A stretch of DNA of 64,000 nt, taken from assembly GCF_014635665.1 (NCBI RefSeq), contig NZ_BMDG01000016.1:1-64000 (forward strand), read 5' to 3'. The first letter of the stretch is position 1. The number at the start of each line of letters is the position of its first letter. Below, piece after piece: positions 1 through 64,000 of the stretch. This stretch comes from Isoptericola cucumis (lineage in GTDB: Bacteria; Actinomycetota; Actinomycetes; Actinomycetales; Cellulomonadaceae). The notes under the pieces were generated by a model. The model saw only the letters and a list, made by a program, of their open reading frames with translations, did not search any database and was not told the origin of the DNA. The position numbers and the translations under genes are program-made.

Positions 1-69
1 TGGCAGGACGTCGCCGCCCGCCTCGAGCGCGCCCGCACCCAGACCGCGGGCCTGATCGTCCCCGCGTGA
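1..69 (+). CDS. C-terminal fragment of an unidentified protein
   Basis: Frame 1 is open from the window edge to a TGA at 67-69, giving 22 residues that end in GLIVPA. The fragment is too short to assign a family. Gene orientation and an 84-bp gap place it just upstream of a co-directional GntR regulator, so the two could be functionally linked, but this cannot be tested here. Confidence 0.5.
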   Translation, partial: WQDVAARLERARTQTAGLIVPA

Positions 70-153
70 CGGCAGCGACCTCGTCTGTGCGCGGCCGTCG
101 ATTCATCGGAGGAATCCCGGCACGAAGCGCCACGGTGCGGGATACTGCCTGAC

Positions 154-873
154 GTGTCGCGCACAGATGAGGTCGTCGACGGCGTCCGCCGCATGATCAC
201 CGGCGGCGAGCTCGGCCCCGGTGACCGGCTCCCCGTCGAGAAGGAGCTCGCGGAACGCCTCGGCGTCTCGCGCGGGTCGCTGCGCGAGGGGGTGCGCGCG
301 CTCACCGTGCTCGGCGTGCTCGACACGCGCCAGGGCGACGGCACCTACGTGACCAGCCTCGACCCCGCGCGGCTCATGTCCTCGCTGCAGTTCGTCGTGG
401 ACCTGCACGGCGACACCAGCGCCCGGCCCTTCCACGCCGTGCGGCGCGTGCTCGAGACCGAGGCGGCGGGCCTCGCCGCCCACCGCATCACGCCGGAGGC
501 CCTGGAGGAGGCTCGCGCCGTCCTCGACCTGGCGGCGCGCACGCTCGCGCAGGACGAGGTCGACCATGCCGCCTTCATCGAGGCGGACACCGCGTTCCAC
601 CGCATCGTCTCCGAGCAGGGCGGCAACCCCGTCGTCACGGCGCTCGTGGAGGCGATCGCCGGGCGGACGTTCCGCGAGCGCCTCTGGCGCGGCCGGCACG
701 AGGAGGGCGCCGAGGAGCGTACCCAGCGCGACCACGAGGCCGTCTGGCGCGCCCTCGCGGCCGGGGACGCCGAGGCCGCGCGCGTCCGCATGGCCGCGCA
801 CCTCCTCGACGTCGAGGAGTCGCTCCCCACCCCCGCCCGCCTCGACGAGGCAGCACAGCCCGACGAGTCGTAG
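154..873 (+). CDS. GntR-family (FadR subfamily) transcriptional regulator
   Basis: The 239-residue protein has a winged helix-turn-helix in residues ~5-70 (PGDRLPVEKELAERLGVSRG, the GntR recognition region) followed by an all-helical FCD ligand domain (~85-215) with the family's metal/ligand histidines (FHRIVSEQGG, DHEAVWRAL). FadR-subfamily proteins usually repress carbohydrate- or carboxylate-use genes and are released by a pathway acid. The GTG start follows a possible -10 (GATACT, 141-146) so closely that a leaderless mRNA is possible. Its target could be the cut-off upstream gene or the fucose cluster 2 kb away; neither is shown. The family is certain, the effector unknown. Confidence 0.93.
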   Translation: MSRTDEVVDGVRRMITGGELGPGDRLPVEKELAERLGVSRGSLREGVRALTVLGVLDTRQGDGTYVTSLDPARLMSSLQFVVDLHGDTSARPFHAVRRVLETEAAGLAAHRITPEALEEARAVLDLAARTLAQDEVDHAAFIEADTAFHRIVSEQGGNPVVTALVEAIAGRTFRERLWRGRHEEGAEERTQRDHEAVWRALAAGDAEAARVRMAAHLLDVEESLPTPARLDEAAQPDES

Positions 874-905
874 GGCGCGGGCCGCGAGCCGAGGCAGGTC
901 CTGCA

Positions 906-1574
906 CTACCTCGCGGCGCCCGTCCCCGCCTCCCGCTGCCAGCGGGCACCGAGCTCGGCCTGCGAGGGGCCGTGGCCCGGCAGCGCGCCGTGCGCCTCGG
1001 CGTCGGCGCGCAGGCTCGCCAGATGGAGCTCGAGGTACCGGCGCCGCAGCGCCGCGTCCCGTGCGGGGCCCCCGAGACGGATCGCGGCGAGCTGCTCGTA
1101 GACCATCGGCAGGTCCGTGTCGACGACGTCGGACCGCACCGCCCGGGCGTCCTGCGCCCGGCGGAGGATCTCCCCCGCGAGGCGCCCGGCCTCCTCGGCG
1201 AGCGCACCGTGCTCGGGCGTCGGCGCGAACCGGCCGGCGAGGTGGACGGTGAGGGAGTGCACGTCCGCGTCGACGACGCCGCGCAGCAGGGCCTCGAACG
1301 CGCCCCACGGGTCGGCGGTGTCCCGGGCGGCGCGCGCGATCTCGACGAACCGCCGCAGCCCGTCGAGGCAGAGCGTCGCCAGGAGCTCCTCCTTGCTGGC
1401 GTACCGGCGGTACAGGGCGCTGATGCCCACGCCCGCGGCGTGGGCAACGGCGGAGACCGGGGCGTCGGGCGCCGCCATGAAGACCTCGCGGGCGGCGTCG
1501 AGGATCACCGCGTCGTTGCGGGCCGCCTGTGCTCGCCGTCCGCTGAGCGGGGCGTCGGTGCTCGGGGTGCTCAT
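906..1574 (-). CDS. TetR-family transcriptional regulator
   Basis: The 222-residue protein carries a TetR N-terminal helix-turn-helix at ~residues 18-65 (VSAVAHAAGVGISALYRRYAS) and a helical C-terminal domain of the SbtR-like type. It is divergent from an epoxide hydrolase gene, and the 133-bp intergenic space holds two matching inverted repeats that are probably its operators (1627-1643, 1660-1676). This arrangement is typical of a TetR repressor controlling both itself and a neighbouring detoxification enzyme. The ligand is unknown; an epoxide or aromatic compound would fit the target gene. Confidence 0.93.
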   Translation of the reverse strand: MSTPSTDAPLSGRRAQAARNDAVILDAAREVFMAAPDAPVSAVAHAAGVGISALYRRYASKEELLATLCLDGLRRFVEIARAARDTADPWGAFEALLRGVVDADVHSLTVHLAGRFAPTPEHGALAEEAGRLAGEILRRAQDARAVRSDVVDTDLPMVYEQLAAIRLGGPARDAALRRRYLELHLASLRADAEAHGALPGHGPSQAELGARWQREAGTGAAR

Positions 1575-1626
1575 GGTCTGCTCCGGTGGTCGGGGGGAGA
1601 ACCGATGGCCGACGATACCACATGTG

Positions 1627-1676
1627 CGGAACGGAACGTTCCGCTACTGTCTCCAACAGCGGAACATTGCATTCCG
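1627..1676. promoter_or_regulatory. Paired TetR-type operators between tetR and epoxide hydrolase
   Basis: Two inverted repeats share the architecture CGGAA-N7-TTCCG: 1627-1643 and 1660-1676. The first extends to GCGGAA-N7-TTCCGC (1626-1644) and has the perfect palindrome CGGAACGTTCCG in its middle (1632-1643). The two centres lie 33 bp apart, about three helical turns, so two dimers could bind on the same face. They sit between the divergent tetR (start 1574) and the hydrolase (start 1708). Confidence 0.75.
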
Positions 1677-1707
1677 TTCCAAGCTTTCGTCGTCAACGGA
1701 GACCCCG

Positions 1708-2826
1708 ATGAACGCCCAGCTCACCCCCACCCGGATCGACGTCCCGCAGGCCGAGCTCGACGACGTGCGCGAGCGTCTCGCCCGCATCCGGTTCACCGAC
1801 CAGATCGGGGACGACGGCGAGGACGGCACGAGCGTCGGCCGCGTCCGCGAGCTCGTGCGGCACTGGCTCGAGGAGTTCGACTGGCGGGCGCTGGAGGCGC
1901 GGATCAACGCCTACCCGCAGGTCGAGACGGTCATCGACGGCCAGCGGGTGCACGCGATCCATGTCCGTTCCGGCCGCCCGGACGCCGTCGGGCTCGTCCT
2001 CACGCACGGCTGGCCGGGCTCCGTCGTCGAGTACCTCGAGGTCGTCGAGTACCTCGAGGTCGTCGAGCCGCTCACCGCTGCCGGCTACGACGTCGTGCTG
2101 CCGTCGATCCCCGGGTTCGGGTTCTCCGGCCCGACCACCGACCGCGGCTGGGACGACGAGCGCGTCGCCCGTGCCTGGGCCGAGCTCATGCGCCGGCTCG
2201 GCTACGAGCGGTACGGCGCGGTGGGCAACGACGCGGGCGCGACGATCTCGGTCGCGGTCGGCCGGGTCGACCCGGAGCACGTCGTCGGGGTGCACGTGGC
2301 CCAGCTCTTCTCGTTCCCGTCGGGCGACCCCGCGGAGCTGGTCGACCTCACCGAGGAGGAGCAGGCGGCCCTCGCCCACCTCGGGTGGTTCTGGGAGAAC
2401 ATGGGCGCGTTCAACCAGCTGCAGTCGCAGCAGCCGCAGACCCTCGCGCACGCGCTCGCGGACTCACCGTCGGGCGTGCTCGGCTGGCACGCCCAGCTCA
2501 TGGGCGACGCCGACCCCGGGTTCGTCGTGGCCAACGCCGCCGTGTACTGGTTCACCGGGACGCAGGGCTCGGCCCTGCGGCTGTACCGGGAGAACGCCCT
2601 GGCGGCCCGCCGCGCGCAGGAGTCGGGCGAGCGCCGCGAGCCGACGACGGTGCCGACCGCGCTCGCCGCCGCGCAGGGCGATTTCGCCTCCATCCGCCGG
2701 TTCGCCGAGCGGGACCACTCCGACATCCGGCACTGGAACGTCTACGAGCGCGGAGGCCACTTCGCCGCCCACGCGGAGCCGGAGCAGACCGCCGCGGACA
2801 TCACGGCGTTCTTCGCGGCTCTCTGA
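1708..2826 (+). CDS. Epoxide hydrolase (EHN-domain alpha/beta hydrolase)
   Basis: The 372-residue enzyme has the microsomal-type epoxide hydrolase layout: an N-terminal EHN domain (~1-105) and an alpha/beta hydrolase fold. The oxyanion motif HGWPGS is at ~residue 99, the nucleophile probably the Asp of VGNDAGA (~174) and the catalytic His that of GGHFAAH (~351); WFTG and RLYRE supply lid residues. It would hydrolyse an epoxide to a diol in the cytosol. The chosen ATG starts the EHN domain (residues NAQLTPTRIDVPQ). An in-frame 18-bp tandem duplication (2023-2067) inserts six extra residues (EYLEVV) just after the oxyanion motif. Its 3' end overlaps the convergent mutarotase gene by 26 bp. Confidence 0.92.
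   Translation: MNAQLTPTRIDVPQAELDDVRERLARIRFTDQIGDDGEDGTSVGRVRELVRHWLEEFDWRALEARINAYPQVETVIDGQRVHAIHVRSGRPDAVGLVLTHGWPGSVVEYLEVVEYLEVVEPLTAAGYDVVLPSIPGFGFSGPTTDRGWDDERVARAWAELMRRLGYERYGAVGNDAGATISVAVGRVDPEHVVGVHVAQLFSFPSGDPAELVDLTEEEQAALAHLGWFWENMGAFNQLQSQQPQTLAHALADSPSGVLGWHAQLMGDADPGFVVANAAVYWFTGTQGSALRLYRENALAARRAQESGERREPTTVPTALAAAQGDFASIRRFAERDHSDIRHWNVYERGGHFAAHAEPEQTAADITAFFAAL
2023..2067 (+). repeat. 18-bp tandem duplication inside the epoxide hydrolase gene
   Basis: GTCGTCGAGTACCTCGAG occurs twice head to tail (2023-2040, 2041-2058), followed by the first nine bases again (2059-2067). In protein this reads VEYLEVVEYLEVVEPL where relatives carry a single copy. The length is a multiple of three, so the frame is kept. 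Confidence 0.95.
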
Positions 2827-3256
2827 CGCCGATCGTCAGCAGCAGGTTCGCGTAGACGCGCTGGTCGCCGGTCGCGACGAGCAGCGCGACGTCGTCGGAC
2901 CGGGCGGCGTCGTAGAACGCGAAGCGGTCCAGCTCCTCCCAGCCCACGTCGGGGCCGAGCGTCGCCCGGTACCCGGCGTGGGCGGGGATCTCCTCGCCCG
3001 CGGCGACGACGTCGCCCGTCACCCCGCCGGGCACCATCACGGCCGCGGACTCGACCGGGACGGCGTCCACCAGCACCTCCAGCACCTGGTCCACGGTCAG
3101 CAGGCCGGGACGCAGGTTGAGGTGCACGCGCTCGGCGCCGGCCCGGGCGCCCGTCGAGTGCGGGTAGTTCGCGTCGGCGAGCAGCACCCGCGACCCGTGC
3201 CCCGCCGCGGCCAGCGCCCCGACGAGGCCCGGGTGCAGCAGCTCGTAGCGCAGCAC
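2801..3256 (-). CDS. fucU: RbsD/FucU-family sugar mutarotase (L-fucose mutarotase)
   Basis: The 151-residue protein matches the RbsD/FucU family in length and motif: an N-terminal LLHPGLVGALAAAGHGSRVLLADANYP stretch contains the catalytic-site His and Asp. FucU interconverts alpha and beta anomers of L-fucose. The GTG start lies 2 bp after the stop of the FAH-family hydrolase gene, so the two are probably one transcript. FucU rather than RbsD is chosen because the neighbours form an L-fucose pathway and no ribose genes are seen. Confidence 0.85.
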   Translation of the reverse strand: MLRYELLHPGLVGALAAAGHGSRVLLADANYPHSTGARAGAERVHLNLRPGLLTVDQVLEVLVDAVPVESAAVMVPGGVTGDVVAAGEEIPAHAGYRATLGPDVGWEELDRFAFYDAARSDDVALLVATGDQRVYANLLLTIGVREPRRTP

Positions 3257-3258
3257 GG

Positions 3259-4143
3259 TCAGCCCGCCGTCGCTGGCGACGCGGCCGCGACCGCGTGCCG
3301 CTGCCGGCCCAGGCCCTCGATCTCCAGCTCGACGACGTCACCGTCGGCCAGGTACGGGAAGCGGCCGGACAGCGCGACGCCCTCGGGCGTGCCGGTGCAG
3401 ATCAGATCGCCGGGCTCGAGCGTCATGTACTGCGACAGGTGGTGCACGATCGCCGCGACGTCGAAGATCATGTCAGCGGTCGAGGAGTCCTGCCGCGGCT
3501 CGCCGTTCACCCACGACCGCAGCCGCAGGCTGCCGGGCTCGACCTCGTCCGCGGGGACGAGGGCCGGGCCGGTGGGCAGGAAGCCCGGGCCGCACTTGCC
3601 CTTGGACCACTGGCCGAGGGAGTCCTCGAGCTGCCACGCGCGCTCGCTCACGTCGTCGACCACGGTGTACCCCGCGACGTGCTCGAGAGCCTCGTCGACC
3701 GACGACAGGTAGCCGGCCCGCCTGCCGACGACGATCGCGAGCTCGACCTCCCAGTCGACCTTCTGGGCGCCGGGCGGCAGCGGCACGGTGTCGTCCGGGC
3801 CGACCACGGTGTTGGGGTGCTTGAAGAAGATGATCGGCAGGCGCGGCGGCTCGGCGCCCGACTCGCGCGCGTGCGCGGCGTAGTTCTGGCCCACGCACAC
3901 GACGGCGGCGGGCCGCGCGATCGGCGCCCCGCGGCGCAGCGCGTCGGCGCCGTCGAGCACGGGCAGCTCGCCTGCGGCCAGCGCGGCGCGGGTGCGCGCG
4001 ACGCCGTCGGCCGCGAGGAACGCGCCGTCGACGTCGCGGCTGCCGTCGATGCCGGCCACCAGGGGGCGCAGGTCGTAGGTGACGCCGTCGTGAGTGACGG
4101 CGGGGATCTCCTGGCCCACGGGGCCCAGGCGGAGCAGCTGCAT
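3259..4143 (-). CDS. Fumarylacetoacetate hydrolase-family protein, probable 2,4-diketo-3-deoxy-L-fuconate hydrolase
   Basis: The 294-residue protein has an FAH domain with CVGQNYAAHARESG, the metal-binding DWEVELAIVVGR (Glu-X-Glu) and LICTGTPEGV motifs. In the non-phosphorylating L-fucose pathway a member of this family cleaves 2,4-diketo-3-deoxy-L-fuconate to pyruvate and lactate. That assignment is inferred from the adjacent mutarotase, two dehydrogenases, lactonase and fucosidase. The ATG start is preceded by a suitable RBS region; an in-frame upstream extension reaches G-rich intergenic DNA and is unlikely to be coding. A generic acylpyruvase role is the alternative. Confidence 0.85.
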   Translation of the reverse strand: MQLLRLGPVGQEIPAVTHDGVTYDLRPLVAGIDGSRDVDGAFLAADGVARTRAALAAGELPVLDGADALRRGAPIARPAAVVCVGQNYAAHARESGAEPPRLPIIFFKHPNTVVGPDDTVPLPPGAQKVDWEVELAIVVGRRAGYLSSVDEALEHVAGYTVVDDVSERAWQLEDSLGQWSKGKCGPGFLPTGPALVPADEVEPGSLRLRSWVNGEPRQDSSTADMIFDVAAIVHHLSQYMTLEPGDLICTGTPEGVALSGRFPYLADGDVVELEIEGLGRQRHAVAAASPATAG

Positions 4144-4239
4144 CAGTGTCCTCGTTCTTCGTCGGGAGAGATCCGACCCTTCCAGCACGCCATCTCGGAC
4201 GTTTGCAGGCGTCGAGACGTCCAGCATGACGTTCTCGAA

Positions 4240-4291
4240 GGGTAGGGGGGCGGGTCGGGGGCGCGAGCGGATGGGTGGATGGGCGGGTGGG
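4240..4291 (+). other. Two G-quadruplex-forming G-run clusters
   Basis: On the + strand, GGG-TA-GGGGGG-C-GGG-TC-GGGGG (4240-4261) gives four G-runs with 1-2 nt loops. A second set follows with GGG at 4273, 4281, 4285 and 4289. Both lie in the 155-bp gap between the FAH gene and the aldo/keto reductase gene, on the strand opposite their coding strand. Confidence 0.6.
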
Positions 4292-4298
4292 TGGTGCT

Positions 4299-5336
4299 TC
4301 AGGCGAAAGCGTCGGGGTGGGCGTCGGGGGCGAGCAGGCCGGCCCCGACGAGGGCGGTCCACAGGTCGGGGGGCACGACGGCGGTGTGCCGGGCGACGGC
4401 CTCGCGCACCTGGTCGGGGGTGCGCAGCCCGACGACGGTGCTCGCGACCGCGGGATGGCTGCGCACGTACGCGAGCGCCGCCTCCGGCAGGGTGACGCCG
4501 TGCTCGGCGCAGACGGCGGCGACGCGCCGCGTCCGCTCCAGCAGGGCGGGCGGGGCCTGCACGTAGTCGTACGTCGCGTCGTCGGGCGGCACGTCTCGGG
4601 CCAGCAGGCCCGAGTTGTAGACGCCGGCGACGACGACGGCCACGCCCCGCTCGGCCGCGAGCGGCAGCAAGTCGGTCAGGGCCGGCTGCTCCAGCAGCGT
4701 GAACCGCCCGGCGCACATGACCACGTCCACGTCGGCGTCGCGCACGAACCGCGCGAGCATCGCGGACTGGTTCATCCCGGCCCCGATCGCGCCGACCACA
4801 CCCTGCTCGCGCAGCTCCACGAGCGCCGGGAGGGCCTCGGCGAATGCCTGCTCCTCATGGTCGTCCGGGTCGTGCAGGTACACGACGTCGAGGCGGTCCA
4901 GGCCCGTGCGCTCCAGGCTGGACTCGAGCGAGCGCAGGATCCCGTCGCGGGAGAAGTCCCAGACGCGGCGCACGTCGGCGGGGACGTCGAACATGTCCGG
5001 GTCGCGCTCGTGGGCCGTCTCGGGCGACGGCACCAGCAGCCGGCCGACCTTCGTGGAGACGACGTACTCGTCGCGCGCGCGGGCGGCCAGGCTCGCGCCG
5101 AGACGCCGCTCGGACAGGCCCAGCCCGTAGTGCGGCGCGGTGTCGAAGTACCGGACCCCGGCCTCCCACGCGACGTCGAACGCGGCCTGCGTCTCGGCGT
5201 CCGTCGTCGGCCGGTACAGGTTGCCCGCCTGCGCGGCCCCGTAGCCCAGGCTCGTCAGCCGCACGCCGGTGGCGCGGACCTCCCGGGCCGGCATCGTCGT
5301 CGTGGCGGCCGCCTCCTCGTGCCGTGCCGCGCTCAC
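4299..5336 (-). CDS. Aldo/keto reductase, probable L-fucose (D-threo-aldose) 1-dehydrogenase
   Basis: The 345-residue TIM-barrel oxidoreductase carries the AKR signature DTAPHYGLGLSERRLG (catalytic Asp and Tyr) and the motif YLHDPDDHEEQ; STKVGR holds the catalytic Lys. It resembles NAD(P)-dependent D-threo-aldose 1-dehydrogenases that oxidise L-fucose to L-fuconolactone, which suits the downstream lactonase. The GTG start (5334-5336) overlaps the SDR stop codon as GTGA, favouring it over the internal ATG at 5294. It belongs to the lactonase-SDR-AKR operon. Sugar specificity is inferred from context. Confidence 0.85.
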   Translation of the reverse strand: MSAARHEEAAATTTMPAREVRATGVRLTSLGYGAAQAGNLYRPTTDAETQAAFDVAWEAGVRYFDTAPHYGLGLSERRLGASLAARARDEYVVSTKVGRLLVPSPETAHERDPDMFDVPADVRRVWDFSRDGILRSLESSLERTGLDRLDVVYLHDPDDHEEQAFAEALPALVELREQGVVGAIGAGMNQSAMLARFVRDADVDVVMCAGRFTLLEQPALTDLLPLAAERGVAVVVAGVYNSGLLARDVPPDDATYDYVQAPPALLERTRRVAAVCAEHGVTLPEAALAYVRSHPAVASTVVGLRTPDQVREAVARHTAVVPPDLWTALVGAGLLAPDAHPDAFA

Positions 5337-6112
5337 GGCTGCTGCGGCGGGCGCACCCGCAGGTCGTGCATGCCGCCGTCGACAGCGAGCGCGGTGCCGG
5401 TGGTCGCCGTCGCGAGCGGGCTCGCCAGGTAGCACACGGCGTGCGCCACGGCCTCGGGGCTCACGAGCTTCCCGGTGGGCTGGCGCGCCTCGAGGGCGGC
5501 GCGCTCCGCGGCGGGGTCGTCGGCGGCGTCCAGGAGCCGGCCCACCCACGGCGTGTCGACGGTGCCCGGGTTCACGCAGGTGACGCGGATGCCCTCGCGC
5601 ACGTGGTCGGCCGCCATCGCGAGCGTGAGCGCCTGCACGGCGCCCTTGCTCGCGGAGTACAGCGCGCGCGACGGCAGCCCGGACCACGACGCGATCGACG
5701 CGGTGTTGACCACGGCCGCGTGCTCGGAGGCGCGCAGGTGGTCCAGCGCGGCCCGTGTGACGCGGACGATGCCGAGCACGTTGACGTCGAGCACGCGCAG
5801 CCACTCGGCGTCGTCGTTGTCCGCCACGGTGCCCTGCGCGCCGATGCCGGCGTTGTTGACGACGACGTCGATGCCGCCCATCGCGGCCGCGGCCGCGTCG
5901 ACGGCCCGGCGCACCGCGCCGTCGTCGGTCACGTCGGCGATCTCGGCCCCGGCGCCGGCCGGGACGCCGTCTGAGGTGCGGTCGATCGCGACGACGCGGG
6001 CACCGCGGGCGAGCATCGCCGTCACGACGGCGGCGCCGATGCCGGACGCGCCGCCGGTGACGATCGCGCGGATGCCGTCGAGCTCGGGCGGGAGTGCGGT
6101 CGGGACGGTCAC
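5333..6112 (-). CDS. SDR-family oxidoreductase, probable 2-keto-3-deoxy-L-fuconate dehydrogenase
   Basis: The 259-residue classical short-chain dehydrogenase has the Rossmann motif TGGASGIG (~19-26), NNAGIG, the catalytic Ser region NTASIASW and YSASKGAV (Tyr-X3-Lys), and a C-terminal GTALAVDGGM. In L-fucose oxidation an SDR converts 2-keto-3-deoxy-L-fuconate to the 2,4-diketo acid, the substrate of the FAH-family hydrolase nearby. Its GTG start overlaps the lactonase stop (GTGA) and its own stop overlaps the AKR start the same way, so the three are translationally coupled. It could instead be the L-fucose dehydrogenase. Confidence 0.85.
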   Translation of the reverse strand: MTVPTALPPELDGIRAIVTGGASGIGAAVVTAMLARGARVVAIDRTSDGVPAGAGAEIADVTDDGAVRRAVDAAAAAMGGIDVVVNNAGIGAQGTVADNDDAEWLRVLDVNVLGIVRVTRAALDHLRASEHAAVVNTASIASWSGLPSRALYSASKGAVQALTLAMAADHVREGIRVTCVNPGTVDTPWVGRLLDAADDPAAERAALEARQPTGKLVSPEAVAHAVCYLASPLATATTGTALAVDGGMHDLRVRPPQQP

Positions 6113-7083
6113 AGGGGGTCCTCCTGGTGAGCGGGGGTCGTGGCGGGTGCGGTGGCGGGTACGGGCCGGCTCGTGCTCGGGCCGGGCTCCAGCCGGTAGG
6201 TGCGGGTCGCGGTGCCGGCGAGCACGGCCGCCCGCTCGTCGCCGGTGAGGCCGGCGACCAGCTCGCGGGCGGCGTCGAGCCACCGGTCGTAGCGGGAGGC
6301 GAGCAGGCAGACGGGCCAGTCGGAGCCGAACATCAGCCGGCCGGGCCCGAAGACGTCAAGGGCGTGGTCGGCGACGGGGCGCAGGTCCGCGACCGTCCAG
6401 CGGTCCCAGTCCGCCTCGGTGACGAGCCCGGACAGCTTGGCGACGACGTTGGGCCGCGCGGCGAGGTCGGCGAGGTCGCGACGCCAGGCGTCGAGTGCGG
6501 ACGGGTCGCCGGACGCTCCGCCGGGCGTGCCACCGGACATCGCGGTGGCGACCGGCGGCTTGCCGAGGTGGTCGAGGACGAACGTCACGTCGGGCAGCGC
6601 CGACGCGAGCCGGGCGCAGGACGCGAGCTGATGGTCGCGCACGACGAGGTCGAACGGCAGGCCGGCGGCGCCGACGGCGGCGATGCCGGCCCGGACGTCC
6701 GGGCGGTCGAGGTAGGCGGGGTCGGTCTCGTCCTGCACCATCGTGCGGACGCCGACCAGGCGCTCCCCGCCCGGGCCGGCGCGCAGGGCCGCGAGCCGGT
6801 CGGCGAGGTCGGGGGCGAAGAGGTCGGCCCAGCCCACCACGCCGGCGATCCCGGCCGCGCGGCCCTCCGCCGACGTGGCGGTGGCGAGCAGGTCCACGGT
6901 CTCCGCCCAGCGGCTCACGGTCTGCACGACGACGGTCGCGTCGACGCCGGTGGCCGCTGCGCGCAGGTCGGCGGGCGTGAAGTCGGCGTCGATCGCCGCC
7001 ATCGTGGCAGGGTCGACCCAGGGTTGGGGGGTACGGTCCCGCACCCACAGGTGATGATGGGCGTCGACGACGACGTCAGGCAT
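6109..7083 (-). CDS. Amidohydrolase-family lactonase, probable L-fuconolactonase
   Basis: The 324-residue protein is an amidohydrolase-2 family enzyme: the metal motif DAHHHLWVRD is near the N-terminus, with VRDHQL, FVLDHLGKPP and MFGSDWPVC further on, the arrangement seen in L-fuconolactone and L-rhamnono-lactone hydrolases. It would open L-fuconolactone to L-fuconate in the cytosol. It heads the minus-strand operon. The ATG at 7083 is the natural start (MPDVVVDAHHH). About residue 180 there is a Gly/Ser-rich insertion (SGGTPGGASGDPS). Confidence 0.87.
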   Translation of the reverse strand: MPDVVVDAHHHLWVRDRTPQPWVDPATMAAIDADFTPADLRAAATGVDATVVVQTVSRWAETVDLLATATSAEGRAAGIAGVVGWADLFAPDLADRLAALRAGPGGERLVGVRTMVQDETDPAYLDRPDVRAGIAAVGAAGLPFDLVVRDHQLASCARLASALPDVTFVLDHLGKPPVATAMSGGTPGGASGDPSALDAWRRDLADLAARPNVVAKLSGLVTEADWDRWTVADLRPVADHALDVFGPGRLMFGSDWPVCLLASRYDRWLDAARELVAGLTGDERAAVLAGTATRTYRLEPGPSTSRPVPATAPATTPAHQEDPL

Positions 7084-7219
7084 GGCTGTGCTCCCTCGCG
7101 CAATTCATCTAATCTATAGCAAGCGCGTTCGCCAGAGTCCAGACGCCCGCGCGAGAGAACCGCCAGATACGTCGGATCTCTTCTCAGGTCATGACCCAGC
7201 TCGACGAGGAGTGAAGCCC

Positions 7220-8551
7220 GTGCCCCTGCCCCATCGCCCCGTCCCCCGACCGCCCGCCGGCCCGGCCGAGTGGTTCACCGAGACCAGGTTCGGCCTCTTC
7301 GTGCACTTCGGACCGTACTCGGCGGCGGCACGGCACGAGTGGGTCATGACCAACGAGCGCATGACCGTCGAGGAGTACGCCCGGTACGTCGACGTCTTCG
7401 ACCCCGACCTCTTCGACGCCCGCGCGATCGCCCGGGCGGCCAAGGACGCCGGGATGGGCTACGTGGTGCTCACCTCCAAGCACCACGACGGCTTCGGCCT
7501 GTGGGACTCCGCCGTCAGCGACTACACGATCGCCCGCACCCGCGGCCGCGACCTCGTCGCCGAGCTGGCGGAGGCCGTGCGCGCCGAGGGGCTCCGGCTC
7601 GGGCTGTACCACTCGGTCATCGACTGGCACCACCCCGACTTCACGGTCGACCACGTGCACCCGCGCCGCGACGACGCGGGCGCCCACGCCCTGAACGACG
7701 GCCGCGACATGGCCCGCTACCGCGAGTACCTGCACGCCCAGGTGCGCGAGCTCCTCACCGGCTACGGCGCCGTCGACTACGTCTTCTTCGACTTCACCTT
7801 CGCCGAGGACAAGGACGGGTGGCGCGGCAAGTACCCCGAGGACTGGGACGCCGAGGCGCTGCTCGCCCTGGTCCGCGAGCTGCAGCCGCAGGCCGTCGTC
7901 AACGACCGCCTCGGCATCCCCGGCGACCTCGTCACCCCCGAGCAGTACCAGCCGGACGAGCCGATGCGCGGCCCGGACGGCGAGCCCGTGGTCTGGGAGG
8001 CGTGCCAGACCCTCAACGGCAGCTGGGGCTACGACCGGGACAACACGGACTTCAAGGACCCGGACCTCCTCGTGCGCATGCTCGTCGACACGGTGGCCAA
8101 GGACGGCAACCTGCTGCTCAACATCGGGCCGGACGGGCGTGGCGCGATCACGCCGCACGACGCCGCGTCCCTCGCCTACGTCGGGGAGTGGATGCGGCTG
8201 CACCGCCGGTCGGTCGTCGGCGCCGGTTCGCCGGACCCCGAGCTCGCCGCCGCGATCGGGCCGGGCCTGCCGCCCGGGGTCGTCGTCACGCAGCGCGACG
8301 ACCGGCTGTACCTGCATCTGTTCGCGTGGCCGTTCGGGCACCTGCACCTGCGCGGGATCGCCGACCGGGTGCGGTACGTCCAGCTCCTGCACGACGGCTC
8401 CGAGCTGCGCAGCACGCGCACCGACCCCGACCAGAAGGCGTGGAACACCAACCCCGGCGGGCAGCCTCCCGGCACGCTCACGCTGCACCTGCCCACCGTG
8501 CGGCCGGACGTCGCCGTGCCGGTGGTCGAGCTGTTCCTCGACCGCGCCTGA
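7220..8551 (+). CDS. Alpha-L-fucosidase (glycoside hydrolase family 29)
   Basis: The 443-residue protein shows GH29 hallmarks: FTETRFGLFVHFGPYS, YVVLTSKHHDGFGLWDS, LGLYHSVIDWHHPDF and YVFFDFTF, whose Asp is the likely nucleophile, then NLLLNIGPDGRG. It would release L-fucose from glycans. No signal peptide is visible, so it should act on imported oligosaccharides. The GTG at 7220 is chosen because AGGAG (7207-7211) is 8 bp upstream; GTG 7211 would overlap that site. It is divergent from the fucose operon across 136 bp, in which no clear operator is seen. Confidence 0.92.
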   Translation: MPLPHRPVPRPPAGPAEWFTETRFGLFVHFGPYSAAARHEWVMTNERMTVEEYARYVDVFDPDLFDARAIARAAKDAGMGYVVLTSKHHDGFGLWDSAVSDYTIARTRGRDLVAELAEAVRAEGLRLGLYHSVIDWHHPDFTVDHVHPRRDDAGAHALNDGRDMARYREYLHAQVRELLTGYGAVDYVFFDFTFAEDKDGWRGKYPEDWDAEALLALVRELQPQAVVNDRLGIPGDLVTPEQYQPDEPMRGPDGEPVVWEACQTLNGSWGYDRDNTDFKDPDLLVRMLVDTVAKDGNLLLNIGPDGRGAITPHDAASLAYVGEWMRLHRRSVVGAGSPDPELAAAIGPGLPPGVVVTQRDDRLYLHLFAWPFGHLHLRGIADRVRYVQLLHDGSELRSTRTDPDQKAWNTNPGGQPPGTLTLHLPTVRPDVAVPVVELFLDRA

Positions 8552-8561
8552 CCACCCTCGC

Positions 8562-10061
8562 TCACGGGTCGTCGGACGTCCGGCCGTACATGCCCCGTTC
8601 CGGGTCGTACTTGCTCCGCTCCAGGTGCTCGACCGGGACGCCCGCCGTGGCGGCGCGATTCTCGAGCGCCGCCACGACCGTCCTCACGTCGTCGGTGGGG
8701 TGGATCCACAGGTCGGCCCGCGCGTACCCCGAGGCGAGGTCGCCGTCCGCGTACAGGGCGCGCCGCTGGGCGCGAGTGGCCCGGGCGGCGACGACGGCCG
8801 GCTCGCGCAGCACCAGGGCGACCCTGGTGCGGGAGTGGCCCGGCACGAACGTCATGTTGATCGCGAGGCTGGAGGACAGCAAGCCCGACCCCAGGAAGGC
8901 CGTGATGCGGCGGTCCGCGACCACGAGGACGTCGGCGATCTCGGACCAGCCGATCGCCAGCCCGCCGCGCGTCACGACCCCCGCGTCGGTGACGGCCAGG
9001 TCGAGCGCGTCGGCACCGCGCCGGAGCAGCACGGGGACCGCCAGCGTCGCGAGCGTGATCCCCACCCCCAGGAAGATCACGGAGATCGACGCCAGCAGGG
9101 CCAGGACCCTGTCGAAGTCCGCGAAGAACCACTCGCCGAAGGCGCCGAAGTGCTGCGGCGCGTCCCACTCCCACTCGTCGACGACCGGGCTCGACCACAT
9201 CAGCCCCAGGTGGTCCAGGTAGGCCAGCAGGACGTACCCGACGACGTAGGCGCCCGGCAGCCCGAGCATGACGTACAGCGCGGTCCGCGAGAGCAGGTCC
9301 GCCTGGCCCCGCGGCGAGGAACGCAGCACCGGGCCGGACAGGTCGACGGCGCCGGTGAGGTCGACGGGCGCAGGCTCGTCCGCCCGGCGGACGCGGGCGC
9401 GGGCACGACGGGCAGCGGCGGACCGCGCGCCGGCGCGGACCGCGCCCACCAGGAGCGTGATCCCGCAGCCCAGCGACACCGCCAGCACGGCGAGCACCAC
9501 CACGGGCCAGCGGTTCGTCACGGTGAACAGCGGGTCGATCGCGACCCCCTGGTACCCCCAGGCCAGCCAGTCGAAGCTCCCGTACCCGGCCAGCTCCTCG
9601 ACGTACGCCGACAGGATGTGCACGACGAGGACGGCCACGGGCGCGCTGAGGACCAGGAGCACCGCGGTCCACGCCCGGGGCCGCCGCCGCGCGGACGCCG
9701 CCTCGGGCTCGGGCTCGGGTTCCGGCTCGGCAGCCCGCGGGGCGGCGCCGCGGAGGCGCCGGAACCGGCCCTCCGGGCGCAGCCGCTCGCGGACGAGACC
9801 GTTGAAGGTGACGAGCCCGACCCACAGCGCGATCGCGATCGCGACGAGGAGGAACGGCGCTGCGACGTACACGCCCCACCCGCCGTCCTGCGCCATCAGC
9901 ACGATGACCCAGACGCCCAGGCCGGCGAGCGCCAGCGCGACCAGCTTGGCGACGACGAGGCCCCAGGCCTCGGCGACGTAGTAGCCGGAGCGTTCGGTGA
10001 GGTGGCGCTCGATCGGCGAGACGGGCGTGGCGGCGCGCGCGGACTTCCGGAGCCTGGTCAT
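8562..10061 (-). CDS. Multipass membrane protein of unknown function
   Basis: The 499-residue protein has about six hydrophobic segments: ~35-60 and ~65-90, ~130-155, ~190-210, ~270-295 and ~325-355. A Glu-Pro repeat linker (EPEPEPEPEAA, ~112-122) and an Ala/Arg-rich loop separate them. The last ~130 residues are soluble and include DLAVTDAGVVTRGG..IGWSEIADV, reminiscent of bacterial PH-like domains, but I cannot name a family. It ends ten bases from the convergent fucosidase gene and appears to be a single transcription unit. Confidence 0.75.
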   Translation of the reverse strand: MTRLRKSARAATPVSPIERHLTERSGYYVAEAWGLVVAKLVALALAGLGVWVIVLMAQDGGWGVYVAAPFLLVAIAIALWVGLVTFNGLVRERLRPEGRFRRLRGAAPRAAEPEPEPEPEAASARRRPRAWTAVLLVLSAPVAVLVVHILSAYVEELAGYGSFDWLAWGYQGVAIDPLFTVTNRWPVVVLAVLAVSLGCGITLLVGAVRAGARSAAARRARARVRRADEPAPVDLTGAVDLSGPVLRSSPRGQADLLSRTALYVMLGLPGAYVVGYVLLAYLDHLGLMWSSPVVDEWEWDAPQHFGAFGEWFFADFDRVLALLASISVIFLGVGITLATLAVPVLLRRGADALDLAVTDAGVVTRGGLAIGWSEIADVLVVADRRITAFLGSGLLSSSLAINMTFVPGHSRTRVALVLREPAVVAARATRAQRRALYADGDLASGYARADLWIHPTDDVRTVVAALENRAATAGVPVEHLERSKYDPERGMYGRTSDDP

Positions 10062-10350
10062 TCGTGCCTCCGCAGGCTGTCACGTGGTGGTCGCGCGGGG
10101 CCGCGCGGCGCCCGGACCTGCGCGGGCATCCGGCGATCCTAGCCGCCGGCCCGTGGACGACCGCGCCGGACCGGTGGATATAGTGGCGGCGTCGAGGCGG
10201 ACCTGCGCCGCCTTGCGCTCGAAAAAGGGGCGCACGGCAGCCCGGTCACCGGCAGTCACCACTGCAGCCAGCACGTCGGACCGGCGTCGGGACCGCACGG
10301 GACACATACGGACTGTCACTCTCATCCGTCACTGTTCCCAGGAGGCCCCC

Positions 10351-12051
10351 GTGCCCACGTCGTCCAGCCCCGCGTCCGGCACCGTGTCCGCGCATGTCGC
10401 CCGCACGCTCGCCCAGCACGTCGACCACGTCTTCGGCGTCATGGGCAACGGCAACGCCTGGTTCCTCGACTCCCTCGAGCGTTCGACGACGGCCCGCTTC
10501 ACCGCCGTCCGCCACGAGGCGGGCGGGGTCGTGGCGGCGGACGCCTACTTCCGCGCGGCGGGCCGCATCGCGGCCGCGACGGTCACCTACGGCGCCGGCT
10601 TCACCAACACGCTCACCGCGCTCGCGGAGGCCGCGCAGGCCCGGGTGCCGCTGGTGCTGCTCGCCGGCGACGAGCCGACCTCCGGGCCGCGCCCGTGGGA
10701 CGTGGACCAGATCGCCCTCGCGGCGGCCGTCGGCGCGCGCACGTATACCGTCGGCCGCGCGGACGCCGCCGCGACCACGGTCATCGCCATCGAGCACTCG
10801 CTGACCTACCGGGTGCCGGTCGTGCTCGCGATCCCCTACGACGTCGCCGCGCTGGAGGCCGGGCCCGTCCCCGAGGCGCCGGAGCCGGCGCTGCCCGCCC
10901 CCCTCGCCCCGTCCGGCCCCTTCGACGCCGCCGCGATCACCGACCTCGCCCGGCACCTCGCAGGCGCCGAGCGGCCGCTGCTGGTCGCGGGCCGCGGCGC
11001 GTGGCTCGCCGGCGCGGGCGAGGCGCTCGGCGAGCTCGCCGAGGCGACCGGGGCCCTGACCGCGACGACGGCACTGGGCCGCGGCGTCTTCCCCGACGGC
11101 CGCTACGACCTCGGCGTCGCGGGCGGCTTCGGGGCCGAGGGCGCGATGGCGCTGGTGCGGGAGGCGGACGTCGCGGTCGTGCTCGGCGCGTCGCTCAACC
11201 AGTTCACGATGCGCTTCGGCGAGCTGTTCTCCCCCGGCACCCGGGTGGTCCAGGTCGACGTCGCGGCGACGGCGACGCACCGGCACGTGGGCGGGTTCGT
11301 GCGGGGCGACGCCGCGCTCGTGGCCCGCGCCCTCGTCGACGAGCTCAGCGCCCTGGGGGCGTCGCCGTCGGGCTGGCGCGAGTCGGTGGACGCCACCGTG
11401 GGTGTCGCCGCCGCGCGCGAGCACGAGCCGGGCCCGGCCGACGGGCTCGCCCCGGACGGACGGCTCGACCCCCGCGCCGTCGCCCACCGGCTCGGCGCGC
11501 TGCTCCCGGAGGACCGCGTCGTCGTCTCGGACGGCGGCCACTTCATCGGCTGGGCCAACATGTACTGGCCGGTCGCGTCGCCCGACCGGATGATGATGGT
11601 CGGCACCGCCTACCAGTCCATCGGGCTGGGCTTCCCCAGCGTCGCGGGGGCCGCGGCCGCCCTCCCTGGCTCCGCCGTCGTGCTCACGACCGGCGACGGG
11701 GGCGGCCTCATGGCCCTGGCCGACCTGGAGACCGCGGTCCGCACGGCCGGCGGGCGGGGGATCGCGGTCGTGTGGAACGACGCCGTCTACGGCGCCGAGG
11801 TGCACGTGTACGGGCGACAGGGGCTCGCCGAGGAGCCGATGCGCATCCCCGAGACCGACTTCGCGGCGCTCGCCGCAGCGGTCGGGGCGGAGGGCGTCGT
11901 CGTGCGCTCGCTCGCCGACCTCGACCGGCTCGCGTCGTGGACGGCCGAGCCCGTCGACGAGCGCCGGTTCCTCATGCTCGACTGCCGCGTCTCCCCCACC
12001 GTCGTCGCCCCGTACCAGGAGGAGATCCTGCGGGTGAATCTCGGCCGGTGA
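10351..12051 (+). CDS. Thiamine-pyrophosphate-dependent enzyme (acetolactate synthase-like)
   Basis: The 566-residue protein has the three-domain TPP-enzyme layout: N-terminal pyrimidine-binding domain with the conserved Glu (AVRHEAGG), a central domain (~195-330), and a C-terminal PP-binding domain with TGDGGGLMAL and WNDAVYGAEV. It resembles ALS/benzoylformate-decarboxylase relatives, but substrate residues cannot be assigned. The GTG start follows a good RBS (AGGAGG, 10340-10345). It stands alone, with no ilvN-like small subunit nearby, so a biosynthetic acetolactate synthase role is unlikely. The 289-bp upstream region contains a TATAGT hexamer but no clear promoter pair. Confidence 0.87.
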   Translation: MPTSSSPASGTVSAHVARTLAQHVDHVFGVMGNGNAWFLDSLERSTTARFTAVRHEAGGVVAADAYFRAAGRIAAATVTYGAGFTNTLTALAEAAQARVPLVLLAGDEPTSGPRPWDVDQIALAAAVGARTYTVGRADAAATTVIAIEHSLTYRVPVVLAIPYDVAALEAGPVPEAPEPALPAPLAPSGPFDAAAITDLARHLAGAERPLLVAGRGAWLAGAGEALGELAEATGALTATTALGRGVFPDGRYDLGVAGGFGAEGAMALVREADVAVVLGASLNQFTMRFGELFSPGTRVVQVDVAATATHRHVGGFVRGDAALVARALVDELSALGASPSGWRESVDATVGVAAAREHEPGPADGLAPDGRLDPRAVAHRLGALLPEDRVVVSDGGHFIGWANMYWPVASPDRMMMVGTAYQSIGLGFPSVAGAAAALPGSAVVLTTGDGGGLMALADLETAVRTAGGRGIAVVWNDAVYGAEVHVYGRQGLAEEPMRIPETDFAALAAAVGAEGVVVRSLADLDRLASWTAEPVDERRFLMLDCRVSPTVVAPYQEEILRVNLGR

Positions 12052-12165
12052 CCCGCGGCGGGCGGGCCACGGACTCGCGCGGTCCTGCCCCGCGTGCGCG
12101 GCATCTCCACCGGCCCGGGCGAAAGGCCTCGCTCCGGCCGCGGGGGCCGTGCCAGGCTCGCGCGC

Positions 12166-12657
12166 ATGTCGATCCCCCCGCACGTGCCTGGCAGGTTTCC
12201 GCTCCACGTCGCGCGCGTCCTGCGCGTCGAGGAGGACGCCTGCGGCCTGTGGACGCCCGACGGTGTCACGTCGGCGGTGTTCGCGCCGATGTTTCCCACC
12301 CCGCGGGTCGAGCGCGTCCAGCCTGGCCACCTCGTCGCCCTCGCCACCAGCCCGGACGGGGCCGAGGCCGTCGTCTGGCGCTGGTTCGACGCCGTGGTGC
12401 TGGGGCCCGCGGACGACGACGGCGTCCGGCTCTGGGAGCCTGCGCACGGCGAGGTCGTGGCGCGCCGACGCCGGCCCGCCACTGCCCTCGAGCCCGGGTC
12501 GCGCGCCTTCGCCTCCGCGGGTCTTCCCGGCGCCGACTGGTGGGTGACCTGCCCCGCCGGTCACCTCCCGCCCGCCGCGGACGTCGACCTGGACGAGGTC
12601 CACGCGCTCTACTCGGACAACCACCTGTGGGACGGGATCTTCACGCACCCGGCATGA
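12166..12657 (+). CDS. Hypothetical protein
   Basis: The 163-residue protein is acidic and tryptophan-containing (VVWRWFDAVVLGP, DWWVTCPAGHLPP), with no signal peptide or membrane segment, and codon use like its neighbours. I do not recognise a family. The ATG at 12166 starts MSIPPHVPGRF; no strong RBS precedes it. It sits between a TPP enzyme and a PAS-ANTAR protein without overlap to either. Confidence 0.6.
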   Translation: MSIPPHVPGRFPLHVARVLRVEEDACGLWTPDGVTSAVFAPMFPTPRVERVQPGHLVALATSPDGAEAVVWRWFDAVVLGPADDDGVRLWEPAHGEVVARRRRPATALEPGSRAFASAGLPGADWWVTCPAGHLPPAADVDLDEVHALYSDNHLWDGIFTHPA

Positions 12658-12799
12658 CCGGCCGACGCGGGGTCCTCGCGGCCCTGGCGCCGCGGCACGG
12701 ACCGGTGCACAGTGGGGGCAAGCACGCGCACCTTGGCCGTCGGCTTCGGCCTCGGGCACGCACGGGCGACCACACGTTGTGACGACGAGGGGAGTCCCA

Positions 12800-13504
12800 G
12801 TGAACGAGTCCCAGGTCTCGGAAGAGGCTCTCGAGGCGGCGCTCGCCGCCGGCTCCCGGCCGCCGGTCGGCCGGTATCGGCTCGACCTGACCACCGGCCA
12901 CTGGGCCTGGTCGGACGAGATCTTCGAGATGCACGGCTTCGCACCGGGCGACATCGTCCCGACCACCGAGCTGATGCTCACGCACAAGCACCCCGACGAC
13001 CGGGAGCGCGTCGACAGCGTGCTGAAGCAGGCCGCCCGGACCGGGCAGCCGTTCAGCTCCGTGCACCGCATCGTCGACGGCCACGGCAAGGTCCGCACCC
13101 TCGCGGTCACGGGGCAGGGGCGCCGCGACCCCGACAGCGGCGAGGTCACGGAGCTCTTCGGCTACTTCATCGACGTGACCGACGCCCACCGGGAGCTGGC
13201 CCAGCGGGAGGCCACCGTCTCCATCCAGGCCTCGGCCGAGCGCCGCGCCTCGATCGAGCAGGCGAAGGGCGTGCTCATGGTCGGCCTGGGGCTCGAGCCG
13301 GACGACGCGTTCGACCGGCTGCGGGTCGCGTCGAACCTCACCAACGTGCCGGTCCGCGAGCTCGCCACGTGGCTCGTCGAGTGGTTCGCCCGGCCGGGCA
13401 TGACCACGTTCCCCACCACCGACGAGCTGACGGCGTTCCTCGACGCACCCGTCCCGGCACCCGTGGAGGACGAGCCGGCCGCCGAGACGCCGGCGGCCGG
13501 CTGA
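12800..13504 (+). CDS. PAS and ANTAR domain protein (RNA-binding antiterminator type)
   Basis: The 234-residue protein has a PAS-3-fold sensor domain (~20-125: GHWAWSDEIFEMHGF, HPDDRERV, VTGQGRRD, GYFIDVTDAH) followed by an ANTAR domain (~145-205: RRASIEQAKGVLM, NVPVRELATWLVEWF). ANTAR domains bind paired RNA hairpins and prevent transcription termination; PAS would supply the signal. The GTG at 12800 is favoured by GAGGGGAG (12787-12794); an in-frame GTG at 12779 overlaps no RBS. Its RNA targets are not evident. The last ~25 residues are Pro/Glu/Ala-rich. Confidence 0.9.
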   Translation: MNESQVSEEALEAALAAGSRPPVGRYRLDLTTGHWAWSDEIFEMHGFAPGDIVPTTELMLTHKHPDDRERVDSVLKQAARTGQPFSSVHRIVDGHGKVRTLAVTGQGRRDPDSGEVTELFGYFIDVTDAHRELAQREATVSIQASAERRASIEQAKGVLMVGLGLEPDDAFDRLRVASNLTNVPVRELATWLVEWFARPGMTTFPTTDELTAFLDAPVPAPVEDEPAAETPAAG

Positions 13505-13507
13505 CGC

Positions 13508-15406
13508 TCACGACCCCGCGCGCAGGGCGCCCTCGAAGAACTCCCCCAGCTCCTCGGTGGCGTCGAGCGGCAGGACGTGCGCCACGTACTGGTCGGGCCG
13601 GACGACGACGACCACGCCGCCTCGGTCGAGGCCGCGCAGGTCGAAGACGTCGTCGGGCACCTCCTCGGACGTGCCGGCGGCATAGACCTTCTCGTAGTCG
13701 ACGAGCTCGAACGGCCCGACCCGGGGCAGGAAGGCCTGCGGCACCCGGCCGACGTCGACCGCGGTGTGGTCCTGCTGGTAGACGACCTTGACGTCGAACC
13801 AGGCGTCGGGGTCGAGGCCGTCGGGCGTGGCCGCCAGCGGCGAGCGGGGCGACGTCGCGACCCACTCGGCCCACCGCTCCAGCGCCGAGGGCTGCCCGGG
13901 TGCCGGCGCGTCGGCGAAGGCGTAGATCCGCCAGCGCCCGTCGGCACGGTGGTGGTGGCCCAGGTGCACCGGGTTGGCGTCCGCGACCCGCACGACCGGG
14001 GCGGAGCGGAACCGCTTGCCGACCGGGAAGCCCGTGGCGAGGCGCTGGTGGGTCGCCGGCCCCACGATCATCGACGGCTGGTACTCCGTCATGAAGCCGG
14101 CGGGGAACTCCGCCGTGCGCACGTAGAAGTCCTCCAGCTCGGACGGCGAGTCGAACTCCTCCGGCTTCTTCGCCATCATCGTCGACCACTCGCGGTCGAA
14201 GTCGATGAGGTCCTTCGCCACGACGTGCCGCTCGGCGGAGTACGTCGCGAGCAGGCTCTCCGGGGCGCGCCCGTCGAGCACGTGGCCCAGCTTCCAGCCG
14301 ATGTTGAAGCCGTCCTGCATCGAGACGTTCATCCCCTGCCCGGCCTTGGCGCTGTGCGTGTGGCACGCGTCGCCGGTGATGAAGACGCGCGGCGTGCGGG
14401 TGCCGGCCTCCCGGGTGGGCACGTCGTCGAACCGGTCGGTGAGCCGGTGGCCCACCTCGTACACGCTGTGCCACGCGACGTCCTTCACGTCGAGCGTGTA
14501 GGGCGTGAGGATCTCGTTGGCCTTGGCGATGATCTGGTCGATCGTGGTGGCACGCACGGCGTGGTTGTCGCCGGTGGGCACCTCGCCCAGGTCGACGTAC
14601 ATGCGGAACAGGTAGCCGCCCTCGCGCGGGATGAGCAGGATGTTGCCCGCCTCGGACTGGATCGAGCACTTGGTGCGGATGTCCGGGAAGTCGGTGACGG
14701 CCAGCACGTCCATGACGCCCCACGCATGGTTCGCGGGGCTGCCCATGTGCTGCGCGCCGATCGCCGCGCGCACGCCGCTGCGCGCGCCGTCCGCGCCGAC
14801 GACGTAGCGGGCGCGCACGGTGCGGCGGACGCCGTCGTGCTCCCCCGCGCACCCCTCGAGCGTCACGACGACCGGGTGGGTGCCGGAGTCCTCGACCTGC
14901 AGGCCGACGAACTCCCATCCGTAGTCCGGGCGCAGGCGCGTGGGGGCGTTCGCCGCGGCCTCGGCGAAGTAGTCGAGGACGCGCGCCTGGTTGACGATGA
15001 GGTGCGGGAACTCGCTGACGCCCGACGGGTCGTCGACGGGGCGCGCGGCGCGCACGATGTGCGCGACGTTCTCCGGGTCCGGCTTCCAGAACGCCATCTC
15101 CGTGATGCGGTACGCCTCGGCGACGATGCGCTCGGCGAACCCGAACGCCTGGAACGTCTCGACGCTGCGGGCCTGGATGCCGTCGGCCTGGCCGATCTCC
15201 AGCCGGCCGCCGCGCCGCTCGACGAGGCGCGTCGTGACGTCCGGGAACTGCGCGAGCTGCGCGGCGGCGACCATGCCGGCCGGCCCGGACCCGACGATCA
15301 GGACGTCGACGACGTCGGGAAGCTCGTCGGGCCGGTCCACGCCGGTGCCGGCGGGCGGCTGGACCGACGGGTCTCCCGACACGTAGCCGTGGTGGTGGAA
15401 CTGCAC
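13508..15406 (-). CDS. FAD-dependent aromatic hydroxylase (3-hydroxybenzoate 4-monooxygenase/phenol 2-monooxygenase-like)
   Basis: The 632-residue flavoprotein has the N-terminal FAD fold (DVLIVGSGPAGMVAAAQL, ~33-50), the DG motif (VVGADGARSGVR), the second FAD motif (VFITGDACHTHSAKAGQGMN), and a C-terminal thioredoxin-like domain typical of phenol hydroxylases. Its start (MQFHHHGY) and length resemble MobA-type 3-hydroxybenzoate 4-hydroxylase (639 residues in Comamonas), which makes protocatechuate with NADPH and O2. It is divergent from an IclR regulator with two operator-like boxes between them (15476-15514). No protocatechuate ring-cleavage genes are adjacent; phenol or resorcinol as substrate remains possible. 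Confidence 0.88.
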   Translation of the reverse strand: MQFHHHGYVSGDPSVQPPAGTGVDRPDELPDVVDVLIVGSGPAGMVAAAQLAQFPDVTTRLVERRGGRLEIGQADGIQARSVETFQAFGFAERIVAEAYRITEMAFWKPDPENVAHIVRAARPVDDPSGVSEFPHLIVNQARVLDYFAEAAANAPTRLRPDYGWEFVGLQVEDSGTHPVVVTLEGCAGEHDGVRRTVRARYVVGADGARSGVRAAIGAQHMGSPANHAWGVMDVLAVTDFPDIRTKCSIQSEAGNILLIPREGGYLFRMYVDLGEVPTGDNHAVRATTIDQIIAKANEILTPYTLDVKDVAWHSVYEVGHRLTDRFDDVPTREAGTRTPRVFITGDACHTHSAKAGQGMNVSMQDGFNIGWKLGHVLDGRAPESLLATYSAERHVVAKDLIDFDREWSTMMAKKPEEFDSPSELEDFYVRTAEFPAGFMTEYQPSMIVGPATHQRLATGFPVGKRFRSAPVVRVADANPVHLGHHHRADGRWRIYAFADAPAPGQPSALERWAEWVATSPRSPLAATPDGLDPDAWFDVKVVYQQDHTAVDVGRVPQAFLPRVGPFELVDYEKVYAAGTSEEVPDDVFDLRGLDRGGVVVVVRPDQYVAHVLPLDATEELGEFFEGALRAGS

Positions 15407-15475
15407 GGGTTCTCCTCATCGTCATCGATGCGCTCCCTCGACTCCCCTGTCGAGGCCTTGCACTTCGCTCGTCGT

Positions 15476-15514
15476 GCGTTCTATATTCGAACGCAGCGTT
15501 CTACTATTGAATGC
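15476..15514. promoter_or_regulatory. Two tandem 19-bp operator-like boxes (probable IclR sites)
   Basis: Box 1 (15476-15494) is GCGTTC-N7-GAACGC, a perfect 6-bp inverted repeat. Box 2 (15496-15514) is GCGTTC-N7-GAATGC with one mismatch. The boxes are offset by 20 bp, about two helical turns, and are the only AT-rich patch (TATATT, TACTATT) between the divergent hydroxylase and iclR genes. Confidence 0.75.
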
Positions 15515-15568
15515 AGGTTAGCCCACCGGCGCCGACCGGCTCAACGCCCGCAGCGACGACCGACCGCA

Positions 15569-15606
15569 CGACCAGACGACGACCAGACGACGACCAGACG
15601 ACGACC
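15569..15606 (+). repeat. Three 11-bp tandem repeats in the iclR leader
   Basis: CGACCAGACGA is repeated exactly three times (15569-15579, 15580-15590, 15591-15601), followed by a partial copy CGACC. The tract lies 14 bp before the iclR start and just upstream of its RBS (GGAGG, 15609-15613). Unit length is close to one helical turn. Confidence 0.9.
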
Positions 15607-15619
15607 CCGGAGGACGACG

Positions 15620-16333
15620 GTGACGACACAGCCCCGGGACGGCGGCGCCCCGTCGCAGACCCTCAGCCGCGGCATCCGCATCCTCGAGCTCCTCGCCGAC
15701 TCCCACGGGTCCCTGACCATCGACGACGTCGCGGCCCGCCTGGGCGTGCACCGGTCGATCGCCTACCGGCTCCTGCGCACGCTGGAGCACCACGGCCTCG
15801 TCGTGCGCGACCGCAACGGGCGGGTCGCGCTGGGCGCGCGGATGGCGGCCCTCGCCGCCGGCGTGGCCCACGACCTGCAGGCCGAGGCGCTCCCCGAGCT
15901 GACCGCCGTCGCGAACGAGCTGGGCATGACCTGCTTCCTCGCGGTGCTCGACCACGACGAGTGCGTGACCCTCGTCAGCGTCGAGCCGCGGCACGCCGTC
16001 GCCCCGGTGGCCCAGCGGCCCGGCGCCCGGCACCCCGTCACCGCCGGCGCTCCGGGCAAGGCCATCCTCACGCTGGTGCCCGACGCGGAGTGGCCGGCGG
16101 ACGCGACCGACGGGCTGCGCGACGCCGTCGCCCGGGCGTCGCGCCGCGGCTACGCCACCAGCCACGACGAGGTCATCCCCAGCCTGGAGTCCGTCGCGGT
16201 GCCGCTGGCGCTGCACGGGCGGGAGCCCGCGGCGATCGCCGTCGTGCACGTCGCCAGCCCGCTCGGGCACGCCGAGATCGCGGCGCGGCTGGAGCGCTCG
16301 GGCCGCGCCGTCCGCGACGCCCTCGGCGGCTGA
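15620..16333 (+). CDS. IclR-family transcriptional regulator
   Basis: The 237-residue protein has an N-terminal winged helix (~12-70: SRGIRILELLADS, TIDDVAARLGVHRSIAYRLLRTLEHHGLV) and a C-terminal IclR effector domain (~85-235). IclR proteins in aromatic catabolism sense ring acids. It is divergent from the aromatic hydroxylase and probably acts at the boxes at 15476-15514. The GTG start has GGAGG 7 bp upstream. Confidence 0.93.
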   Translation: MTTQPRDGGAPSQTLSRGIRILELLADSHGSLTIDDVAARLGVHRSIAYRLLRTLEHHGLVVRDRNGRVALGARMAALAAGVAHDLQAEALPELTAVANELGMTCFLAVLDHDECVTLVSVEPRHAVAPVAQRPGARHPVTAGAPGKAILTLVPDAEWPADATDGLRDAVARASRRGYATSHDEVIPSLESVAVPLALHGREPAAIAVVHVASPLGHAEIAARLERSGRAVRDALGG

Positions 16334-16363
16334 CGCCGAGCGGGGGGCAGCTCGCGCGGACGA

Positions 16364-16966
16364 TCAGGGCGCCGCGGCGAAGAGGCGGTCGAGGTGCTGG
16401 TCGACGGCGGCCAGCGCGGCCTGCGGCTCGATCACCTCGAGCTCGAGCAGCGGGGCGAAACCGGTCAGCGCGAGGACGAGATCCGTCTCGACGTCGGGGT
16501 CGCGGTCCGGCGCGATCTGCCCCTGCGCGATCGCCTGCCGGACGAGGCTCTCGACCATGGCGCGACCTTCCCGCAGCCCGAGGCCCGCCTGCTCGCGCAG
16601 TGCCGGGTCGTGCAGCGTCTCGAGGACGTAGGCGGCGCGCATGCGGCTCGAGGCGCGCGCCTCGGGACCCAGCGGGAGCATCTCGGCGAGGACGAGCCGC
16701 AGCACGTCCCTGGGGTGCGGAGGCTGGTCGAGCGCGGCCAGCGCACGGGTGATCCGGTCGCCGGTCTGCGCGGCGGTGAGGTCCATCGCGAAGGTCAACA
16801 GCTCCGTGCGAGACGTGAAGTAGTGCTGCAGGTGCCCCAGCGAGACCCCCGCCTCGCGGGCGACCTCACGCATCGTGACCTTCGTCCAGCCGTGCTGGTC
16901 GACGACCCGCCACAGCGCACGTGCGAGCGCCTCGCGGCGTTCCTGGTGGTCCACCAGCTTCGGCAT
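16364..16966 (-). CDS. TetR-family transcriptional regulator
   Basis: The 200-residue protein has an N-terminal TetR helix-turn-helix (VTMREVAREAGVSLGHLQHYFTSRTELL, ~26-53) and a C-terminal domain of the BetI type. The ATG at 16966 (MPKLVDHQERR) is chosen over an upstream in-frame start at 17023 because the latter would place coding sequence across the operator palindrome. It is divergent from a DUF1992 gene and probably autoregulates through 17000-17015. No metabolic target is obvious. Confidence 0.92.
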   Translation of the reverse strand: MPKLVDHQERREALARALWRVVDQHGWTKVTMREVAREAGVSLGHLQHYFTSRTELLTFAMDLTAAQTGDRITRALAALDQPPHPRDVLRLVLAEMLPLGPEARASSRMRAAYVLETLHDPALREQAGLGLREGRAMVESLVRQAIAQGQIAPDRDPDVETDLVLALTGFAPLLELEVIEPQAALAAVDQHLDRLFAAAP

Positions 16967-16999
16967 GCTGCCTCCGGTTCCTTGCCCATGCGCATGACA

Positions 17000-17015
17000 C
17001 AATACAGGCGTATTG
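17000..17015. promoter_or_regulatory. Palindromic operator between tetR and the DUF1992 gene
   Basis: CAATAC-AGGC-GTATTG is a perfect 6-bp inverted repeat with a 4-bp spacer, 34 bp upstream of tetR (start 16966) and 23 bp upstream of the DUF1992 start (17038). Its position fits autorepression by the TetR protein and possible co-control of the divergent gene. Confidence 0.7.
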
Positions 17016-17037
17016 GCAACCATGAGAGGGAGCGACG

Positions 17038-17568
17038 ATGGCTGACCCGGACCTACCCTCCGCGTTCTTCAACCCGTACGCGGTCGCCATCGACGACGAG
17101 GTGGCGATCGCGCTGCTGGCCGACCTGCTGGTGCGCAAGGCGATCGAACGAGGCGACTTCGACGACCTGCCCGGCAGCGGCAAGCCGCTCGACCTGCCCG
17201 ACCGCCACGACCCCGACTGGTGGCTGAAGAACCTCCTGAAGCGCGACCGGTTCGTGCTGCTGCCGCCCTCCGTCCAGCTGCGCAAGGAGGACGCCGCGCT
17301 GGACGAGCGCCTCGACGCGCTGTGGAGCGAGGACGACGTCCGTCAGGAGGTCGAGGAGTTCAACGAGCGGGTGCGTCGTGGCCGCTACCAGCCGCCGGCC
17401 GGGCCGCCCCTGGTCACCATGCCGCGGGACGTCGAGGCGACGGTCGCCGCCTGGGCGGACCGCCGGGCGGCACGGGCCGCGGAGGCACGCGCCGCAGAGG
17501 CACGAGCGGAGGCGCACGGGAAGAGCCGCCGCCGTCTCGTCCGTCGGCGGCGGTCGCTGCGCGCCTGA
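17038..17568 (+). CDS. DUF1992 family protein (DnaJ-homologue subfamily C member 28-like)
   Basis: The 176-residue protein carries the DUF1992 core in residues ~20-85: ALLADLLVRKAIERGDFDDLPGSGKPLDL followed by WWLKNLLKR. The GKPLDL motif is the family signature. The last ~40 residues are Ala/Arg-rich and end in a basic tail (SRRRLVRRRRSLRA). Its molecular role is not established; vertebrate relatives (DNAJC28) have a J domain that is missing here. It shares an upstream region with the divergent TetR gene. Confidence 0.88.
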   Translation: MADPDLPSAFFNPYAVAIDDEVAIALLADLLVRKAIERGDFDDLPGSGKPLDLPDRHDPDWWLKNLLKRDRFVLLPPSVQLRKEDAALDERLDALWSEDDVRQEVEEFNERVRRGRYQPPAGPPLVTMPRDVEATVAAWADRRAARAAEARAAEARAEAHGKSRRRLVRRRRSLRA

Positions 17569-17696
17569 GCGCGCTGACCTGCGGGAACGGATCCTCGCGT
17601 GGCGGTCCTGGCGACATCTGTGCATGGTGTGCGAGGTGACTCGAGCAACGGCTGACCCCGGAGTCCCCGCCGCGACACCGACCCCGGAGGTGCCCG

Positions 17697-18566
17697 ATGA
17701 GCTCAAGCCCGATGTCCCCCGCCGACGCCGGCCCGTGGACCGGCCGCCGACGGCTCGCCGCCGTCGGGGCGGCCGCCGCCCTCCTGTGGTCCCTCTGCCC
17801 GTCGCCCGCGCTCGCCGGGCCGGTCGCGGCCCCGGAGCGGGAGGGGCACGTCATGACACGGCCCGAGGCGCTCCTGCCCATGGGGTTCGGCAAGCAGAGC
17901 AGCCGCTCCAGCACCTTGAAGCGCTACCTGCGCTGGGCCGACGCCTACGGGTTCCGCGTGTCCGAGCACCCCTCCTACGGGGGCGTCACCCGTGGGGCGC
18001 ACGCGTCGCGGTCGTGGCACTACGACGGCCTCGCCGCGGACCTCAACTGGGGCCCGCCCGGAGCGCCCGCGTCCGAGCGGACCAACGTGAGGTTCGCGAT
18101 CAAGGTGGCGAACTCGCTGGGCCTCGGCGTGATCTACGCGCGGGACGGCACGGTCGGCTCGGCCGCCGACCACCGCAGCCACCTGCACGTCGACGTCGGC
18201 TCGACGTCCAACTACGGCAGGGGCCTGGTCCGGGTCCCCGAGGGGCAGCGCAGGACGCAGTCGCTGCAGGGCGCCGCCCACTTCCCCTGGGCCCAGCGCG
18301 ACAACCTGTGGGGCACCAACACGGACAAGCGGCTGCAGGCCATCCGCGCCGCCTCCCGGATGCACGGCACGAAGTTCCCCTACGGCGTGAAGCTGGCCCA
18401 GCGCGCGGTGGGCGTCACCGCCGACGGCAAGTGGGGCCCGAAGTCGCGCGCCGCCCACGACAGGACCGTCGCCGCCGTGCAGCGCGCCATCTCCGTGTCC
18501 CCCACCGGCATCTGGGGGCCCGTCACCGAGCGCACCTACCTGAAGGTGCGCGCGAAGCTGCGCTGA
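17697..18566 (+). CDS. Secreted M15-like D,D-carboxypeptidase/endopeptidase with C-terminal repeat domain
   Basis: The 289-residue protein begins with a Sec signal peptide (hydrophobic LAAVGAAAALLWSLC, cleavage probably after ALA, ~40). The central domain has the zinc-site pattern of M15 peptidases: SWHYDGLAADLNW (H-X2-G-X-A-X-D) and DHRSHLHVDVG (H-X-H). The C-terminal ~80 residues contain two related units (GVTADGKWGPKSRAAHD, SVSPTGIWGPVTERTY) like peptidoglycan-binding repeats. It should trim or cleave cell-wall peptides outside the cell. RBS GGAGG precedes the ATG. No link to the neighbours is evident. Confidence 0.85.
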   Translation: MSSSPMSPADAGPWTGRRRLAAVGAAAALLWSLCPSPALAGPVAAPEREGHVMTRPEALLPMGFGKQSSRSSTLKRYLRWADAYGFRVSEHPSYGGVTRGAHASRSWHYDGLAADLNWGPPGAPASERTNVRFAIKVANSLGLGVIYARDGTVGSAADHRSHLHVDVGSTSNYGRGLVRVPEGQRRTQSLQGAAHFPWAQRDNLWGTNTDKRLQAIRAASRMHGTKFPYGVKLAQRAVGVTADGKWGPKSRAAHDRTVAAVQRAISVSPTGIWGPVTERTYLKVRAKLR

Positions 18567-18584
18567 GCTCCCCGGACGCGCCCG

Positions 18585-19967
18585 TCAGGCCCTGCCGACG
18601 CCGTAGATCGGGCTGGCGGACTGCTCGGCCTCGTGCTCGGGTCCGAGCGGGATGCCGGTGCGGTCGCGCAGCAGGAGCGTGGCGGCGAACGCGACGACCA
18701 TGACGCCCGCGATGTAGTACGCGACGGACGTCGCCGTCCCCGTGGTCTGCACGAGCCAGGCCGCGATCGTCGGGGCGAACGCGCCGCCCAGGATGGCGCC
18801 GATGGCGTACGTGATCGACACCCCCGAGTAGCGGATCGACGCCGGGAAGAGCTCGGTGAAGTACGCCGCCTGCTGCCCGTACGTGAACCCGTTGCCCACG
18901 GCGAAGAGGGAGACACCGAGGAACAGCAGCCACGGGTCCCCGGTGTTCACCAGGGGGAACAGCAGGAACACGGTGGCGAGGAAGGCGATCCAGCCGATGA
19001 TGTAGGTGTTCCGGCGCCCGATCCGGTCCGACAGGGCGCCCGCCGCGAACGTGCACACCAGCCAGACGACGGACGCGCCCGCCACCGCGAGCAGCACGGG
19101 GGTGCGGTCCATCCCGACGAGCCCGCCGTCGGCGACCGGGGTGGTCGCGTAGTTCTGCAGGTACCCGCCGGTGGTCATGTAGCCGGCGGCGTTGTTGCCC
19201 GCGAAGGTGAGCGCGGCGAGCAGCACGAGCAGCCAGTGCTTGCGGAAGAGCGTGAGGATCGGGGTCTTCGCCGCGGCCTTCTTCTCGGCGATCTCGAGGA
19301 ACACCGGGCTCTCCTCCACCCGGCGGCGCACCATGATGCCGACGCCGATGAGCACCACGCTCAGCAGGAACGGGATGCGCCAGCCCCACGCGACGAACGC
19401 GTCGCCGGGCGAGATCACCCCGGTCATGAGCGCGAGCACCCCGGAGGCCAGCAGCAGGCCGACGGGGACGCCGATCTGCGGGAAGGCGCCCATCCGGCCA
19501 CGCCGCCCGGCCGGGGCGTGCTCGACGGCCATGAGCACGGCGCCGCCCCACTCCCCGCCGGTGGACAGACCCTGCAGGATGCGCAGCAGCACGAGCAGCA
19601 CCGGTGCGGCGATGCCGATCGTCTCGTAGGTGGGCAGCAGGCCGATCAGGGTGGTGGCCCCGCCCATGAGCATCAGGGTGACGACGAGCATGGCCTTGCG
19701 GCCGATCTTGTCGCCGAAGTGCCCGGCGAGGAACGCGCCGAGGGGCCGGAAGAGGAAGCTGATGCCGACGGTCGCGAACGCCAGGAGCGTCCCGATCGAG
19801 GAGCCGGCCGGCTCGAAGAAGAGCGTGCCGAAGACGAGCCCGGCAGCGCTGGCGTAGAGGAAGAAGTCGTACCACTCGATGGTGGTACCGATGACGGTCG
19901 CGAACGCGACGCGCCGCATCTCGCGACGCTCGGTGTCGCTGGGGGTGGCTGCAGTGCCGGTGGTCAT
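18585..19967 (-). CDS. MFS transporter of the metabolite:H+ symporter (MHS) family
   Basis: The 460-residue protein has 12 predicted membrane segments and MHS/ShiA-ProP features: an N-terminal EWYDFFLYASAAGLVF in helix 1, a RPLGAFLAGHFGDKIGRK loop motif between helices 2 and 3, and STGGEWGGAVLMAVEHAP. Family members import small acids with protons. It is divergent from the homoprotocatechuate operon and shares the palindrome at 20015-20036, so an aromatic acid such as 4-hydroxyphenylacetate or homoprotocatechuate is a plausible but unproven substrate. Confidence 0.9.
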   Translation of the reverse strand: MTTGTAATPSDTERREMRRVAFATVIGTTIEWYDFFLYASAAGLVFGTLFFEPAGSSIGTLLAFATVGISFLFRPLGAFLAGHFGDKIGRKAMLVVTLMLMGGATTLIGLLPTYETIGIAAPVLLVLLRILQGLSTGGEWGGAVLMAVEHAPAGRRGRMGAFPQIGVPVGLLLASGVLALMTGVISPGDAFVAWGWRIPFLLSVVLIGVGIMVRRRVEESPVFLEIAEKKAAAKTPILTLFRKHWLLVLLAALTFAGNNAAGYMTTGGYLQNYATTPVADGGLVGMDRTPVLLAVAGASVVWLVCTFAAGALSDRIGRRNTYIIGWIAFLATVFLLFPLVNTGDPWLLFLGVSLFAVGNGFTYGQQAAYFTELFPASIRYSGVSITYAIGAILGGAFAPTIAAWLVQTTGTATSVAYYIAGVMVVAFAATLLLRDRTGIPLGPEHEAEQSASPIYGVGRA

Positions 19968-20014
19968 GTCCGGAAGACCTCTCTGTCAGTCCGCAGGTGG
20001 TGCAGTGGGCAGGA

Positions 20015-20036
20015 TCGTATATCATCCGAGATACGA
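20015..20036. promoter_or_regulatory. Operator-like inverted repeat at the head of the homoprotocatechuate operon
   Basis: TCGTAT-N10-ATACGA is a perfect 6-bp inverted repeat placed between the divergent MHS transporter (start 19967) and the FAH-RraA gene (start 20063). The half-sites CGTAT/ATACG recall GntR-family FadR-type operators, and a GntR regulator is encoded in the operon (21520). Confidence 0.65.
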
Positions 20037-20062
20037 CACGACAGCTTCTACCTGACAATGGG

Positions 20063-21523
20063 GTGCCCGTGGTCATCGACGACCAGCCCAAGCCCGGCAA
20101 GATCATCGCCGTCCACCTCAACTACCCGTCGCGCGCGGCGCAGCGGGGCCGGACGCCGAGCCAGCCCTCCTACTTCCTCAAGCCCGCGTCGTCGCTCGCC
20201 GGCACCGGCGGGACGATCGTGCGCCCGCTCGGCACGGAGCTGCTCGCGTTCGAGGGCGAGGTCGCGATCCGCATCGGCACCGCCGCCCGCTGGGTCTCGC
20301 CGGCCGAGGGCTGGTCGCACGTCGACGCCGTCACGGCGGCGAACGACTTCGGCCTCTACGACCTGCGCGCCGCCGACAAGGGCTCCAACCTGCGCAACAA
20401 GGGCGGCGACGGCTTCACCCCGCTCGGCCCGCGCTGGATCCCCGCGCCCGACGTCGACCCCGCCGGCCTGCGCGTGCGCACCTGGGTGGACGGCGAGCTC
20501 GTCCAGGACGACTCCACCGGCACGCTGCTCTTCGACTTCGGCCGCCTGGTCGCGGACCTCTCGCAGCACCTCACGCTCGAGCCCGGCGACGTGATCCTCA
20601 CCGGCACGCCCGCCGGGTCGTCGGTCGTCGAGCCGGGCCAGACGGTGGAGGTCGAGGTGGACGCCCCCGAGGCGCCCGGCGCCCCGACCAGCGGCCGCCT
20701 CGTCACCACCGTCACCGCCGGCACGCGCGCGTTCGGCGACTTCGGCTCCCAGCCCTCGGTGGACGACACGCAGCGCGCCGAGGCCTGGGGCACCCCCGCC
20801 CCCGCGCCCGAGCCGGCCTTCGTCCTCACCGACGCGATGCGCGAGCGGTTCGGAGGCGTCGCCGTCGCCACGCTGTCGGCGGTGCTGCGCAAGCGCGGGT
20901 ACACCGACGTCTTCGTCGAGGGCGTGCACGCGGGCCGCCCGGGCGACCGGTTCGTCGGCACCGCCCGCACGCTGCGGCTCATCCCCTTCCGCCCCGACCT
21001 CTTCGCCTCCCACGGCGGCGGCTTCAACGCGCAGAAGCGCGCGTTCGACGCCGTCGAGCCGGGCGAGGTGATCGTGGTCGAGGCGCGCGGCGAGCGCGGC
21101 ACCGGCACCGTGGGCGACGTGCTGGCCCTGCGCGCGCAGGTCCGCGGCGCGGCCGCGATCGTCACCGACGGCGGCGTGCGCGACTCCGAGGCCGTCGCGG
21201 AGATCGGCATCCCCGTGTTCTCGCAGGGCCCGCACCCGTCCGTCCTCGGCCGCAGGCACGTGCCGTGGGAGACCGACGTGACCGTCGCGTGCGGCGGGGC
21301 CGCCGTGCAGCCGGGCGACGTCGTCGTGGGCGACGGCGACGGCGTCCTCGTCATCCCGCCGGCGCTCGTGGCCGAGGTGCTCGCCGAGGCCGAGGCCCAG
21401 GAGGCCGCCGACGCGTGGGTCGCGCAGCAGGTCGCCGCGGGGCACCCCGTCGACGGGCTGTTCCCGATGAACGCCACCTGGCGCGCCCGCTACGAGGCCG
21501 AGACCGCCGGCGGTGCCGGATGA
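20063..21523 (+). CDS. Fusion of a fumarylacetoacetate hydrolase domain and an RraA-like aldolase/decarboxylase domain
   Basis: The 486-residue protein joins an N-terminal FAH-family domain (~1-225; HLNYPSRA, FEGEVAIRIG, VILTGTPAG) to a C-terminal RraA/HMG-aldolase-like domain (~265-450; GGGFNAQKRA, then IVTDGGVRD with the family's Arg-Asp). In homoprotocatechuate meta-cleavage, HpaG uses two FAH halves as decarboxylase and isomerase. Here an RraA fold, whose relatives decarboxylate or retro-aldol cleave 2-keto acids, replaces one half, so it probably performs the decarboxylase/isomerase steps after HpaE. GTG 20063 is preferred; GTG 20069 is also possible. Its stop overlaps the GntR start (ATGA). 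Confidence 0.85.
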   Translation: MPVVIDDQPKPGKIIAVHLNYPSRAAQRGRTPSQPSYFLKPASSLAGTGGTIVRPLGTELLAFEGEVAIRIGTAARWVSPAEGWSHVDAVTAANDFGLYDLRAADKGSNLRNKGGDGFTPLGPRWIPAPDVDPAGLRVRTWVDGELVQDDSTGTLLFDFGRLVADLSQHLTLEPGDVILTGTPAGSSVVEPGQTVEVEVDAPEAPGAPTSGRLVTTVTAGTRAFGDFGSQPSVDDTQRAEAWGTPAPAPEPAFVLTDAMRERFGGVAVATLSAVLRKRGYTDVFVEGVHAGRPGDRFVGTARTLRLIPFRPDLFASHGGGFNAQKRAFDAVEPGEVIVVEARGERGTGTVGDVLALRAQVRGAAAIVTDGGVRDSEAVAEIGIPVFSQGPHPSVLGRRHVPWETDVTVACGGAAVQPGDVVVGDGDGVLVIPPALVAEVLAEAEAQEAADAWVAQQVAAGHPVDGLFPMNATWRARYEAETAGGAG

Positions 21524-22236
21524 GCCTCACGACCGGTCCGACCAGCAGCGTCAGCAAGTCCCAGCGCGCCTACGCGTTCCTGCGCGAGCGGATCGAGGAC
21601 GGCCGGTTCGTCCCCGGCTACCGCCTCGTGCTGGCCCAGCTGGCGGGCGAGCTCGACATGTCGGTGGTGCCGGTCCGGGAGGCGATCCGCCGCCTCGAGG
21701 CGGAGGGCCTGGTGACGTTCGAGCGCAACGTCGGCGCGCAGGTCGCCCTCATCAAGGAGACCGAGTACCTCCACACGATGGAGACCCTCGCCCTGGTGGA
21801 GGGCTTCGCCACGGCCCTGTCCGCCCCGCACCTGACCGCCGCGCAGCTCGAGGCCGCCCGCGCGGTCAACGAGCGGATGCGCCGCTGCCTCGAGGACTTC
21901 GACCCGCACCGCTTCACCGAGCTCAACCTCGAGTTCCACGCGGTGCTGTTCGAGCCGTGCCCCAACCCGCACGTGCTCGACCTCGTCCACCGCGGCTGGC
22001 GCCGGATGAACGTGCTGCGCGACTCGTCGTTCTCGTTCGTGCCCGGCCGGGCGCACGAGTCCGTCGCGGAGCACGACCGCATCCTCGACCTGATCACCGG
22101 CCTGCAGGCGGGCAGCACCGACGTGCTCGACGTCGAGCTGGCCGCCCGCCGCCACCGCACCGCCACCCTCGACGCGGTGCTCGCCTACCAGCAGTCCCGC
22201 CACTCGTCCCACCAGACCACGGAGGTCCAGCGATGA
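21520..22236 (+). CDS. GntR-family (FCD) regulator of the homoprotocatechuate operon
   Basis: The 238-residue protein has a winged helix at ~15-80 (LAQLAGELDMSVVPVREAIRRLEAEGLV) and an FCD effector domain with ELNLEFHAVLFE and EHDRILDLI. Both ends overlap neighbouring genes by ATGA, so it is made in step with the catabolic enzymes, a negative-feedback layout. The palindrome at 20015-20036 is a likely target and the ligand probably a pathway intermediate; both are inferences. Confidence 0.92.
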   Translation: MSLTTGPTSSVSKSQRAYAFLRERIEDGRFVPGYRLVLAQLAGELDMSVVPVREAIRRLEAEGLVTFERNVGAQVALIKETEYLHTMETLALVEGFATALSAPHLTAAQLEAARAVNERMRRCLEDFDPHRFTELNLEFHAVLFEPCPNPHVLDLVHRGWRRMNVLRDSSFSFVPGRAHESVAEHDRILDLITGLQAGSTDVLDVELAARRHRTATLDAVLAYQQSRHSSHQTTEVQR

Positions 22237-23762
22237 CCAGCCACACGTCGGATGCCACCACCCACGTCGGGAACGGGCACCGCCCCGACGGCCTGCCGGA
22301 CCGCATCCGCCACTACGTCGACGGCGCGTTCGTCGACTCCGTCGGCGGCGAGACGTTCGACGTCCTCGACCCGGTGAGCAACGAGACCTACGTCCAGGCC
22401 GCCGCCGGCCAGCAGGCCGACATCGACGCCGCCGTCGCCGCCGCCCGCCGCGCCTTCACCGATGGCCCGTGGCCGAAGATGCTGCCGCGCGAGCGCTCGC
22501 GCGTGCTGCACAAGATCGCCGACCTCGTCGAGTCGCGCGACGCCCGCCTCGCCGAGCTGGAGAGCTTCGACTCCGGCCTGCCCATCACCCAGGCGCTGGG
22601 CCAGGCGCGCCGCGCCGCCGAGAACTTCCGCTTCTTCGCGGACCTGATCGTGGCCCAGGCCGACGACACCTACAAGGTGCCCGGCCGCCAGATCAACTAC
22701 GTCAACCGCAAGCCGATCGGCGTCGCCGGGCTCATCACGCCGTGGAACACGCCGTTCATGCTCGAGTCGTGGAAGCTCGCGCCCGCGCTCGCCACCGGCA
22801 ACACCGTGGTGCTCAAGCCGGCCGAGTTCACGCCGCTCTCCGCGTCGCTGTGGGCGGGGATCTTCGAGGAGGCCGGGCTGCCCCGCGGCGTGTTCAACCT
22901 CGTCAACGGGCTGGGCGAGGAGGCCGGCGACGCGCTGGTCAAGCACCCCGACGTCCCGCTCATCTCGTTCACCGGCGAGAGCAGCACGGGCCAGCTCATC
23001 TTCGCCAACGCCGCCCCGCACCTCAAGGGCCTGTCGATGGAGCTCGGCGGCAAGTCCCCCGCCGTCGTCTTCGCCGACGCCGACCTGGACGCCGCCGTCG
23101 ACGCGACGATCTTCGGCGTCTTCTCCCTCAACGGCGAGCGCTGCACCGCCGGGTCGCGCATCCTCGTCGAGCGCGCCGTGTACGACGAGTTCGTCGAGCG
23201 GTACGCCGCGCAGGCGAAGCGCGTACGCGTGGGCTACCCGCACGACGAGGCCACCGAGGTGGGCGCCCTCGTGCACCCGGAGCACTTCGAGAAGGTGATG
23301 AGCTACGTCGAGCTCGGCAAGTCGGAGGGCCGCCTGGTCGCCGGCGGCGGCCGGCCCGAGGGCTTCGAGACCGGCAACTTCGTGGCCCCCACGGTGTTCG
23401 CCGACGTGAAGCCCGACGCCCGGATCTTCACCGAGGAGATCTTCGGGCCCGTCGTCGCGATCACGCCGTTCGACACCGAGGAAGAGGCGCTCGAGCTCGC
23501 CAACGGCGTGAAGTACGGCCTCGCCGCCTACGTCTGGACCAACGACCTCAAGCGCGCGCACAACTTCTCGCAGGCCGTCGAGGCCGGGATGGTCTGGCTG
23601 AACTCGAACAACGTGCGCGACCTGCGCACCCCGTTCGGCGGCGTCAAGGCCTCCGGCCTGGGCCACGAGGGCGGCTACCGCTCCATCGACTTCTACACCG
23701 ACCAGCAGGCCGTGCACATCACGCTCGGCAAGGTCCACAACCCGACCTTCGGCAAGCACTGA
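22233..23762 (+). CDS. hpaE: 5-carboxymethyl-2-hydroxymuconate semialdehyde dehydrogenase (HpaE)
   Basis: The 509-residue aldehyde dehydrogenase has ITPWNTPFMLESWK, SFTGESSTG (cofactor site), MELGGKSP (general-base Glu) and NGERCTAGSR (catalytic Cys), all in normal spacing. It oxidises the semialdehyde made by ring cleavage of homoprotocatechuate to the dicarboxylate with NAD+. Identification as HpaE rather than another ALDH rests on adjacency to hpaD, hpaH and hpaI. It is 29 bp upstream of hpaD and overlaps the GntR gene by ATGA. The N-terminus is ~20 residues longer than typical. Confidence 0.93.
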   Translation: MTSHTSDATTHVGNGHRPDGLPDRIRHYVDGAFVDSVGGETFDVLDPVSNETYVQAAAGQQADIDAAVAAARRAFTDGPWPKMLPRERSRVLHKIADLVESRDARLAELESFDSGLPITQALGQARRAAENFRFFADLIVAQADDTYKVPGRQINYVNRKPIGVAGLITPWNTPFMLESWKLAPALATGNTVVLKPAEFTPLSASLWAGIFEEAGLPRGVFNLVNGLGEEAGDALVKHPDVPLISFTGESSTGQLIFANAAPHLKGLSMELGGKSPAVVFADADLDAAVDATIFGVFSLNGERCTAGSRILVERAVYDEFVERYAAQAKRVRVGYPHDEATEVGALVHPEHFEKVMSYVELGKSEGRLVAGGGRPEGFETGNFVAPTVFADVKPDARIFTEEIFGPVVAITPFDTEEEALELANGVKYGLAAYVWTNDLKRAHNFSQAVEAGMVWLNSNNVRDLRTPFGGVKASGLGHEGGYRSIDFYTDQQAVHITLGKVHNPTFGKH

Positions 23763-23791
23763 CCCGGCCTCGAACGGCAAGGACGCCTGAC

Positions 23792-24952
23792 ATGACCCAC
23801 AAGAACGACCGCACCCTCACCTCCTCGGGCTTCTACGTCTCGCAGGAGGCCCCGATCCACTCCGACAACCCGATCGCGACGCCGTCGAGCCCCGCGCCGG
23901 ACATCCTGCGCTGCGCGTACATGGAGCTCGTCGTCACGGACCTCGCGGCCTCCCGCCGGTTCTACGTGGACGTGCTCGGCCTGTACGTCACCGAGGAGGA
24001 CGAGAACAGCGTCTACCTGCGCTCCACCGAGGAGTTCATCCACCACAACCTGGTGCTGCGCCAGGGTGACGTGGCCGCGGTGGCCGCGTTCTCCTACCGC
24101 GTGCGCACGCCGGAGGACCTCGACAAGGCCGAGGCGTTCTACGGCGAGCTCGGCTGCGACGTGCGCCGGGACCCGGCGGGCTTCACGAGGGGCATCGGCG
24201 ACTCGGTGCGCGTGGTCGACCCGCTCGGCTTCCCGTACGAGTTCTTCCACGACACCACCCACGTCGAGCGGCTGTCGTGGCGTTACGACCTGCACACCCC
24301 CGGCGAGCTGGTGCGCCTGGACCACTTCAACCAGGTCACCCCGGACGTGCCGCGGGCCGTGAAGTTCATGCAGGACCTCGGCTTCCGCGTCACCGAGGAC
24401 ATCCAGGACGACGAGGGCACCGTCTACGCGGCGTGGATGCGCCGCAAGCCGACCGTGCACGACACCGCGATGACCGGCGGCGACGGCCCCCGCATGCACC
24501 ACATGGCGTGGTCGACCCACGAGAAGCACAACATCCTCGCGATCTGCGACAAGCTCGGCGCCCTGCGGATCTCCGACTGCATCGAGCGTGGCCCCGGGCG
24601 CCACGGCGTCTCCAACGCGTTCTACCTGTACCTGCGCGACCCCGACGGGCACCGCGTCGAGATCTACACGCAGGACTACTACACCGGCGACCCGGACAAC
24701 CCGGTCGTCACGTGGGACGTGCACGACAACCAGCGCCGCGACTGGTGGGGCAACCCCGTCGTGCCGAGCTGGTACACCGAGGCGTCGCTCGTGCTGGACC
24801 TCGACGGCAACCCGCAGCCCGTCGTCGCCCGCACCGACGACTCCGAGATGGAGGTGACCGTCGGCGCCGACGGCTTCTCCTACACGCGCCGGGCCGATGA
24901 CGGCACAGGCGACGGCGGCGTGCAGGGCTTCAAGCTCGGGGCGACGCTGTGA
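23792..24952 (+). CDS. hpaD: 3,4-dihydroxyphenylacetate (homoprotocatechuate) 2,3-dioxygenase
   Basis: The 386-residue type I extradiol dioxygenase has two vicinal-oxygen-chelate modules (~40-150 and ~175-300). Metal ligands are visible as His in LDHFNQVTPD, His in RMHHMAWST and Glu in HRVEIYTQDYY. It resembles the Brevibacterium fuscum enzyme (365 residues), which uses Fe(II) and O2 to open the ring. Relative to that length it carries an N-terminal extension and an acidic/Gly C-terminal tail (DGTGDGGVQGF). Confidence 0.95.
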   Translation: MTHKNDRTLTSSGFYVSQEAPIHSDNPIATPSSPAPDILRCAYMELVVTDLAASRRFYVDVLGLYVTEEDENSVYLRSTEEFIHHNLVLRQGDVAAVAAFSYRVRTPEDLDKAEAFYGELGCDVRRDPAGFTRGIGDSVRVVDPLGFPYEFFHDTTHVERLSWRYDLHTPGELVRLDHFNQVTPDVPRAVKFMQDLGFRVTEDIQDDEGTVYAAWMRRKPTVHDTAMTGGDGPRMHHMAWSTHEKHNILAICDKLGALRISDCIERGPGRHGVSNAFYLYLRDPDGHRVEIYTQDYYTGDPDNPVVTWDVHDNQRRDWWGNPVVPSWYTEASLVLDLDGNPQPVVARTDDSEMEVTVGADGFSYTRRADDGTGDGGVQGFKLGATL

Positions 24953-25770
24953 CGGCCGGGGACACGTCCCCCGACGGCGCCCGCACCCTCGACGACGCGG
25001 CCGTCGTCGCCATCGCCGACGAGCTCGCCGAGGCCGACCGCACCCGCACGCCCGTGCCCCTCCTGACGGCGCGGCACCCGGGGATGACCGTGGCCGACGC
25101 CTACGCCGTGCAGCGCACGTGGCGCGACCGCGGGGAGGCCCGCGGCCGCCGCGTCGTCGGGCACAAGATCGGCCTGACGTCGAAGGCCATGCAGGCCGCG
25201 ACGGGCATCACCGAGCCCGACTACGGCGTCATCTTCGACGACATGGTGCTCGAGTCGGGCGGCGTCGTGGAGCACGCCGCGTACTCGAACGTGCGCGTCG
25301 AGGTGGAGCTCGCCTTCGTCCTCGCCTTCCCGCTGGAAGGGCCGGGCGTGACCGTCACCGACGTGCTGCGCGCCACCGAGCGTGTGGTGCCCGCGCTGGA
25401 GATCCTCGACGCGCGCGTCGAGATGCCGGGGCGCACGATCGTCGACACGATCAGCGACAACGCCGCCATGGGTGCCATGGTGGTGGGCGGTCGGCCCGTG
25501 CGGCCCGACGACGTCGACCTGCGCTGGGTGTCCGCCCTGCTGTACCGCAACGAGACCATCGAGGAGACGGGCGTCGCCGCGGGCGTGCTGGGGCACCCCG
25601 CGCAGGGTGTCGCCTGGCTCGCGAACAAGCTGGCCGCGCACGGCGACTCGCTCGCCGCGGGCGAGACCGTCCTGTCCGGGTCGTTCACCCGCCCCACCTG
25701 GGTGCACCCGGGCGACACCGTGCACGCCGACTACGGGACCCTGGGGGCCGTGACATGCCGCTTCGTGTGA
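24949..25770 (+). CDS. hpaH: 2-oxo-hept-4-ene-1,7-dioate hydratase
   Basis: The 273-residue protein belongs to the hydratase/decarboxylase branch of the FAH superfamily: [23 protein letters not shown] (metal-binding Glu residues), [11 protein letters not shown] and [11 protein letters not shown] are characteristic. It adds water to 2-oxohept-ene-dioate, giving the substrate of HpaI. GTG start overlaps the hpaD stop (GTGA) and its 3' end overlaps hpaI by 16 bp, indicating tight coupling. Confidence 0.93.
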
Positions 25771-26567
25771 CCACCGACCGTTCGTTCGCCGCCGTCCTCG
25801 CCGACGCCGCCGCCGAGGGGCGGGCCGCCTCCGGCGCCTGGTCGTCCATGGGCAGCCCGGTCGCGGCCGAGATCCTCGCCGGCAGCGGCCTGGACGTCGT
25901 CCTGGTGGACGGCGAGCACGGGCCGAACGACCTGACCACCGTCCTCGCGCAGCTCCAGGCCACGGCCGCCTACCCGGTCGCGACGCTGGTGCGGGTGCCG
26001 TCGGGCGACCCGGTGGGCCTCAAGCGGGTGCTCGACCTGGGGGCCACGAACGTGCTGGTGCCCATGGTCGATTCCGTCGCCCAGGCGACCGACGCCGTCC
26101 GCGCCGTGCGCTACCCGCCCGCCGGTGTCCGCGGCGTGGGCAGCGCGCTGGCCCGGTCGTCGCGGTGGAACCGGGTGCCCGGGTACCTGGGCGGCGCCGA
26201 CGACGGGATCACGCTTGTCGTGCAGCTCGAGACGCGCGCCGCGATCGCCGACGCCGAGGCGATCGCCGCGGTCGACGGGGTGGGTGCGGTGCTGGTCGGG
26301 CCGGCCGACCTCGCGGCGTCGCTCGGCCACCTCGGCCAGCAGGACCACCCCGAGGTCACCGGCGCGGTGCTCGGCGCGATCGACGCGTGCCGCCGGGCAG
26401 GGACGCCGGTCGGCGTGAACGCGTTCGACCCGGTCATGGCGGAGAAGTACGTCGCCGCGGGCGCCGCGTACGTCGTCGTCGGGGCCGACGTCACCCTCCT
26501 CGCGCGCGGGGCGGAGAAGCTCGGCACGCAGACGGCGGGTTTCACTCCCGCCCCGGACTTTGGTTAG
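25755..26567 (+). CDS. hpaI: 4-hydroxy-2-oxoheptane-1,7-dioate aldolase
   Basis: The 270-residue class II pyruvate aldolase shows the HpaI/GarL motifs: VDGEHGPND (catalytic His region), LVPMVDS, RYPPAGVRGVG, VVQLETRAAI (metal-binding Glu) and VGPADLAASLGH (metal-binding Asp). It cleaves the 4-hydroxy-2-oxo acid to pyruvate and succinic semialdehyde, ending the ring-cleavage pathway. Its TAG stop (26565-26567) lies inside the iron-box-like palindrome that precedes the siderophore importer genes. Confidence 0.94.
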   Translation: MPLRVTTDRSFAAVLADAAAEGRAASGAWSSMGSPVAAEILAGSGLDVVLVDGEHGPNDLTTVLAQLQATAAYPVATLVRVPSGDPVGLKRVLDLGATNVLVPMVDSVAQATDAVRAVRYPPAGVRGVGSALARSSRWNRVPGYLGGADDGITLVVQLETRAAIADAEAIAAVDGVGAVLVGPADLAASLGHLGQQDHPEVTGAVLGAIDACRRAGTPVGVNAFDPVMAEKYVAAGAAYVVVGADVTLLARGAEKLGTQTAGFTPAPDFG

Positions 26568-26577
26568 GCTGCCCTAA
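26564..26577. promoter_or_regulatory. Iron-box-like palindrome (DtxR/IdeR type)
   Basis: TTAGG-CTGC-CCTAA is a perfect 5-bp inverted repeat close to the core of actinobacterial DtxR/IdeR sites (TTAGG...CCTAA). It lies 47 bp upstream of the siderophore-binding lipoprotein gene and overlaps the last codon and stop of hpaI. Iron-dependent repression of the importer is the expected role. Confidence 0.75.
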
Positions 26578-26623
26578 GCGCGCTTCCCCGGTGCGCATCC
26601 CGACCAGCCTCCGGAGACCACCT

Positions 26624-27673
26624 GTGCCCAGCTCGACCCGCCGCGCCCTGGCGACCAGCGCCGCCGCGATCAGCCTGACCCTGCTCGCCACCTCGTGCGC
26701 GAGCGACGACGGCACCACGTCCGCCGGCGGTGCCGACGGCGGGGCCGGCGCCGGCGGCGCGTTCGAGCCCGTGACCATCAGCCACGCGCTGGGCGAGGCC
26801 GAGATCACCGAGAAGCCCGAGCGCATCGTCACCCTCGGCCAGGGGTCGGCCGAGACGGCGATCGCGCTGGGCACCGTCCCCGTCGGCATCGAGGAGTACC
26901 CCTGGGGCGCCGACGACACCGGCTACCTGCCCTGGATCCACGAGGCCGTCGAGGCCGAGGGCGCCGAGCTGCCCGAGCAGTTCACCGGCGGCACCGAGCT
27001 CGACGTCGAGGCCGTCCTCGAGCTCGAGCCCGACCTGATCCTCGCCCCGTGGTCCGGCCTCACGCAGGACCAGTACGACCTGCTCGCCGACATCGCGCCC
27101 ACCATCGCCTACCCCGAGCAGCCGTGGACGATCGAGTGGGACGAGCAGATCGAGACGATCGGCGAGGCGATGGGCCAGCCCGAGGAGGCCGAGAAGCTCG
27201 TCGCCGACCTCGAGGCCCAGCTCGCCGACGCCGCGAAGCCGGAGTACGAGGACCTCACGTTCTCCTACGTCTACAACGACGGCCCCGGCACGCTCGGGGT
27301 CTTCCTGCCCGACGAGCAGCGCGTCGCCATGGTGCGGGCGCTCGGCCTCACCGTGGACCCCATGGTCGACGGGCTCGGTGAGTACGAGGTCGCCGGCACC
27401 GACTCGGCCGTCATCGGGCTGGAGAACGCCGACATGCTCGCCGACTCCGACCTGGTGTTCACGTTCTACTCCGACCCCGCGAACCGCAAGGAGATCGAGG
27501 CACAGCCCCTGTACGCGAAGATCCCCGCCGTCGAGCGCGGGTCCGTCGTCGCGGCCGAGGACCAGTCGTTCGTCACCGCGTCCTCGATGATCAACCCGCT
27601 CACCGTGCCGTGGACGCTGGAGCGCTACGTGCCGATCATCGACGAGGCCGTCGGGCACCTCGACGAGAAGTGA
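26624..27673 (+). CDS. Iron-siderophore ABC transporter substrate-binding lipoprotein
   Basis: The 349-residue protein has a lipoprotein signal peptide with lipobox LLATSC (Cys ~25) and a flexible Gly/Ala/Asp linker, then a FecB/FepB-type helical-backbone binding fold (~50-345: PERIVTLGQGSAETAIALG, ELEPDLILAPWSGLTQDQYD). Tethered outside the membrane, it would capture an Fe(III)-siderophore for the permeases. The GTG start has GGAG at 26612-26615. The iron-box-like site lies just upstream. The specific siderophore cannot be read from sequence. Confidence 0.93.
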   Translation: MPSSTRRALATSAAAISLTLLATSCASDDGTTSAGGADGGAGAGGAFEPVTISHALGEAEITEKPERIVTLGQGSAETAIALGTVPVGIEEYPWGADDTGYLPWIHEAVEAEGAELPEQFTGGTELDVEAVLELEPDLILAPWSGLTQDQYDLLADIAPTIAYPEQPWTIEWDEQIETIGEAMGQPEEAEKLVADLEAQLADAAKPEYEDLTFSYVYNDGPGTLGVFLPDEQRVAMVRALGLTVDPMVDGLGEYEVAGTDSAVIGLENADMLADSDLVFTFYSDPANRKEIEAQPLYAKIPAVERGSVVAAEDQSFVTASSMINPLTVPWTLERYVPIIDEAVGHLDEK

Positions 27674-28662
27674 CCCGGGGATCCCGCGCCCTGGTCGTCC
27701 TGCTCGGGGCGACCGCGCTGCTGGTCGTCGTCGCCGTCGTCAGCCTGTTCGCGGGCAGCAAGGACACCGGCCTGACGGACGTGCTGCCCGTGCTCGCCGG
27801 CGGCGGCGACGAGTACGTGCAGGCGGTCGTGGACTCCCGCGTCGCGCGCACCGCCCTCGGTGCCCTGGTGGGTGCGGCGCTGGCCGCGTCGGGCGTCATC
27901 GTGCAGGGCATCACCCGCAACCCGCTCGGCGAGCCGGGGCTGCTCGGCGTCACCGTCGGCGCCTCGGCCGCCGTGGTCACCGCCACCGCGTTCTTCGGCT
28001 TCACCGGCGGCGGCGCGACCGTGTGGGTCGCCCTGCCCGGCGCCGCCGTGGCCGTGCTCGCCGTCGTGACGCTCGGGCGGCGCTCGGGCAGCGAGAGCGT
28101 GGTCCCGCTCGTGCTCGCCGGGGCCGTCCTGTCCGCCGTCCTCGGCGCCTACATCCAGGCGATGGTGCTCGCGCGTCCGGACGTGTTCGACTCCTACCGG
28201 CACTGGGTGGTGGGGTCCCTCGCCGGGGCGGACCTGCAGACCCTCCAAGCGGTGGCGCCCGCCGCGATCGCCGGCGCCGTGCTCGCCCTGGTGCTCGCGT
28301 CGTCGCTGGACTCCCTCGCCCTCGGCGACGAGCTCGCGACGTCGCTGGGCGTGCGGGTCCCGCTCGTGCGGGGCGCGGGCATCGCGGCGGCCACGCTGCT
28401 CGCCGCGGCCGCCACCGCCGCGGCGGGGCCCGTCGCGTTCGTCGGGCTGGCCGTGCCGCACGTCGTACGGGCGCTGGTCGGCACGGACCACCGGTGGCAG
28501 CTCCCCGTGTCGTTCGTGCTCGGCGCCGCGCTCCTGGTCGCCGCCGACGTCGCGGGGCGCGTCGTCGCGCGCCCGGGCGAGCTCATGGTGGGCGTGGTCA
28601 CCGCGTTCGTCGGCGCCCCGTTCCTGCTCGCCGCCGTCCGCCGCGGCCGGGTGACGACGTGA
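27670..28662 (+). CDS. FecCD-family siderophore permease, first subunit
   Basis: The 330-residue protein has nine or ten membrane segments and FecCD motifs: RVARTALGALVGAALAASGVIVQGITRNPLGEPG-type region split over the first helices, and GPVAFVGLAVPHVVRALVG near the coupling helix. It forms the import channel with the following permease. Its GTG start overlaps the lipoprotein stop by four bases (GTGA). Confidence 0.93.
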   Translation: MTRGSRALVVLLGATALLVVVAVVSLFAGSKDTGLTDVLPVLAGGGDEYVQAVVDSRVARTALGALVGAALAASGVIVQGITRNPLGEPGLLGVTVGASAAVVTATAFFGFTGGGATVWVALPGAAVAVLAVVTLGRRSGSESVVPLVLAGAVLSAVLGAYIQAMVLARPDVFDSYRHWVVGSLAGADLQTLQAVAPAAIAGAVLALVLASSLDSLALGDELATSLGVRVPLVRGAGIAAATLLAAAATAAAGPVAFVGLAVPHVVRALVGTDHRWQLPVSFVLGAALLVAADVAGRVVARPGELMVGVVTAFVGAPFLLAAVRRGRVTT

Positions 28663-29720
28663 GCGCGGCCGCGCGCGGGGACAATCTCGCGGCCCGTCGC
28701 GAGGTCCGGCTCGGCACGGCGGTCGCCCTCGGCTTCTCGCGCCGCAGCGCCCGCGTCGTGCTCGCGCTGCTGGCGGCGCTGGTCGTCGTGGCGGCGGCCT
28801 CCCTCGCGCTCGGCAGCCTCGGGATCTCCCCGGCGGACGCCCTGGCCGCGCTGCGGGGCGAGGCCGACGTCACGACGACGTTCGCCCTGGAGCGGCTCCG
28901 CGGGCCGCGGCTGCTCGTCGGCGCGGGCGTCGGCGTGGCGCTCGGGCTGGCCGGAGGGCTGTTCCAGACCGTCACCCGCAACCCCCTCGGCAGCCCCGAC
29001 GTGATCGGGCTCAGCGCCGGGGCGGGCGCCGGCGTCGCCGTCGCCACGCTGCTCGTGCCGGGCGCGGTGCCGGCCCCGGTGGGCGCCGTGGCCGGGGCGG
29101 GGGCGGCCATCGGCCTCGTCTGGCTCGCCACCGGCACGGGGTTCTCGTCGCCCGCACGCCTCATCGTCACGGGCATCGGAGTCGCCGCGATGGCCACCGC
29201 CGTCACCCAGTACGTCGTCGCGGTCATGCTGCGCGACCAGGGGGCGGAGCTCGCCGTCTACGTCGTCGGCTCCCTCGGCTCGCGCGACCTGGGGCACGTC
29301 GCCCAGATCTGGGGCGCGCTGCTCCTGCTCGTGCCGTGCGTCGCGCTCCTCGGCCACCGGCTGGCCGTCACCGACATGGGCGACCCCCTGACCGACGCCC
29401 TCGGTGCCCGCTCCAACCAGACCCGCACGCTCGCGATCGTGCTGTCGGTGCTGCTGGCGGCGGCTGCCGTGGCGGTCTCCGGGCCGATCACGTTCGTGGC
29501 GCTCACCGCCCCGCACGTCGCCCGGCTCCTCACCCGCGCGCCCGGGCCGAACCTCACGGTCTCCGGCCTCACGGGCGCCGTCCTCGTGGTGGCCTCCGAC
29601 CTCGTCGTGCAGCACGTGCCGGCGCTCGAGGGGCTCCCCGTCGGCGTCGTCACGGCCGGGCTGGGCGGCGTCTACCTCGGCTACCTGCTGACCACCGGAT
29701 GGAAGAAGACTCGGGCATGA
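28659..29720 (+). CDS. FecCD-family siderophore permease, second subunit
   Basis: The 353-residue protein is the paralogous partner: GLFQTVTRNPLGSPDVIG, then SGPITFVALTAPHVARLL before the coupling helix, and PVGVVTAGLGGVYLGYLL at the end. It starts with a ~30-residue cytoplasmic N-terminus. GTGA overlap with the first permease and ATGA overlap with the ATPase gene show one tightly packed operon. Confidence 0.93.
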   Translation: MSAAARGDNLAARREVRLGTAVALGFSRRSARVVLALLAALVVVAAASLALGSLGISPADALAALRGEADVTTTFALERLRGPRLLVGAGVGVALGLAGGLFQTVTRNPLGSPDVIGLSAGAGAGVAVATLLVPGAVPAPVGAVAGAGAAIGLVWLATGTGFSSPARLIVTGIGVAAMATAVTQYVVAVMLRDQGAELAVYVVGSLGSRDLGHVAQIWGALLLLVPCVALLGHRLAVTDMGDPLTDALGARSNQTRTLAIVLSVLLAAAAVAVSGPITFVALTAPHVARLLTRAPGPNLTVSGLTGAVLVVASDLVVQHVPALEGLPVGVVTAGLGGVYLGYLLTTGWKKTRA

Positions 29721-30553
29721 CGGACACGACAGCGGCGTCGCACACGGCACCGGGCACGACCGCCCGCGGCCTGGTCGCCGACGACCTCGAGGTGGGCTAC
29801 GGGCCGACGACCGTCCTCGACGGCCTGAACCTCACCCTGCCCGCCGGCGCGTTCACCGCGATCGTCGGGCCCAACGGCTGCGGCAAGTCGACCCTGGTGC
29901 GCACGCTGGCGCGCACGCTGCGGCCCCGGCGTGGCGCCGTCCTGCTCGACGGCCGCCCCCTGACCGCGTGGCGCCCGAAGCAGCTCGCGCAGCAGCTCGC
30001 CTTCCTCCCGCAGGACCCGGTGGTGCCCGACGGCGTCACCGTGCGGAGCCTGGTCGCGCGCGGCCGCCACCCGTACCACTCGCCCCTGCGCCAGTGGGCG
30101 CCGGGCGACGACGAGGCCGTCGCGCACGCCATGGACGTCACCGGCGTCACCGCGCTCGCCGACGACCCGCTCGCCGAGCTCTCCGGCGGCCAGCGACAGC
30201 GGGCCTGGATCGCGATGACGCTCGCGCAGGACACCCCGCACGTGCTGCTCGACGAGCCGACGTCGTTCCTCGACCTGGCGCACCAGATCGACGTGCTGCA
30301 CGTGTGCCGCGACATGCGCGACCAGGGGCGCACCGTCGTCGCCGTCCTGCACGACCTCAACCAGGCGGCCCGCTACGCCGACCACCTCGTCGTGATGCAC
30401 GAGGGCCGGGTGCACGCGGAGGGCACCCCCGACGCCGTGCTGGGCGGCGACGCGGGTGCCCGGCTCGTGGGCGACGTCTTCGACCTGGCCTGCGAGATCG
30501 CCACCGACCCGCAGAGCGGCACCCCGATGGTGGTGCCGCTCGCGCGGGCCTGA
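29717..30553 (+). CDS. Siderophore ABC transporter ATP-binding protein (FepC type)
   Basis: The 278-residue ATPase has Walker A GPNGCGKST (~52-60), Q-loop LPQDP, signature LSGGQRQRAW, Walker B VLLDEPTSFLD and switch His in AVLHDLNQAARY. It energises the two FecCD permeases. It is the last gene of the importer operon and ends ten bases from the convergent methyltransferase gene; no terminator hairpin fits in that gap. Confidence 0.94.
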   Translation: MTDTTAASHTAPGTTARGLVADDLEVGYGPTTVLDGLNLTLPAGAFTAIVGPNGCGKSTLVRTLARTLRPRRGAVLLDGRPLTAWRPKQLAQQLAFLPQDPVVPDGVTVRSLVARGRHPYHSPLRQWAPGDDEAVAHAMDVTGVTALADDPLAELSGGQRQRAWIAMTLAQDTPHVLLDEPTSFLDLAHQIDVLHVCRDMRDQGRTVVAVLHDLNQAARYADHLVVMHEGRVHAEGTPDAVLGGDAGARLVGDVFDLACEIATDPQSGTPMVVPLARA

Positions 30554-30562
30554 CCCGGGCGG

Positions 30563-31936
30563 TCAGGACGGGCGGGTCAGGCGGGCGCGGGCCTGGCGGA
30601 GAGGCTCCGTCAGCCGCCACGACCGGCTGGTGCGCAGGTCGTGGAGGTCGTCCTCGAGCTGCGCGATCGTCGCGTCCCGCGCGGCGACCGCGCGGCGCAG
30701 TCGGGAGATCTCGTTCATCGCCCCCTGGGGCGCGCCCTTCCGCTTCTTCGAGAAGACCGACAGCCAGCGGTTCGGGATCGGTGACGGGATGAGCTGGTGG
30801 TGCCCGAAGGCCCGGACCGTGTCGAGGAGGTAGCGCTCGAGGCTCGCCGGGCTGAAGACGAACGTCTGGTCCTTCCGCCGGGTGCTCAGGCCGATCAGGG
30901 GCTGGTCCTCGGGGAGCTCGCCCGCACCGTCGAGGGTCGAGCGGAACTTGCGGTCGGCGAGCCCCGGGTACTCGAGCACCAGGTGGGACGAGGTCAGGTC
31001 GGCGGCGCGGTCGAGGAACGCCAGCGGGTCGCGCGAGTGGTGGATGACGTTGAGCGCGAGCACGACGTCGAACGCGCCGGACCTCGACCGCAGGTCCTCG
31101 AGCGCGACGTTGCGCAGGTCGATCGAGGCGTCGAGGGTCTTGGCGATAGTGCAGGCCTCCTCGAACCGCCGGCCCCAGGGCTCGATGGCGGTGACCTTCG
31201 CGCCCATCCGGTGGGCGCTCAGCGCCGCCGCACCCTCGGCGCACCCGATGTCGAGCACGCGCTTCCCGGCGAGGGGCATCTGGAGCGCCAGCTCCAGCGT
31301 CGTCGACCGTGCCGACCCGGCCGCACCCTCCCGGTAGTCCGCCTGGTAGGAGCCCTGGCGGACCTCGAGCACCTGCGTCGGGTGACCCTCCCGGCAGAGC
31401 TGCTCCGAGTCCGCCCCGGCCAGCCGCGGATAGTCCCACCGCGACAGGGTGGCGAAGTCGTCGTGGACGTCGCCGTTGGAGCACAGGTAGCGGACCGGCG
31501 TCGTCGAGTGGTCCAGGTGCAGCGCGAGGTGCTCGTAGACCTGGGCCAGGCGGCGGCCCTCGAGCGCGCGGGCCCACCGGTCGGCGTTGTAGGGGCGTCC
31601 CGCGCGCCCCGCCTCGACGGGTTCGTCCCCGGACCGCTGGGACGCCCGCCGGAGGAGGACGGGGCGCGGCGCGGCCAGCACGACGACCTCGTCGGCGGCG
31701 TCGATGAGACGAGCCACCATCGGGCTGACCGTCGCGCGGCCGGCGTCGGCCGGGCGGTCCTGGGCGCTGTGCAGGAGGTTGAAGTGGACGACGTCGTCCA
31801 CCCCGGTCGGAATCGCCGACCGGTCCTTGATCTCGTAGGCGAAATGGAGGCGGAGGTCGCCGCCGGACGCCGAGTCTCGCATTCGCTCGACGAACGTCGA
31901 CTTCCCCGCGGAGGTGGGGCCGATGACGAGGCGCAT
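30563..31936 (-). CDS. Fusion of a P-loop NTPase/kinase-like domain and a SAM-dependent methyltransferase
   Basis: The 457-residue protein starts with a P-loop (VIGPTSAGKSTF, ~4-15) and a ~190-residue kinase-like region (DEVVVLAAPRPVLLRR), then a class I methyltransferase domain (RVLDIGCAEGAAAL at ~226, FDVVLALNVIHHSRDP) and a C-terminal coiled coil ending in RTSRSWRLTEPLRQ, a tail common in cell-surface glycan glycosyltransferases and methyltransferases. Methylation or phosphorylation of a surface glycan precursor is a guess. The ATG start directly precedes the P-loop. No polysaccharide genes are nearby, so it looks like a single-gene unit. Confidence 0.8.
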   Translation of the reverse strand: MRLVIGPTSAGKSTFVERMRDSASGGDLRLHFAYEIKDRSAIPTGVDDVVHFNLLHSAQDRPADAGRATVSPMVARLIDAADEVVVLAAPRPVLLRRASQRSGDEPVEAGRAGRPYNADRWARALEGRRLAQVYEHLALHLDHSTTPVRYLCSNGDVHDDFATLSRWDYPRLAGADSEQLCREGHPTQVLEVRQGSYQADYREGAAGSARSTTLELALQMPLAGKRVLDIGCAEGAAALSAHRMGAKVTAIEPWGRRFEEACTIAKTLDASIDLRNVALEDLRSRSGAFDVVLALNVIHHSRDPLAFLDRAADLTSSHLVLEYPGLADRKFRSTLDGAGELPEDQPLIGLSTRRKDQTFVFSPASLERYLLDTVRAFGHHQLIPSPIPNRWLSVFSKKRKGAPQGAMNEISRLRRAVAARDATIAQLEDDLHDLRTSRSWRLTEPLRQARARLTRPS

Positions 31937-31981
31937 GGCCGGACGCTACACCCGTTCACCCGGCGTTGGCCGGGCGTTCGG

Positions 31982-32019
31982 CTCGCCGTGTCGCGACCAG
32001 CGGGTCGCGACACGGCGAG
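31982..32019 (-). terminator. Strong hairpin terminator after the AGCS symporter gene
   Basis: Positions 31982-31998 and 32003-32019 form a perfect 17-bp GC-rich stem with an AGCG loop. It begins 13 bp past the symporter stop codon (32032) on the minus strand and lies 46 bp before the next minus-strand gene start (31936). No T-run follows, as is common in high-GC actinobacteria. Confidence 0.8.
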
Positions 32020-32031
32020 GTCGACGGCCGC

Positions 32032-33477
32032 TCAGCCGACCGAGGTGCGCTCGGGCACCTGCGGCTCCCAGCACTCGATGCCGGTGAGGTCGGGGACCTT
32101 GTCGCGGGTGAACTGCGGGTCGAGCCCCTGCTTGCGCTGCGCGGTGAAGTCGCGCATCAGGCGGAACGCGATCGCGCTCAACGGGGCGATCGCGGCGAGG
32201 TTGACCAGCGCCATCACCGCCATCGTCGTGTCGGCGAGCGTCCACACGAGCTGCACCGAGCCGATGGACCCGAGGAAGGCGATGACCAGGAAGACCACGC
32301 GGAACGCGGTGAGCGCCGCGGGCCGGCGGGTGAGGAACGCGACGTTGGCCTCGCCGTAGTAGTAGTTGCCCAGCACCGAGGTGAACGCCAGCAGCAGGAG
32401 GATCACGGTGAGCACGTGCAGCGACCAGTCGCCGAGGCTGGACTGCAGCGCCTCCTGCGTCATGGTCGGCCCCGCGTTCTCGCCGTACGTCGGGTTGGAG
32501 ACCAGCACGATGAACGCGGTGATCGAGCAGACGAACAGGGTGTCGATGTAGACGCCGAGGGTCTGCACCAGCCCCTGCTTCACCGGGTGGCTCACGGTGG
32601 CGGTGGCGGCGGCGTTCGGCGCCGAGCCGAGCCCGCCCTCGTTGGAGAACATCCCGCGGCGCACCCCCTGGGAGATGGCCGTGCCGATGCCCGCCGCGGC
32701 GAACTCCTGGAAGCCCAGCGCGTGTCCCAGGATGCTCGCGACGACCTCGGGGACGCGCTCCACGTTCAGCCCCACCACGAGGACGCCGAGCCCCAGGTAG
32801 AGCACCACCATGAGCGGCACGAGCAGCTGCGCGGTGTGCGCGATCCGGTGCAGCCCGCCGAAGATGATCGCGGCGACGAGCGCCACCAGCAGCGCCCCCA
32901 CGACCGGGGCCAGCCAGGCCGGCGTCTCGCCGAGGATCTGCTCGGCCGAGGTGCCGATCGCGCCCGAGATCGTGTTGGCCTGGACCGAGTTGAAGACGAA
33001 GCTGAACGTCACGATGATGACGACGGCGAACAGCAGCCCCATCCACCGCTTCCCGAGGCCGCGCTCCATGTAGTAGGCCGGGCCGCCGCGGAAGTCCTTG
33101 CCGTCCCTGACCTTGTAGAGCTGGGCGAGGGTCGACTCGACGAAGCTCGCGGCCCCCACGACGAGGGCCATCACCCACATCCAGAAGACGGCCCCGGGGC
33201 CCCCCAGCGCGATCGCCGTGGCGACGCCCACGATGTTGCCCGTGCCGATCCGCGCCGCCGCGGAGATCGCGAACGCCTGGAACGACGAGACCGGCTTCTC
33301 CCCCGGCGCGGTCGGCGGCTTCGCCACGATGGCCCGGAACATGTCCGGGATCAGGCGGATCTGCACCGCGCGGGAGCGGATCGTGAACCAGATGCACAGG
33401 ACGGCGAGGATCGGGACGACGACGTAGAGCCAGAGTCCGTCGTTGAACGCGGCAAGTTCCTCGTTGAAGCTTTCCAT
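32032..33477 (-). CDS. Sodium:alanine/glycine symporter (AGCS family)
   Basis: The 481-residue protein has 10-11 membrane segments and the AGCS motifs ARIGTGNIVGVATAIALGGPGAVFWMW, FRGGPAYYMERGLGKRW and GMFSNEGGLGSAPNAAAT. It imports alanine or glycine with Na+. The ATG at 33477 begins MESFNEEL just before the first hydrophobic segment. The gene is flanked downstream by a strong terminator. No glycine riboswitch motif is recognised in the 124-bp upstream gap. Confidence 0.92.
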   Translation of the reverse strand: MESFNEELAAFNDGLWLYVVVPILAVLCIWFTIRSRAVQIRLIPDMFRAIVAKPPTAPGEKPVSSFQAFAISAAARIGTGNIVGVATAIALGGPGAVFWMWVMALVVGAASFVESTLAQLYKVRDGKDFRGGPAYYMERGLGKRWMGLLFAVVIIVTFSFVFNSVQANTISGAIGTSAEQILGETPAWLAPVVGALLVALVAAIIFGGLHRIAHTAQLLVPLMVVLYLGLGVLVVGLNVERVPEVVASILGHALGFQEFAAAGIGTAISQGVRRGMFSNEGGLGSAPNAAATATVSHPVKQGLVQTLGVYIDTLFVCSITAFIVLVSNPTYGENAGPTMTQEALQSSLGDWSLHVLTVILLLLAFTSVLGNYYYGEANVAFLTRRPAALTAFRVVFLVIAFLGSIGSVQLVWTLADTTMAVMALVNLAAIAPLSAIAFRLMRDFTAQRKQGLDPQFTRDKVPDLTGIECWEPQVPERTSVG

Positions 33478-33601
33478 GGTCGAGCGGGCCCTTCAGGTCG
33501 CGGTCGGCCCCGGCGTCGGTAGCGGAACCGGTCGGTTACCTTAGCGAACCATCCGGATCGGGTCATCTTCCGACCGCGGGTCGACCAAGAGCGCCCTCCC
33601 G

Positions 33602-35092
33602 TCAGCCCCAGACGAGGCCGCGCGCCGGGTCCTCGAGCACCTTCGCCACGTCGGCCAGGAAGCGGGCGCCGAGCTCGCCGTCCACCAGCCGGTGGTCGAA
33701 CGAGAGCGCGAGCTGGGTGACCCAGCGCGGCTTCACCTTCCCCTTGTGCACCCACGGCTGCTTCCGGATCGCGCCGAACGCCAGGATCGCGGCCTCGCCC
33801 GGGTTGAGGATCGGGGTGCCCGTGTCGGTGCCGAAGATGCCGACGTTCGTGATGGTGACCGAGCCGTCCGCCATGTCGGCCGGCGGGGTGCGGCCCGCCC
33901 GGGCCGTCGACGTCAGGCCGGCGATCGCCTTCGCGAGGCCGAGCAGGTCGAGGGTGTGCGCGTCCTTGATGTTCGGCACGACGAGCCCGCGCGGCGTCGC
34001 GGCCGCGATGCCGAGGTTCACGTAGTGCTTGTAGACGATCTCCTGGGCCGCGTCGTCCCAGCTCGCGTTGATCTCCGGGTGCCGGTTCACGGCGAGCAGC
34101 ACGGCCTTGGCCGCCACGAGCAGCGGCGTCACCCGCACGTCGGCGAAGTCGCGGTCCTCCTTCAGGCGCGCGACCAGCTTCATCGTCTTGGTGACGTCGA
34201 TCGTCTGGAACACGGTGACGTGGGGCGCGGTGAACGCGCTCGCCACCATCGCCTCGGCGGTGCGCTTGCGCACCGACTTCACCGGCACGCGCGTCTGCCG
34301 CCCGTCGGTGCTGACGCTCCCGGAGGCCAACCACGGCTGGTCGTCGTCGGGGTAGGTGGCCAGGCCCTTCGGCGCCGCGCTCTCGCTGTGCGCGACGACG
34401 TCCTCCCGCGTGACGATCCCGCCCGGGCCCGTGGGCTGCACGGACGCGAGGTCGACCCCGAGGTCCTTGGCCAGCTTGCGCACCGGCGGCTTGGCCAGCA
34501 CGCGCACGCGCTGCGCCGACGACGTGGCGCCGGAGGCCGCCGCGTCGGCCGGGACGCTCGACAGGGCGCGCTCGATCGACGGCCCGGCGGGAGCCGGGGC
34601 CGGGCTCGGCGCGGGGGCGGGCTTCGGCGCGGGCGCGGGCTGTGGCGCGGGCGCCGCGGGCCTGGGTGCGGGAGCAGGCTCCGGCGCAGGGGATCCGCCC
34701 CCGGCGCGGCGGCGCCGGCGCCCCGAGCCCGCGGCGTCCCCGGTGCCGTAGCCGACCAGCACGGACCCGGAGCCCTCGTCGGCAGGCGCGGCGGCACCCG
34801 CGGAGCCGGAGGCCGCGGGGCCGTCCGCGGCCGGCGCCGGTGCGTCGTCCGAGCCGGTGGCGATCTCGACGATCGCGGTGCCGACGTCGACGGTGGTGCC
34901 CTCGTCGGCGAGGAGCGCGGTGACGGTGCCGGCCCACGGGGACGGCAGCTCGACCAGCGACTTCGCGCTCTCGATCTCCACGATCACCTGGTTGACCGTC
35001 ACGGTGTCGCCGACGGCGACGCGCCACTCGACGATCTCGGCCTCGGTCAGGCCCTCGCCCACGTCGGGCAGCGGGAAGCGCTGGGTCGTCAT
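33602..35092 (-). CDS. bkdC: Branched-chain 2-oxoacid dehydrogenase E2 (dihydrolipoamide acyltransferase)
   Basis: The 496-residue E2 has one lipoyl domain (~1-75; lipoyl-Lys in ESAKSLVELPS), a long Ala/Pro linker (~85-165), a peripheral-subunit-binding domain (~180-220: LAKPPVRKLAKDLGVDL) and the catalytic acyltransferase domain (~265-495) with SFDHRLVDGELG (active-site His and Asp). It transfers acyl groups from E1 to CoA. It follows the E1 genes on the same strand, 34 bp after E1beta. A pyruvate role is less likely given the BCKDH-like E1 but cannot be excluded. Confidence 0.9.
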   Translation of the reverse strand: MTTQRFPLPDVGEGLTEAEIVEWRVAVGDTVTVNQVIVEIESAKSLVELPSPWAGTVTALLADEGTTVDVGTAIVEIATGSDDAPAPAADGPAASGSAGAAAPADEGSGSVLVGYGTGDAAGSGRRRRRAGGGSPAPEPAPAPRPAAPAPQPAPAPKPAPAPSPAPAPAGPSIERALSSVPADAAASGATSSAQRVRVLAKPPVRKLAKDLGVDLASVQPTGPGGIVTREDVVAHSESAAPKGLATYPDDDQPWLASGSVSTDGRQTRVPVKSVRKRTAEAMVASAFTAPHVTVFQTIDVTKTMKLVARLKEDRDFADVRVTPLLVAAKAVLLAVNRHPEINASWDDAAQEIVYKHYVNLGIAAATPRGLVVPNIKDAHTLDLLGLAKAIAGLTSTARAGRTPPADMADGSVTITNVGIFGTDTGTPILNPGEAAILAFGAIRKQPWVHKGKVKPRWVTQLALSFDHRLVDGELGARFLADVAKVLEDPARGLVWG

Positions 35093-35126
35093 CGTTCTCC
35101 CTCGGGTCGGCTCGGCAAGGCCGGTG

Positions 35127-36128
35127 TCAGTAGGCCAGCGCGCGGTCGACGGCGTCCAGGACGCGGTCGACGCTGGGCAGGAACTCGTGCTCGAGCTTGG
35201 CCACGGGGTACGGCGCGTGGAAGCCGCCGACCCGCAGCACGGGCGCCTCCAGCGAGTGGAAGCACTCCTCGGTGACGCGTGCCGCGACCTCCGCGCCCGC
35301 GCCCAGGAACGACGGCGCCTCGTGCACGACCACGCAGCGGCCCGTGCGGCGCACGGACTCGGCCACCGCCGTGACGTCGAGCGGCGAGATGGCGCGCAGG
35401 TCGACGACGTCCGCGGACGTCCCCTCGGCGGCGAGCGCGTCCGCGACCTTGAGAGCCGTCGCGACGGTGGGGCCGTAGGCCACGAGGGTGACGTCGTCGC
35501 CGCGTCGCGCGACGCGGGCCCGGTTGAGCACGTCGGCGCGGCCGGCGTCGTCGGCCGACGGGTACGCGCCCGTCGTCACGTCGCCCTTGGTCCAGTACCG
35601 GCCCTTGGGCTCGAAGAACAGCACCGGGTCCGGGGACGCGACCGCCGCGCGCATCATGTCGTAGGCGTCCTGCGGGGTGGACGGCGAGACCACGCGCAGG
35701 CCGGGCGTGTGCGCGAACAGCGCCTCGGGGCTCTCCGAGTGGTGCTCGATCGCGCCGATGCCGCCGCCGTAGGGGATGCGGATGACGACGGGCAGCTGCA
35801 GGCGGCCGCGCGAGCGGTAGTGCAGCTTGGCGAGCTGCGTCGTGATCTGGTCGTAGGCGGGGAAGACGAAGCCGTCGAACTGGATCTCGCACACCGGCCG
35901 GTAGCCGCGCAGCGCCAGCCCGATCGCGGTGCCGACGATGCCGGACTCGGCGAGCGGGGTGTCGACGACGCGGTCCTCGCCGAAGTCCTTCTGCAGCCCG
36001 TCGGTGACGCGGAAGACGCCGCCGAGGCGGCCGACGTCCTCGCCCATGACGAGGACCTTCGGGTCGGACTCGAGCGCCGAGCGCAGGCCCTCGGTGATGG
36101 CTCGCGCGAAGGTGAGGGTCTCGCTCAT
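35127..36128 (-). CDS. bkdB: Branched-chain 2-oxoacid dehydrogenase E1 beta subunit
   Basis: The 333-residue transketolase-like subunit has VLVMGEDVGRLGGVFRVT, DTPLAESGIVGTAIGLAL, the metal-site region RIPYGGGIGAIEHHSESPEA and the C-terminal EAPSFLGAGAEV. It pairs with E1alpha to decarboxylate branched-chain 2-oxoacids with TPP. Its ATG start overlaps the E1alpha stop codon (ATGA). Confidence 0.93.
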   Translation of the reverse strand: MSETLTFARAITEGLRSALESDPKVLVMGEDVGRLGGVFRVTDGLQKDFGEDRVVDTPLAESGIVGTAIGLALRGYRPVCEIQFDGFVFPAYDQITTQLAKLHYRSRGRLQLPVVIRIPYGGGIGAIEHHSESPEALFAHTPGLRVVSPSTPQDAYDMMRAAVASPDPVLFFEPKGRYWTKGDVTTGAYPSADDAGRADVLNRARVARRGDDVTLVAYGPTVATALKVADALAAEGTSADVVDLRAISPLDVTAVAESVRRTGRCVVVHEAPSFLGAGAEVAARVTEECFHSLEAPVLRVGGFHAPYPVAKLEHEFLPSVDRVLDAVDRALAY

Positions 36129-37309
36129 CGGGTCGCTCCCGTCCCGGCCGTGGCGTGGCCCGTCTCGGACTCGTACTGCTCGAACCATGCCCGCTCGGCG
36201 GTGACCTGGGCGTGCTCGGTGGCGTACACGTGCTCGAACATCGCGGTGGCGGGCGGGGCGCCGAGCTCGCGGACCCCGGTGCGCAGGCGCTCGCCGAGCG
36301 CCTCGGCCTCGGCGTCCACCTCGGCGGCCCAGGCCTCGTCCCAGCCGTCCTCGGCGCGCAGCAGGGCGGCGACCCGGTCGATCGGGTCGCGCTGGCGCCA
36401 GTACTCCTCCTCCGCCCGCTCCCGGTACCTGGTCGGGTCGTCGGACGTGGTGTGCGCGCCCATGCGGTACGTGTACGCCTCGATGAACGTGGGGCCGCCG
36501 CCCGCGTGCGCCCGCTCGAGCGCCTCGGCGGTGACGGCGTAGCAGGCGAGCACGTCGTTGCCGTCCACGCGCACGCTGGGGACGCCGAAGCCCTCGCCGC
36601 GCCGGTACAGGGGGGCGGGCGACTGGCGGGACGTCGGCTCGGAGATCGCCCACTGGTTGTTCTGACAGAAGAACACGACCGGCGCGCTGTTGACGCCGGC
36701 GAAGACCAGGCCCTCGCTGACGTCGCCCTGGCTGGTGGCGCCGTCGCCGAAGTAGGTGATGACCGCGGCGTCGCGCTCGGGGTCGCCGTGCCCGACGAGC
36801 CCGTCGCGCTGGATGCCCATCGCGTAGCCGGTGGCGTGCAGCACGTGGGAGCCGATGACCAGCGTGTACAGGTGCACGTTGGACTCCGCCGGGTCCCAGC
36901 CGCCGTGGTCCTGGCCGCGGTACATGCGCAGGCGGTCGACCGGGTCGATGCCGCGCACGTGCAGCACACCGTGCTCGCGGTAGGAGGGGAAGACGAAGTC
37001 CTGGGGGGCGAGCGCGTACGCGGAACCGACCTGCGCGGCCTCCTGGCCACGGCCCTGGGCGTAGAGGGCGAGCTCGCCCTGGCGCTGCAGGGCCGTGGCC
37101 TCGTCGTCGAACCGTCGCGTCAGCACCATGTCGCGGTACATGTCGCGCAGGTCGCCTGCGGAGAGGTGGTCGACACGCGACCGGTAGGCCGCGTTGTCGG
37201 GTTCGACGACACGCTCGCCGGTGGGCGAGACGAGCTGGACGAGCGGCGTGACGTCGGCGGGCGCGCCGTCGGGCCCGCCGGCCGGTGCGCCGGGTGTGGT
37301 GTGCGGCAC
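36125..37309 (-). CDS. bkdA: Branched-chain 2-oxoacid dehydrogenase E1 alpha subunit
   Basis: The 394-residue protein has the TPP motif GDGATSQGDVSEGLVFAGV..FFCQNNQWAIS and the loop YRMGAHTTSDDPTRYR that is phosphorylated in eukaryotic homologues; PLVQLVSPTGERV near the N-terminus is BCKDH-like. It forms the E1 heterotetramer with the next gene's product. GTG start at 37309 gives a Pro/Gly-rich N-terminal tail. An E3 gene is not in the window and must be elsewhere. A palindrome cluster (37386-37418) precedes the operon. Confidence 0.92.
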   Translation of the reverse strand: MPHTTPGAPAGGPDGAPADVTPLVQLVSPTGERVVEPDNAAYRSRVDHLSAGDLRDMYRDMVLTRRFDDEATALQRQGELALYAQGRGQEAAQVGSAYALAPQDFVFPSYREHGVLHVRGIDPVDRLRMYRGQDHGGWDPAESNVHLYTLVIGSHVLHATGYAMGIQRDGLVGHGDPERDAAVITYFGDGATSQGDVSEGLVFAGVNSAPVVFFCQNNQWAISEPTSRQSPAPLYRRGEGFGVPSVRVDGNDVLACYAVTAEALERAHAGGGPTFIEAYTYRMGAHTTSDDPTRYRERAEEEYWRQRDPIDRVAALLRAEDGWDEAWAAEVDAEAEALGERLRTGVRELGAPPATAMFEHVYATEHAQVTAERAWFEQYESETGHATAGTGATR

Positions 37310-37385
37310 GCGTTCTCCTTCGCTGGCGTCCCCGGGCGGGGCTGTTCCGGCATGGGACGAGGTCCCGGCGGGCGGACCGCCGAAA

Positions 37386-37418
37386 CCTACGCCTTCGTAG
37401 CCTACGCCAGCGTAGGTT
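37386..37418. promoter_or_regulatory. Overlapping palindromes upstream of the bkd operon
   Basis: CTACG-CCTT-CGTAG (37387-37400) abuts CCTACGC-CA-GCGTAGG (37401-37416), and the whole is bracketed by AACCTACG (37384-37391)/CGTAGGTT (37411-37418). This three-level symmetry, ~75 bp before the E1alpha start, looks like tandem binding sites for a dimeric regulator. No regulator gene is adjacent. Confidence 0.7.
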
Positions 37419-37519
37419 GCGGTCCAGGGGGTGCACCCCCCGACGGCGGTGCCAATGTCCCCCCGGCCGTTTTGGAGGTTTCCTCTAACGCTGGAGATGC
37501 CGAGACTCCTCCAGCAACG

Positions 37520-37558
37520 ACGAGAGCAGGGCCGCGCGTGTGCGCGACCCTGCTCTCG
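37520..37558 (-). terminator. Hairpin terminator downstream of the cold-shock gene
   Basis: ACGAGAGCAGGG (37520-37531) pairs with CCCTGCTCTCGT (near 37548-37559), and GCGCG segments extend the stem around a short loop. It starts 23 bp after the csp stop on the minus strand. It also stands between csp and the bkd promoter region. Confidence 0.8.
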
Positions 37559-37581
37559 TGCCTGTCAGATCGAGAGATCTG

Positions 37582-37785
37582 TCAGAGCGGGCGGATGTTC
37601 GACGCCTGCGGGCCCTTGGGGCCCTGGGTGACGTCGAACTCGACCTTCTGGTTCTCGGCGAGGGTGCGGAAGCCATCGGCCGCGATCGCGCTGTAGTGCG
37701 CGAACACGTCAGCCGTGCCGTCCTCGGGGGCGATGAAGCCGAACCCCTTCTCCTCGTTGAACCACTTCACGGTGCCGGCGGTCAT
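37582..37785 (-). CDS. Cold-shock domain protein (CspA family)
   Basis: The 67-residue protein is a complete cold-shock domain: [15 protein letters not shown] (RNP1-like), DVFAHYSAI (RNP2-like) and [17 protein letters not shown]. It binds single-stranded RNA/DNA as a chaperone. The ATG overlaps the stop of a possible small upstream reading frame (ATGA), and a hairpin lies 24-45 bp before it. A strong terminator follows. Confidence 0.96.
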
Positions 37786-38063
37786 GTTGTCTTCTCTCGT
37801 TGATGCGACGGACCCGCGAACGTGGGTCCGGTCGTCGCGCCCGGGAGGGCACGGACGTGGTGGGGGCGCGCTCGGTGCGAGCGCACGGTGCCGCGGCGCG
37901 ACGGGGCACGGAGCCTCGTCGCGGCGGACAGGGTGGCGGTGACGCCGATCGGCCGCGAGAAGCGGTCGTGGACGTGGTAGCCGTCAGGGAGCCGGGTGAT
38001 CATGCCGCCGTACTCGCCGTCGACCGTCGCGACCCACAGGTCGTCGTCGGCGCGGCGCCACAC
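37782..38063 (-). CDS. Possible small protein upstream of csp, translationally coupled
   Basis: A 93-residue frame starts GTG at 38063. The first ~50 residues look protein-like ([29 protein letters not shown]); the remainder is Arg/Pro/Ala-rich and coincides with the csp leader hairpin. Its TGA overlaps the csp ATG. It could be a real short gene, or chance coding in a long cold-shock 5' UTR. The 214 bp further upstream (38064-38277) show no convincing gene. Confidence 0.4.
37809..37830 (-). promoter_or_regulatory. Leader hairpin in front of csp
   Basis: CGGACCC (37809-37815) and GGGTCCG (37824-37830) are perfect complements around an 8-nt loop, with GCGAC/GTCGC extending the stem. The hairpin begins 24 bp upstream of the csp start codon, where cold-shock mRNAs often carry regulatory structure. 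Confidence 0.55.
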
Positions 38064-38277
38064 GGGGGCGACGACCGGCCTTGCAAGGATGGAAGAAGAA
38101 GTGATGCTCTCTACTCTCGCTCCGCGCTCTGTGGGCGGAGATCGTCGGGCGACGGGGGGGCCGTCGACGCGCAGGTCCTCGCTTCGATGCTGAGGAACCG
38201 AAGGCTGCCGCGGGAAGAAGCTCGCGGCGTGCGCGACCTCCAGGGTACACGCTCTGACGACCGGCGCGTGCCGCCGG

Positions 38278-38544
38278 TCAGCGCGGCGGCAGCTGACCGG
38301 CCCGCATCGCGTCCCGTTCGCGCAGCACGGGCCACCGGGAGAACGCGAAGACCAGGAACATCACCAGGTTGAGGATCGGCACGATCCCGACGAGCACCCA
38401 CCATCCCGAGTAGCCCGCCTTCTGGATGATCCGGACGTACGCGATGACGATGATCACGAGGAAGACGACGTAGACGGCGATGGCAGCACCGCCGACGAGC
38501 CACCCGTAGTCGTCGGCGAACTGTTCGTAGTCCCAGGTGTCCAT
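38278..38544 (-). CDS. Small two-to-three-helix membrane protein
   Basis: The 88-residue protein has hydrophobic segments at ~14-36 (AIAVYVVFLVIIVIAY) and ~47-68 (WWVLVGIVPILNLVMFLVFAFSRWP). The phrase IQKAGYSGWWVLVGIVPILNLV is typical of DUF805-like small membrane proteins that sit near larger transporters, but no function is known. The ATG at 38544 (MDTWDYEQF) is chosen; a longer frame upstream has no membrane-protein character. Confidence 0.8.
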   Translation of the reverse strand: MDTWDYEQFADDYGWLVGGAAIAVYVVFLVIIVIAYVRIIQKAGYSGWWVLVGIVPILNLVMFLVFAFSRWPVLRERDAMRAGQLPPR

Positions 38545-38613
38545 GGCCAGGAGTCTTCTCCACCCCGGCCCAAGCGCAACCGGGAGCACATCGGCGTCAG
38601 CCCCCGGGACGCC

Positions 38614-39069
38614 TCAGTTCCAGTCGTCGATCTTCACGTCCCGGGGCGACGGCGCGCCCGCACCGTGCTCCACCAGGGCCTTGAGGCTCACGAGGAACGT
38701 GGCCCACTTGGTGCTGCAGTGGTGCATGAACTCCACCGGTTCGCGCCAGCCCCGGTGCGCGAACAGCACGATCGTCCAGTCGCCGTCCTGACGCAGGTCC
38801 CACTCGATCGTCGTGCCGACCCACTCGTCAGGGCCGCCGACCACGCGCCACACCACCCGCTCGCGGGGGCGCAGCTCGGCGACCTCCATCTCGAAGCCCC
38901 CGTCCGGGAACCGGAACTCGAGCCTCCCTCCGACGCCGGCGCTCCCTCGCGTGTCCTCCGTCCACCAGCCGGCGAGGCCGGCGACCGTCGTCAGCGCGTC
39001 GTACACCCGCCGTGTCGTCGCCTCCGGCGCCGGGGTCGTGACCCCGATCCGATGCAGGATGTCCACCAT
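38614..39069 (-). CDS. SRPBCC (AHSA1-like) domain protein
   Basis: The 151-residue protein is a START-like/SRPBCC fold: VYDALTTVAGLAGWWTEDT near the N-terminus, GGRLEFRF, RVVWRVVGG, and FLVSLKALVEHG in the last helix. Such proteins bind hydrophobic ligands or act as Hsp90-activator-like folds; the ligand here is unknown. It is the third gene of an SRPBCC-ArsR-SRPBCC operon, 12 bp after arsR. Confidence 0.87.
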   Translation of the reverse strand: MVDILHRIGVTTPAPEATTRRVYDALTTVAGLAGWWTEDTRGSAGVGGRLEFRFPDGGFEMEVAELRPRERVVWRVVGGPDEWVGTTIEWDLRQDGDWTIVLFAHRGWREPVEFMHHCSTKWATFLVSLKALVEHGAGAPSPRDVKIDDWN

Positions 39070-39081
39070 CGCGCTCTCCTC

Positions 39082-39462
39082 TCAACCGTGCTGCGGGTCG
39101 TCCGGGTCGCCCTCGTCGTGCCGGGCCGTCTGGATCGCCTCCGCGATCCCCTTGATGCGCTGCAGCCGGGCGTCCCACGTCCGGCCCACGGCCGCCAGCT
39201 GCTCCGCCGCGCGGGCGAGCTGGGCGGCGTCGACCTGGCACCGCTTCTCCCGGCCCACGGGCGTCGAGCGGACGAGGCCGGCACGGTCGAGCACGTCCAG
39301 GTGCTTGGCCACCGCCTGCCGGGTGACCGGCAGCCGGTCGCTCAGCGACGTGGCGGTGCCGCCGCCGTCGGCGAGCAGCAGGTCGAGGATGCGTCGCCGC
39401 GTCGGGTCGCCGATCGCGGACCAGAGGCCGTCGTCCACCGGCCCCGGCGCCGTGGGTGTCAC
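39082..39462 (-). CDS. ArsR-family transcriptional regulator
   Basis: The 126-residue protein has a winged helix (IGDPTRRRILDLLLADGGG, VTRQAVAKHLDVLDRAGLVRS), without the Cys metal-binding motifs of true metal sensors. This type commonly pairs with AHSA1/SRPBCC genes, and here it sits between two of them. GTG start overlaps the stop of the upstream SRPBCC gene (GTGA). The two GCAAC-N5-GTTGC sites at 39931-39990 are its likely operators. Confidence 0.92.
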   Translation of the reverse strand: MTPTAPGPVDDGLWSAIGDPTRRRILDLLLADGGGTATSLSDRLPVTRQAVAKHLDVLDRAGLVRSTPVGREKRCQVDAAQLARAAEQLAAVGRTWDARLQRIKGIAEAIQTARHDEGDPDDPQHG

Positions 39463-39920
39463 GACCGCACCTGGAGCGACTCGGCGTAGGGCGCCAGCCG
39501 CGGCAGGAAGAAGGCCCAGCCCTCGACGTGCTCGGCATAGCGCTGCTCGAGGACGGCGACCTCCCAGCCCATCTCCCGGAAGCCCGTCTCCGTCATCCGC
39601 AGCAGCGTGCCGTCGCCGGACGGGACGAGCTCGAAGGTGACGAGCAGCGAGTTGCCCTCCCGGGCCGCCTCGCCCGCCGGGTGGGTCCAGCGGAACGAGA
39701 ACGTGCGCGGCGGCAGCGACTCGACCACGGTGAGCTGCTCGACGCCGCCGTCCGCGTCGGGGTCGCCGAAGACGATCTCCCCCGTCCCGCCGGGCGCGGG
39801 GTCGTAGCGGGCGTCGTCCGGCCACCACTGCCTGACGTGCTCCGGCTTGCTCACGACGTCGAAGACGACCTCCGGCGACGCCTCGACGAAGATCTCGCGC
39901 TCGATGCTCCCGAGTTCCAT
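39459..39920 (-). CDS. SRPBCC (AHSA1-like) domain protein
   Basis: The 153-residue protein is a second START-like fold: IEREIFVEASPEVVFDVVSKPEHVRQWWPDD region split across the first strand and helix, FSFRWTHP, VTFELVPSGDGTLLRMTETGF, and YAEHVEGWAFFL in the final helix. It heads the operon with arsR and a second SRPBCC gene. Ligand and role are unknown; family members often accompany ArsR regulators. Confidence 0.9.
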   Translation of the reverse strand: MELGSIEREIFVEASPEVVFDVVSKPEHVRQWWPDDARYDPAPGGTGEIVFGDPDADGGVEQLTVVESLPPRTFSFRWTHPAGEAAREGNSLLVTFELVPSGDGTLLRMTETGFREMGWEVAVLEQRYAEHVEGWAFFLPRLAPYAESLQVRS

Positions 39921-39930
39921 GGCCCCTCCT

Positions 39931-39990
39931 GCAACTGTTGGTTGCACATCACGCTAGACCCGCGGCGAGCAATGCGCAACCTTTTGTTGC
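39931..39990. promoter_or_regulatory. Paired ArsR operators GCAAC-N5-GTTGC
   Basis: Two 15-bp inverted repeats with identical arms and spacing, 39931-39945 and 39976-39990, lie upstream of the SRPBCC-arsR-SRPBCC operon (start 39920). Their centres are 45 bp apart. The gap between them (39946-39975) probably holds the promoter, so bound dimers would block RNA polymerase. Confidence 0.8.
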
Positions 39991-40011
39991 AGAAGGGTGT
40001 CGAGGGCGCCG

Positions 40012-41229
40012 CTACCGCCGGCGCGTGGCCAGGAATTCCCCGATGCGGCCGATGGCCTCGGTGAGGACCTCCTCGTCGGGCAGCGTGACCAGCCGGAAGT
40101 GGTCGGGCTCGAACCAGTTGAACCCGGTGCCGTGCGTGACCAGGATCTTCTTGGCCCGCAGCAGCTCGATGACGAACTCCTGGTCGTCGTCGATCGGGTA
40201 CATCTCCGGGTCGAGGCGCGGGAAGCAGTACAACGCGCCCCGCGGCCGCACCGAGGACACGCCCGGGATCTCGTTGAGCAGCTTGTCGGCCAGCATCGCC
40301 TGGTCGTAGAACCGCCCGCCGGGCACGATCAGCTCGTCGATGGACTGGTAGCCGCCCAGCGCCGTCTGGATCGCGTGCTGCGCGGGCACGTTGGCGCACA
40401 TGCGCATGTTGGCGAGCAGGGTCAGGCCCTCGAGGAACTCCGCGGCCGTCTCCTTCGGGCCGGAGACCATGACCCAGCCGGCCCGGTACCCGCACACCCG
40501 GTACGCCTTCGACAGGCCGCTGAACGTCAGGCACAGCACGTCGTCGCCCGCGGCGGCCGCCGCGTGGTGGTGGGTGGCGCCGTCGAACAGGATCTTCTCG
40601 TAGATCTCGTCGGTGAGGACGACGAGGTCGTGGCGGCGGGCGATGTCGACCATCGCCTCCACCATCTCCTTGCTGTACACCGCGCCGGTGGGGTTGTTCG
40701 GGTTGATGATCACCATCGCGTGGGTGTTCTCGGTGATCTTCGACTCGAGGTCCTCGAGGTCCGGCATCCAGCCGTTCTCCTCGTCGCACCGGTAGTGCAC
40801 CGCCGTGCCCCCGCACAGCGTCACCGCGCCCGTCCACAGCGGGTAGTCCGGCGCGGGCACGAGGATCTCGTTGCCCTCGTCGACGAACGCCTGCAGCACC
40901 ATCGAGATGAGCTCCGAGACCCCGTTGCCGATGAAGACGTCCTCCACCGTCGTGTCCCGCAGCCCCCGCGACTGGTAGTACTGCGCCACCGCGGTGCGCG
41001 CCTCGTAGATCCCGCGCGAGTCGCTGTACCCCTGCGCCTCCGGCAGGTGGTGGACGACGTCCGCCTGGATGGCTGCCGGCGCCTCGAAGCCGAACGGCGC
41101 CGTGTTGCCGATGTTCAGCTTGAGGATGCGGTGGCCCTCGGCCTCGAGGCGCTGGGCCTCGACGAGGATGGGACCGCGGACGTCGTAGCGGACGCCGCGG
41201 AGCTTCTTGCTCTGTCGGATGGTGCGCAC
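40012..41229 (-). CDS. alaA: Alanine aminotransferase (AlaA type)
   Basis: The 405-residue PLP enzyme closely follows E. coli AlaA in length and landmarks: YDVRGPILVEAQRLE, LNIGNTAPFGF, AQGYSDSRGIYEAR, VPAPDYPLWTGAV, NPNNPTGAVYS, and the PLP-Lys in FSGLSKAYRVCGYRAGW. It interconverts pyruvate/glutamate and alanine/2-oxoglutarate. The GTG start at 41229 (VRTIRQSKKL) is supported by alignment with AlaA starts. It lies 21 bp beyond the ArsR operators and is transcribed away from its own upstream region. Confidence 0.93.
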   Translation of the reverse strand: MRTIRQSKKLRGVRYDVRGPILVEAQRLEAEGHRILKLNIGNTAPFGFEAPAAIQADVVHHLPEAQGYSDSRGIYEARTAVAQYYQSRGLRDTTVEDVFIGNGVSELISMVLQAFVDEGNEILVPAPDYPLWTGAVTLCGGTAVHYRCDEENGWMPDLEDLESKITENTHAMVIINPNNPTGAVYSKEMVEAMVDIARRHDLVVLTDEIYEKILFDGATHHHAAAAAGDDVLCLTFSGLSKAYRVCGYRAGWVMVSGPKETAAEFLEGLTLLANMRMCANVPAQHAIQTALGGYQSIDELIVPGGRFYDQAMLADKLLNEIPGVSSVRPRGALYCFPRLDPEMYPIDDDQEFVIELLRAKKILVTHGTGFNWFEPDHFRLVTLPDEEVLTEAIGRIGEFLATRRR

Positions 41230-41345
41230 GGGTCCATCTTCCCCCCGTCGCGGCGGTGCCGACACGGCCATTCGCCGACGACTGGCATCCGCAGACGTCG
41301 TGAGCGACGGTGGGAGCCCACCCTCGGCAGCACTCGGAGGTCGTC

Positions 41346-42026
41346 ATGAAGGTCGTCGTCATCGGCGCGCTCGGCAAGGTCGCGCGCCTGCTGGTCCCTC
41401 TCCTGGCGGACGGCGGCACGGGTCCGGTGGTCGACGTCGTGGGCGTCGTGCGCCGGCCCGAGCAGGTCGACCGGGTCGCCGACCTCGGCGCGGACCCCCT
41501 GCTGCTCGACGTCGAGAACGCGAGCACGGACGAGATCGCCGCCGCGCTGACCGGCGCCGACGCCGTGGTGTGGTCCGCCGGCGCGGGCGGCGGCAACCCG
41601 GAGCGCACGTACGCCGTCGACCGCGACGCCGCGATCCGCTCGATGGACGCCGCCGCGGGCGCCGGGGTGCGGCGGTACGTCATGGTGTCGTGGATCGGCT
41701 CGACGCCCGAGCACGGGGTGCCGACCAGCGCCGGCTTCTACGCGTACGCGGACGCCAAGCTCGCCGCCGACGACCACCTGCGCACCACCGACCTGGACTG
41801 GACGATCCTCGGCCCCGGCACGCTGACCGACGAGCCACCCACCGGGCGGATCGCCCTCCTGCCGGAGACCGGTGCCGTGCCCTCCGGGACCGACACGAGC
41901 GTGCCGCGCGCCGACGTCGCGCAGGTGGCCGCCGCGGCGCTGCGCGAGCCCGCGACCATCGGGCGCTTCGTCCGGTTCTCCTCCGGGGACGACCCGATCC
42001 CCGCCGCGCTGCGAAAGCTCGGATAG
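41346..42026 (+). CDS. NAD(P)-binding (atypical SDR/NmrA-like) protein
   Basis: The 226-residue protein starts with a Rossmann motif (KVVVIGALGKVARLLVPLL) and contains VVWSAGAGGGNPERTYAVDRDAA, RYVMVSWIGS and YADAKLAADDHL (Tyr-X3-Lys), the pattern of atypical extended SDRs that bind NAD(P)H. Function is not assignable: sensor or reductase. GGAGG (41336-41340) fixes the ATG. It stands alone between alaA and a Fic gene. Confidence 0.85.
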   Translation: MKVVVIGALGKVARLLVPLLADGGTGPVVDVVGVVRRPEQVDRVADLGADPLLLDVENASTDEIAAALTGADAVVWSAGAGGGNPERTYAVDRDAAIRSMDAAAGAGVRRYVMVSWIGSTPEHGVPTSAGFYAYADAKLAADDHLRTTDLDWTILGPGTLTDEPPTGRIALLPETGAVPSGTDTSVPRADVAQVAAAALREPATIGRFVRFSSGDDPIPAALRKLG

Positions 42027-42035
42027 GGGCGGGCT

Positions 42036-43262
42036 TCAGCCGCGGCGCAGGCGCTGCGCGTAGACGTCGAGCACCTGGATGATGCCCGTGTGCTGGTAGA
42101 CCCGGTTGCGCTGCATCCCGGTGCGCTCCTCCAGCACCCCTGCCTCGACCAGCTGGCCGAGCGCGCGCTGGGCCCCCATGCCGTTCATGCCCACCAGCTC
42201 GACCAGCAGGCTCGCGTTCACCACCGGGTGGGCGACCAGGTGCGGCAGCACCTTCCATGCCCCCGCGTTGCGGCGCACGCCCGTCATCTGCTCGCGCGAC
42301 CGCACGACCTGCGCGGCGAGGGCGTCGACCAGCTGAGCGCCGGAGGAGGCGGCGAAGCGGCTCGCGTTGCCGAAACTCTCGATGATCGGTCTCGCGTCGC
42401 CGGCGCGATAGGCACCGAGCGCATGGAAGTAGGCCTCGGTGTCGCGCAGCAGCCCCGCCGAGACGGGTGCCGTGGTGCTGGTGAGCACGCCCTTGGACTT
42501 CAGCATCGCGTGCACGATCGCGCGGCCGGTGCGCCCGTTGCCGTCAGCGAACGGGTGGATGGTCTCGAACTGGGCATGCGCGATCGCGGCCTGCACGAGC
42601 ACAGGCATGTCGTCGCGGCGCATGAACTCCACCAGGTCGTCGACGGCGGCGGGCACGTGCTCCGCCTGCGGGGCGACGTGGCTGGCGCCGATCGGGGTGA
42701 GACCGCTGGAGCCGACCCACACGAGCCCGTCGCGGTAGCGTCCGGCGTGCTTCTCCCAGCCGATCTGAGCCTCCAGCAGCTCGCGCTGCATCGTGAGGAT
42801 CGCGTCGGCATCGAGGCGATCGGCGAGGTCGAGCGCCGCCTCCATGGCGCGCACGTTGGCCACGACCACCTTCGCGTTCTGGGACGTCGACTGGTCGATC
42901 TCCGCAAGAGCGAGCTGACGTGCACCCACCGTCAGGTTCTCGATCTGGGAGGACGAGGTGGACTCGGTGCGCAGCAGGATCGACGACATCGGGCCGAGCG
43001 TCGGGCTGTCCGCGCCGAGCACCGAGCGGGCGTAGGTGTCGAACCGCGCGAGAGCCGCGGTCGCCTCTTCGGCATCGGCGGCAAGATCCGTCGGCAGGCT
43101 CGGCACGAAGCGCGCGATGGGCGGCGTCCGCGTGGACCGGTACGGCCCGCTGGCGGCCGCTACTCGGGCGCGGCCGTGCAGCCCGTCGGGCTCCGCTTGC
43201 CAGACATGCTCCTCGTAGCCGATCTCGGGCACGCTCACCGGAAGTGTGACCACGCCCGCCAT
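42036..43262 (-). CDS. Fic-domain protein (AMP-transferase type) with self-inhibitory helix
   Basis: The 408-residue protein carries the full Fic core HPFADGNGRTGR (~218-229), expected to transfer AMP (or another nucleotide) to target hydroxyls. Upstream, SSSQIENL (~105) matches the inhibitory [S/T]XXXE[G/N] helix of class II Fic proteins, so activity should be autoinhibited. The C-terminal ~100 residues resemble a winged helix (GMNGMGAQRALGQLVEAGVLEE) that could bind DNA. There is no separate antitoxin-like gene. The short upstream region contains the palindrome CATTCGAATG. Confidence 0.92.
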   Translation of the reverse strand: MAGVVTLPVSVPEIGYEEHVWQAEPDGLHGRARVAAASGPYRSTRTPPIARFVPSLPTDLAADAEEATAALARFDTYARSVLGADSPTLGPMSSILLRTESTSSSQIENLTVGARQLALAEIDQSTSQNAKVVVANVRAMEAALDLADRLDADAILTMQRELLEAQIGWEKHAGRYRDGLVWVGSSGLTPIGASHVAPQAEHVPAAVDDLVEFMRRDDMPVLVQAAIAHAQFETIHPFADGNGRTGRAIVHAMLKSKGVLTSTTAPVSAGLLRDTEAYFHALGAYRAGDARPIIESFGNASRFAASSGAQLVDALAAQVVRSREQMTGVRRNAGAWKVLPHLVAHPVVNASLLVELVGMNGMGAQRALGQLVEAGVLEERTGMQRNRVYQHTGIIQVLDVYAQRLRRG

Positions 43263-43381
43263 CTTAGTAACACTTCATTCGAATGTGTTGGTGAGCGACC
43301 TACGAGAGTCACATGACGCCGGCTCCGGGGCGTGTCCACGCCGCGCAGGCCATAGGGTTCGGAGCGTCGAAGAGGACGCCG

Positions 43382-43730
43382 ATGACCGCTCGAGGCTGGG
43401 TCGTCCTGCTGGGTGCCGCCGTGCTGCTGGGCGTGGCCGTCGCGCTCTCGGCAACCGGGAGCCCGTGGGCGCCGGTCCCGGTCTGGACGTTCTGGGTCGC
43501 GGTCGTCGTCGCGCTGGTCGTCCGGGTGCTGCGGTCGCGCAGCCCGGGCCCTGCGGCCGGGCGGGCAGGGGCTCGGCGAGGTACAGGACCTCTACCTCGG
43601 CCGGATCCGCCCGGAGGTGGAGCACGGCGGAGCCGCGGGGCCGGTCGCCGAGCTGGTGCAGCCGGTGTCCGACGACCCGCTCGCGGGCGGCCGGGTCACG
43701 CTCGACCCGCCTCCCGACGTCGCGCGCTGA
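43382..43730 (+). pseudogene. Frameshifted small membrane protein gene
   Basis: The frame from ATG 43382 encodes an N-terminal segment with two hydrophobic helices (WVVLLGAAVLLGVAVAL, VWTFWVAVVVALVVRVL). Near 43555-43575 the sensible protein continues one base over: GQGLGEVQDLYLGRIRPEV..VSDDPLAGGRVTLDPPPDVAR ending TGA at 43730. The expected product would be ~115 residues. The shift occurs in a G-rich tract (GGGCGGGCAGGGG), so either decay or a sequencing error could explain it. Confidence 0.45.
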
Positions 43731-43738
43731 TCGCGCGG

Positions 43739-44674
43739 TCAGCCGAGGAACGCCGCCACCCGGCGTCGGACGCCCGCGGCGTCGAGGCCGTGCGCGGCGG
43801 CGTGGTCGCGCGGGGTGCCGTAGCGCCGCAGCTCGGTCTCGCCCGGCACGCCGACGTGCAGCACGCGGCTGGGCCGGTCGACCAGCGCGGCGGCCACCTC
43901 CCCCGCGCCGGTGCCCTCCAGGTACGGCGTCACGACGGCGAGCACCGGCGCCGGGCCTGCGAGCGCCCGCAGGCCCTCGGCGTCGAGCGGGTGCGGCGTG
44001 GCGGTCCACGCGACACGGACGGGCAGGTCGGCGGTGGCCACCAGCACGGTCTCGAGCATCGGCCCGACGGCGACGACGAGCGGCCCGTGCTCGCCGCCGG
44101 CACCCGCGCCGTCGCGCACCAGGTGCAGGCGCCCGTCCACCGGGTGCGGGCGGGAGTTGCGCTGCCCCGACAGCCGCAGGTACACCCGCCCGGTGCCCGC
44201 GGCCTCGCGGTGCAGCAGCTCGGCGACCTCGTCCGCGTGGCCCGGCACGTGCACCGTCCAGCCGGGCAGCGCGGAGATCAGCGCGACGTCGGCGGGGGCC
44301 TGGTGCGTGCGCCCGCCGGCGCTCACGTCGTAGGACGCCCCGGCGCTCACGAGCACCGCGCCGACGTCCTGGTGCCCGAGGTCGAGCTTGACCTGCTCGT
44401 ACGGCCGCTCCACCAGGAACGACGCGAACGTGTGCACGATCGGGCGCCGACCGGCGAGCGCGAGCCCGCCCGCGACGCCGATCAGCGCCTGCTCGCGGAT
44501 GCCGACGTCGATCACGCGGCCCGGGTGCCGCTCGATGGCTCGGCCCATGTACCCGGACCCGATGACCGCCAGGACGACGTCGACGTCCGGGTACGCGTCG
44601 AGCAGCGGGTCGAGCTCGTCGTAGAAGCGGGTGCGCAGGTCGAGCGCCGGCGCGGCGGTGGCCAGGGCGGTCAT
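43739..44674 (-). CDS. Transketolase, C-terminal subunit
   Basis: The 311-residue protein covers the pyrimidine-binding and C-terminal domains of transketolase: VIDVGIREQALIGVAGGLALAGRRPIVHTFASFL with the catalytic Glu, then RTHQAPADVALISALPGWTV. With the upstream N-terminal subunit it rebuilds a split transketolase, common in bacteria and archaea. Start ATG overlaps the N-subunit stop (ATGA). Substrate may be a pentose phosphate or a deoxy-sugar variant. Confidence 0.9.
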   Translation of the reverse strand: MTALATAAPALDLRTRFYDELDPLLDAYPDVDVVLAVIGSGYMGRAIERHPGRVIDVGIREQALIGVAGGLALAGRRPIVHTFASFLVERPYEQVKLDLGHQDVGAVLVSAGASYDVSAGGRTHQAPADVALISALPGWTVHVPGHADEVAELLHREAAGTGRVYLRLSGQRNSRPHPVDGRLHLVRDGAGAGGEHGPLVVAVGPMLETVLVATADLPVRVAWTATPHPLDAEGLRALAGPAPVLAVVTPYLEGTGAGEVAAALVDRPSRVLHVGVPGETELRRYGTPRDHAAAHGLDAAGVRRRVAAFLG

Positions 44675-45417
44675 GCTGCCTCCTTGCTGGTCGGGGTGAT
44701 CGTCGGGGTGATCGTCGGGGCGGGCGACGTGTCGACGACCACGACGGTGGGCCGGTCGGGCTCGGCGCGCCGCAGGGCGGTCACCAGGCCGGGGCCGTCG
44801 TGGGCGCGCGTCTCGGCGGCCGACCAGCCCTCGCCGGCGAACCGCGTCGCGATGCCGCCGGGCCAGCCCAGCGAGTCGCTGTGGTTGTCGACGACGACGC
44901 ACGTGAGGTTGCCGAGCCCGAACCGGCCGGCGACCTGGATCGCCTCGGCGTTGCTGCCCTCGTCGAGCTCGGCGTCGCCCACCAGCACGACCACCCGCGC
45001 GGGCGAGCGGCCCCGCAGCCCGATCGCGAGGCCCACCGCGAGCGGCAGCCCGTGACCCAGCGAGCCGCTGCCGATCTCGATGCCGGGCACCAGCGTGCGG
45101 TCGGGGTGGTGGCCCAGCGGCGAGTCGAACGACGCGACGTCGTCCAGCCAGGCCGCGGGGAAGAACCCCTTCGCCGCCAGGACCGCGTACGTCGACGCCG
45201 GTCCGTGGCCCTTGGAGAGCAGGAACCGGTCGCGCCCCGGGTCGTCGGGGCGGTCCGGGTCGACCCGGAGCACCTGGTCGTAGAGCGTCCAGACCACCTC
45301 GAGGGTGGAGTGGGCGCTCGGGTCGTGCTTCTCGTCGCCGGTGACGCGGGCGACGAGGTCCCGGACCTGCTGCGGGACGACCCCGGGAACGGTCGTCGTG
45401 GGTGTGGTCGTCGTCAT
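44671..45417 (-). CDS. Transketolase, N-terminal subunit
   Basis: The 248-residue protein contains the TPP-binding domain: FLLSKGHGPASTYAVLA, GSLGHGLPLAVGLAIGLR, GDAELDEGSNAEAIQ and VVVDNHSDS. The ATG at 45417 (MTTTTPTTT) is chosen because the promoter's -10 (45424-45429) ends 6 bp upstream, predicting a leaderless message. The C-terminus contains short tandem repeats (TITPTIT; 12-bp DNA repeat, 44690-44720). The operon faces a PoxB-like gene and is headed by a SoxR-type dyad. Confidence 0.9.
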   Translation of the reverse strand: MTTTTPTTTVPGVVPQQVRDLVARVTGDEKHDPSAHSTLEVVWTLYDQVLRVDPDRPDDPGRDRFLLSKGHGPASTYAVLAAKGFFPAAWLDDVASFDSPLGHHPDRTLVPGIEIGSGSLGHGLPLAVGLAIGLRGRSPARVVVLVGDAELDEGSNAEAIQVAGRFGLGNLTCVVVDNHSDSLGWPGGIATRFAGEGWSAAETRAHDGPGLVTALRRAEPDRPTVVVVDTSPAPTITPTITPTSKEAA

Positions 45418-45423
45418 CCCCCG

Positions 45424-45454
45424 ATCGTGGGACCTCAACCATGCTTGAGGTCAA
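45424..45454 (-). promoter_or_regulatory. SoxR/MerR-type promoter with 19-bp spacer and dyad
   Basis: GACCTCAA-N6-TTGAGGTC (45431-45452) is a perfect 8-bp inverted repeat close to SoxR boxes (CCTCAA-N6-TTGAGG). On the minus strand it lies inside a -35 TTGACC (45454-45449) and a -10 CACGAT (45429-45424) spaced by exactly 19 bp, the overlong spacer MerR-family activators correct. The predicted start is at or near the transketolase ATG. Confidence 0.72.
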
Positions 45455-45549
45455 GGGGGTGCGGGACGTCACCCTCCGACGTCCTGCGGAAGCGCCGCAC
45501 CGGGGGCAGGATCGGCAGGGAACGCCGCTCCCGTCTCAGGAGGTCGATC

Positions 45550-47289
45550 GTGGCCCGCACCGTCGCCGAACATCTCGTGGACCAGCTCGTCGCCGCCGGG
45601 GTGAAGCGCATCTACGGCATCGTCGGGGACTCCCTCAACCCCGTGGTGGACGCCGTGCGCCGCACGGAGGGCATCGACTGGGTGCACGTGCGCCACGAGG
45701 AGGCCGCCGCGTTCGCCGCGGCCGCGGACGCCGAGGTCACCGGCGGGCTCGCCGTGTGCGCCGGGTCGTGCGGGCCGGGCAACCTGCACCTCATCAACGG
45801 CCTCTACGACGCGAACCGCTCCGGCCTGCCGGTGCTGGCGATCGCGTCGCACATCCCGAGCCCGCAGATCGGCACGAAGTTCTTCCAGGAGACGCACCCG
45901 GACCGGATCTTCAACGAGGCGTCCGTGTTCTCCGAGATGATCTCGACGGCGGCCCAGCTCCCGCGCGTCACCCGGTCCGCGATCCAGCACGCGCTCGCCG
46001 CCCCCGGCGTCGCGGTGCTCACGCTGCCGGGCGACGTCGCCGACCAGCGGGTGCCCGACGACGACGCCCCGATCCTCGTGCCCGGCGCCTGCCCGGCGCG
46101 CGTCGTGCCGAACGACGCCGACGTCGAGGCCCTGGCCACCGCGATCAACAAGGCGAAGAAGGTCACGCTCTTCGTCGGCGCCGGCGCGCGCGGCGCCCGC
46201 GACGCGGTGCTCGAGCTGGCCGACCTCGCCGCCGCGCCCGTCGGCCACTCGCTGCGCGGCAAGGAGATCATCCAGTACGAGAACCCGCACGACGTCGGCA
46301 TGTCGGGCCTGCTCGGGTACGGCTCGTGCCACGAGGCGATGCACGACGCCGACCTGCTGGTGCTGGTCGGCACCGACTTCCCGTACGACTCGTTCCTGCC
46401 CGCCGACGTGCGCACCGCGCAGATCGACATCGACGCGTCCCACCTGGGGCGCCGCACGCGGCTCGACCTGCCGGTGCACGGCGACGTCGGCGAGGCGCTG
46501 CGCCTGCTCAACCCGCTCGTGAAGCGCAAGAAGGACCGCAAGTTCCTGCGCGCCATGGTCGACAAGCACGCCGGGCTCATGACCAAGGTCGTGGGCGCCT
46601 ACACCCGCAACGTCGAGAAGCACACGCCCATCCACCCGGAGTACGCGGCCGTGCAGCTCGACGAGACCGCGGCCGACGACGCCGTGTTCACCGTCGACAC
46701 CGGCATGAACAACGTCTGGGCGGCGCGCTACCTCACGCCGAACGGCAGGCGGCGCGTCATCGGGTCGTTCATCCACGGGTCCATGGCGAACGCCCTGCCG
46801 CACGCGATCGGCGCCGCGTTCGCGCAGCCCGGCCGGCAGGTGGTCGCGCTCGCCGGCGACGGCGGCCTGTCGATGCTGCTGGGCGAGCTCATCACGGTGC
46901 GCACCTACGACCTGCCCGTGAAGATCGTCGTGTTCAACAACGCGACCCTCGGGATGGTGAAGCTCGAGATGCTCGTGGAGGGCCTGCCCTCGTACGGCAC
47001 CGACTCGCCCCCGGTCGACTACCGCAACATCGGGCTCGCCGTCGGCATCCCGTCCGTGCGCGTCGAGAGGCCGCGCGACCTGCGCAAGGCGTTCAAGGAC
47101 GGCCTCGACCGCAAGGGACCCGCGCTGATCGAGGTCGTCACCGACCCGAACGCCCTGTCCATCCCACCGTCGATCACGTCGGGCCAGATCCGCGGCTTCG
47201 CCACCGCCATGACCAAGCAGATCTTCGGCGGCGGCATGGGCGAGGTCATGTCCATGGCGCGCTCGAACCTGCGCAACCTGCCCCGTTAG
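45550..47289 (+). CDS. poxB: Pyruvate dehydrogenase (quinone)/pyruvate oxidase, PoxB-like
   Basis: The 579-residue TPP flavoenzyme has the PoxB layout: GIVGDSLNPVVDAVRR, CAGSCGPGNLHLINGLYDANRSGLPVLAI, TDFPYDSFLP in the FAD domain, and GDGGLSMLLGELITV..NNATLGMVKLEM for TPP/Mg. It oxidises pyruvate to acetate and CO2 at the membrane, passing electrons to quinone; the C-terminal ~25 residues (KQIFGGGMGEVM) may mediate membrane contact. GTG start is fixed by AGGAGG (45538-45543). Divergent from split transketolase genes across a SoxR-like promoter. Confidence 0.92.
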   Translation: MARTVAEHLVDQLVAAGVKRIYGIVGDSLNPVVDAVRRTEGIDWVHVRHEEAAAFAAAADAEVTGGLAVCAGSCGPGNLHLINGLYDANRSGLPVLAIASHIPSPQIGTKFFQETHPDRIFNEASVFSEMISTAAQLPRVTRSAIQHALAAPGVAVLTLPGDVADQRVPDDDAPILVPGACPARVVPNDADVEALATAINKAKKVTLFVGAGARGARDAVLELADLAAAPVGHSLRGKEIIQYENPHDVGMSGLLGYGSCHEAMHDADLLVLVGTDFPYDSFLPADVRTAQIDIDASHLGRRTRLDLPVHGDVGEALRLLNPLVKRKKDRKFLRAMVDKHAGLMTKVVGAYTRNVEKHTPIHPEYAAVQLDETAADDAVFTVDTGMNNVWAARYLTPNGRRRVIGSFIHGSMANALPHAIGAAFAQPGRQVVALAGDGGLSMLLGELITVRTYDLPVKIVVFNNATLGMVKLEMLVEGLPSYGTDSPPVDYRNIGLAVGIPSVRVERPRDLRKAFKDGLDRKGPALIEVVTDPNALSIPPSITSGQIRGFATAMTKQIFGGGMGEVMSMARSNLRNLPR

Positions 47290-48380
47290 AGCGCGGAGCG
47301 CCAGCGGGCGGCGACGTCGAGGAACGCGTCGTTCGCCTCGACCTCACCGATGCTCACGCGCAGCCCGTCGCCCGCGAACGGCCGTACCAGGACGCCGGCG
47401 GCGGACGCCTCGGCGGCGCGCTCCAGGGTCGCGTCGCCGAGGGGGAACCAGACGAAGTTCGCGTGCGTCCCGGGCAGGTCCCAGCCCTGCTCGCGCAGCG
47501 CCGCGGTGACGCGGTCGCGCTCGGCCACCAGCGCCGACACCCGCTCCAGCAGCTCGGTCTGCGCCGTCGGCTCGAGCGACGCGATCGCGGCCCGCTGCGC
47601 GACGTGCGAGACGCCGAACGGCGTGGACACCGCGCGGATCCCCGCGGCCAGGCGCGGCTCGGCGACGGCGTACCCGACCCGGAGGCCCGCCAGGCCGTAC
47701 GCCTTGGACAGGGTGCGCAGCAGCACGACGTTGGCGTGACGGCGCAGCACGTCGACGCCGTCCGGCGCCTGCGGGTCGCGCACGAACTCCAGGTACGCCT
47801 CGTCCACGATCACGAGCACGTCGCGCGGGACGGCGGCGAGGAACTCCTCGAGCTCGCCCGCCTGCACCACCGGGCCGGTCGGGTTGTTCGGCGTGCACAC
47901 CATGACGACGCGGGTGCGCGGCGTGACGGCCGCCGCCATGGCGGGCAGGTCGAGCCGCCCGTCGTCGCGCACCGGGACCGTGACGGCGGCGCCGCCCGCG
48001 ACGGCGACCGTGATCGGGTACGCCTCGAAGGACCGCCACGGGAACACGACCTCGTCGCCGTGCTCGACGACGGCCTGCAGCACGTGGCCCAGCACGGCGA
48101 CGGACCCGTTGCCGACCACGACCTGCTCGGCGGGGACCCCGACGTGCGCGGCGAGCGCCTCGACCAGCTCGGTGGCGAACATGTCCGGGTAGCGGTTCGT
48201 CTGCTCCGCGGCCCGGGTGATGGCCTCCAGCACCGACGGCAGCGGCGGGTACGGGTTCTCGTTCGACGACAGCTTCCAGAGCTTCGCCCCCGGAGCGGGA
48301 CGCGCGCCCGGCACGTAGGCGGGCAGCGCGGCGACGGCGGCGCGCAGGGGGACGGTCAGCGGTTCAGCAGGGGTGGTCAC
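47286..48380 (-). CDS. hisC: Histidinol-phosphate aminotransferase
   Basis: The 364-residue PLP enzyme has HisC landmarks: KLSSNENPYPPLPSVLEAI, VVGNGSVAVLGHVLQAVV, FPWRSFEAYPI, CTPNNPTGPVV, DEAYLEFVRD and the PLP-Lys in LLRTLSKAYGLAGLRVGYA. It transaminates imidazole-acetol phosphate in histidine synthesis, but lies outside a his operon and could also act on aromatic amino acids (the Micrococcales Pat type has a similar sequence). GTG start at 48380. Its stop overlaps the convergent poxB stop by three bases. Confidence 0.88.
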   Translation of the reverse strand: MTTPAEPLTVPLRAAVAALPAYVPGARPAPGAKLWKLSSNENPYPPLPSVLEAITRAAEQTNRYPDMFATELVEALAAHVGVPAEQVVVGNGSVAVLGHVLQAVVEHGDEVVFPWRSFEAYPITVAVAGGAAVTVPVRDDGRLDLPAMAAAVTPRTRVVMVCTPNNPTGPVVQAGELEEFLAAVPRDVLVIVDEAYLEFVRDPQAPDGVDVLRRHANVVLLRTLSKAYGLAGLRVGYAVAEPRLAAGIRAVSTPFGVSHVAQRAAIASLEPTAQTELLERVSALVAERDRVTAALREQGWDLPGTHANFVWFPLGDATLERAAEASAAGVLVRPFAGDGLRVSIGEVEANDAFLDVAARWRSAL

Positions 48381-48477
48381 AGCCGTCAAGGATGCCACCC
48401 GCGGGGCCGGGCGCGCTCGGACGCCGTTCGCGCCCGGCCTCCTGCCCCGTGGGGCCCTCACGTGCCACGATGACGGG

Positions 48478-48870
48478 ATGAACTTCATCGTCCGCACCAT
48501 CGTCACGGCGGTCGCCCTGTGGCTGAGCGACCTGATCTTCACGAACCTCGAGATCTACGGCGGCGACGACAGCACGCTGAACCGGATCCTCGTCATCCTC
48601 GGCGTGGCGCTGATCTTCACGATCGTCAGCAGCTTCGTGAAGCCGATCGTCAGCATCATCTCCATCCCGTTGCTGATCCTCACCCTCGGGCTGTTCTACC
48701 TGCTGATCAACGCGTTCATGCTGTGGCTGACCACGTGGATCACCGACCAGGGCTGGTTCGGCGACTGGGGCATCGACGTCACCGGCGGGTTCTGGTGGTT
48801 CATCTGGATCGCGCTGATCCTCGCGGTGCTGCAGGCGATCATCGGAGCGTTCGCCCCGAAGAAGGACTGA
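48478..48870 (+). CDS. Phage-holin-family/DUF membrane protein
   Basis: The 130-residue protein has about four hydrophobic segments (~5-24, ~35-55, ~60-88, ~108-127), with the motif VKPIVSIISIPLLILTLGLFYLLINAFMLW-type stretch found in the chromosomal 'phage holin family' (YvlD-like) proteins. Such genes are not prophage-borne in most bacteria; the role is unknown. The ATG at 48478 is clear. Its 3' end overlaps the convergent lipase-like gene. Confidence 0.85.
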   Translation: MNFIVRTIVTAVALWLSDLIFTNLEIYGGDDSTLNRILVILGVALIFTIVSSFVKPIVSIISIPLLILTLGLFYLLINAFMLWLTTWITDQGWFGDWGIDVTGGFWWFIWIALILAVLQAIIGAFAPKKD

Positions 48871-50482
48871 GCGCGTCGGGCCCGGGCGCCATCACGACGC
48901 CCGGGTCCGCCGGCTCGCGCCGGACGCCGTAGAACCGGGTCCGCGCGCGCTCGCCGCCGAGCAGCGCCTCGATGCGGCCCGCGACCCCCGCCACCTGCAC
49001 GTTCCCCGACGCACGGGCCGCGGCGAGCGTGCGCAGGTGGGTGGGCATCGCGTGGGCGAGGGACAGGCTGCCCGACGCCGCCCGGTCGGCCGGGTCGGCC
49101 GACGCGCGCAGGGCGCGCCCCACCGTGACGCGGTCGGGGGCGGCGGGGTTCTCCGCCGTCGACCGGCCGTCCAGCGGCGAGACGAGCTCCTCGTCGTTCT
49201 CCAGGTGCAGCACGGGCACGCCCGCCGGGGTGCGGAACGTGGCCGTGGGCGAGCCGGCCGTCACGACGCCACCCACCCGGTGCCGCGCCCGGAAGGCCGG
49301 CGACGACGCGAGCGCGACGGCCGCGATCCCGCCGAGGCTGTGGCCCACGAGCACCACCGGCTCGTCGCGCGCCGCCCCGGCCTCCGCCAGCGCCCGGGTG
49401 ACACCGTCGGTGACGTCGGCCGCCCGGTCGGCCATCAGCTCCAGGTCGGTGAGCCCGTCGAACGGGTTCGACGCCGAGACGGACGTCTGTGTGCCCGGCA
49501 CCAGCACGGTCCACGACGTCGACCCGTCGTCGTGCGTCACCTCCTCGACCGCGACGGTGCCCGCGGGCGCCCCCGCCCCCGACCGACCCACGATCCCGCT
49601 GCCGTGGGGATAGAGGTCGGCGGTGCGGGCGAGCGCCTCGGCGACCGTGCCGGCCGGCCGGCCGGACCAGGCGGGCGTCCCGGCGGGGAACGCCGCCGCG
49701 GCGAGGGGCCACACCCGGACCTCCGAGTCCGGCATCGCGGCGCGCGCCAGCCCGCCCAGCGACCCCGCCGCGCCGGTCACGCTCGCGTCCCCGGCCGGGT
49801 GCCGGCTCGCGACGAGGCCCACGCCCCAGCCCAGCCCCGCGACCGCCTCGTCCGCCACCGGGGCGACGCCCCGCAGCAGGGCGCCGGCCGGGTCGTCGCC
49901 ACCGGTCGTGACGACCCGGCCCGCCGGCGTCGCCGGGTCGCCGCCGACCGGCGCTGCGGGCGTCCGGCCGAGGGCGGCCCCGCGCGTCGCCCAGGTGGCG
50001 ACGTCGCCCACGGCGTGCGCGCCCCAGCGCACGAACGGCTGCGCCAGGACCGCCCCGGCCGCGAGGCCGGCTGCCGCGGCGACGGTCGTCACGACACCGC
50101 CCGCCACCTGCTCCGCCGTCGACTCCGACCGGCGGTAGAGGCCGGCGGCGATCCGCAGCCGTGTCGCGAGCGCGGCCGCCCGGCGGGCGCGCTCCCCCAG
50201 CCGCGCGGCGGCGTCGCCCACCAGCGCGACGGCGCGCCCGCGGACCGCCGGGTCGCGCATCGCCCGGTCCAGGGCGACCTGGAGCCCGAGGAGGTCGGGC
50301 GCCCACAGCGACCGTTCGAGGGCGGTGTGCGCGACCGCGCACCGCGACGCCGCGCCCTGCAGCCGCGCGGCGGCGTCGTCGAGCAGCCCGGCCGCCGCCA
50401 GCACCGCGTCCGCGTCCACCCGGACCAGCGGTGGACCGCCGACGACGGTCAGGGTGTCCCGCGGGGGCAGGACGTCGGTCAC
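48839..50482 (-). CDS. Alpha/beta hydrolase (lipase-like) with WXG-like N-terminal helical domain
   Basis: The 547-residue protein has an N-terminal helical region (~20-130, Ala-rich heptads), a hydrophobic patch (VAAAAGLAAGAVLA) and a C-terminal alpha/beta hydrolase domain with nucleophile GHSLGG (~400) and TAGSPTATFRTP. It may be a lipase/esterase. GTG start overlaps the upstream WXG-like gene stop (GTGA), so the two proteins are probably made together. This recalls type VII secretion-associated pairs, but no secretion ATPase is in the window. Confidence 0.78.
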   Translation of the reverse strand: MTDVLPPRDTLTVVGGPPLVRVDADAVLAAAGLLDDAAARLQGAASRCAVAHTALERSLWAPDLLGLQVALDRAMRDPAVRGRAVALVGDAAARLGERARRAAALATRLRIAAGLYRRSESTAEQVAGGVVTTVAAAAGLAAGAVLAQPFVRWGAHAVGDVATWATRGAALGRTPAAPVGGDPATPAGRVVTTGGDDPAGALLRGVAPVADEAVAGLGWGVGLVASRHPAGDASVTGAAGSLGGLARAAMPDSEVRVWPLAAAAFPAGTPAWSGRPAGTVAEALARTADLYPHGSGIVGRSGAGAPAGTVAVEEVTHDDGSTSWTVLVPGTQTSVSASNPFDGLTDLELMADRAADVTDGVTRALAEAGAARDEPVVLVGHSLGGIAAVALASSPAFRARHRVGGVVTAGSPTATFRTPAGVPVLHLENDEELVSPLDGRSTAENPAAPDRVTVGRALRASADPADRAASGSLSLAHAMPTHLRTLAAARASGNVQVAGVAGRIEALLGGERARTRFYGVRREPADPGVVMAPGPDALSPSSGRTLR

Positions 50483-50697
50483 GACCGCACCACCGCGACC
50501 GCCTCGCCGAGTACCCGCAGGTCGCCCTCGAGGGCGACCAGCAGCGCCGACACGCCCGCCCGGAACCCGTCGGCCGCCGGCGACTCCCACCCGACCGCCA
50601 GGCTGCGGCGCGCCGCCGCCGCGGCCTCCCCGACCGACGCGTGGGCGCCGAGCAGGTGGTCGAGGGCGGCGGCGGGGCTCAGGAGGTCGGGCGTCAT
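50479..50697 (-). CDS. Small WXG-like helical protein
   Basis: The 72-residue protein is largely alpha-helical, with SLAVGWESPAADGFRAGV in the turn between two helices, similar to the W-X-G/W-X-S turn and following AA..FR of ESX-type proteins. Family assignment is tentative. ATG at 50697; its stop overlaps the lipase-like gene GTG start. It would be the partner or chaperone of that larger protein. Confidence 0.65.
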   Translation of the reverse strand: MTPDLLSPAAALDHLLGAHASVGEAAAAARRSLAVGWESPAADGFRAGVSALLVALEGDLRVLGEAVAVVRS

Positions 50698-50813
50698 GCC
50701 GGGGACGCTAGGGCCGGGCCTGGTCCGCGGGGCGCCGGCCTGCCCGTCCCGGTGGACGACCGCCCCTGGGGACGGCGTCGTGGCCCACGGGCGCCTGCCG
50801 GCGACCCGTGGGG

Positions 50814-51692
50814 TCAGTCGTCCGGCAGCGTGCCGTCGTGGGCGGCGAGCCGCTCCCGGTCGGACAGGATGTCGATGCCGGCGACCCGTCCGTCGCGCAC
50901 CGTGAAGGCGAGCACCGAGAACACCGTGCCGTCGTCGAGCACGGTGACCAGCCCGGGCGAGCCGTCGACGAGCGCGAGCCGCGAGGACGCCGCCGTGCCG
51001 AAGTGCAGCCGCGCCTGCTCGGCCACGCCCCGCGCGCCCCGGACGAGCCGCGCGGCACCACCGGGCCCGTAGTCGACCCGCACGACCACCTCGGGGTCCA
51101 GGAGCGCCAGCAGGGCGTCGAAGTCCCCCGCCTGCGAGGCCGCGAGGTACGCCGCGACCACCTCGCGGCGGCGGGCCACGTCGTCCTGCACCGGGGTCGC
51201 GTCGCGCACCTTGCGACGCGCCCGGCTGGCGAGCTGGCGCGTGGCCGCCACCGACTTGTCCACGATGGGGGCGACGTCCTCGAACGGCACGGCGAACTGG
51301 TCGTGCAGGACGAACGCGACCCGCTCCGCCGGGGTGAGCGCGTCCAGGACGACCAGCAGCGCCTCCCCCAGCTCGTCGGACCGCACGGCCCGCTGCTCGG
51401 GGCCGTCCGCAGCCAGGACCGGGTCGGGCAGGTGCCCCGACCACTCGGCGTCCCAGCCGGTCTCGCGCCGCGTCGCACGCGACCGCAGCAGGTTGAGCGC
51501 GACCCGCGCGACGATCGTCGTGAGCCACCCGCCGAGGTTGTCCACGCCGTCCGCCCCGGCGGCGTGGGCGCGCACCCAGGCGTCCTGCACCGCGTCGTCG
51601 GCGTCGGCCGCGGAGCCGAGGACCCGGTAGGCCACCGACCGCAGGTGCGGTCGGTACGTCTCGAAGCCCTCGGCCAGAAGATCCGTGCTCAC
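50814..51692 (-). CDS. ECF41-type (SigJ-like) RNA polymerase sigma factor with SnoaL-like tail
   Basis: The 292-residue protein has sigma-70 region 2 (~1-75: LRSVAYRVLGSAADADDAVQDAWVRA), region 4 (~110-165: LTPAERVAFVLHDQFAVPFEDVA) and a C-terminal SnoaL-like domain (~175-285: YLAASQAGDFDALLALLDPEVVV) characteristic of ECF41. That tail regulates sigma activity in place of an anti-sigma factor. It is divergent from an FAD oxidoreductase whose upstream DNA has an ECF41-like promoter (51695-51722). ECF41 genes typically sit next to such oxidoreductases. Confidence 0.93.
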   Translation of the reverse strand: MSTDLLAEGFETYRPHLRSVAYRVLGSAADADDAVQDAWVRAHAAGADGVDNLGGWLTTIVARVALNLLRSRATRRETGWDAEWSGHLPDPVLAADGPEQRAVRSDELGEALLVVLDALTPAERVAFVLHDQFAVPFEDVAPIVDKSVAATRQLASRARRKVRDATPVQDDVARRREVVAAYLAASQAGDFDALLALLDPEVVVRVDYGPGGAARLVRGARGVAEQARLHFGTAASSRLALVDGSPGLVTVLDDGTVFSVLAFTVRDGRVAGIDILSDRERLAAHDGTLPDD

Positions 51693-51694
51693 CT

Positions 51695-51722
51695 GTCACA
51701 CTCCTCCGCCGCGGCGTGTCAG
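51695..51722 (+). promoter_or_regulatory. ECF41-like promoter of the FAD oxidoreductase
   Basis: GTCACA (51695-51700), 16 bp, then TGTCAG (51717-51722) closely matches the SigJ/ECF41 motif as I recall it (GTCACA-N16-CGTC). It points toward the oxidoreductase start at 51799, leaving a leader of about 70 nt. Confidence 0.7.
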
Positions 51723-51798
51723 ACCGGATGACAGCACCCGCTGCCGGTGCCCACCGAACCACAACCCTCGGACGCCGGCCACAGACCGAGGAGCACCC

Positions 51799-53148
51799 AT
51801 GACCGACCTGACCTCGACCGACACCTTCGCCGAGGGCCTCGCCGGTGCCCTGACCGGACGCCTGCTGCGGCCCGGCGACGACGCCTTCGACCGGGCCGCC
51901 ACCCCGTGGAACCTGGCCGTGCACCAGCCCGTCGCGGCCGTCGTCGAGGCCGCCGACGCGGACGACGTCGTCGCCACCGTGCGGCACGCGCGGGCGGCCG
52001 GCCGGGCCGTCGCCGCCCAGTCCACCGGGCACGGCGCGACCGGTGACACGGCGGACGCCGTCCTGCTGCGCACGGGGCGGCTCGACCGCGTCGAGGTGGA
52101 CCCGGTGGCCCGCACCGCCCGCGTCGGTGCCGGGGCCTCGTGGCGGTCCGTGCAGGCCGCGGCGGCGCCGCACGGCCTCACCGGCCTGCTCGGCAGCGCC
52201 CCCGGCGTCGGCGTCGCCGGGTACACGCTCGGCGGCGGCCTGGGCTGGTTCAGCCGCGCCCACGGGCTGGCCGCCGACCACGTCCGGTCGTTCGACGTCG
52301 TGGACGCGGCGGGCGAGCCGGGCACCGTCACCGCGGACTCGGACGGCGAGCTGTTCTGGGCGCTGCGCGGCGGGGGCGGCGACCTGGCGGTCGTGACCGC
52401 CATGGAGATCGGCCTCGAACCGGTGCCGTCGTTCTCCGGCGGCAAGCTGGCCTGGCCCGCCGAGCGCGCCGCCGAGGTCCTCGACGTCTTCCGTGCGGTC
52501 ACCGCGACCGCCCCGGCCGGGCTCAGCGTGTGGCTGTCCCGCGTCGAGGCGCCGGGCGCCCCGGCCGTCGTCGTGGTCCACGCCGCCCACCTGGGCGACG
52601 CGCCCGAGGCCCGTGCGCTGCTGCGGCCGTTCGCCGCGGTCCCCGGCGTCCTCGGTCCGGGTGTCGACGCCGCGATCGGGCCGGTCGGGCTCGCGGACGT
52701 CGGCGACATCACGGCCGACCCCACCGACCCGGCCGCGGGGCGGTCGCGCGCCGAGCTCCTGACCGGGGTCGACGGCCCGGAGGTCGAGCGGCTGTTCACG
52801 TCCTCGGTCGCGCCGCTGCTCCTGCTGCAGCTGCGGCACCTGGGCGGGGCGCTGGCGCACCCCGGGCCGGACGCGGGCGCGCTCGGGGCGATCGCCGAGC
52901 CCTACCTGCTGTACGGCTTCGGGCTCGCCTTCGGGCCCGGGCTCGCGGCGGCCGTCGGCGACAGGCTCGCTGCCCTGCCCGCCGAGCTCGCCGGGACGGC
53001 CACGGGCCGCACGCCGGCGACGTTCCTCGCCCCCGGGGAGCGCGCCGCGGCCGCGTACGACGACGCCGCCCTCGCACGGCTGACGGACCTCAAGCGCTCT
53101 CGCGACCCGCAGGGCACGATCCGCGGGGCCTACCCGCTCCTCGGCTGA
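51799..53148 (+). CDS. FAD-linked oxidoreductase (berberine-bridge/PCMH type)
   Basis: The 449-residue protein has the PCMH FAD-binding domain (~30-210): VAAQSTGHGATGD (covalent-FAD region, His present), GSAPGVGVAGYTLGGGLGWFSRAHGLAADHV and LFWALRGGGGDLAVVT, then a substrate domain and a BBE-like end (LARLTDLKRSRDPQGTIRGAYPL). It likely oxidises an alcohol or sugar with O2. GAGGAG precedes the ATG. It is the probable target of the divergent ECF41 sigma factor. Confidence 0.9.
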   Translation: MTDLTSTDTFAEGLAGALTGRLLRPGDDAFDRAATPWNLAVHQPVAAVVEAADADDVVATVRHARAAGRAVAAQSTGHGATGDTADAVLLRTGRLDRVEVDPVARTARVGAGASWRSVQAAAAPHGLTGLLGSAPGVGVAGYTLGGGLGWFSRAHGLAADHVRSFDVVDAAGEPGTVTADSDGELFWALRGGGGDLAVVTAMEIGLEPVPSFSGGKLAWPAERAAEVLDVFRAVTATAPAGLSVWLSRVEAPGAPAVVVVHAAHLGDAPEARALLRPFAAVPGVLGPGVDAAIGPVGLADVGDITADPTDPAAGRSRAELLTGVDGPEVERLFTSSVAPLLLLQLRHLGGALAHPGPDAGALGAIAEPYLLYGFGLAFGPGLAAAVGDRLAALPAELAGTATGRTPATFLAPGERAAAAYDDAALARLTDLKRSRDPQGTIRGAYPLLG

Positions 53149-53190
53149 CCGCCCCTCGGCCGTCCGTCCCGTCGTGGGAGAATGTGCGCC

Positions 53191-54672
53191 GTGACCTCCT
53201 CCGCGCCGCAGACCGTCCAGCCCGCCCGCGTGAACCTCGCCGACGTCACGCCGCCCCTCGCGCTCGGCCCGCTCGACGGCCGCTACCGGGGCGCCGTCGC
53301 ACCGCTGGTGGACCACCTCAGCGAGGCCGCGCTCAACCGGGCGCGCATCCACGTCGAGGTCGAGTGGCTGATCACGCTCTGCAACGGGACCGCGGGGGCC
53401 GGTGCGCCGGGCGCCGTCGTGCCCGGCGCACCGTCGCTGTCCGACGCGGAGATCGCCTACCTGCGGCAGGTCCCCGCCACCTTCGGCGCCGACGAGATCG
53501 CCGAGCTCGGCGCCATCGAGCGCGAGACGGTGCACGACGTCAAGGCCGTCGAGTACTTCATCAAGCGCCGGATCGCGGCCGCGCCCGACGTGCTGGGCAC
53601 CACGAACCTGCCGGCCGCGAGCGAGCTCGTGCACTTCGCCTGCACCAGCGAGGACATCAACAACCTCTCCTACGCGCTGATGGTGCAGGGCGCGGTGCGC
53701 GACGTGTGGCTGCCCGCCGCCGAGGCGCTGGCCGACCAGCTCGCCGACATGGCCCGCGAGCTCGCCCGGGTGCCGATGCTGAGCCGCACGCACGGCCAGC
53801 CCGCCACCCCGACGACGATGGGCAAGGAGCTCGCGGTGCTCACCCACCGCCTGCGCCGGCAGCTGCGCCGCGTCGAGGGCGCGGAGTACCTGGGCAAGCT
53901 CAACGGCGCCACCGGCACCTACGGCGCGCACGTCGTCGCCGTGCCGGGTGCCGACTGGCCCGCGGTGTCGAAGGCGTTCGTCGAGCACCTGGGCCTCGTC
54001 TGGAACCCGCTGACCACGCAGATCGAGTCGCACGACTGGCAGGCCGAGGTCTACGCGGACGTCGCCCGGTTCAACCGCATCCTGCACAACCTCGCGACCG
54101 ACGTGTGGACATACATCTCGCTCGGCTTCTTCAAGCAGATCCCCGTCGCGGGCGCGACGGGCTCGTCGACGATGCCGCACAAGGTCAACCCGATCCGGTT
54201 CGAGAACGCCGAGGCGAACCTCGAGATCTCCTGCTCGCTGCTGGACACGCTGTCCGCGACGCTCGTGACGAGCCGCCTGCAGCGCGACCTCACCGACTCC
54301 ACGACGCAGCGCAACATCGGCCCGGCGTTCGGCCACTCCTTGCTCGCGATCGACAACGTCCGTCGCGGTCTCAAGGCTCTCGACGTCAACGCCGAGCTCA
54401 TGGCCGACGACCTCGACGCCAACTGGGAGGTGCTCGGCGAGCCCGTCCAGTCGGCGATGCGCGCCGCGTCCGTCGCCGGCGTCGAAGGTATGGAGAACCC
54501 CTACGAGCGGCTCAAGGAGCTCACCCGCGGGCAGCGCGTCGACGCCGCTCGGATGCGTGAGTTCGTCGCCGGGCTCGGGCTGCCCGACGACGTCGCCGCC
54601 CGCCTCGCCGAGCTCACCCCCCAGTCGTACACCGGCGTCGCCGCCCGGCTCGTCGAGGACTACCTGGCCTGA
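53191..54672 (+). CDS. purB: Adenylosuccinate lyase
   Basis: The 493-residue protein carries the fumarase/aspartase signature GSSTMPHKVNP (~324), with TRTHGQPATPTTMGKEL and FACTSEDINNLSYALM, as in the E. coli-type enzyme. It cleaves SAICAR and adenylosuccinate in purine synthesis. GTG 53191 is preferred because GGGAG (53176-53180) is 10 bp upstream; an ATG at 53182 is too close. A large palindrome follows 33 bp after the stop. Confidence 0.95.
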   Translation: MTSSAPQTVQPARVNLADVTPPLALGPLDGRYRGAVAPLVDHLSEAALNRARIHVEVEWLITLCNGTAGAGAPGAVVPGAPSLSDAEIAYLRQVPATFGADEIAELGAIERETVHDVKAVEYFIKRRIAAAPDVLGTTNLPAASELVHFACTSEDINNLSYALMVQGAVRDVWLPAAEALADQLADMARELARVPMLSRTHGQPATPTTMGKELAVLTHRLRRQLRRVEGAEYLGKLNGATGTYGAHVVAVPGADWPAVSKAFVEHLGLVWNPLTTQIESHDWQAEVYADVARFNRILHNLATDVWTYISLGFFKQIPVAGATGSSTMPHKVNPIRFENAEANLEISCSLLDTLSATLVTSRLQRDLTDSTTQRNIGPAFGHSLLAIDNVRRGLKALDVNAELMADDLDANWEVLGEPVQSAMRAASVAGVEGMENPYERLKELTRGQRVDAARMREFVAGLGLPDDVAARLAELTPQSYTGVAARLVEDYLA

Positions 54673-54699
54673 GGTTCGACGTCAGCCTCGCGCCGAGGG

Positions 54700-54850
54700 C
54701 ACTCTCGTTTCGAGGGGTGCCGGCACGGCAGGATCGCGTCCGCCTCAGCACGCACCGATTCTCCGTTGCAGGGATTCCCTGCTGACCAGGATTCGTGACC
54801 GCCCCGTAGGCCGATCTCCTGCTACGCCGACACCCCTCGAAACGACAATG
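54700..54850. repeat. ~140-bp near-palindrome with perfect ends and centre
   Basis: CGTTTCGAGGGGTG (54706-54719) is exactly inverted at 54831-54844, extending to 20 bp with two mismatches (54700-54850). The midpoint, 54775, is also the centre of a perfect hairpin GCAGGG-ATT-CCCTGC (54768-54782). Between them about half of the facing positions pair when aligned without gaps. The whole could fold into one long cruciform/RNA hairpin. It lies just after purB. Confidence 0.85.
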
Positions 54851-54876
54851 CCGTCGGGTCGAGTTCCGCTCAGGCG

Positions 54877-55485
54877 TCAGGCCGTCGTAGGCCCGCCGAC
54901 GGCGGAAGACCACCCATCGGCGGGATCGACGACGTCCAGCTGCGCGAGGGATGCAACGACGTGACCGATCCGGCCCAGACCGAGGGCGACCGCGACGCAT
55001 CCCAGCACTCCGACGGTGGCGAGAAGACCACCGGTGGCGACATGGGAGAGCACGATCATCCCGGTCCCCGTGAACCAGGGCTGGATCCCGAGGAGCCCCT
55101 GCGCCATCGTCAGGACGGGCAGCGCCGCACCCAGTGCGGCCACCTTTCCCCGTGCGCGCGGGCGTGCAGCCGCACCTCCGAGGGACGAGACGGAAGCCCG
55201 CTGCGCGACGGCCACGGCGAGGACCGACTGGCCGACCGTCCAGCCCACCCACGTGCGGATGCCCACGTCACCGAGCGAGAGAGTCCAGGTCAGCGACCCG
55301 AGCACCCGCGCCGCGGGAACATCAGGACGAGCGGCAACAGGGCCACGAGCCGGGCTCGGCGCCGTCGAGCAGGTGCCCAGCCTCTCGGCCTCGTGCGCAC
55401 GAGATCCCGTACCCGTGTGCCGGACCCGCGCCGCGAGCGCGGACAGGATGAGGAACGCCGGTTCGTGCAGCGGTCTGGATGCCAT
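54877..55485 (-). pseudogene. Decayed PadR-like/membrane protein gene
   Basis: The open frame (202 residues) begins RPLHEPAFLILSALAARVRH, a PadR winged-helix start. It then loses the family: skipping the extra two bases in GTGTG (+ strand 55415-55419) gives RHGYGI, the next PadR motif, before a stop. The rest of the frame encodes several hydrophobic segments (VGWTVGQSVLAVAVA, IVLSHVATGGLLATVGVLG, with another, VALLPLVLMF, in a shifted frame). I read it as a PadR remnant joined to a membrane-protein remnant. A divergent genuine gene cannot be excluded. Confidence 0.45.
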
Positions 55486-55504
55486 GCCCGGAACCACACT
55501 CTTG

Positions 55505-56350
55505 TCACGAAGGCATTGCCTCGGACACGCCCGACCGGGCCAGCAGGCGGGACACCTCGTCCTCGGTGAGCGACGGCGCCAGCAGCTCGAGCCACTCGCG
55601 CAGTTCGCCGGCGGCGAGGTCGCGGTGCTCGGTCGGGGAACCCGGGCGCCGGACGGTCACGGCGGACTCCGTGACGGTCACGTGGCGGCCCGGCAGGTGC
55701 CTGGCGACGACGAGACCCTGCGTGAAGTGCGAGCCGGGGTACGTGCTCGTGTAGTGGTGGCCGATCTCGACGTCCTGGGGCACCACCGGGTGCTCGTCGG
55801 TCGAGTGCATGGGCTCCCACCCGTGCCCGCGGGCGCGGGCGAGCCGCCAGACCGCCCGGTCGCCGTCCCGCGTGACGCGGAACCGCCAGCCGCCGCCCTG
55901 CTCGGCGACGTGCCCGTCGACGAGCGGGACCGGACGCACCAGGCCCATGCCGAAGCCCGGGTCGCACAGCAGCCGCTGGCCGTCCAGCACGACCTCGACG
56001 ACCAGGTGCGTGCGCCCCGACACGGGGACGGCGGCCGGGTCGCCGACGCGGGCGAGACGTCGCACGACCGGGTAGCCGAGCCGCTCCAGCGCGGCGGCAA
56101 GGATGGTCGAGTGCTCGAAGCAGTAGCCGCCCCGGCCGCGCCCGACGAACTTGCCCTGCACCGCCTCGAGCCCCACCCCGGGGTGCTGCCCGAGCAGCAC
56201 GTCGACGTTGTCGAAGGTGAAGGTCCGCACGTGCTGCTCGACCAGCTCGTCGAGCGCCGCCCGGCTCGGTGTCCGCGCGTCGAGTCCCAGCCGCTCGAGG
56301 TACCCCCGCAGGTCGAGCTGCGCGGCCTGCCAGTCGTCGCGGGTCGTCAC
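55505..56350 (-). CDS. Arylamine N-acetyltransferase
   Basis: The 281-residue protein has the complete NAT triad: Cys in GRGGYCFEHS (~72), His in RTHLVVEV (~114) and Asp in CDPGFG (~130), plus the N-terminal TFTFDNVDVLLG. It acetylates arylamines and hydrazines with acetyl-CoA. GTG start overlaps the FMN-reductase stop (GTGA), so both belong to the LacI-headed operon. Confidence 0.93.
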   Translation of the reverse strand: MTTRDDWQAAQLDLRGYLERLGLDARTPSRAALDELVEQHVRTFTFDNVDVLLGQHPGVGLEAVQGKFVGRGRGGYCFEHSTILAAALERLGYPVVRRLARVGDPAAVPVSGRTHLVVEVVLDGQRLLCDPGFGMGLVRPVPLVDGHVAEQGGGWRFRVTRDGDRAVWRLARARGHGWEPMHSTDEHPVVPQDVEIGHHYTSTYPGSHFTQGLVVARHLPGRHVTVTESAVTVRRPGSPTEHRDLAAGELREWLELLAPSLTEDEVSRLLARSGVSEAMPS

Positions 56351-56928
56351 GACGCCACCTCCGCCAGGGCAGCCGGGGGACGAGCGGCGCGCAGCGTCCA
56401 CCCCCACCAGATCAGCCGGTCGAGCATCGCGCGCATCGCCCGGTCGGGCCCCGCCGGGGAGCCAAGGCACCCACCGTCGTCGAACATGTCCCAGACCCGC
56501 ACCAGCGTGACCGACTCCCGGACCGTGACCGCGTCCAGCTCCGCGAAGACCTGCCGCAGCTGCTCGACGGAGCGCGCCCCGCCCGCGCCGCCGCCGTAGG
56601 AGACGAACGCGACCGGCTTGGCCTGCCACTCGTCCACGACCGAGTCGATCGCGGTCTTCAGGTAGCCGGGGTAGCCGTGGTTGTACTCGGGCGTCAGGAC
56701 GACGAAGGCGTCGGCCGCGTCGACGCGCGAGCGCCACCGCTCCGTGTCTCCCCCGCCGTCGAGCCCGGCGGGCAGGTCGAGCTCCATGAGGTCGACGACG
56801 TCGAGACAGGTCCCCCCGTGCGCCACGATGCGGGCGGTGGCCCAGGCGGCGACGGTCGATCCGAACCGGTCGGGGCGGACGCTCGCGACGACGAGCACGA
56901 CGCGAAGATCGGCAGTGGGGTGGGACAT
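56347..56928 (-). CDS. NAD(P)H-dependent FMN reductase-family oxidoreductase
   Basis: The 193-residue flavodoxin-like protein has the FMN phosphate loop near VVASVRPDRFGSTVAAW (~12-28), and the ring-binding VVLTPEYNHGYPGYLKTAIDS, typical of the SsuE/azoreductase-like reductase family. It may reduce flavin, quinones, nitro or azo compounds. Positioned 17 bp after the lacI gene and overlapping the NAT gene. Confidence 0.9.
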   Translation of the reverse strand: MSHPTADLRVVLVVASVRPDRFGSTVAAWATARIVAHGGTCLDVVDLMELDLPAGLDGGGDTERWRSRVDAADAFVVLTPEYNHGYPGYLKTAIDSVVDEWQAKPVAFVSYGGGAGGARSVEQLRQVFAELDAVTVRESVTLVRVWDMFDDGGCLGSPAGPDRAMRAMLDRLIWWGWTLRAARPPAALAEVAS

Positions 56929-56945
56929 GGCCTTTCCTCTCTCGG

Positions 56946-58007
56946 TCAGGAGTGGTGCGGGGCGGTGCCGGTGGTGGTGCGGACGACGAGCTCCGTGGGC
57001 AGGAGCACGCGGTGGGCGGTGAACGACGGGTCGAGGAGCATCCGGCCCAGCGTGCGGCCCTTCTCCCGGACCGGTTGGTGGACGGTCGTCAGCCCTTCCT
57101 GGGCCGCCTGCGGCAGGTCGTCGAAACCCGTGACGGAGACGTCCACCCCCGGCCGGACGCCACGGCTGCGGAGGGCCTCGAGCACCCCGAGCGCCAGGAC
57201 GTCGGACGTGGCGACGACGGCGGTGACCCACGGGTCGCGCGCGAGGATCGCGTCCACGGCACGACGGCCCGACCGCGCCGTGTTGGTGCCGGCGTCCACG
57301 ACCATCACCTCGTGGGGCTCCAGCGCCTCCCGGACACCCTCGAGACGGCGCCGCGCGTACGGGAAGAGCGGCCGGTGGTCGGCGGGCTCGACCCGGGGCC
57401 TGCCGTCACCGGTGCTGTCGGCGACGAACGCGACCCGCCGGTGCCCCAGGCTCCGCAGGTGCTCGCCGAGCGCCCTGCCCGCGCCGGCGTCGTCGACGAC
57501 CACGCTGCGCCCGCCGCCCTCGTCGGTGGTGCGCACGAGCGGGACGTCCCGCTCGGCGAGCACCCGCAGCATCGGGTGGTCCGGCTGGACGCCGTCGGCG
57601 ATGGCCCCGTCGACCGCCGCCCGGCGCACGCCGTGCACCAGGCGCATCTCCTCGTCGCGCGAGTACGTGCGGGACGAGACGTGGGGACCCACCGGCATGA
57701 GAAGGATGTTGGAGCCTGCCTCCGTCGCGACGTCCGCGATGCCGGCGAGCAGCGTGGTGCAGTAGGGGTCGTCGAACGCGTAGGTGAGCGCCTGCGCGAA
57801 GAGCATGCCGATCGAACCGGTGCGCCGGCTGCGCAACGAGCTGGCGGTCGGGTCGGGGCCGGCGTAGCCCATGCGGTCGGCGACGTCGAGGATCCGTTCC
57901 CGCACGGCGCCGGAGAGCTGCTCGGGTCGGTTGTACGCGTTCGACACCGTCGCCGGCGAGACGCCGGCGGCCGCGGCCACCGTCTTGATGCTCGGTCTGC
58001 TCGTCAT
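56946..58007 (-). CDS. LacI-family transcriptional regulator
   Basis: The 353-residue protein has an N-terminal HTH with hinge (TVAAAAGVSPATVSNAYNRPEQLS, ~9-32) and a periplasmic-binding-protein-like effector domain. LacI proteins normally sense sugars, which fits poorly with the co-directional reductase and N-acetyltransferase. Start ATG 58007. The upstream DNA (58036-58070) is AT-rich (GATCGATTTAGTAG) and may hold its operator, but no perfect palindrome is seen. Confidence 0.92.
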   Translation of the reverse strand: MTSRPSIKTVAAAAGVSPATVSNAYNRPEQLSGAVRERILDVADRMGYAGPDPTASSLRSRRTGSIGMLFAQALTYAFDDPYCTTLLAGIADVATEAGSNILLMPVGPHVSSRTYSRDEEMRLVHGVRRAAVDGAIADGVQPDHPMLRVLAERDVPLVRTTDEGGGRSVVVDDAGAGRALGEHLRSLGHRRVAFVADSTGDGRPRVEPADHRPLFPYARRRLEGVREALEPHEVMVVDAGTNTARSGRRAVDAILARDPWVTAVVATSDVLALGVLEALRSRGVRPGVDVSVTGFDDLPQAAQEGLTTVHQPVREKGRTLGRMLLDPSFTAHRVLLPTELVVRTTTGTAPHHS

Positions 58008-58106
58008 GGCTCTTCCGCTCGACGACCCTCGGGCTTCTTGATCGATTTAGTAGAACGTATCAGGAGATCGGGGCGAGTCAACAGGTTCAGGTGCGGATCC
58101 GCGCGG

Positions 58107-58946
58107 TCAGCGCACCATGGACTGCCGGCCGACGACGGCGAGGAGCGCGAGCTTCTCCTCCGCCTCGGAGCGGGGCGGCGCGGTGAGCACGAGCAGCGCC
58201 TGCGTCTGGTCCTCGGTGAACAGCACCTGGCAGTCCAGCTCGACGGGCCCGACCTGCGGGTGCATCAGCGTCTTGTGGTCGGCGAAGCGCTGGTGCACCT
58301 CGTGCCGGTCCCACAGCTCGGCGAACTCGGCGCTGCGCGCCTGCAGCTCGCGCACGAGCTCCCCCGCCCGCGAGCGCGGCCCGAGCATCCCGTGCGCCAC
58401 GCGCAGCGTGGAGACGAGCGCGCGCCCCTGACGGTCGCGGTCGTCGTCGGGGTAGAGCTCGCGCTCGACGGGGTCGGTGAACCAGCGGTAGACGTCGCTG
58501 CGCGCCCACCCGGTCAGTGCGGAGCGGTCGCCCAGCAGCGCGACGGCGAGGTCGTTCGCGACCAGCGTCTCGCCCAGGGCGGACAGGACCAGCGCGGGAG
58601 TGTCCGCCAGCCTGTCGAGCACCCGTAGCAGCGCCGGGGAGACGTGCGACGACATGGTCATCCGGTCCGGGGTCCCGCGGCCGGCGACCCGGAACAGGTA
58701 GTCCCGCTCGTCGTCGGACAGGCGCAGCGCCCGCGCGAGGGAGGCCAGCATCTGCTCGCTGGGCTGCGGGCCGCGCTGCTGCTCCAGGCGGGTGTAGTAG
58801 TCCGCCGACATGGCCGCGAGCGCCGCGACCTCCTCGCGTCGCAGGCCGGCGGTCCGGCGCCGCGCACCCTCGGGCAGCCCCACGTCCCCGGGTCGTACGG
58901 ACTCCCGGCGTCGGCGGAGGAACTCCGCGAGGGCTGCTCGGTCCAT
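58107..58946 (-). CDS. XRE-type regulator with MmyB-like ligand domain
   Basis: The 279-residue protein has an N-terminal HTH (~35-85: GLRREEVAALAAMSADYYTRLEQQRG) and a C-terminal MmyB-like domain (~105-275: RWFTDPVERELYPD, YHRFADHK-like HQRFADHKTLMHPQVG). Such actinobacterial regulators usually control a divergent oxidoreductase and bind fatty-acid-like ligands. Here an SDR is divergent at 59060. ATG at 58946 or 58955. Confidence 0.9.
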   Translation of the reverse strand: MDRAALAEFLRRRRESVRPGDVGLPEGARRRTAGLRREEVAALAAMSADYYTRLEQQRGPQPSEQMLASLARALRLSDDERDYLFRVAGRGTPDRMTMSSHVSPALLRVLDRLADTPALVLSALGETLVANDLAVALLGDRSALTGWARSDVYRWFTDPVERELYPDDDRDRQGRALVSTLRVAHGMLGPRSRAGELVRELQARSAEFAELWDRHEVHQRFADHKTLMHPQVGPVELDCQVLFTEDQTQALLVLTAPPRSEAEEKLALLAVVGRQSMVR

Positions 58947-59059
58947 GCGGACCATCGTCCGACGGCGCCGCGCGCTCCGCCAGGCCCCAGCCAGGGACCG
59001 CCGGTCCCCCGATGACCGGTCCTCTCCCGCCCCGCGCGACGCCGGCGCACGGTGAGGAC

Positions 59060-59821
59060 ATGGACCTCACCACCAGCACCGTCTTCATCCCTGGCGCGAC
59101 CAGCGGCATCGGTCTCGCGCTGGCCCTGCGGCTCCGGGCCCGCGGGGCCACCGTGGTCGTGGGCGGCCGCCGCACCGCGCTGCTCGACGAGATCGCCGCC
59201 GCGCACCCCGGCGTCGACACCGTCCGCATCGACACCGCGGACCCCGACAGCATCGACGCCGCACGACGCGAGGTGCTCGACCGGCGCCCCGACCTCGACG
59301 TGGTCGTCGCGATGGCCGGCATCATGCAGGCCGAGGACTGGACGTCCGACGACTTCCTCGCCACGGCCGAGCGCACGGTCACCACGAACCTGCTCGGCCC
59401 GATCCGGCTGGCCGCCGCGTTCCTCCCGCACCTGCGGGGGCGCGCGGACGCCGCCTTCGTCACGGTGTCGTCGGGCCTGGCGCACGTGCCGCTCGCCGCG
59501 ACGCCCACCTACAACGCGACCAAGGCGGCGGTGCACCGGCTGAGCGAGGGCATCCGGCTCCAGCTCGAGCCGGCGGGCGTGCGGGTGCTGGAGATCGTGC
59601 CGCCCGCCGTGCGCACCGGGCTCATGCCCGGCCAGGAGGACAACCCCGTCGCGATGCCGCTCGACGCCTTCGCGGACGAGGTGGTCGACCTCCTGGTCTC
59701 GCAGCCGGACGCCCGCGAGATCCTGGTCGAGGGCGTGAAGTTCCTCCGGTTCGCCGAGACGTCAGGTACCTACGACGCGACCGTCGCGCGCCTCAACGCG
59801 ACAGACCGGCACGCCGTCTGA
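59060..59821 (+). CDS. SDR-family oxidoreductase (DltE-like)
   Basis: The 253-residue protein has PGATSGIGLALAL (~11-23), AMAGIMQ and YNATKAAVHRLSEGIR (Tyr-X3-Lys), placing it in the classical SDRs of the DltE/YdfG type. The substrate is unknown. It is divergent from an XRE-MmyB regulator that probably controls it. GAGGA precedes the ATG. Confidence 0.9.
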   Translation: MDLTTSTVFIPGATSGIGLALALRLRARGATVVVGGRRTALLDEIAAAHPGVDTVRIDTADPDSIDAARREVLDRRPDLDVVVAMAGIMQAEDWTSDDFLATAERTVTTNLLGPIRLAAAFLPHLRGRADAAFVTVSSGLAHVPLAATPTYNATKAAVHRLSEGIRLQLEPAGVRVLEIVPPAVRTGLMPGQEDNPVAMPLDAFADEVVDLLVSQPDAREILVEGVKFLRFAETSGTYDATVARLNATDRHAV

Positions 59822-59828
59822 CCGGGCC

Positions 59829-60800
59829 TCAGGGGCGCGACTTGCGCAGGTACTTCGCCGCGAGGAAGCCGTACTTGCTGCCGGCCTTGACCTTCACCCA
59901 GCCGTTCTTCGTCGGGTGGATCATGGCCACCGCGGTGCCCTTGCTCAGGCTCGCGCGGACGGCCGACGACGTGGTGGGCTTGGCCCGCAGCCGCAGGCCG
60001 TTCACCTGCACGTACCTCGTGCCCAACGACGTCGTGGTGGGCGAGACGTAGTACGCGTGCATCCAGCCGACCGTGCCGTTGCGGTTGACCTTGCGCCAGA
60101 CGCCCGAGCCGTCTCCCGGCTTGGCGGTGAGCTTGAGGTTCACCCCGACCGTCTTGAGCACCCGGTAGTCCGTGCCCGGGCCGGAGCGGAGGTTGACGCT
60201 CGTCGTCGTGAAGTACTTGCACGACGTCGGCACGACCCGCTTGTTGGCCCACGCCGCACCCCGCCTGAGGTCGGCGCCGTGGTTCTTCATCCACGGCAGC
60301 GGGTCGGCGGTGCGGCCCGAGCCCTTGTAGGCGTTCTTCCAGATCTCCAGGTGCAGGTGCGGGGCGGTCGACGTGCCCGTGCTGCCGACCTGCGCGATCC
60401 GCTGGCCACGCTTGACGTTCTTGCCCGCCTTCACGAACCGGTCGCCGTCGATGACGTGCCCGTACACGTGGAAGACCTTGCCCTCGGTCGCGTTGGTGCG
60501 GATCACCACGACCTGGCCGAACCCGGTGGCGGACCCCGCCTTGACGACCCTCCCGGGCGCGACGGCCTTGATCGTGGTGCCGCGCCTGGCGCTCATGTCC
60601 TGGCCCTGGTGGTACGTGGACGCGCCGCGGATCGGCATGCACCGTGGGCCGTAGTAGGACGACAGCCCGTACGAACCGTCGGGCAGCGGGCGTACCGCGG
60701 CCTCGGCCGCGCCTGCCCCGACGAGGCCGGTGGCGGCGGCCAGGGCCCCGGCGAGCCCCATGGCGATGCCGGTCGTGGCGATACGGCGTGCGAGTCCCAT
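59829..60800 (-). CDS. Secreted M23-family peptidase with SH3-like repeats
   Basis: The 323-residue protein has a Sec signal peptide (AMGLAGALAAATGLVGAGAAEA) and an M23 LytM domain (~50-165) with zinc motifs HQGQDMS and HLHLEIW. Two SH3-like wall-binding modules follow (NLRSGPGTDYRVLKTV and LRLRAKPTTSSAVRASL). It would cleave peptidoglycan cross-links outside the cell. Its stop lies 7 bp from the convergent SDR stop. Confidence 0.92.
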   Translation of the reverse strand: MGLARRIATTGIAMGLAGALAAATGLVGAGAAEAAVRPLPDGSYGLSSYYGPRCMPIRGASTYHQGQDMSARRGTTIKAVAPGRVVKAGSATGFGQVVVIRTNATEGKVFHVYGHVIDGDRFVKAGKNVKRGQRIAQVGSTGTSTAPHLHLEIWKNAYKGSGRTADPLPWMKNHGADLRRGAAWANKRVVPTSCKYFTTTSVNLRSGPGTDYRVLKTVGVNLKLTAKPGDGSGVWRKVNRNGTVGWMHAYYVSPTTTSLGTRYVQVNGLRLRAKPTTSSAVRASLSKGTAVAMIHPTKNGWVKVKAGSKYGFLAAKYLRKSRP

Positions 60801-60977
60801 GTCCCTGCCCTCCCCGTGCGGAGGGCCCCGTTGCCCCCCGTGGCGCACGGTAACCATGCCGACGGCCGGAGCGCGCGGGATGACGGTCGCAAACCTTCCC
60901 TGGCACGCGCGAGTGTGAAACTCTCTTACCGTCCCGCCCGTCGTCCCGACCACGACCGCTCGACCGGAGGAACTGCA

Positions 60978-62642
60978 ATGACGCACCCCGACTCGACAGC
61001 CACGACCACCCCGACCGTCCCGACGGCGCGTGCCCTCGACCGCCGCGGCTTCATCACGCTGGCGAGCGCCGGCCTGGCCGGCTCCGCCCTGTCCGTCACC
61101 GTCGGGTCGATGACGCCCGCGGGCGCCGCGACGTCCACGGACACCCCGGTCGCGTCGTCCGCCGCGGCGCTCCCGGCCGCGCGCAAGCGCGAGCTGCGGG
61201 CGATGTGGATCTCGTCGGTGGTGAACATCGACTGGCCGTCGCGCACCGGCCTGAGCGCGGACGAGCTCAAGGCGGAGTACCTGCACTGGCTGGACGTCGC
61301 CGCCGACATGAACCTCAACGCCGTGTTCGTCCAGGTGCGCCCCACGGCGGACGCGTTCTGGCCCAGCCCGTACGAGCCCTGGTCGCAGTACCTCACCGGC
61401 ACGCAGGGCGGCGACCCCGGCTTCGACCCGCTGCGCTTCGTGGTCACCGAGACGCACCGGCGCAACCTCGAGCTGCACACCTGGTACAACCCGTACCGGG
61501 TGTCGATGCAGACCGACCCGTCCCGGCTGGTGCCCGAGCACCCGGCGCGGCAGCACCCCGACTGGGTGTGGCCGTACGGCGGCAAGCTGTACTTCGACCC
61601 GGGGCTGCCCGAGGCGCGCGAGCACATCTACCGCGCCATCCTGCACAGCGTCGAGCACTACGACATCGACGGCGTCCACTTCGACGACTACTTCTACCCG
61701 TACCCCGTGGCGGGCCAGACGCTGCCCGACGCCGCCACCTACGCGGCGCACGGGGCCGGCTTCGACACCATCGAGGCGTGGCGCCGGAACAACGTGGACG
61801 AGTTCGTCCGGGAGGTCTCCGAGCGCATCAAGGCGCTCAAGCCCTGGGTCAAGTTCGGCATCAGCCCGTTCGGCATCTGGCGCAACGCCGCGACGGACCC
61901 GCGCGGGTCGGACACGAACGGGTCGCAGAGCTACGACAACCAGTTCGCCGACACCCGCCGGTGGGTGCTCGAGGGGTGGCTCGACTACGTCAACCCGCAG
62001 ATCTACTGGCAGCTCGGACTCGCCGTCGCCGACTACCGCAAGCTCGTGCCGTGGTGGGCCGACGTCGCCGCGCAGTCGGGCGCCCACCTGTACGTCGGCG
62101 AGGCGCTGTACAAGGTGACGTCCGGGGTGTTCACCGACCCGGCCGAGCTGAGCAACCACCTCACCTACTGCGCCGAGGTCACGGAGGCCGGCACGCCCGT
62201 GCACGGCAACGTGCACTTCTCCGCGGTGCACGTGCCGCAGGACCCGCAGGGCTCGATGTCCCGGGTGCGCGCCGACCACTACGCCCACCCCGCCCTGGTC
62301 CCCGCGATGCCGCACCTGCCACGCACGCCGGTGCGCGTCCCCGTGCTGACGCACGTCGGCGCCACCGGCGACGGGGTGGAGCTGCACTGGGTGGACGCGG
62401 CGCCGCACCGCGCCCGGGCGACGTCGTTCGCCGTCTACCGCGTGCCCGGACGACACGGCGGACCCGACGCCGTCGACGTGGACGACGCGACCCACCTCCT
62501 CGCCACCGTCCGGTCGTCGGGGCGGGTGCTGCAGCAGCTCACCGACACGACGGCCTTGCCCGGCGAGCGGTACACCTACGTGGTGACGGCGCTCGACCGG
62601 GTGTGGAACGAGTCGGGCCCGAGCCGCCCCCGCCACGTCTAG
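60978..62642 (+). CDS. Tat-exported glycosyl hydrolase-like (DUF187/GH10-like) protein
   Basis: The 554-residue protein has a twin-arginine signal (DRRGFITLASAGLAG, ~21-35) followed by a TIM-barrel domain with AMWISSVVNIDWPS, GKLYFDPGLPEAREHI, DIDGVHFDDYFYPYP and INPQIYWQ-like VNPQIYWQLG. The C-terminal ~110 residues form a fibronectin-III-like module. Family members are putative glycan hydrolases, often of peptidoglycan or surface polysaccharide. GGAGG (60966-60970) fixes the ATG. Confidence 0.9.
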   Translation: MTHPDSTATTTPTVPTARALDRRGFITLASAGLAGSALSVTVGSMTPAGAATSTDTPVASSAAALPAARKRELRAMWISSVVNIDWPSRTGLSADELKAEYLHWLDVAADMNLNAVFVQVRPTADAFWPSPYEPWSQYLTGTQGGDPGFDPLRFVVTETHRRNLELHTWYNPYRVSMQTDPSRLVPEHPARQHPDWVWPYGGKLYFDPGLPEAREHIYRAILHSVEHYDIDGVHFDDYFYPYPVAGQTLPDAATYAAHGAGFDTIEAWRRNNVDEFVREVSERIKALKPWVKFGISPFGIWRNAATDPRGSDTNGSQSYDNQFADTRRWVLEGWLDYVNPQIYWQLGLAVADYRKLVPWWADVAAQSGAHLYVGEALYKVTSGVFTDPAELSNHLTYCAEVTEAGTPVHGNVHFSAVHVPQDPQGSMSRVRADHYAHPALVPAMPHLPRTPVRVPVLTHVGATGDGVELHWVDAAPHRARATSFAVYRVPGRHGGPDAVDVDDATHLLATVRSSGRVLQQLTDTTALPGERYTYVVTALDRVWNESGPSRPRHV

Positions 62643-62734
62643 GCCGGACGCACGACGCCGAACGGTTGCACCGAGCCATCAACCGGGACACTGTGACCTG
62701 TGCCACCATTGCAGACCTGGAACAGGAGTCGATG

Positions 62735-64000
62735 ATGCCTCGCACCGGTCCAGCGCTCCGGCGCACCCTCGCCCTCGCCCTCACGGCGGCCACGGCCGTC
62801 GCGGGCGTCTCCGCCGCGGCACCGCCCGCCACCCCCGAGGCCGCTCCCGCCCAGGCCGCCGGCCACGGCGGCGGCGGGGGCGGCCACGGCGGCGGGGGCG
62901 GCGCCGACCAGGTGGTGACCTGGGGCGCGAGCGCCGACACCGTCCCCGGGTCGCTCGACGACCAGACGGTCCGCAACCTGGTGCACACCAGCATCGGCGG
63001 GCGGAACGTCCGGGTCGAGGTGTCGAACGCGTTCGGCACCGAGCCCGTGACGTTCGACTCCGTGTACGCCGGGATCCCCGCCGACGAGGACGACCCGGCC
63101 GCCGACCTCGCGCCCGGCAGCAACCACGAGGTGACGTTCTCCGGCAGCTCGAGCGTCACCGTGCCGCCCGGCGCGCAGGCGCTGAGCGACCCGGTGGACT
63201 GGGACGTCCCCGCCGACACGACGCTCGCGGTGAGCGTGCACGCCGCGGGCGAGCAGGGCGCGCTCACCGGCCACAACCTCGCGATGTCGACCACCTACGT
63301 CTCCGAGCCCGGCGACGTCGCCGCCGACGAGAGCGGCGACGCCTACACGCAGACCGAGGAGCACTGGTACTGGGTGACCGGCCTGGTCGTGGACGCGCCG
63401 CGCCAGGTCGACACCCTCGCCCTGCTGGGCGACTCGATCACCGACGGGCACAGCTCGACCGTCGACGCGAACCACCGCTGGCCGGACCTCCTCGCGGACC
63501 GGCTCGCCGAGGAGCCGCTCCCCCATCGGTACGGCGTGATGAACCAGGGCATCTCCGGCAACCGCGTGCTGGTCGACAGCGCCGGGGTGAGCGCCCAGGC
63601 GCGCTTCGACCGCGACGTCCTGGCGAAGCCCGACGTCGAGACCGTGGTCCTGCTCGAGGGCATCAACGACATCGGCAACGGCGACGCCACCTCCGCGGAC
63701 CAGCTCGTCGCGGCGTACCGGCAGCTCATCGCCCGCGCCCACGCGGCGGACGTGTGCATCGTCGGCGCGACGCTCACCCCGTTCGAGGGCGCCTTCTACT
63801 ACAGCGAGGCCAAGGAGGAGGTGCGCGCCGGGGTGAACGAGTGGATCCGCACCAGCGGCGAGTTCGACGCGGTCATCGACTTCGACGCCGCCGTCCGCGA
63901 CCCGGAGAACCCGCTCGCGATGCTGCCCGCGTACGACATCGGCGACAACCTGCACCCCAACGACGCCGGCTACCAGGCGATGGCGGACGCCGTCGACCTG
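62735..64000 (+). CDS. Secreted SGNH/GDSL esterase, 3' end cut by window
   Basis: The 422 visible residues begin with a Sec signal peptide (LALALTAATAVAGVSAAAPP), then a Gly/His-rich linker (GHGGGGGGHGGGGGAD) and a carbohydrate-binding-like N-terminal domain. An SGNH-hydrolase domain follows: LALLGDSITDGHSS (block I Ser), VVLLEGINDIGNG (block III), and HPNDAGYQAMAD (block V Asp/His). It probably deacetylates polysaccharide or hydrolyses esters outside the cell. ATG 62735 has GGAG at 62725; ATG 62732 is the alternative. Confidence 0.9.
   Translation, partial: MPRTGPALRRTLALALTAATAVAGVSAAAPPATPEAAPAQAAGHGGGGGGHGGGGGADQVVTWGASADTVPGSLDDQTVRNLVHTSIGGRNVRVEVSNAFGTEPVTFDSVYAGIPADEDDPAADLAPGSNHEVTFSGSSSVTVPPGAQALSDPVDWDVPADTTLAVSVHAAGEQGALTGHNLAMSTTYVSEPGDVAADESGDAYTQTEEHWYWVTGLVVDAPRQVDTLALLGDSITDGHSSTVDANHRWPDLLADRLAEEPLPHRYGVMNQGISGNRVLVDSAGVSAQARFDRDVLAKPDVETVVLLEGINDIGNGDATSADQLVAAYRQLIARAHAADVCIVGATLTPFEGAFYYSEAKEEVRAGVNEWIRTSGEFDAVIDFDAAVRDPENPLAMLPAYDIGDNLHPNDAGYQAMADAVDL

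Follow-up and report, generated by a model that had tools for sequence, protein, structure and literature searches.

Overall, our data are best explained by a protein in which a fumarylacetoacetate hydrolase (FAH) domain is fused to an RraA-like domain, and which serves homoprotocatechuate degradation in actinobacteria as the counterpart of HpaG. The gene stands first in an hpa operon of Isoptericola cucumis, within the 64,000-nucleotide stretch of contig NZ_BMDG01000016.1 analysed here (the window), and across the order the co-occurrence of this fusion with the dioxygenase HpaD is near-perfect. As to the two halves, we believe there is about an even chance, judging from sequence comparison, that the FAH half is the OPET decarboxylase and the RraA half the HHDD isomerase.

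The fusion gene begins with GTG and encodes 486 residues plus a stop codon. Pfam recognises FAA_hydrolase at residues 13-217 (158.7 bits, cut-off 23.9) and the RraA-like family PF03737 at residues 271-430 (107.4 bits, cut-off 24.5), and residues 9-482 score 786.5 bits, over a cut-off of 444, against the NCBIfam family NF009399/PRK12764, 'fumarylacetoacetate hydrolase family protein', which has the same two-domain architecture. The FAH-RraA fusion that the initial annotation placed in the position of HpaG is therefore real and already catalogued, as a member of NF009399, under a family name that assigns no reaction or pathway step; a literature search, with most subscription-journal papers beyond its reach, found no study of it. 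The predicted structure contains two confident domains (mean pLDDT 89.4), whose mutual arrangement is unsure because the pTM is 0.54.

Downstream, the order is gntR-hpaE-hpaD-hpaH-hpaI, and from the fusion through hpaI the genes overlap or lie no more than about 30 bp apart (Table 1). HpaE (658 bits, cut-off 638), HpaD (430 bits, cut-off 321) and HpaH (356 bits, cut-off 351) all exceed the thresholds of their equivalog models, and HpaI, at 283 bits, finds its best match in its own model yet stays under the cut-off of 369; the four hpa genes read from the sequence at the outset are thus present, the last with this qualification. The arrangement recalls that of Erwinia, where an FAH protein is likewise the first gene, ahead of hpaE, hpaD, hpaH and hpaI. 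The Erwinia cluster is classical, running FAH protein-hpaE-hpaD-isomerase-hpaH-hpaI, with HpaF between hpaD and hpaH and with no gntR.

Table 1. Features of the window, in window coordinates.
Feature	Position	Strand	Remarks
Second FAH gene	3259..4143		in a group of genes spanning 3259-7083
Thiamine-diphosphate enzyme	10351..12051		
Flavin monooxygenase, phenol 2-monooxygenase subfamily	13508..15406	-	NF006144, over cut-off
Divergent MFS transporter	18585..19967	-	best NCBIfam match is a metabolite/H+ symporter subfamily, below its cut-off
Inverted repeat TCGTAT-N10-ATACGA	20015..20036	+	TCGTATATCATCCGAGATACGA; just upstream of the fusion; candidate operator
FAH-RraA fusion (NF009399/PRK12764)	20063..21523	+	proposed OPET decarboxylase (FAH half) and HHDD isomerase (RraA half)
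FAH domain, residues 13-217	20099..20713	+	metal triad E64, E66, D95 plus K113; lid R24/Q27 replacing H/E
RraA-like domain, Pfam residues 271-430	20873..21352	+	similarity extends to about residue 482; G351-D352, R373-D374
GntR/FCD regulator	21520..22236	+	
hpaE, CHMS dehydrogenase	22233..23762	+	TIGR02299, over cut-off
hpaD, glyoxalase-fold 3,4-dihydroxyphenylacetate 2,3-dioxygenase	23792..24952	+	TIGR02295, over cut-off
hpaH, hydratase	24949..25770	+	TIGR02312, over cut-off
hpaI, aldolase	25755..26567	+	start possibly 25767; TIGR02311 top match, below cut-off

Neither of the classical parts for the middle of the pathway was found. An intact hpaG or hpaF elsewhere in the genome, the other possible source of these activities considered in the initial annotation, was sought with PF02962, PF01557 and NF011750. 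The CHMI/HpaF family PF02962 has no match in the whole genome (99.96% complete), which bears out the observation that hpaF is not seen; as a positive control, the same model scored 158 bits on an Erwinia plasmid, within its hpa cluster. Against full-length HpaG (NF011750, cut-off 811) the best score in the genome is 162 bits, and the fusion itself reaches 119.7 bits through the C half only and so is not a two-FAH HpaG. PF01557 (E <= 0.001) returns four genes: the fusion, HpaH, the second FAH gene of Table 1, which lies in an L-fucose-type cluster, and an Rv2993c-type gene on contig C3. A second HpaG is ruled out by these searches, and an HpaF hidden inside the operon by the tight spacing of its genes, which leaves no room for one. 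A single 4-OT-type tautomerase (PF01361, 28.6 bits, cut-off 22) is encoded on contig C3 and may act on CHM. In the order as a whole, full HpaG exceeds its cut-off in 0 of the 51 genomes with HpaD, a count that covers the full-length protein, separate HpaG2-type (TIGR02305) genes being covered in the genome of the window only, and CHMI is encoded in 2 of the 198 genomes, never on an hpa contig.

At the same time, our data speak against the idea that the RraA domain makes up specifically for the missing HpaF. Four actinobacterial genomes with HpaD over cut-off (G276, G228, G254, G305) contain no match to the fusion or to its RraA half at E <= 1e-60, and they too lack HpaF, so that its loss is not peculiar to genomes with the fusion; HpaF is likewise missing from G303 and G526, which also have HpaD over cut-off, and from G560, where HpaD is below it. 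In addition, PMC12718150 describes HpaF as accelerating rather than essential: decarboxylation runs without it and is faster with it, and CHM can isomerise spontaneously.

The survey of the neighbourhood of hpaD suggested at the outset links the fusion with this pathway. Among the 198 genomes of the order, that of the window included, the fusion exceeds its cut-off in 48, which rules out chance or an annotation artefact as its origin, and HpaD does so in 51. In 47 of these 51 the two genes share a contig, with starts 2.5-4.8 kb apart (Fisher p = 1e-39, kinship among the genomes ignored), and among the 147 genomes in which no HpaD exceeds its cut-off, only one (G171) has the fusion, near a contig end. 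The four remaining HpaD genomes (G089, G117, G145, G173) belong to one genus and carry, adjoining HpaD, a stand-alone RraA with 60-64% identity to the RraA half; the HpaD of these four reaches 324-331 bits. Among 396 genomes of the phylum, where the best five and three candidates per genome were scored for HpaD and for the fusion respectively, 13 genomes pass the cut-off for HpaD and 8 that for the fusion, with HpaD and the standard fusion together in seven; G303 pairs HpaD with a stand-alone RraA, and G526 pairs it with a more distant fusion of 619 bits.

A contig search with the stand-alone RraA as query matched at least 594 stretches with at least 446 relatives, of which the best 80 were kept, a sample that is biased because 57 of the 80 loci are Microbacterium. 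Among these best 80 of at least 446, FAH and RraA are fused by our own criterion in 73, and by our own score thresholds hpaE occurs together with hpaD in 72 and hpaH together with hpaI in 75; the five loci without both of the latter are short contigs (L091, L113, L115) or short of one gene (L103, L143). In L166 the FAH and RraA halves lie in different frames. In L115 (3297-4937), a 5.4 kb contig labelled Stenotrophomonas, an Rv2993c-type housekeeping FAH is joined to RraA after leuB-ilvE, a second type of FAH-RraA junction that may be a misassembly or a contamination.

Several other features recur around the cluster. In the same best 80 of at least 446 relatives, a relative of the divergent MFS transporter is near the cluster in 60 loci and one of the flavin monooxygenase, likely the ring hydroxylase of the upper pathway, in 41. 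A relative of the thiamine-diphosphate enzyme recurs in 35 of these 80; this enzyme may use a 2-keto acid to supply the pathway. The inverted repeat upstream of the fusion is a candidate operator for the GntR regulator of the operon: a GTAT-N8..14-ATAC repeat occurs within 300 bp upstream of the FAH domain in 9 of 73 fused named loci, in the full TCGTAT-ATACGA form in seven of the nine, and is absent from 64, compared with a mean of 0.5 of 73 and a maximum of 3 in 50 letter shuffles. Farther away, the group of genes around the second FAH gene also includes aldo-keto reductase-like, SDR-like and amidohydrolase-like genes, named by eye from their translations, and looks like L-fucose catabolism.

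Consider now the FAH half. It scores 132.9 bits against the C-terminal half of HpaG (TIGR02303) and 80.5 bits against the N-terminal half, the former still under the cut-off of 276.4, and it possesses the Glu, Glu, Asp metal triad of the HpaG C-terminal half; both triad glutamates are absent from the HpaG N half when aligned to it. The triad and K113 are kept in all 112 distinct fusion FAH domains, and E64, E66, D95 and K113, together with R373 and D374 of the RraA half, are invariant in 34 aligned fusions. In PMC12718150, the triad-bearing C half of HpcE is taken as the OPET decarboxylase and the N half as the HHDD isomerase; this 2025 assignment of the HpaG halves is described there as structure-based, with the roles called ambiguous. 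The fusion thus resembles HpaG/HpcE (NF011750, TIGR02303, TIGR02305) in being a two-domain protein whose FAH half shares the C-half metal triad, and differs from it in having RraA in place of a second FAH domain, in falling under every HpaG cut-off, and in its lid residues, R/Q rather than H/E. Because the FAH half resembles the decarboxylase half of HpaG, the missing half is the isomerase.

The lid deserves particular attention. Its histidine is replaced by arginine in 111 of the 112 fusion FAH domains (L115 is the exception) and its glutamate by glutamine in 107, with glutamate in the other 5, whereas both residues are kept in the single FAH proteins of L168-L170 and in Erwinia HpaG. We mapped the fusion residues, through HpaG and the published papers, to E71, E73, D102, K123, H30 and E33 of FAHD1, for which PMC7115867 and PMC7116474 make the lysine a proton source and propose that the lid His-Glu dyad, with a water, ketonises the enolate. 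With this dyad changed, the FAH half may need help with ketonisation. The argument is weakened, however, by HpaG-C of the E. coli type, which has the lid dyad and an isomerase partner as well. The seven closest stand-alone FAH relatives (L052-L055, L173, L183, L184; 157-195 bits) have the lid arginine and keep the glutamate. In L053-L055 such a lid-arginine FAH adjoins an HpaE-like dehydrogenase, with no RraA in the stretch (in L052 the dehydrogenase is about 6 kb away), a context that by analogy would fit a lid-arginine FAH acting alone as a decarboxylase. L052-L055 represent another uncharacterised meta-cleavage cluster; L055 also contains MppR-like and glutamine-synthetase-like genes and one resembling extradiol dioxygenases, which at 130 bits stays under the TIGR02298 cut-off.

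The RraA family is known for aldolases, decarboxylases (of oxaloacetate, for instance) and RNase E inhibitors, and relatives of this half of the fusion stabilise and protonate pyruvyl enolates; to our knowledge, there is no established isomerase with the RraA fold. In an alignment with the HMG/CHA aldolase/oxaloacetate decarboxylase (LigK, PDB 3NOJ), G351-D352 and R373-D374 of the fusion correspond to G101-D102 and R123-D124, and across 38 aligned rows, stand-alone copies among them, all four residues are nearly invariant (at least 90%). The fusion shares the RraA-like fold with this enzyme but scores 79.5 bits against TIGR02798, far under its cut-off of 304.5, and one loop differs: G144, T145 and K147 of 3NOJ lie opposite V394, L395 and the conserved R397, within a different invariant motif, HPxVLGRxHxPW. 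According to PMC5065237, Arg-123 of the aldolase stabilises the pyruvate enolate and the enzyme exchanges pyruvate methyl protons. The closest solved relative is RraAS2 of Streptomyces coelicolor (PDB 5X15; 112 bits, TM 0.90 by target length), a stand-alone protein reported as an inhibitor of RNase ES in PMC10126417. An RraA half acting as a regulator or scaffold, like an RNase E inhibitor or an oligomerisation domain, would fit this nearest structure, and yet, given the near-invariance of G351, D352, R373 and D374 and the location of stand-alone copies inside catabolic gene clusters, we regard a non-enzymatic role as highly improbable.

A more serious competitor exchanges the two roles, with RraA as the OPET decarboxylase, perhaps ketonising the dienol as well, and the FAH half as an isomerase of CHM or HHDD. 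RraA-family decarboxylases are known and an RraA-fold isomerase is not, so the chemistry fits this assignment too. The nearest characterised RraA enzymes decarboxylate, the HMG/CHA aldolase also bearing the name oxaloacetate decarboxylase, and the lid histidine is lost from the FAH half. FlDet of Flavobacterium, as presented in PMC8563752, is an RraA-family KDGR dehydratase/decarboxylase that removes water and CO2 from 2-keto-3-deoxyhexarate. It resembles the proposed enzyme, by description, as a catabolic RraA protein that releases CO2 from a 2-keto acid, and differs in substrate and pathway; by our own reasoning its reaction is the same vinylogous beta-keto-acid decarboxylation as that of OPET. 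This closeness and the decarboxylating relatives are why we keep the exchanged assignment in play, as something like a one-in-four prospect. It is opposed by the triad and lysine of decarboxylating FAH enzymes, retained without exception in the fusions, and by the higher score of the FAH half to the decarboxylase than to the isomerase half of HpaG. The initial annotation had allowed RraA either decarboxylation or isomerisation of the OPET intermediate; that it took over one of them still seems reasonable, but with the HpaG decarboxylase signature residing in the FAH half, isomerisation appears the likelier of the two.

A route can be proposed in which the FAH half is the decarboxylase and the RraA half the isomerase. 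The first tautomerisation, from CHM to OPET, would be spontaneous or carried out by one of the two domains. The FAH half would bind OPET through a divalent metal and release CO2 from it to give the dienol HHDD, the role proposed for the C-terminal half of HpaG, and the RraA half, with its aldolase fold, would then ketonise HHDD to OHED for HpaH, replacing the N-terminal isomerase half of HpaG. This role for RraA is favoured by the vacant place of the isomerase, a fold that protonates enolates, the hpaH and hpaI neighbours and the loss of the lid pair. The fusion would also keep decarboxylase and isomerase together, like the OPETD-HHDDI complex of Acinetobacter, in which, according to PMC12718150, both proteins are needed for good decarboxylation.

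In a quick tree of 66 RraA rows, with SH-aLRT as its sole support measure and with one misplaced outgroup row, 10 of the 11 stand-alone rows group with 28 fusions at 95% support, and this nesting among fusions suggests loss of FAH; across the full tree, which also contains the deeper row L171, two changes of the stand-alone label are all that the supported branches require. In nine of the ten nested loci (L056 from G177, L048-L050, L135, L142, L145, L149, L154), RraA adjoins hpaH and hpaI and the stretch lacks hpaE; among them are loci of Streptomyces (L135, L145, L149) and Nocardia (L142, L154). Clusters of this kind, lacking HpaE, would yield no OPET by the known route, which argues against RraA as the OPET decarboxylase. 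G177 has a complete fusion cluster too, on another contig. The Streptomyces and Nocardia loci also contain DUF3500 (PF12006) and amidohydrolase genes, DUF3500 being identified by scan in L135, L142 and L155 and the amidohydrolase in L135, the others by the look of the sequence. L155 and L161 combine the fusion with hpaH, hpaI, two DUF3500 genes and a hydroxylase of the HpaB type (families scanned for L155), and their stretches contain neither hpaE nor hpaD. DUF3500 proteins may be enzymes of aromatic ring breakdown that have so far gone unrecognised. Since FAH genes of other types lie in the same stretches of L142, L145, L154, L155, L161 and L056, the absence of FAH there means that none is fused.

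Four loci, L048-L051, depart further. They combine an HpaD-like dioxygenase, RraA and hpaI, with hpaH in three of the four (L051 has hpaI only), and constitute an unexplained shortened meta-cleavage pathway: their 18 kb stretches contain no FAH relative, with FAH-family genes elsewhere in those genomes, the four genomes have no HpaE over cut-off, and no gene in the stretches accounts for the supply of a stand-alone RraA without HpaE. Their HpaD is barely over the cut-off (324-331 bits against 321) and distant from that of the window (208-216 bits), and the pathway may therefore have another substrate. A strict bond of RraA to hpaH and hpaI is weakened by L051, by L171, where neither gene was found beside RraA, and by L172 (G526), where a DapA-type aldolase (351 bits, below cut-off) stands instead, next to a fusion and HpaE (708 bits). 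Taken together, we offer, with rather less confidence than the division of labour itself, a model in which an RraA-fold domain became a keto-enol isomerase (HHDD to OHED), displacing the isomerase half of HpaG, and after fusion was released at least once and recruited, without HpaE or FAH, by other pathways that use hpaH and hpaI, some of which also include DUF3500 and amidohydrolase genes.

Some genomes with HpaD show no RraA match at E <= 1e-60. In L169 (G254) and L170 (G305), a lone FAH gene exceeds the HpaG-C cut-off of 276 with 306 and 332 bits, respectively. Its neighbours are HpaE, HpaD, a hydroxylase of the HpaB type (scanned for L169) and a DapA-type aldolase, which against TIGR02313 reaches 393 bits in L169, slightly short of the cut-off of 397, and 406 bits in L170; HpaH, HpaI, RraA and HpaG-N were not found in the stretch. 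A separate isomerase is thus not always present, as would be expected were the FAH half to perform both decarboxylation and isomerisation, with RraA placed elsewhere in the pathway, in CHM tautomerisation, which lacks a named enzyme in this HpaF-less genome, or in off-pathway clean-up of keto acids. We consider that arrangement improbable: the fusions have R/Q in the lid where these single HpaG-C proteins have H/E, and the HpaD genomes without an RraA match lack HpaF as well. NahE-type enzymes are hydratase-aldolases, and by inference from them the DapA-type protein would perform both hydration and aldol cleavage. From the mixtures in L169, L170 and L172, the middle and end of the pathway look to be assembled from interchangeable parts.

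A pathway role can now be proposed for a catalogued family without an assigned reaction, one found in roughly a quarter of the genomes of its order. At least three sets of parts appear to serve the middle of the pathway: HpaG with HpaF, a single HpaG-C FAH with a DapA-type aldolase, and FAH-RraA. In this context, the fusion offers a direct test of the role of each HpaG half, and the RraA fold, with its aldolases, decarboxylases and RNase E inhibitors, may gain an isomerase.
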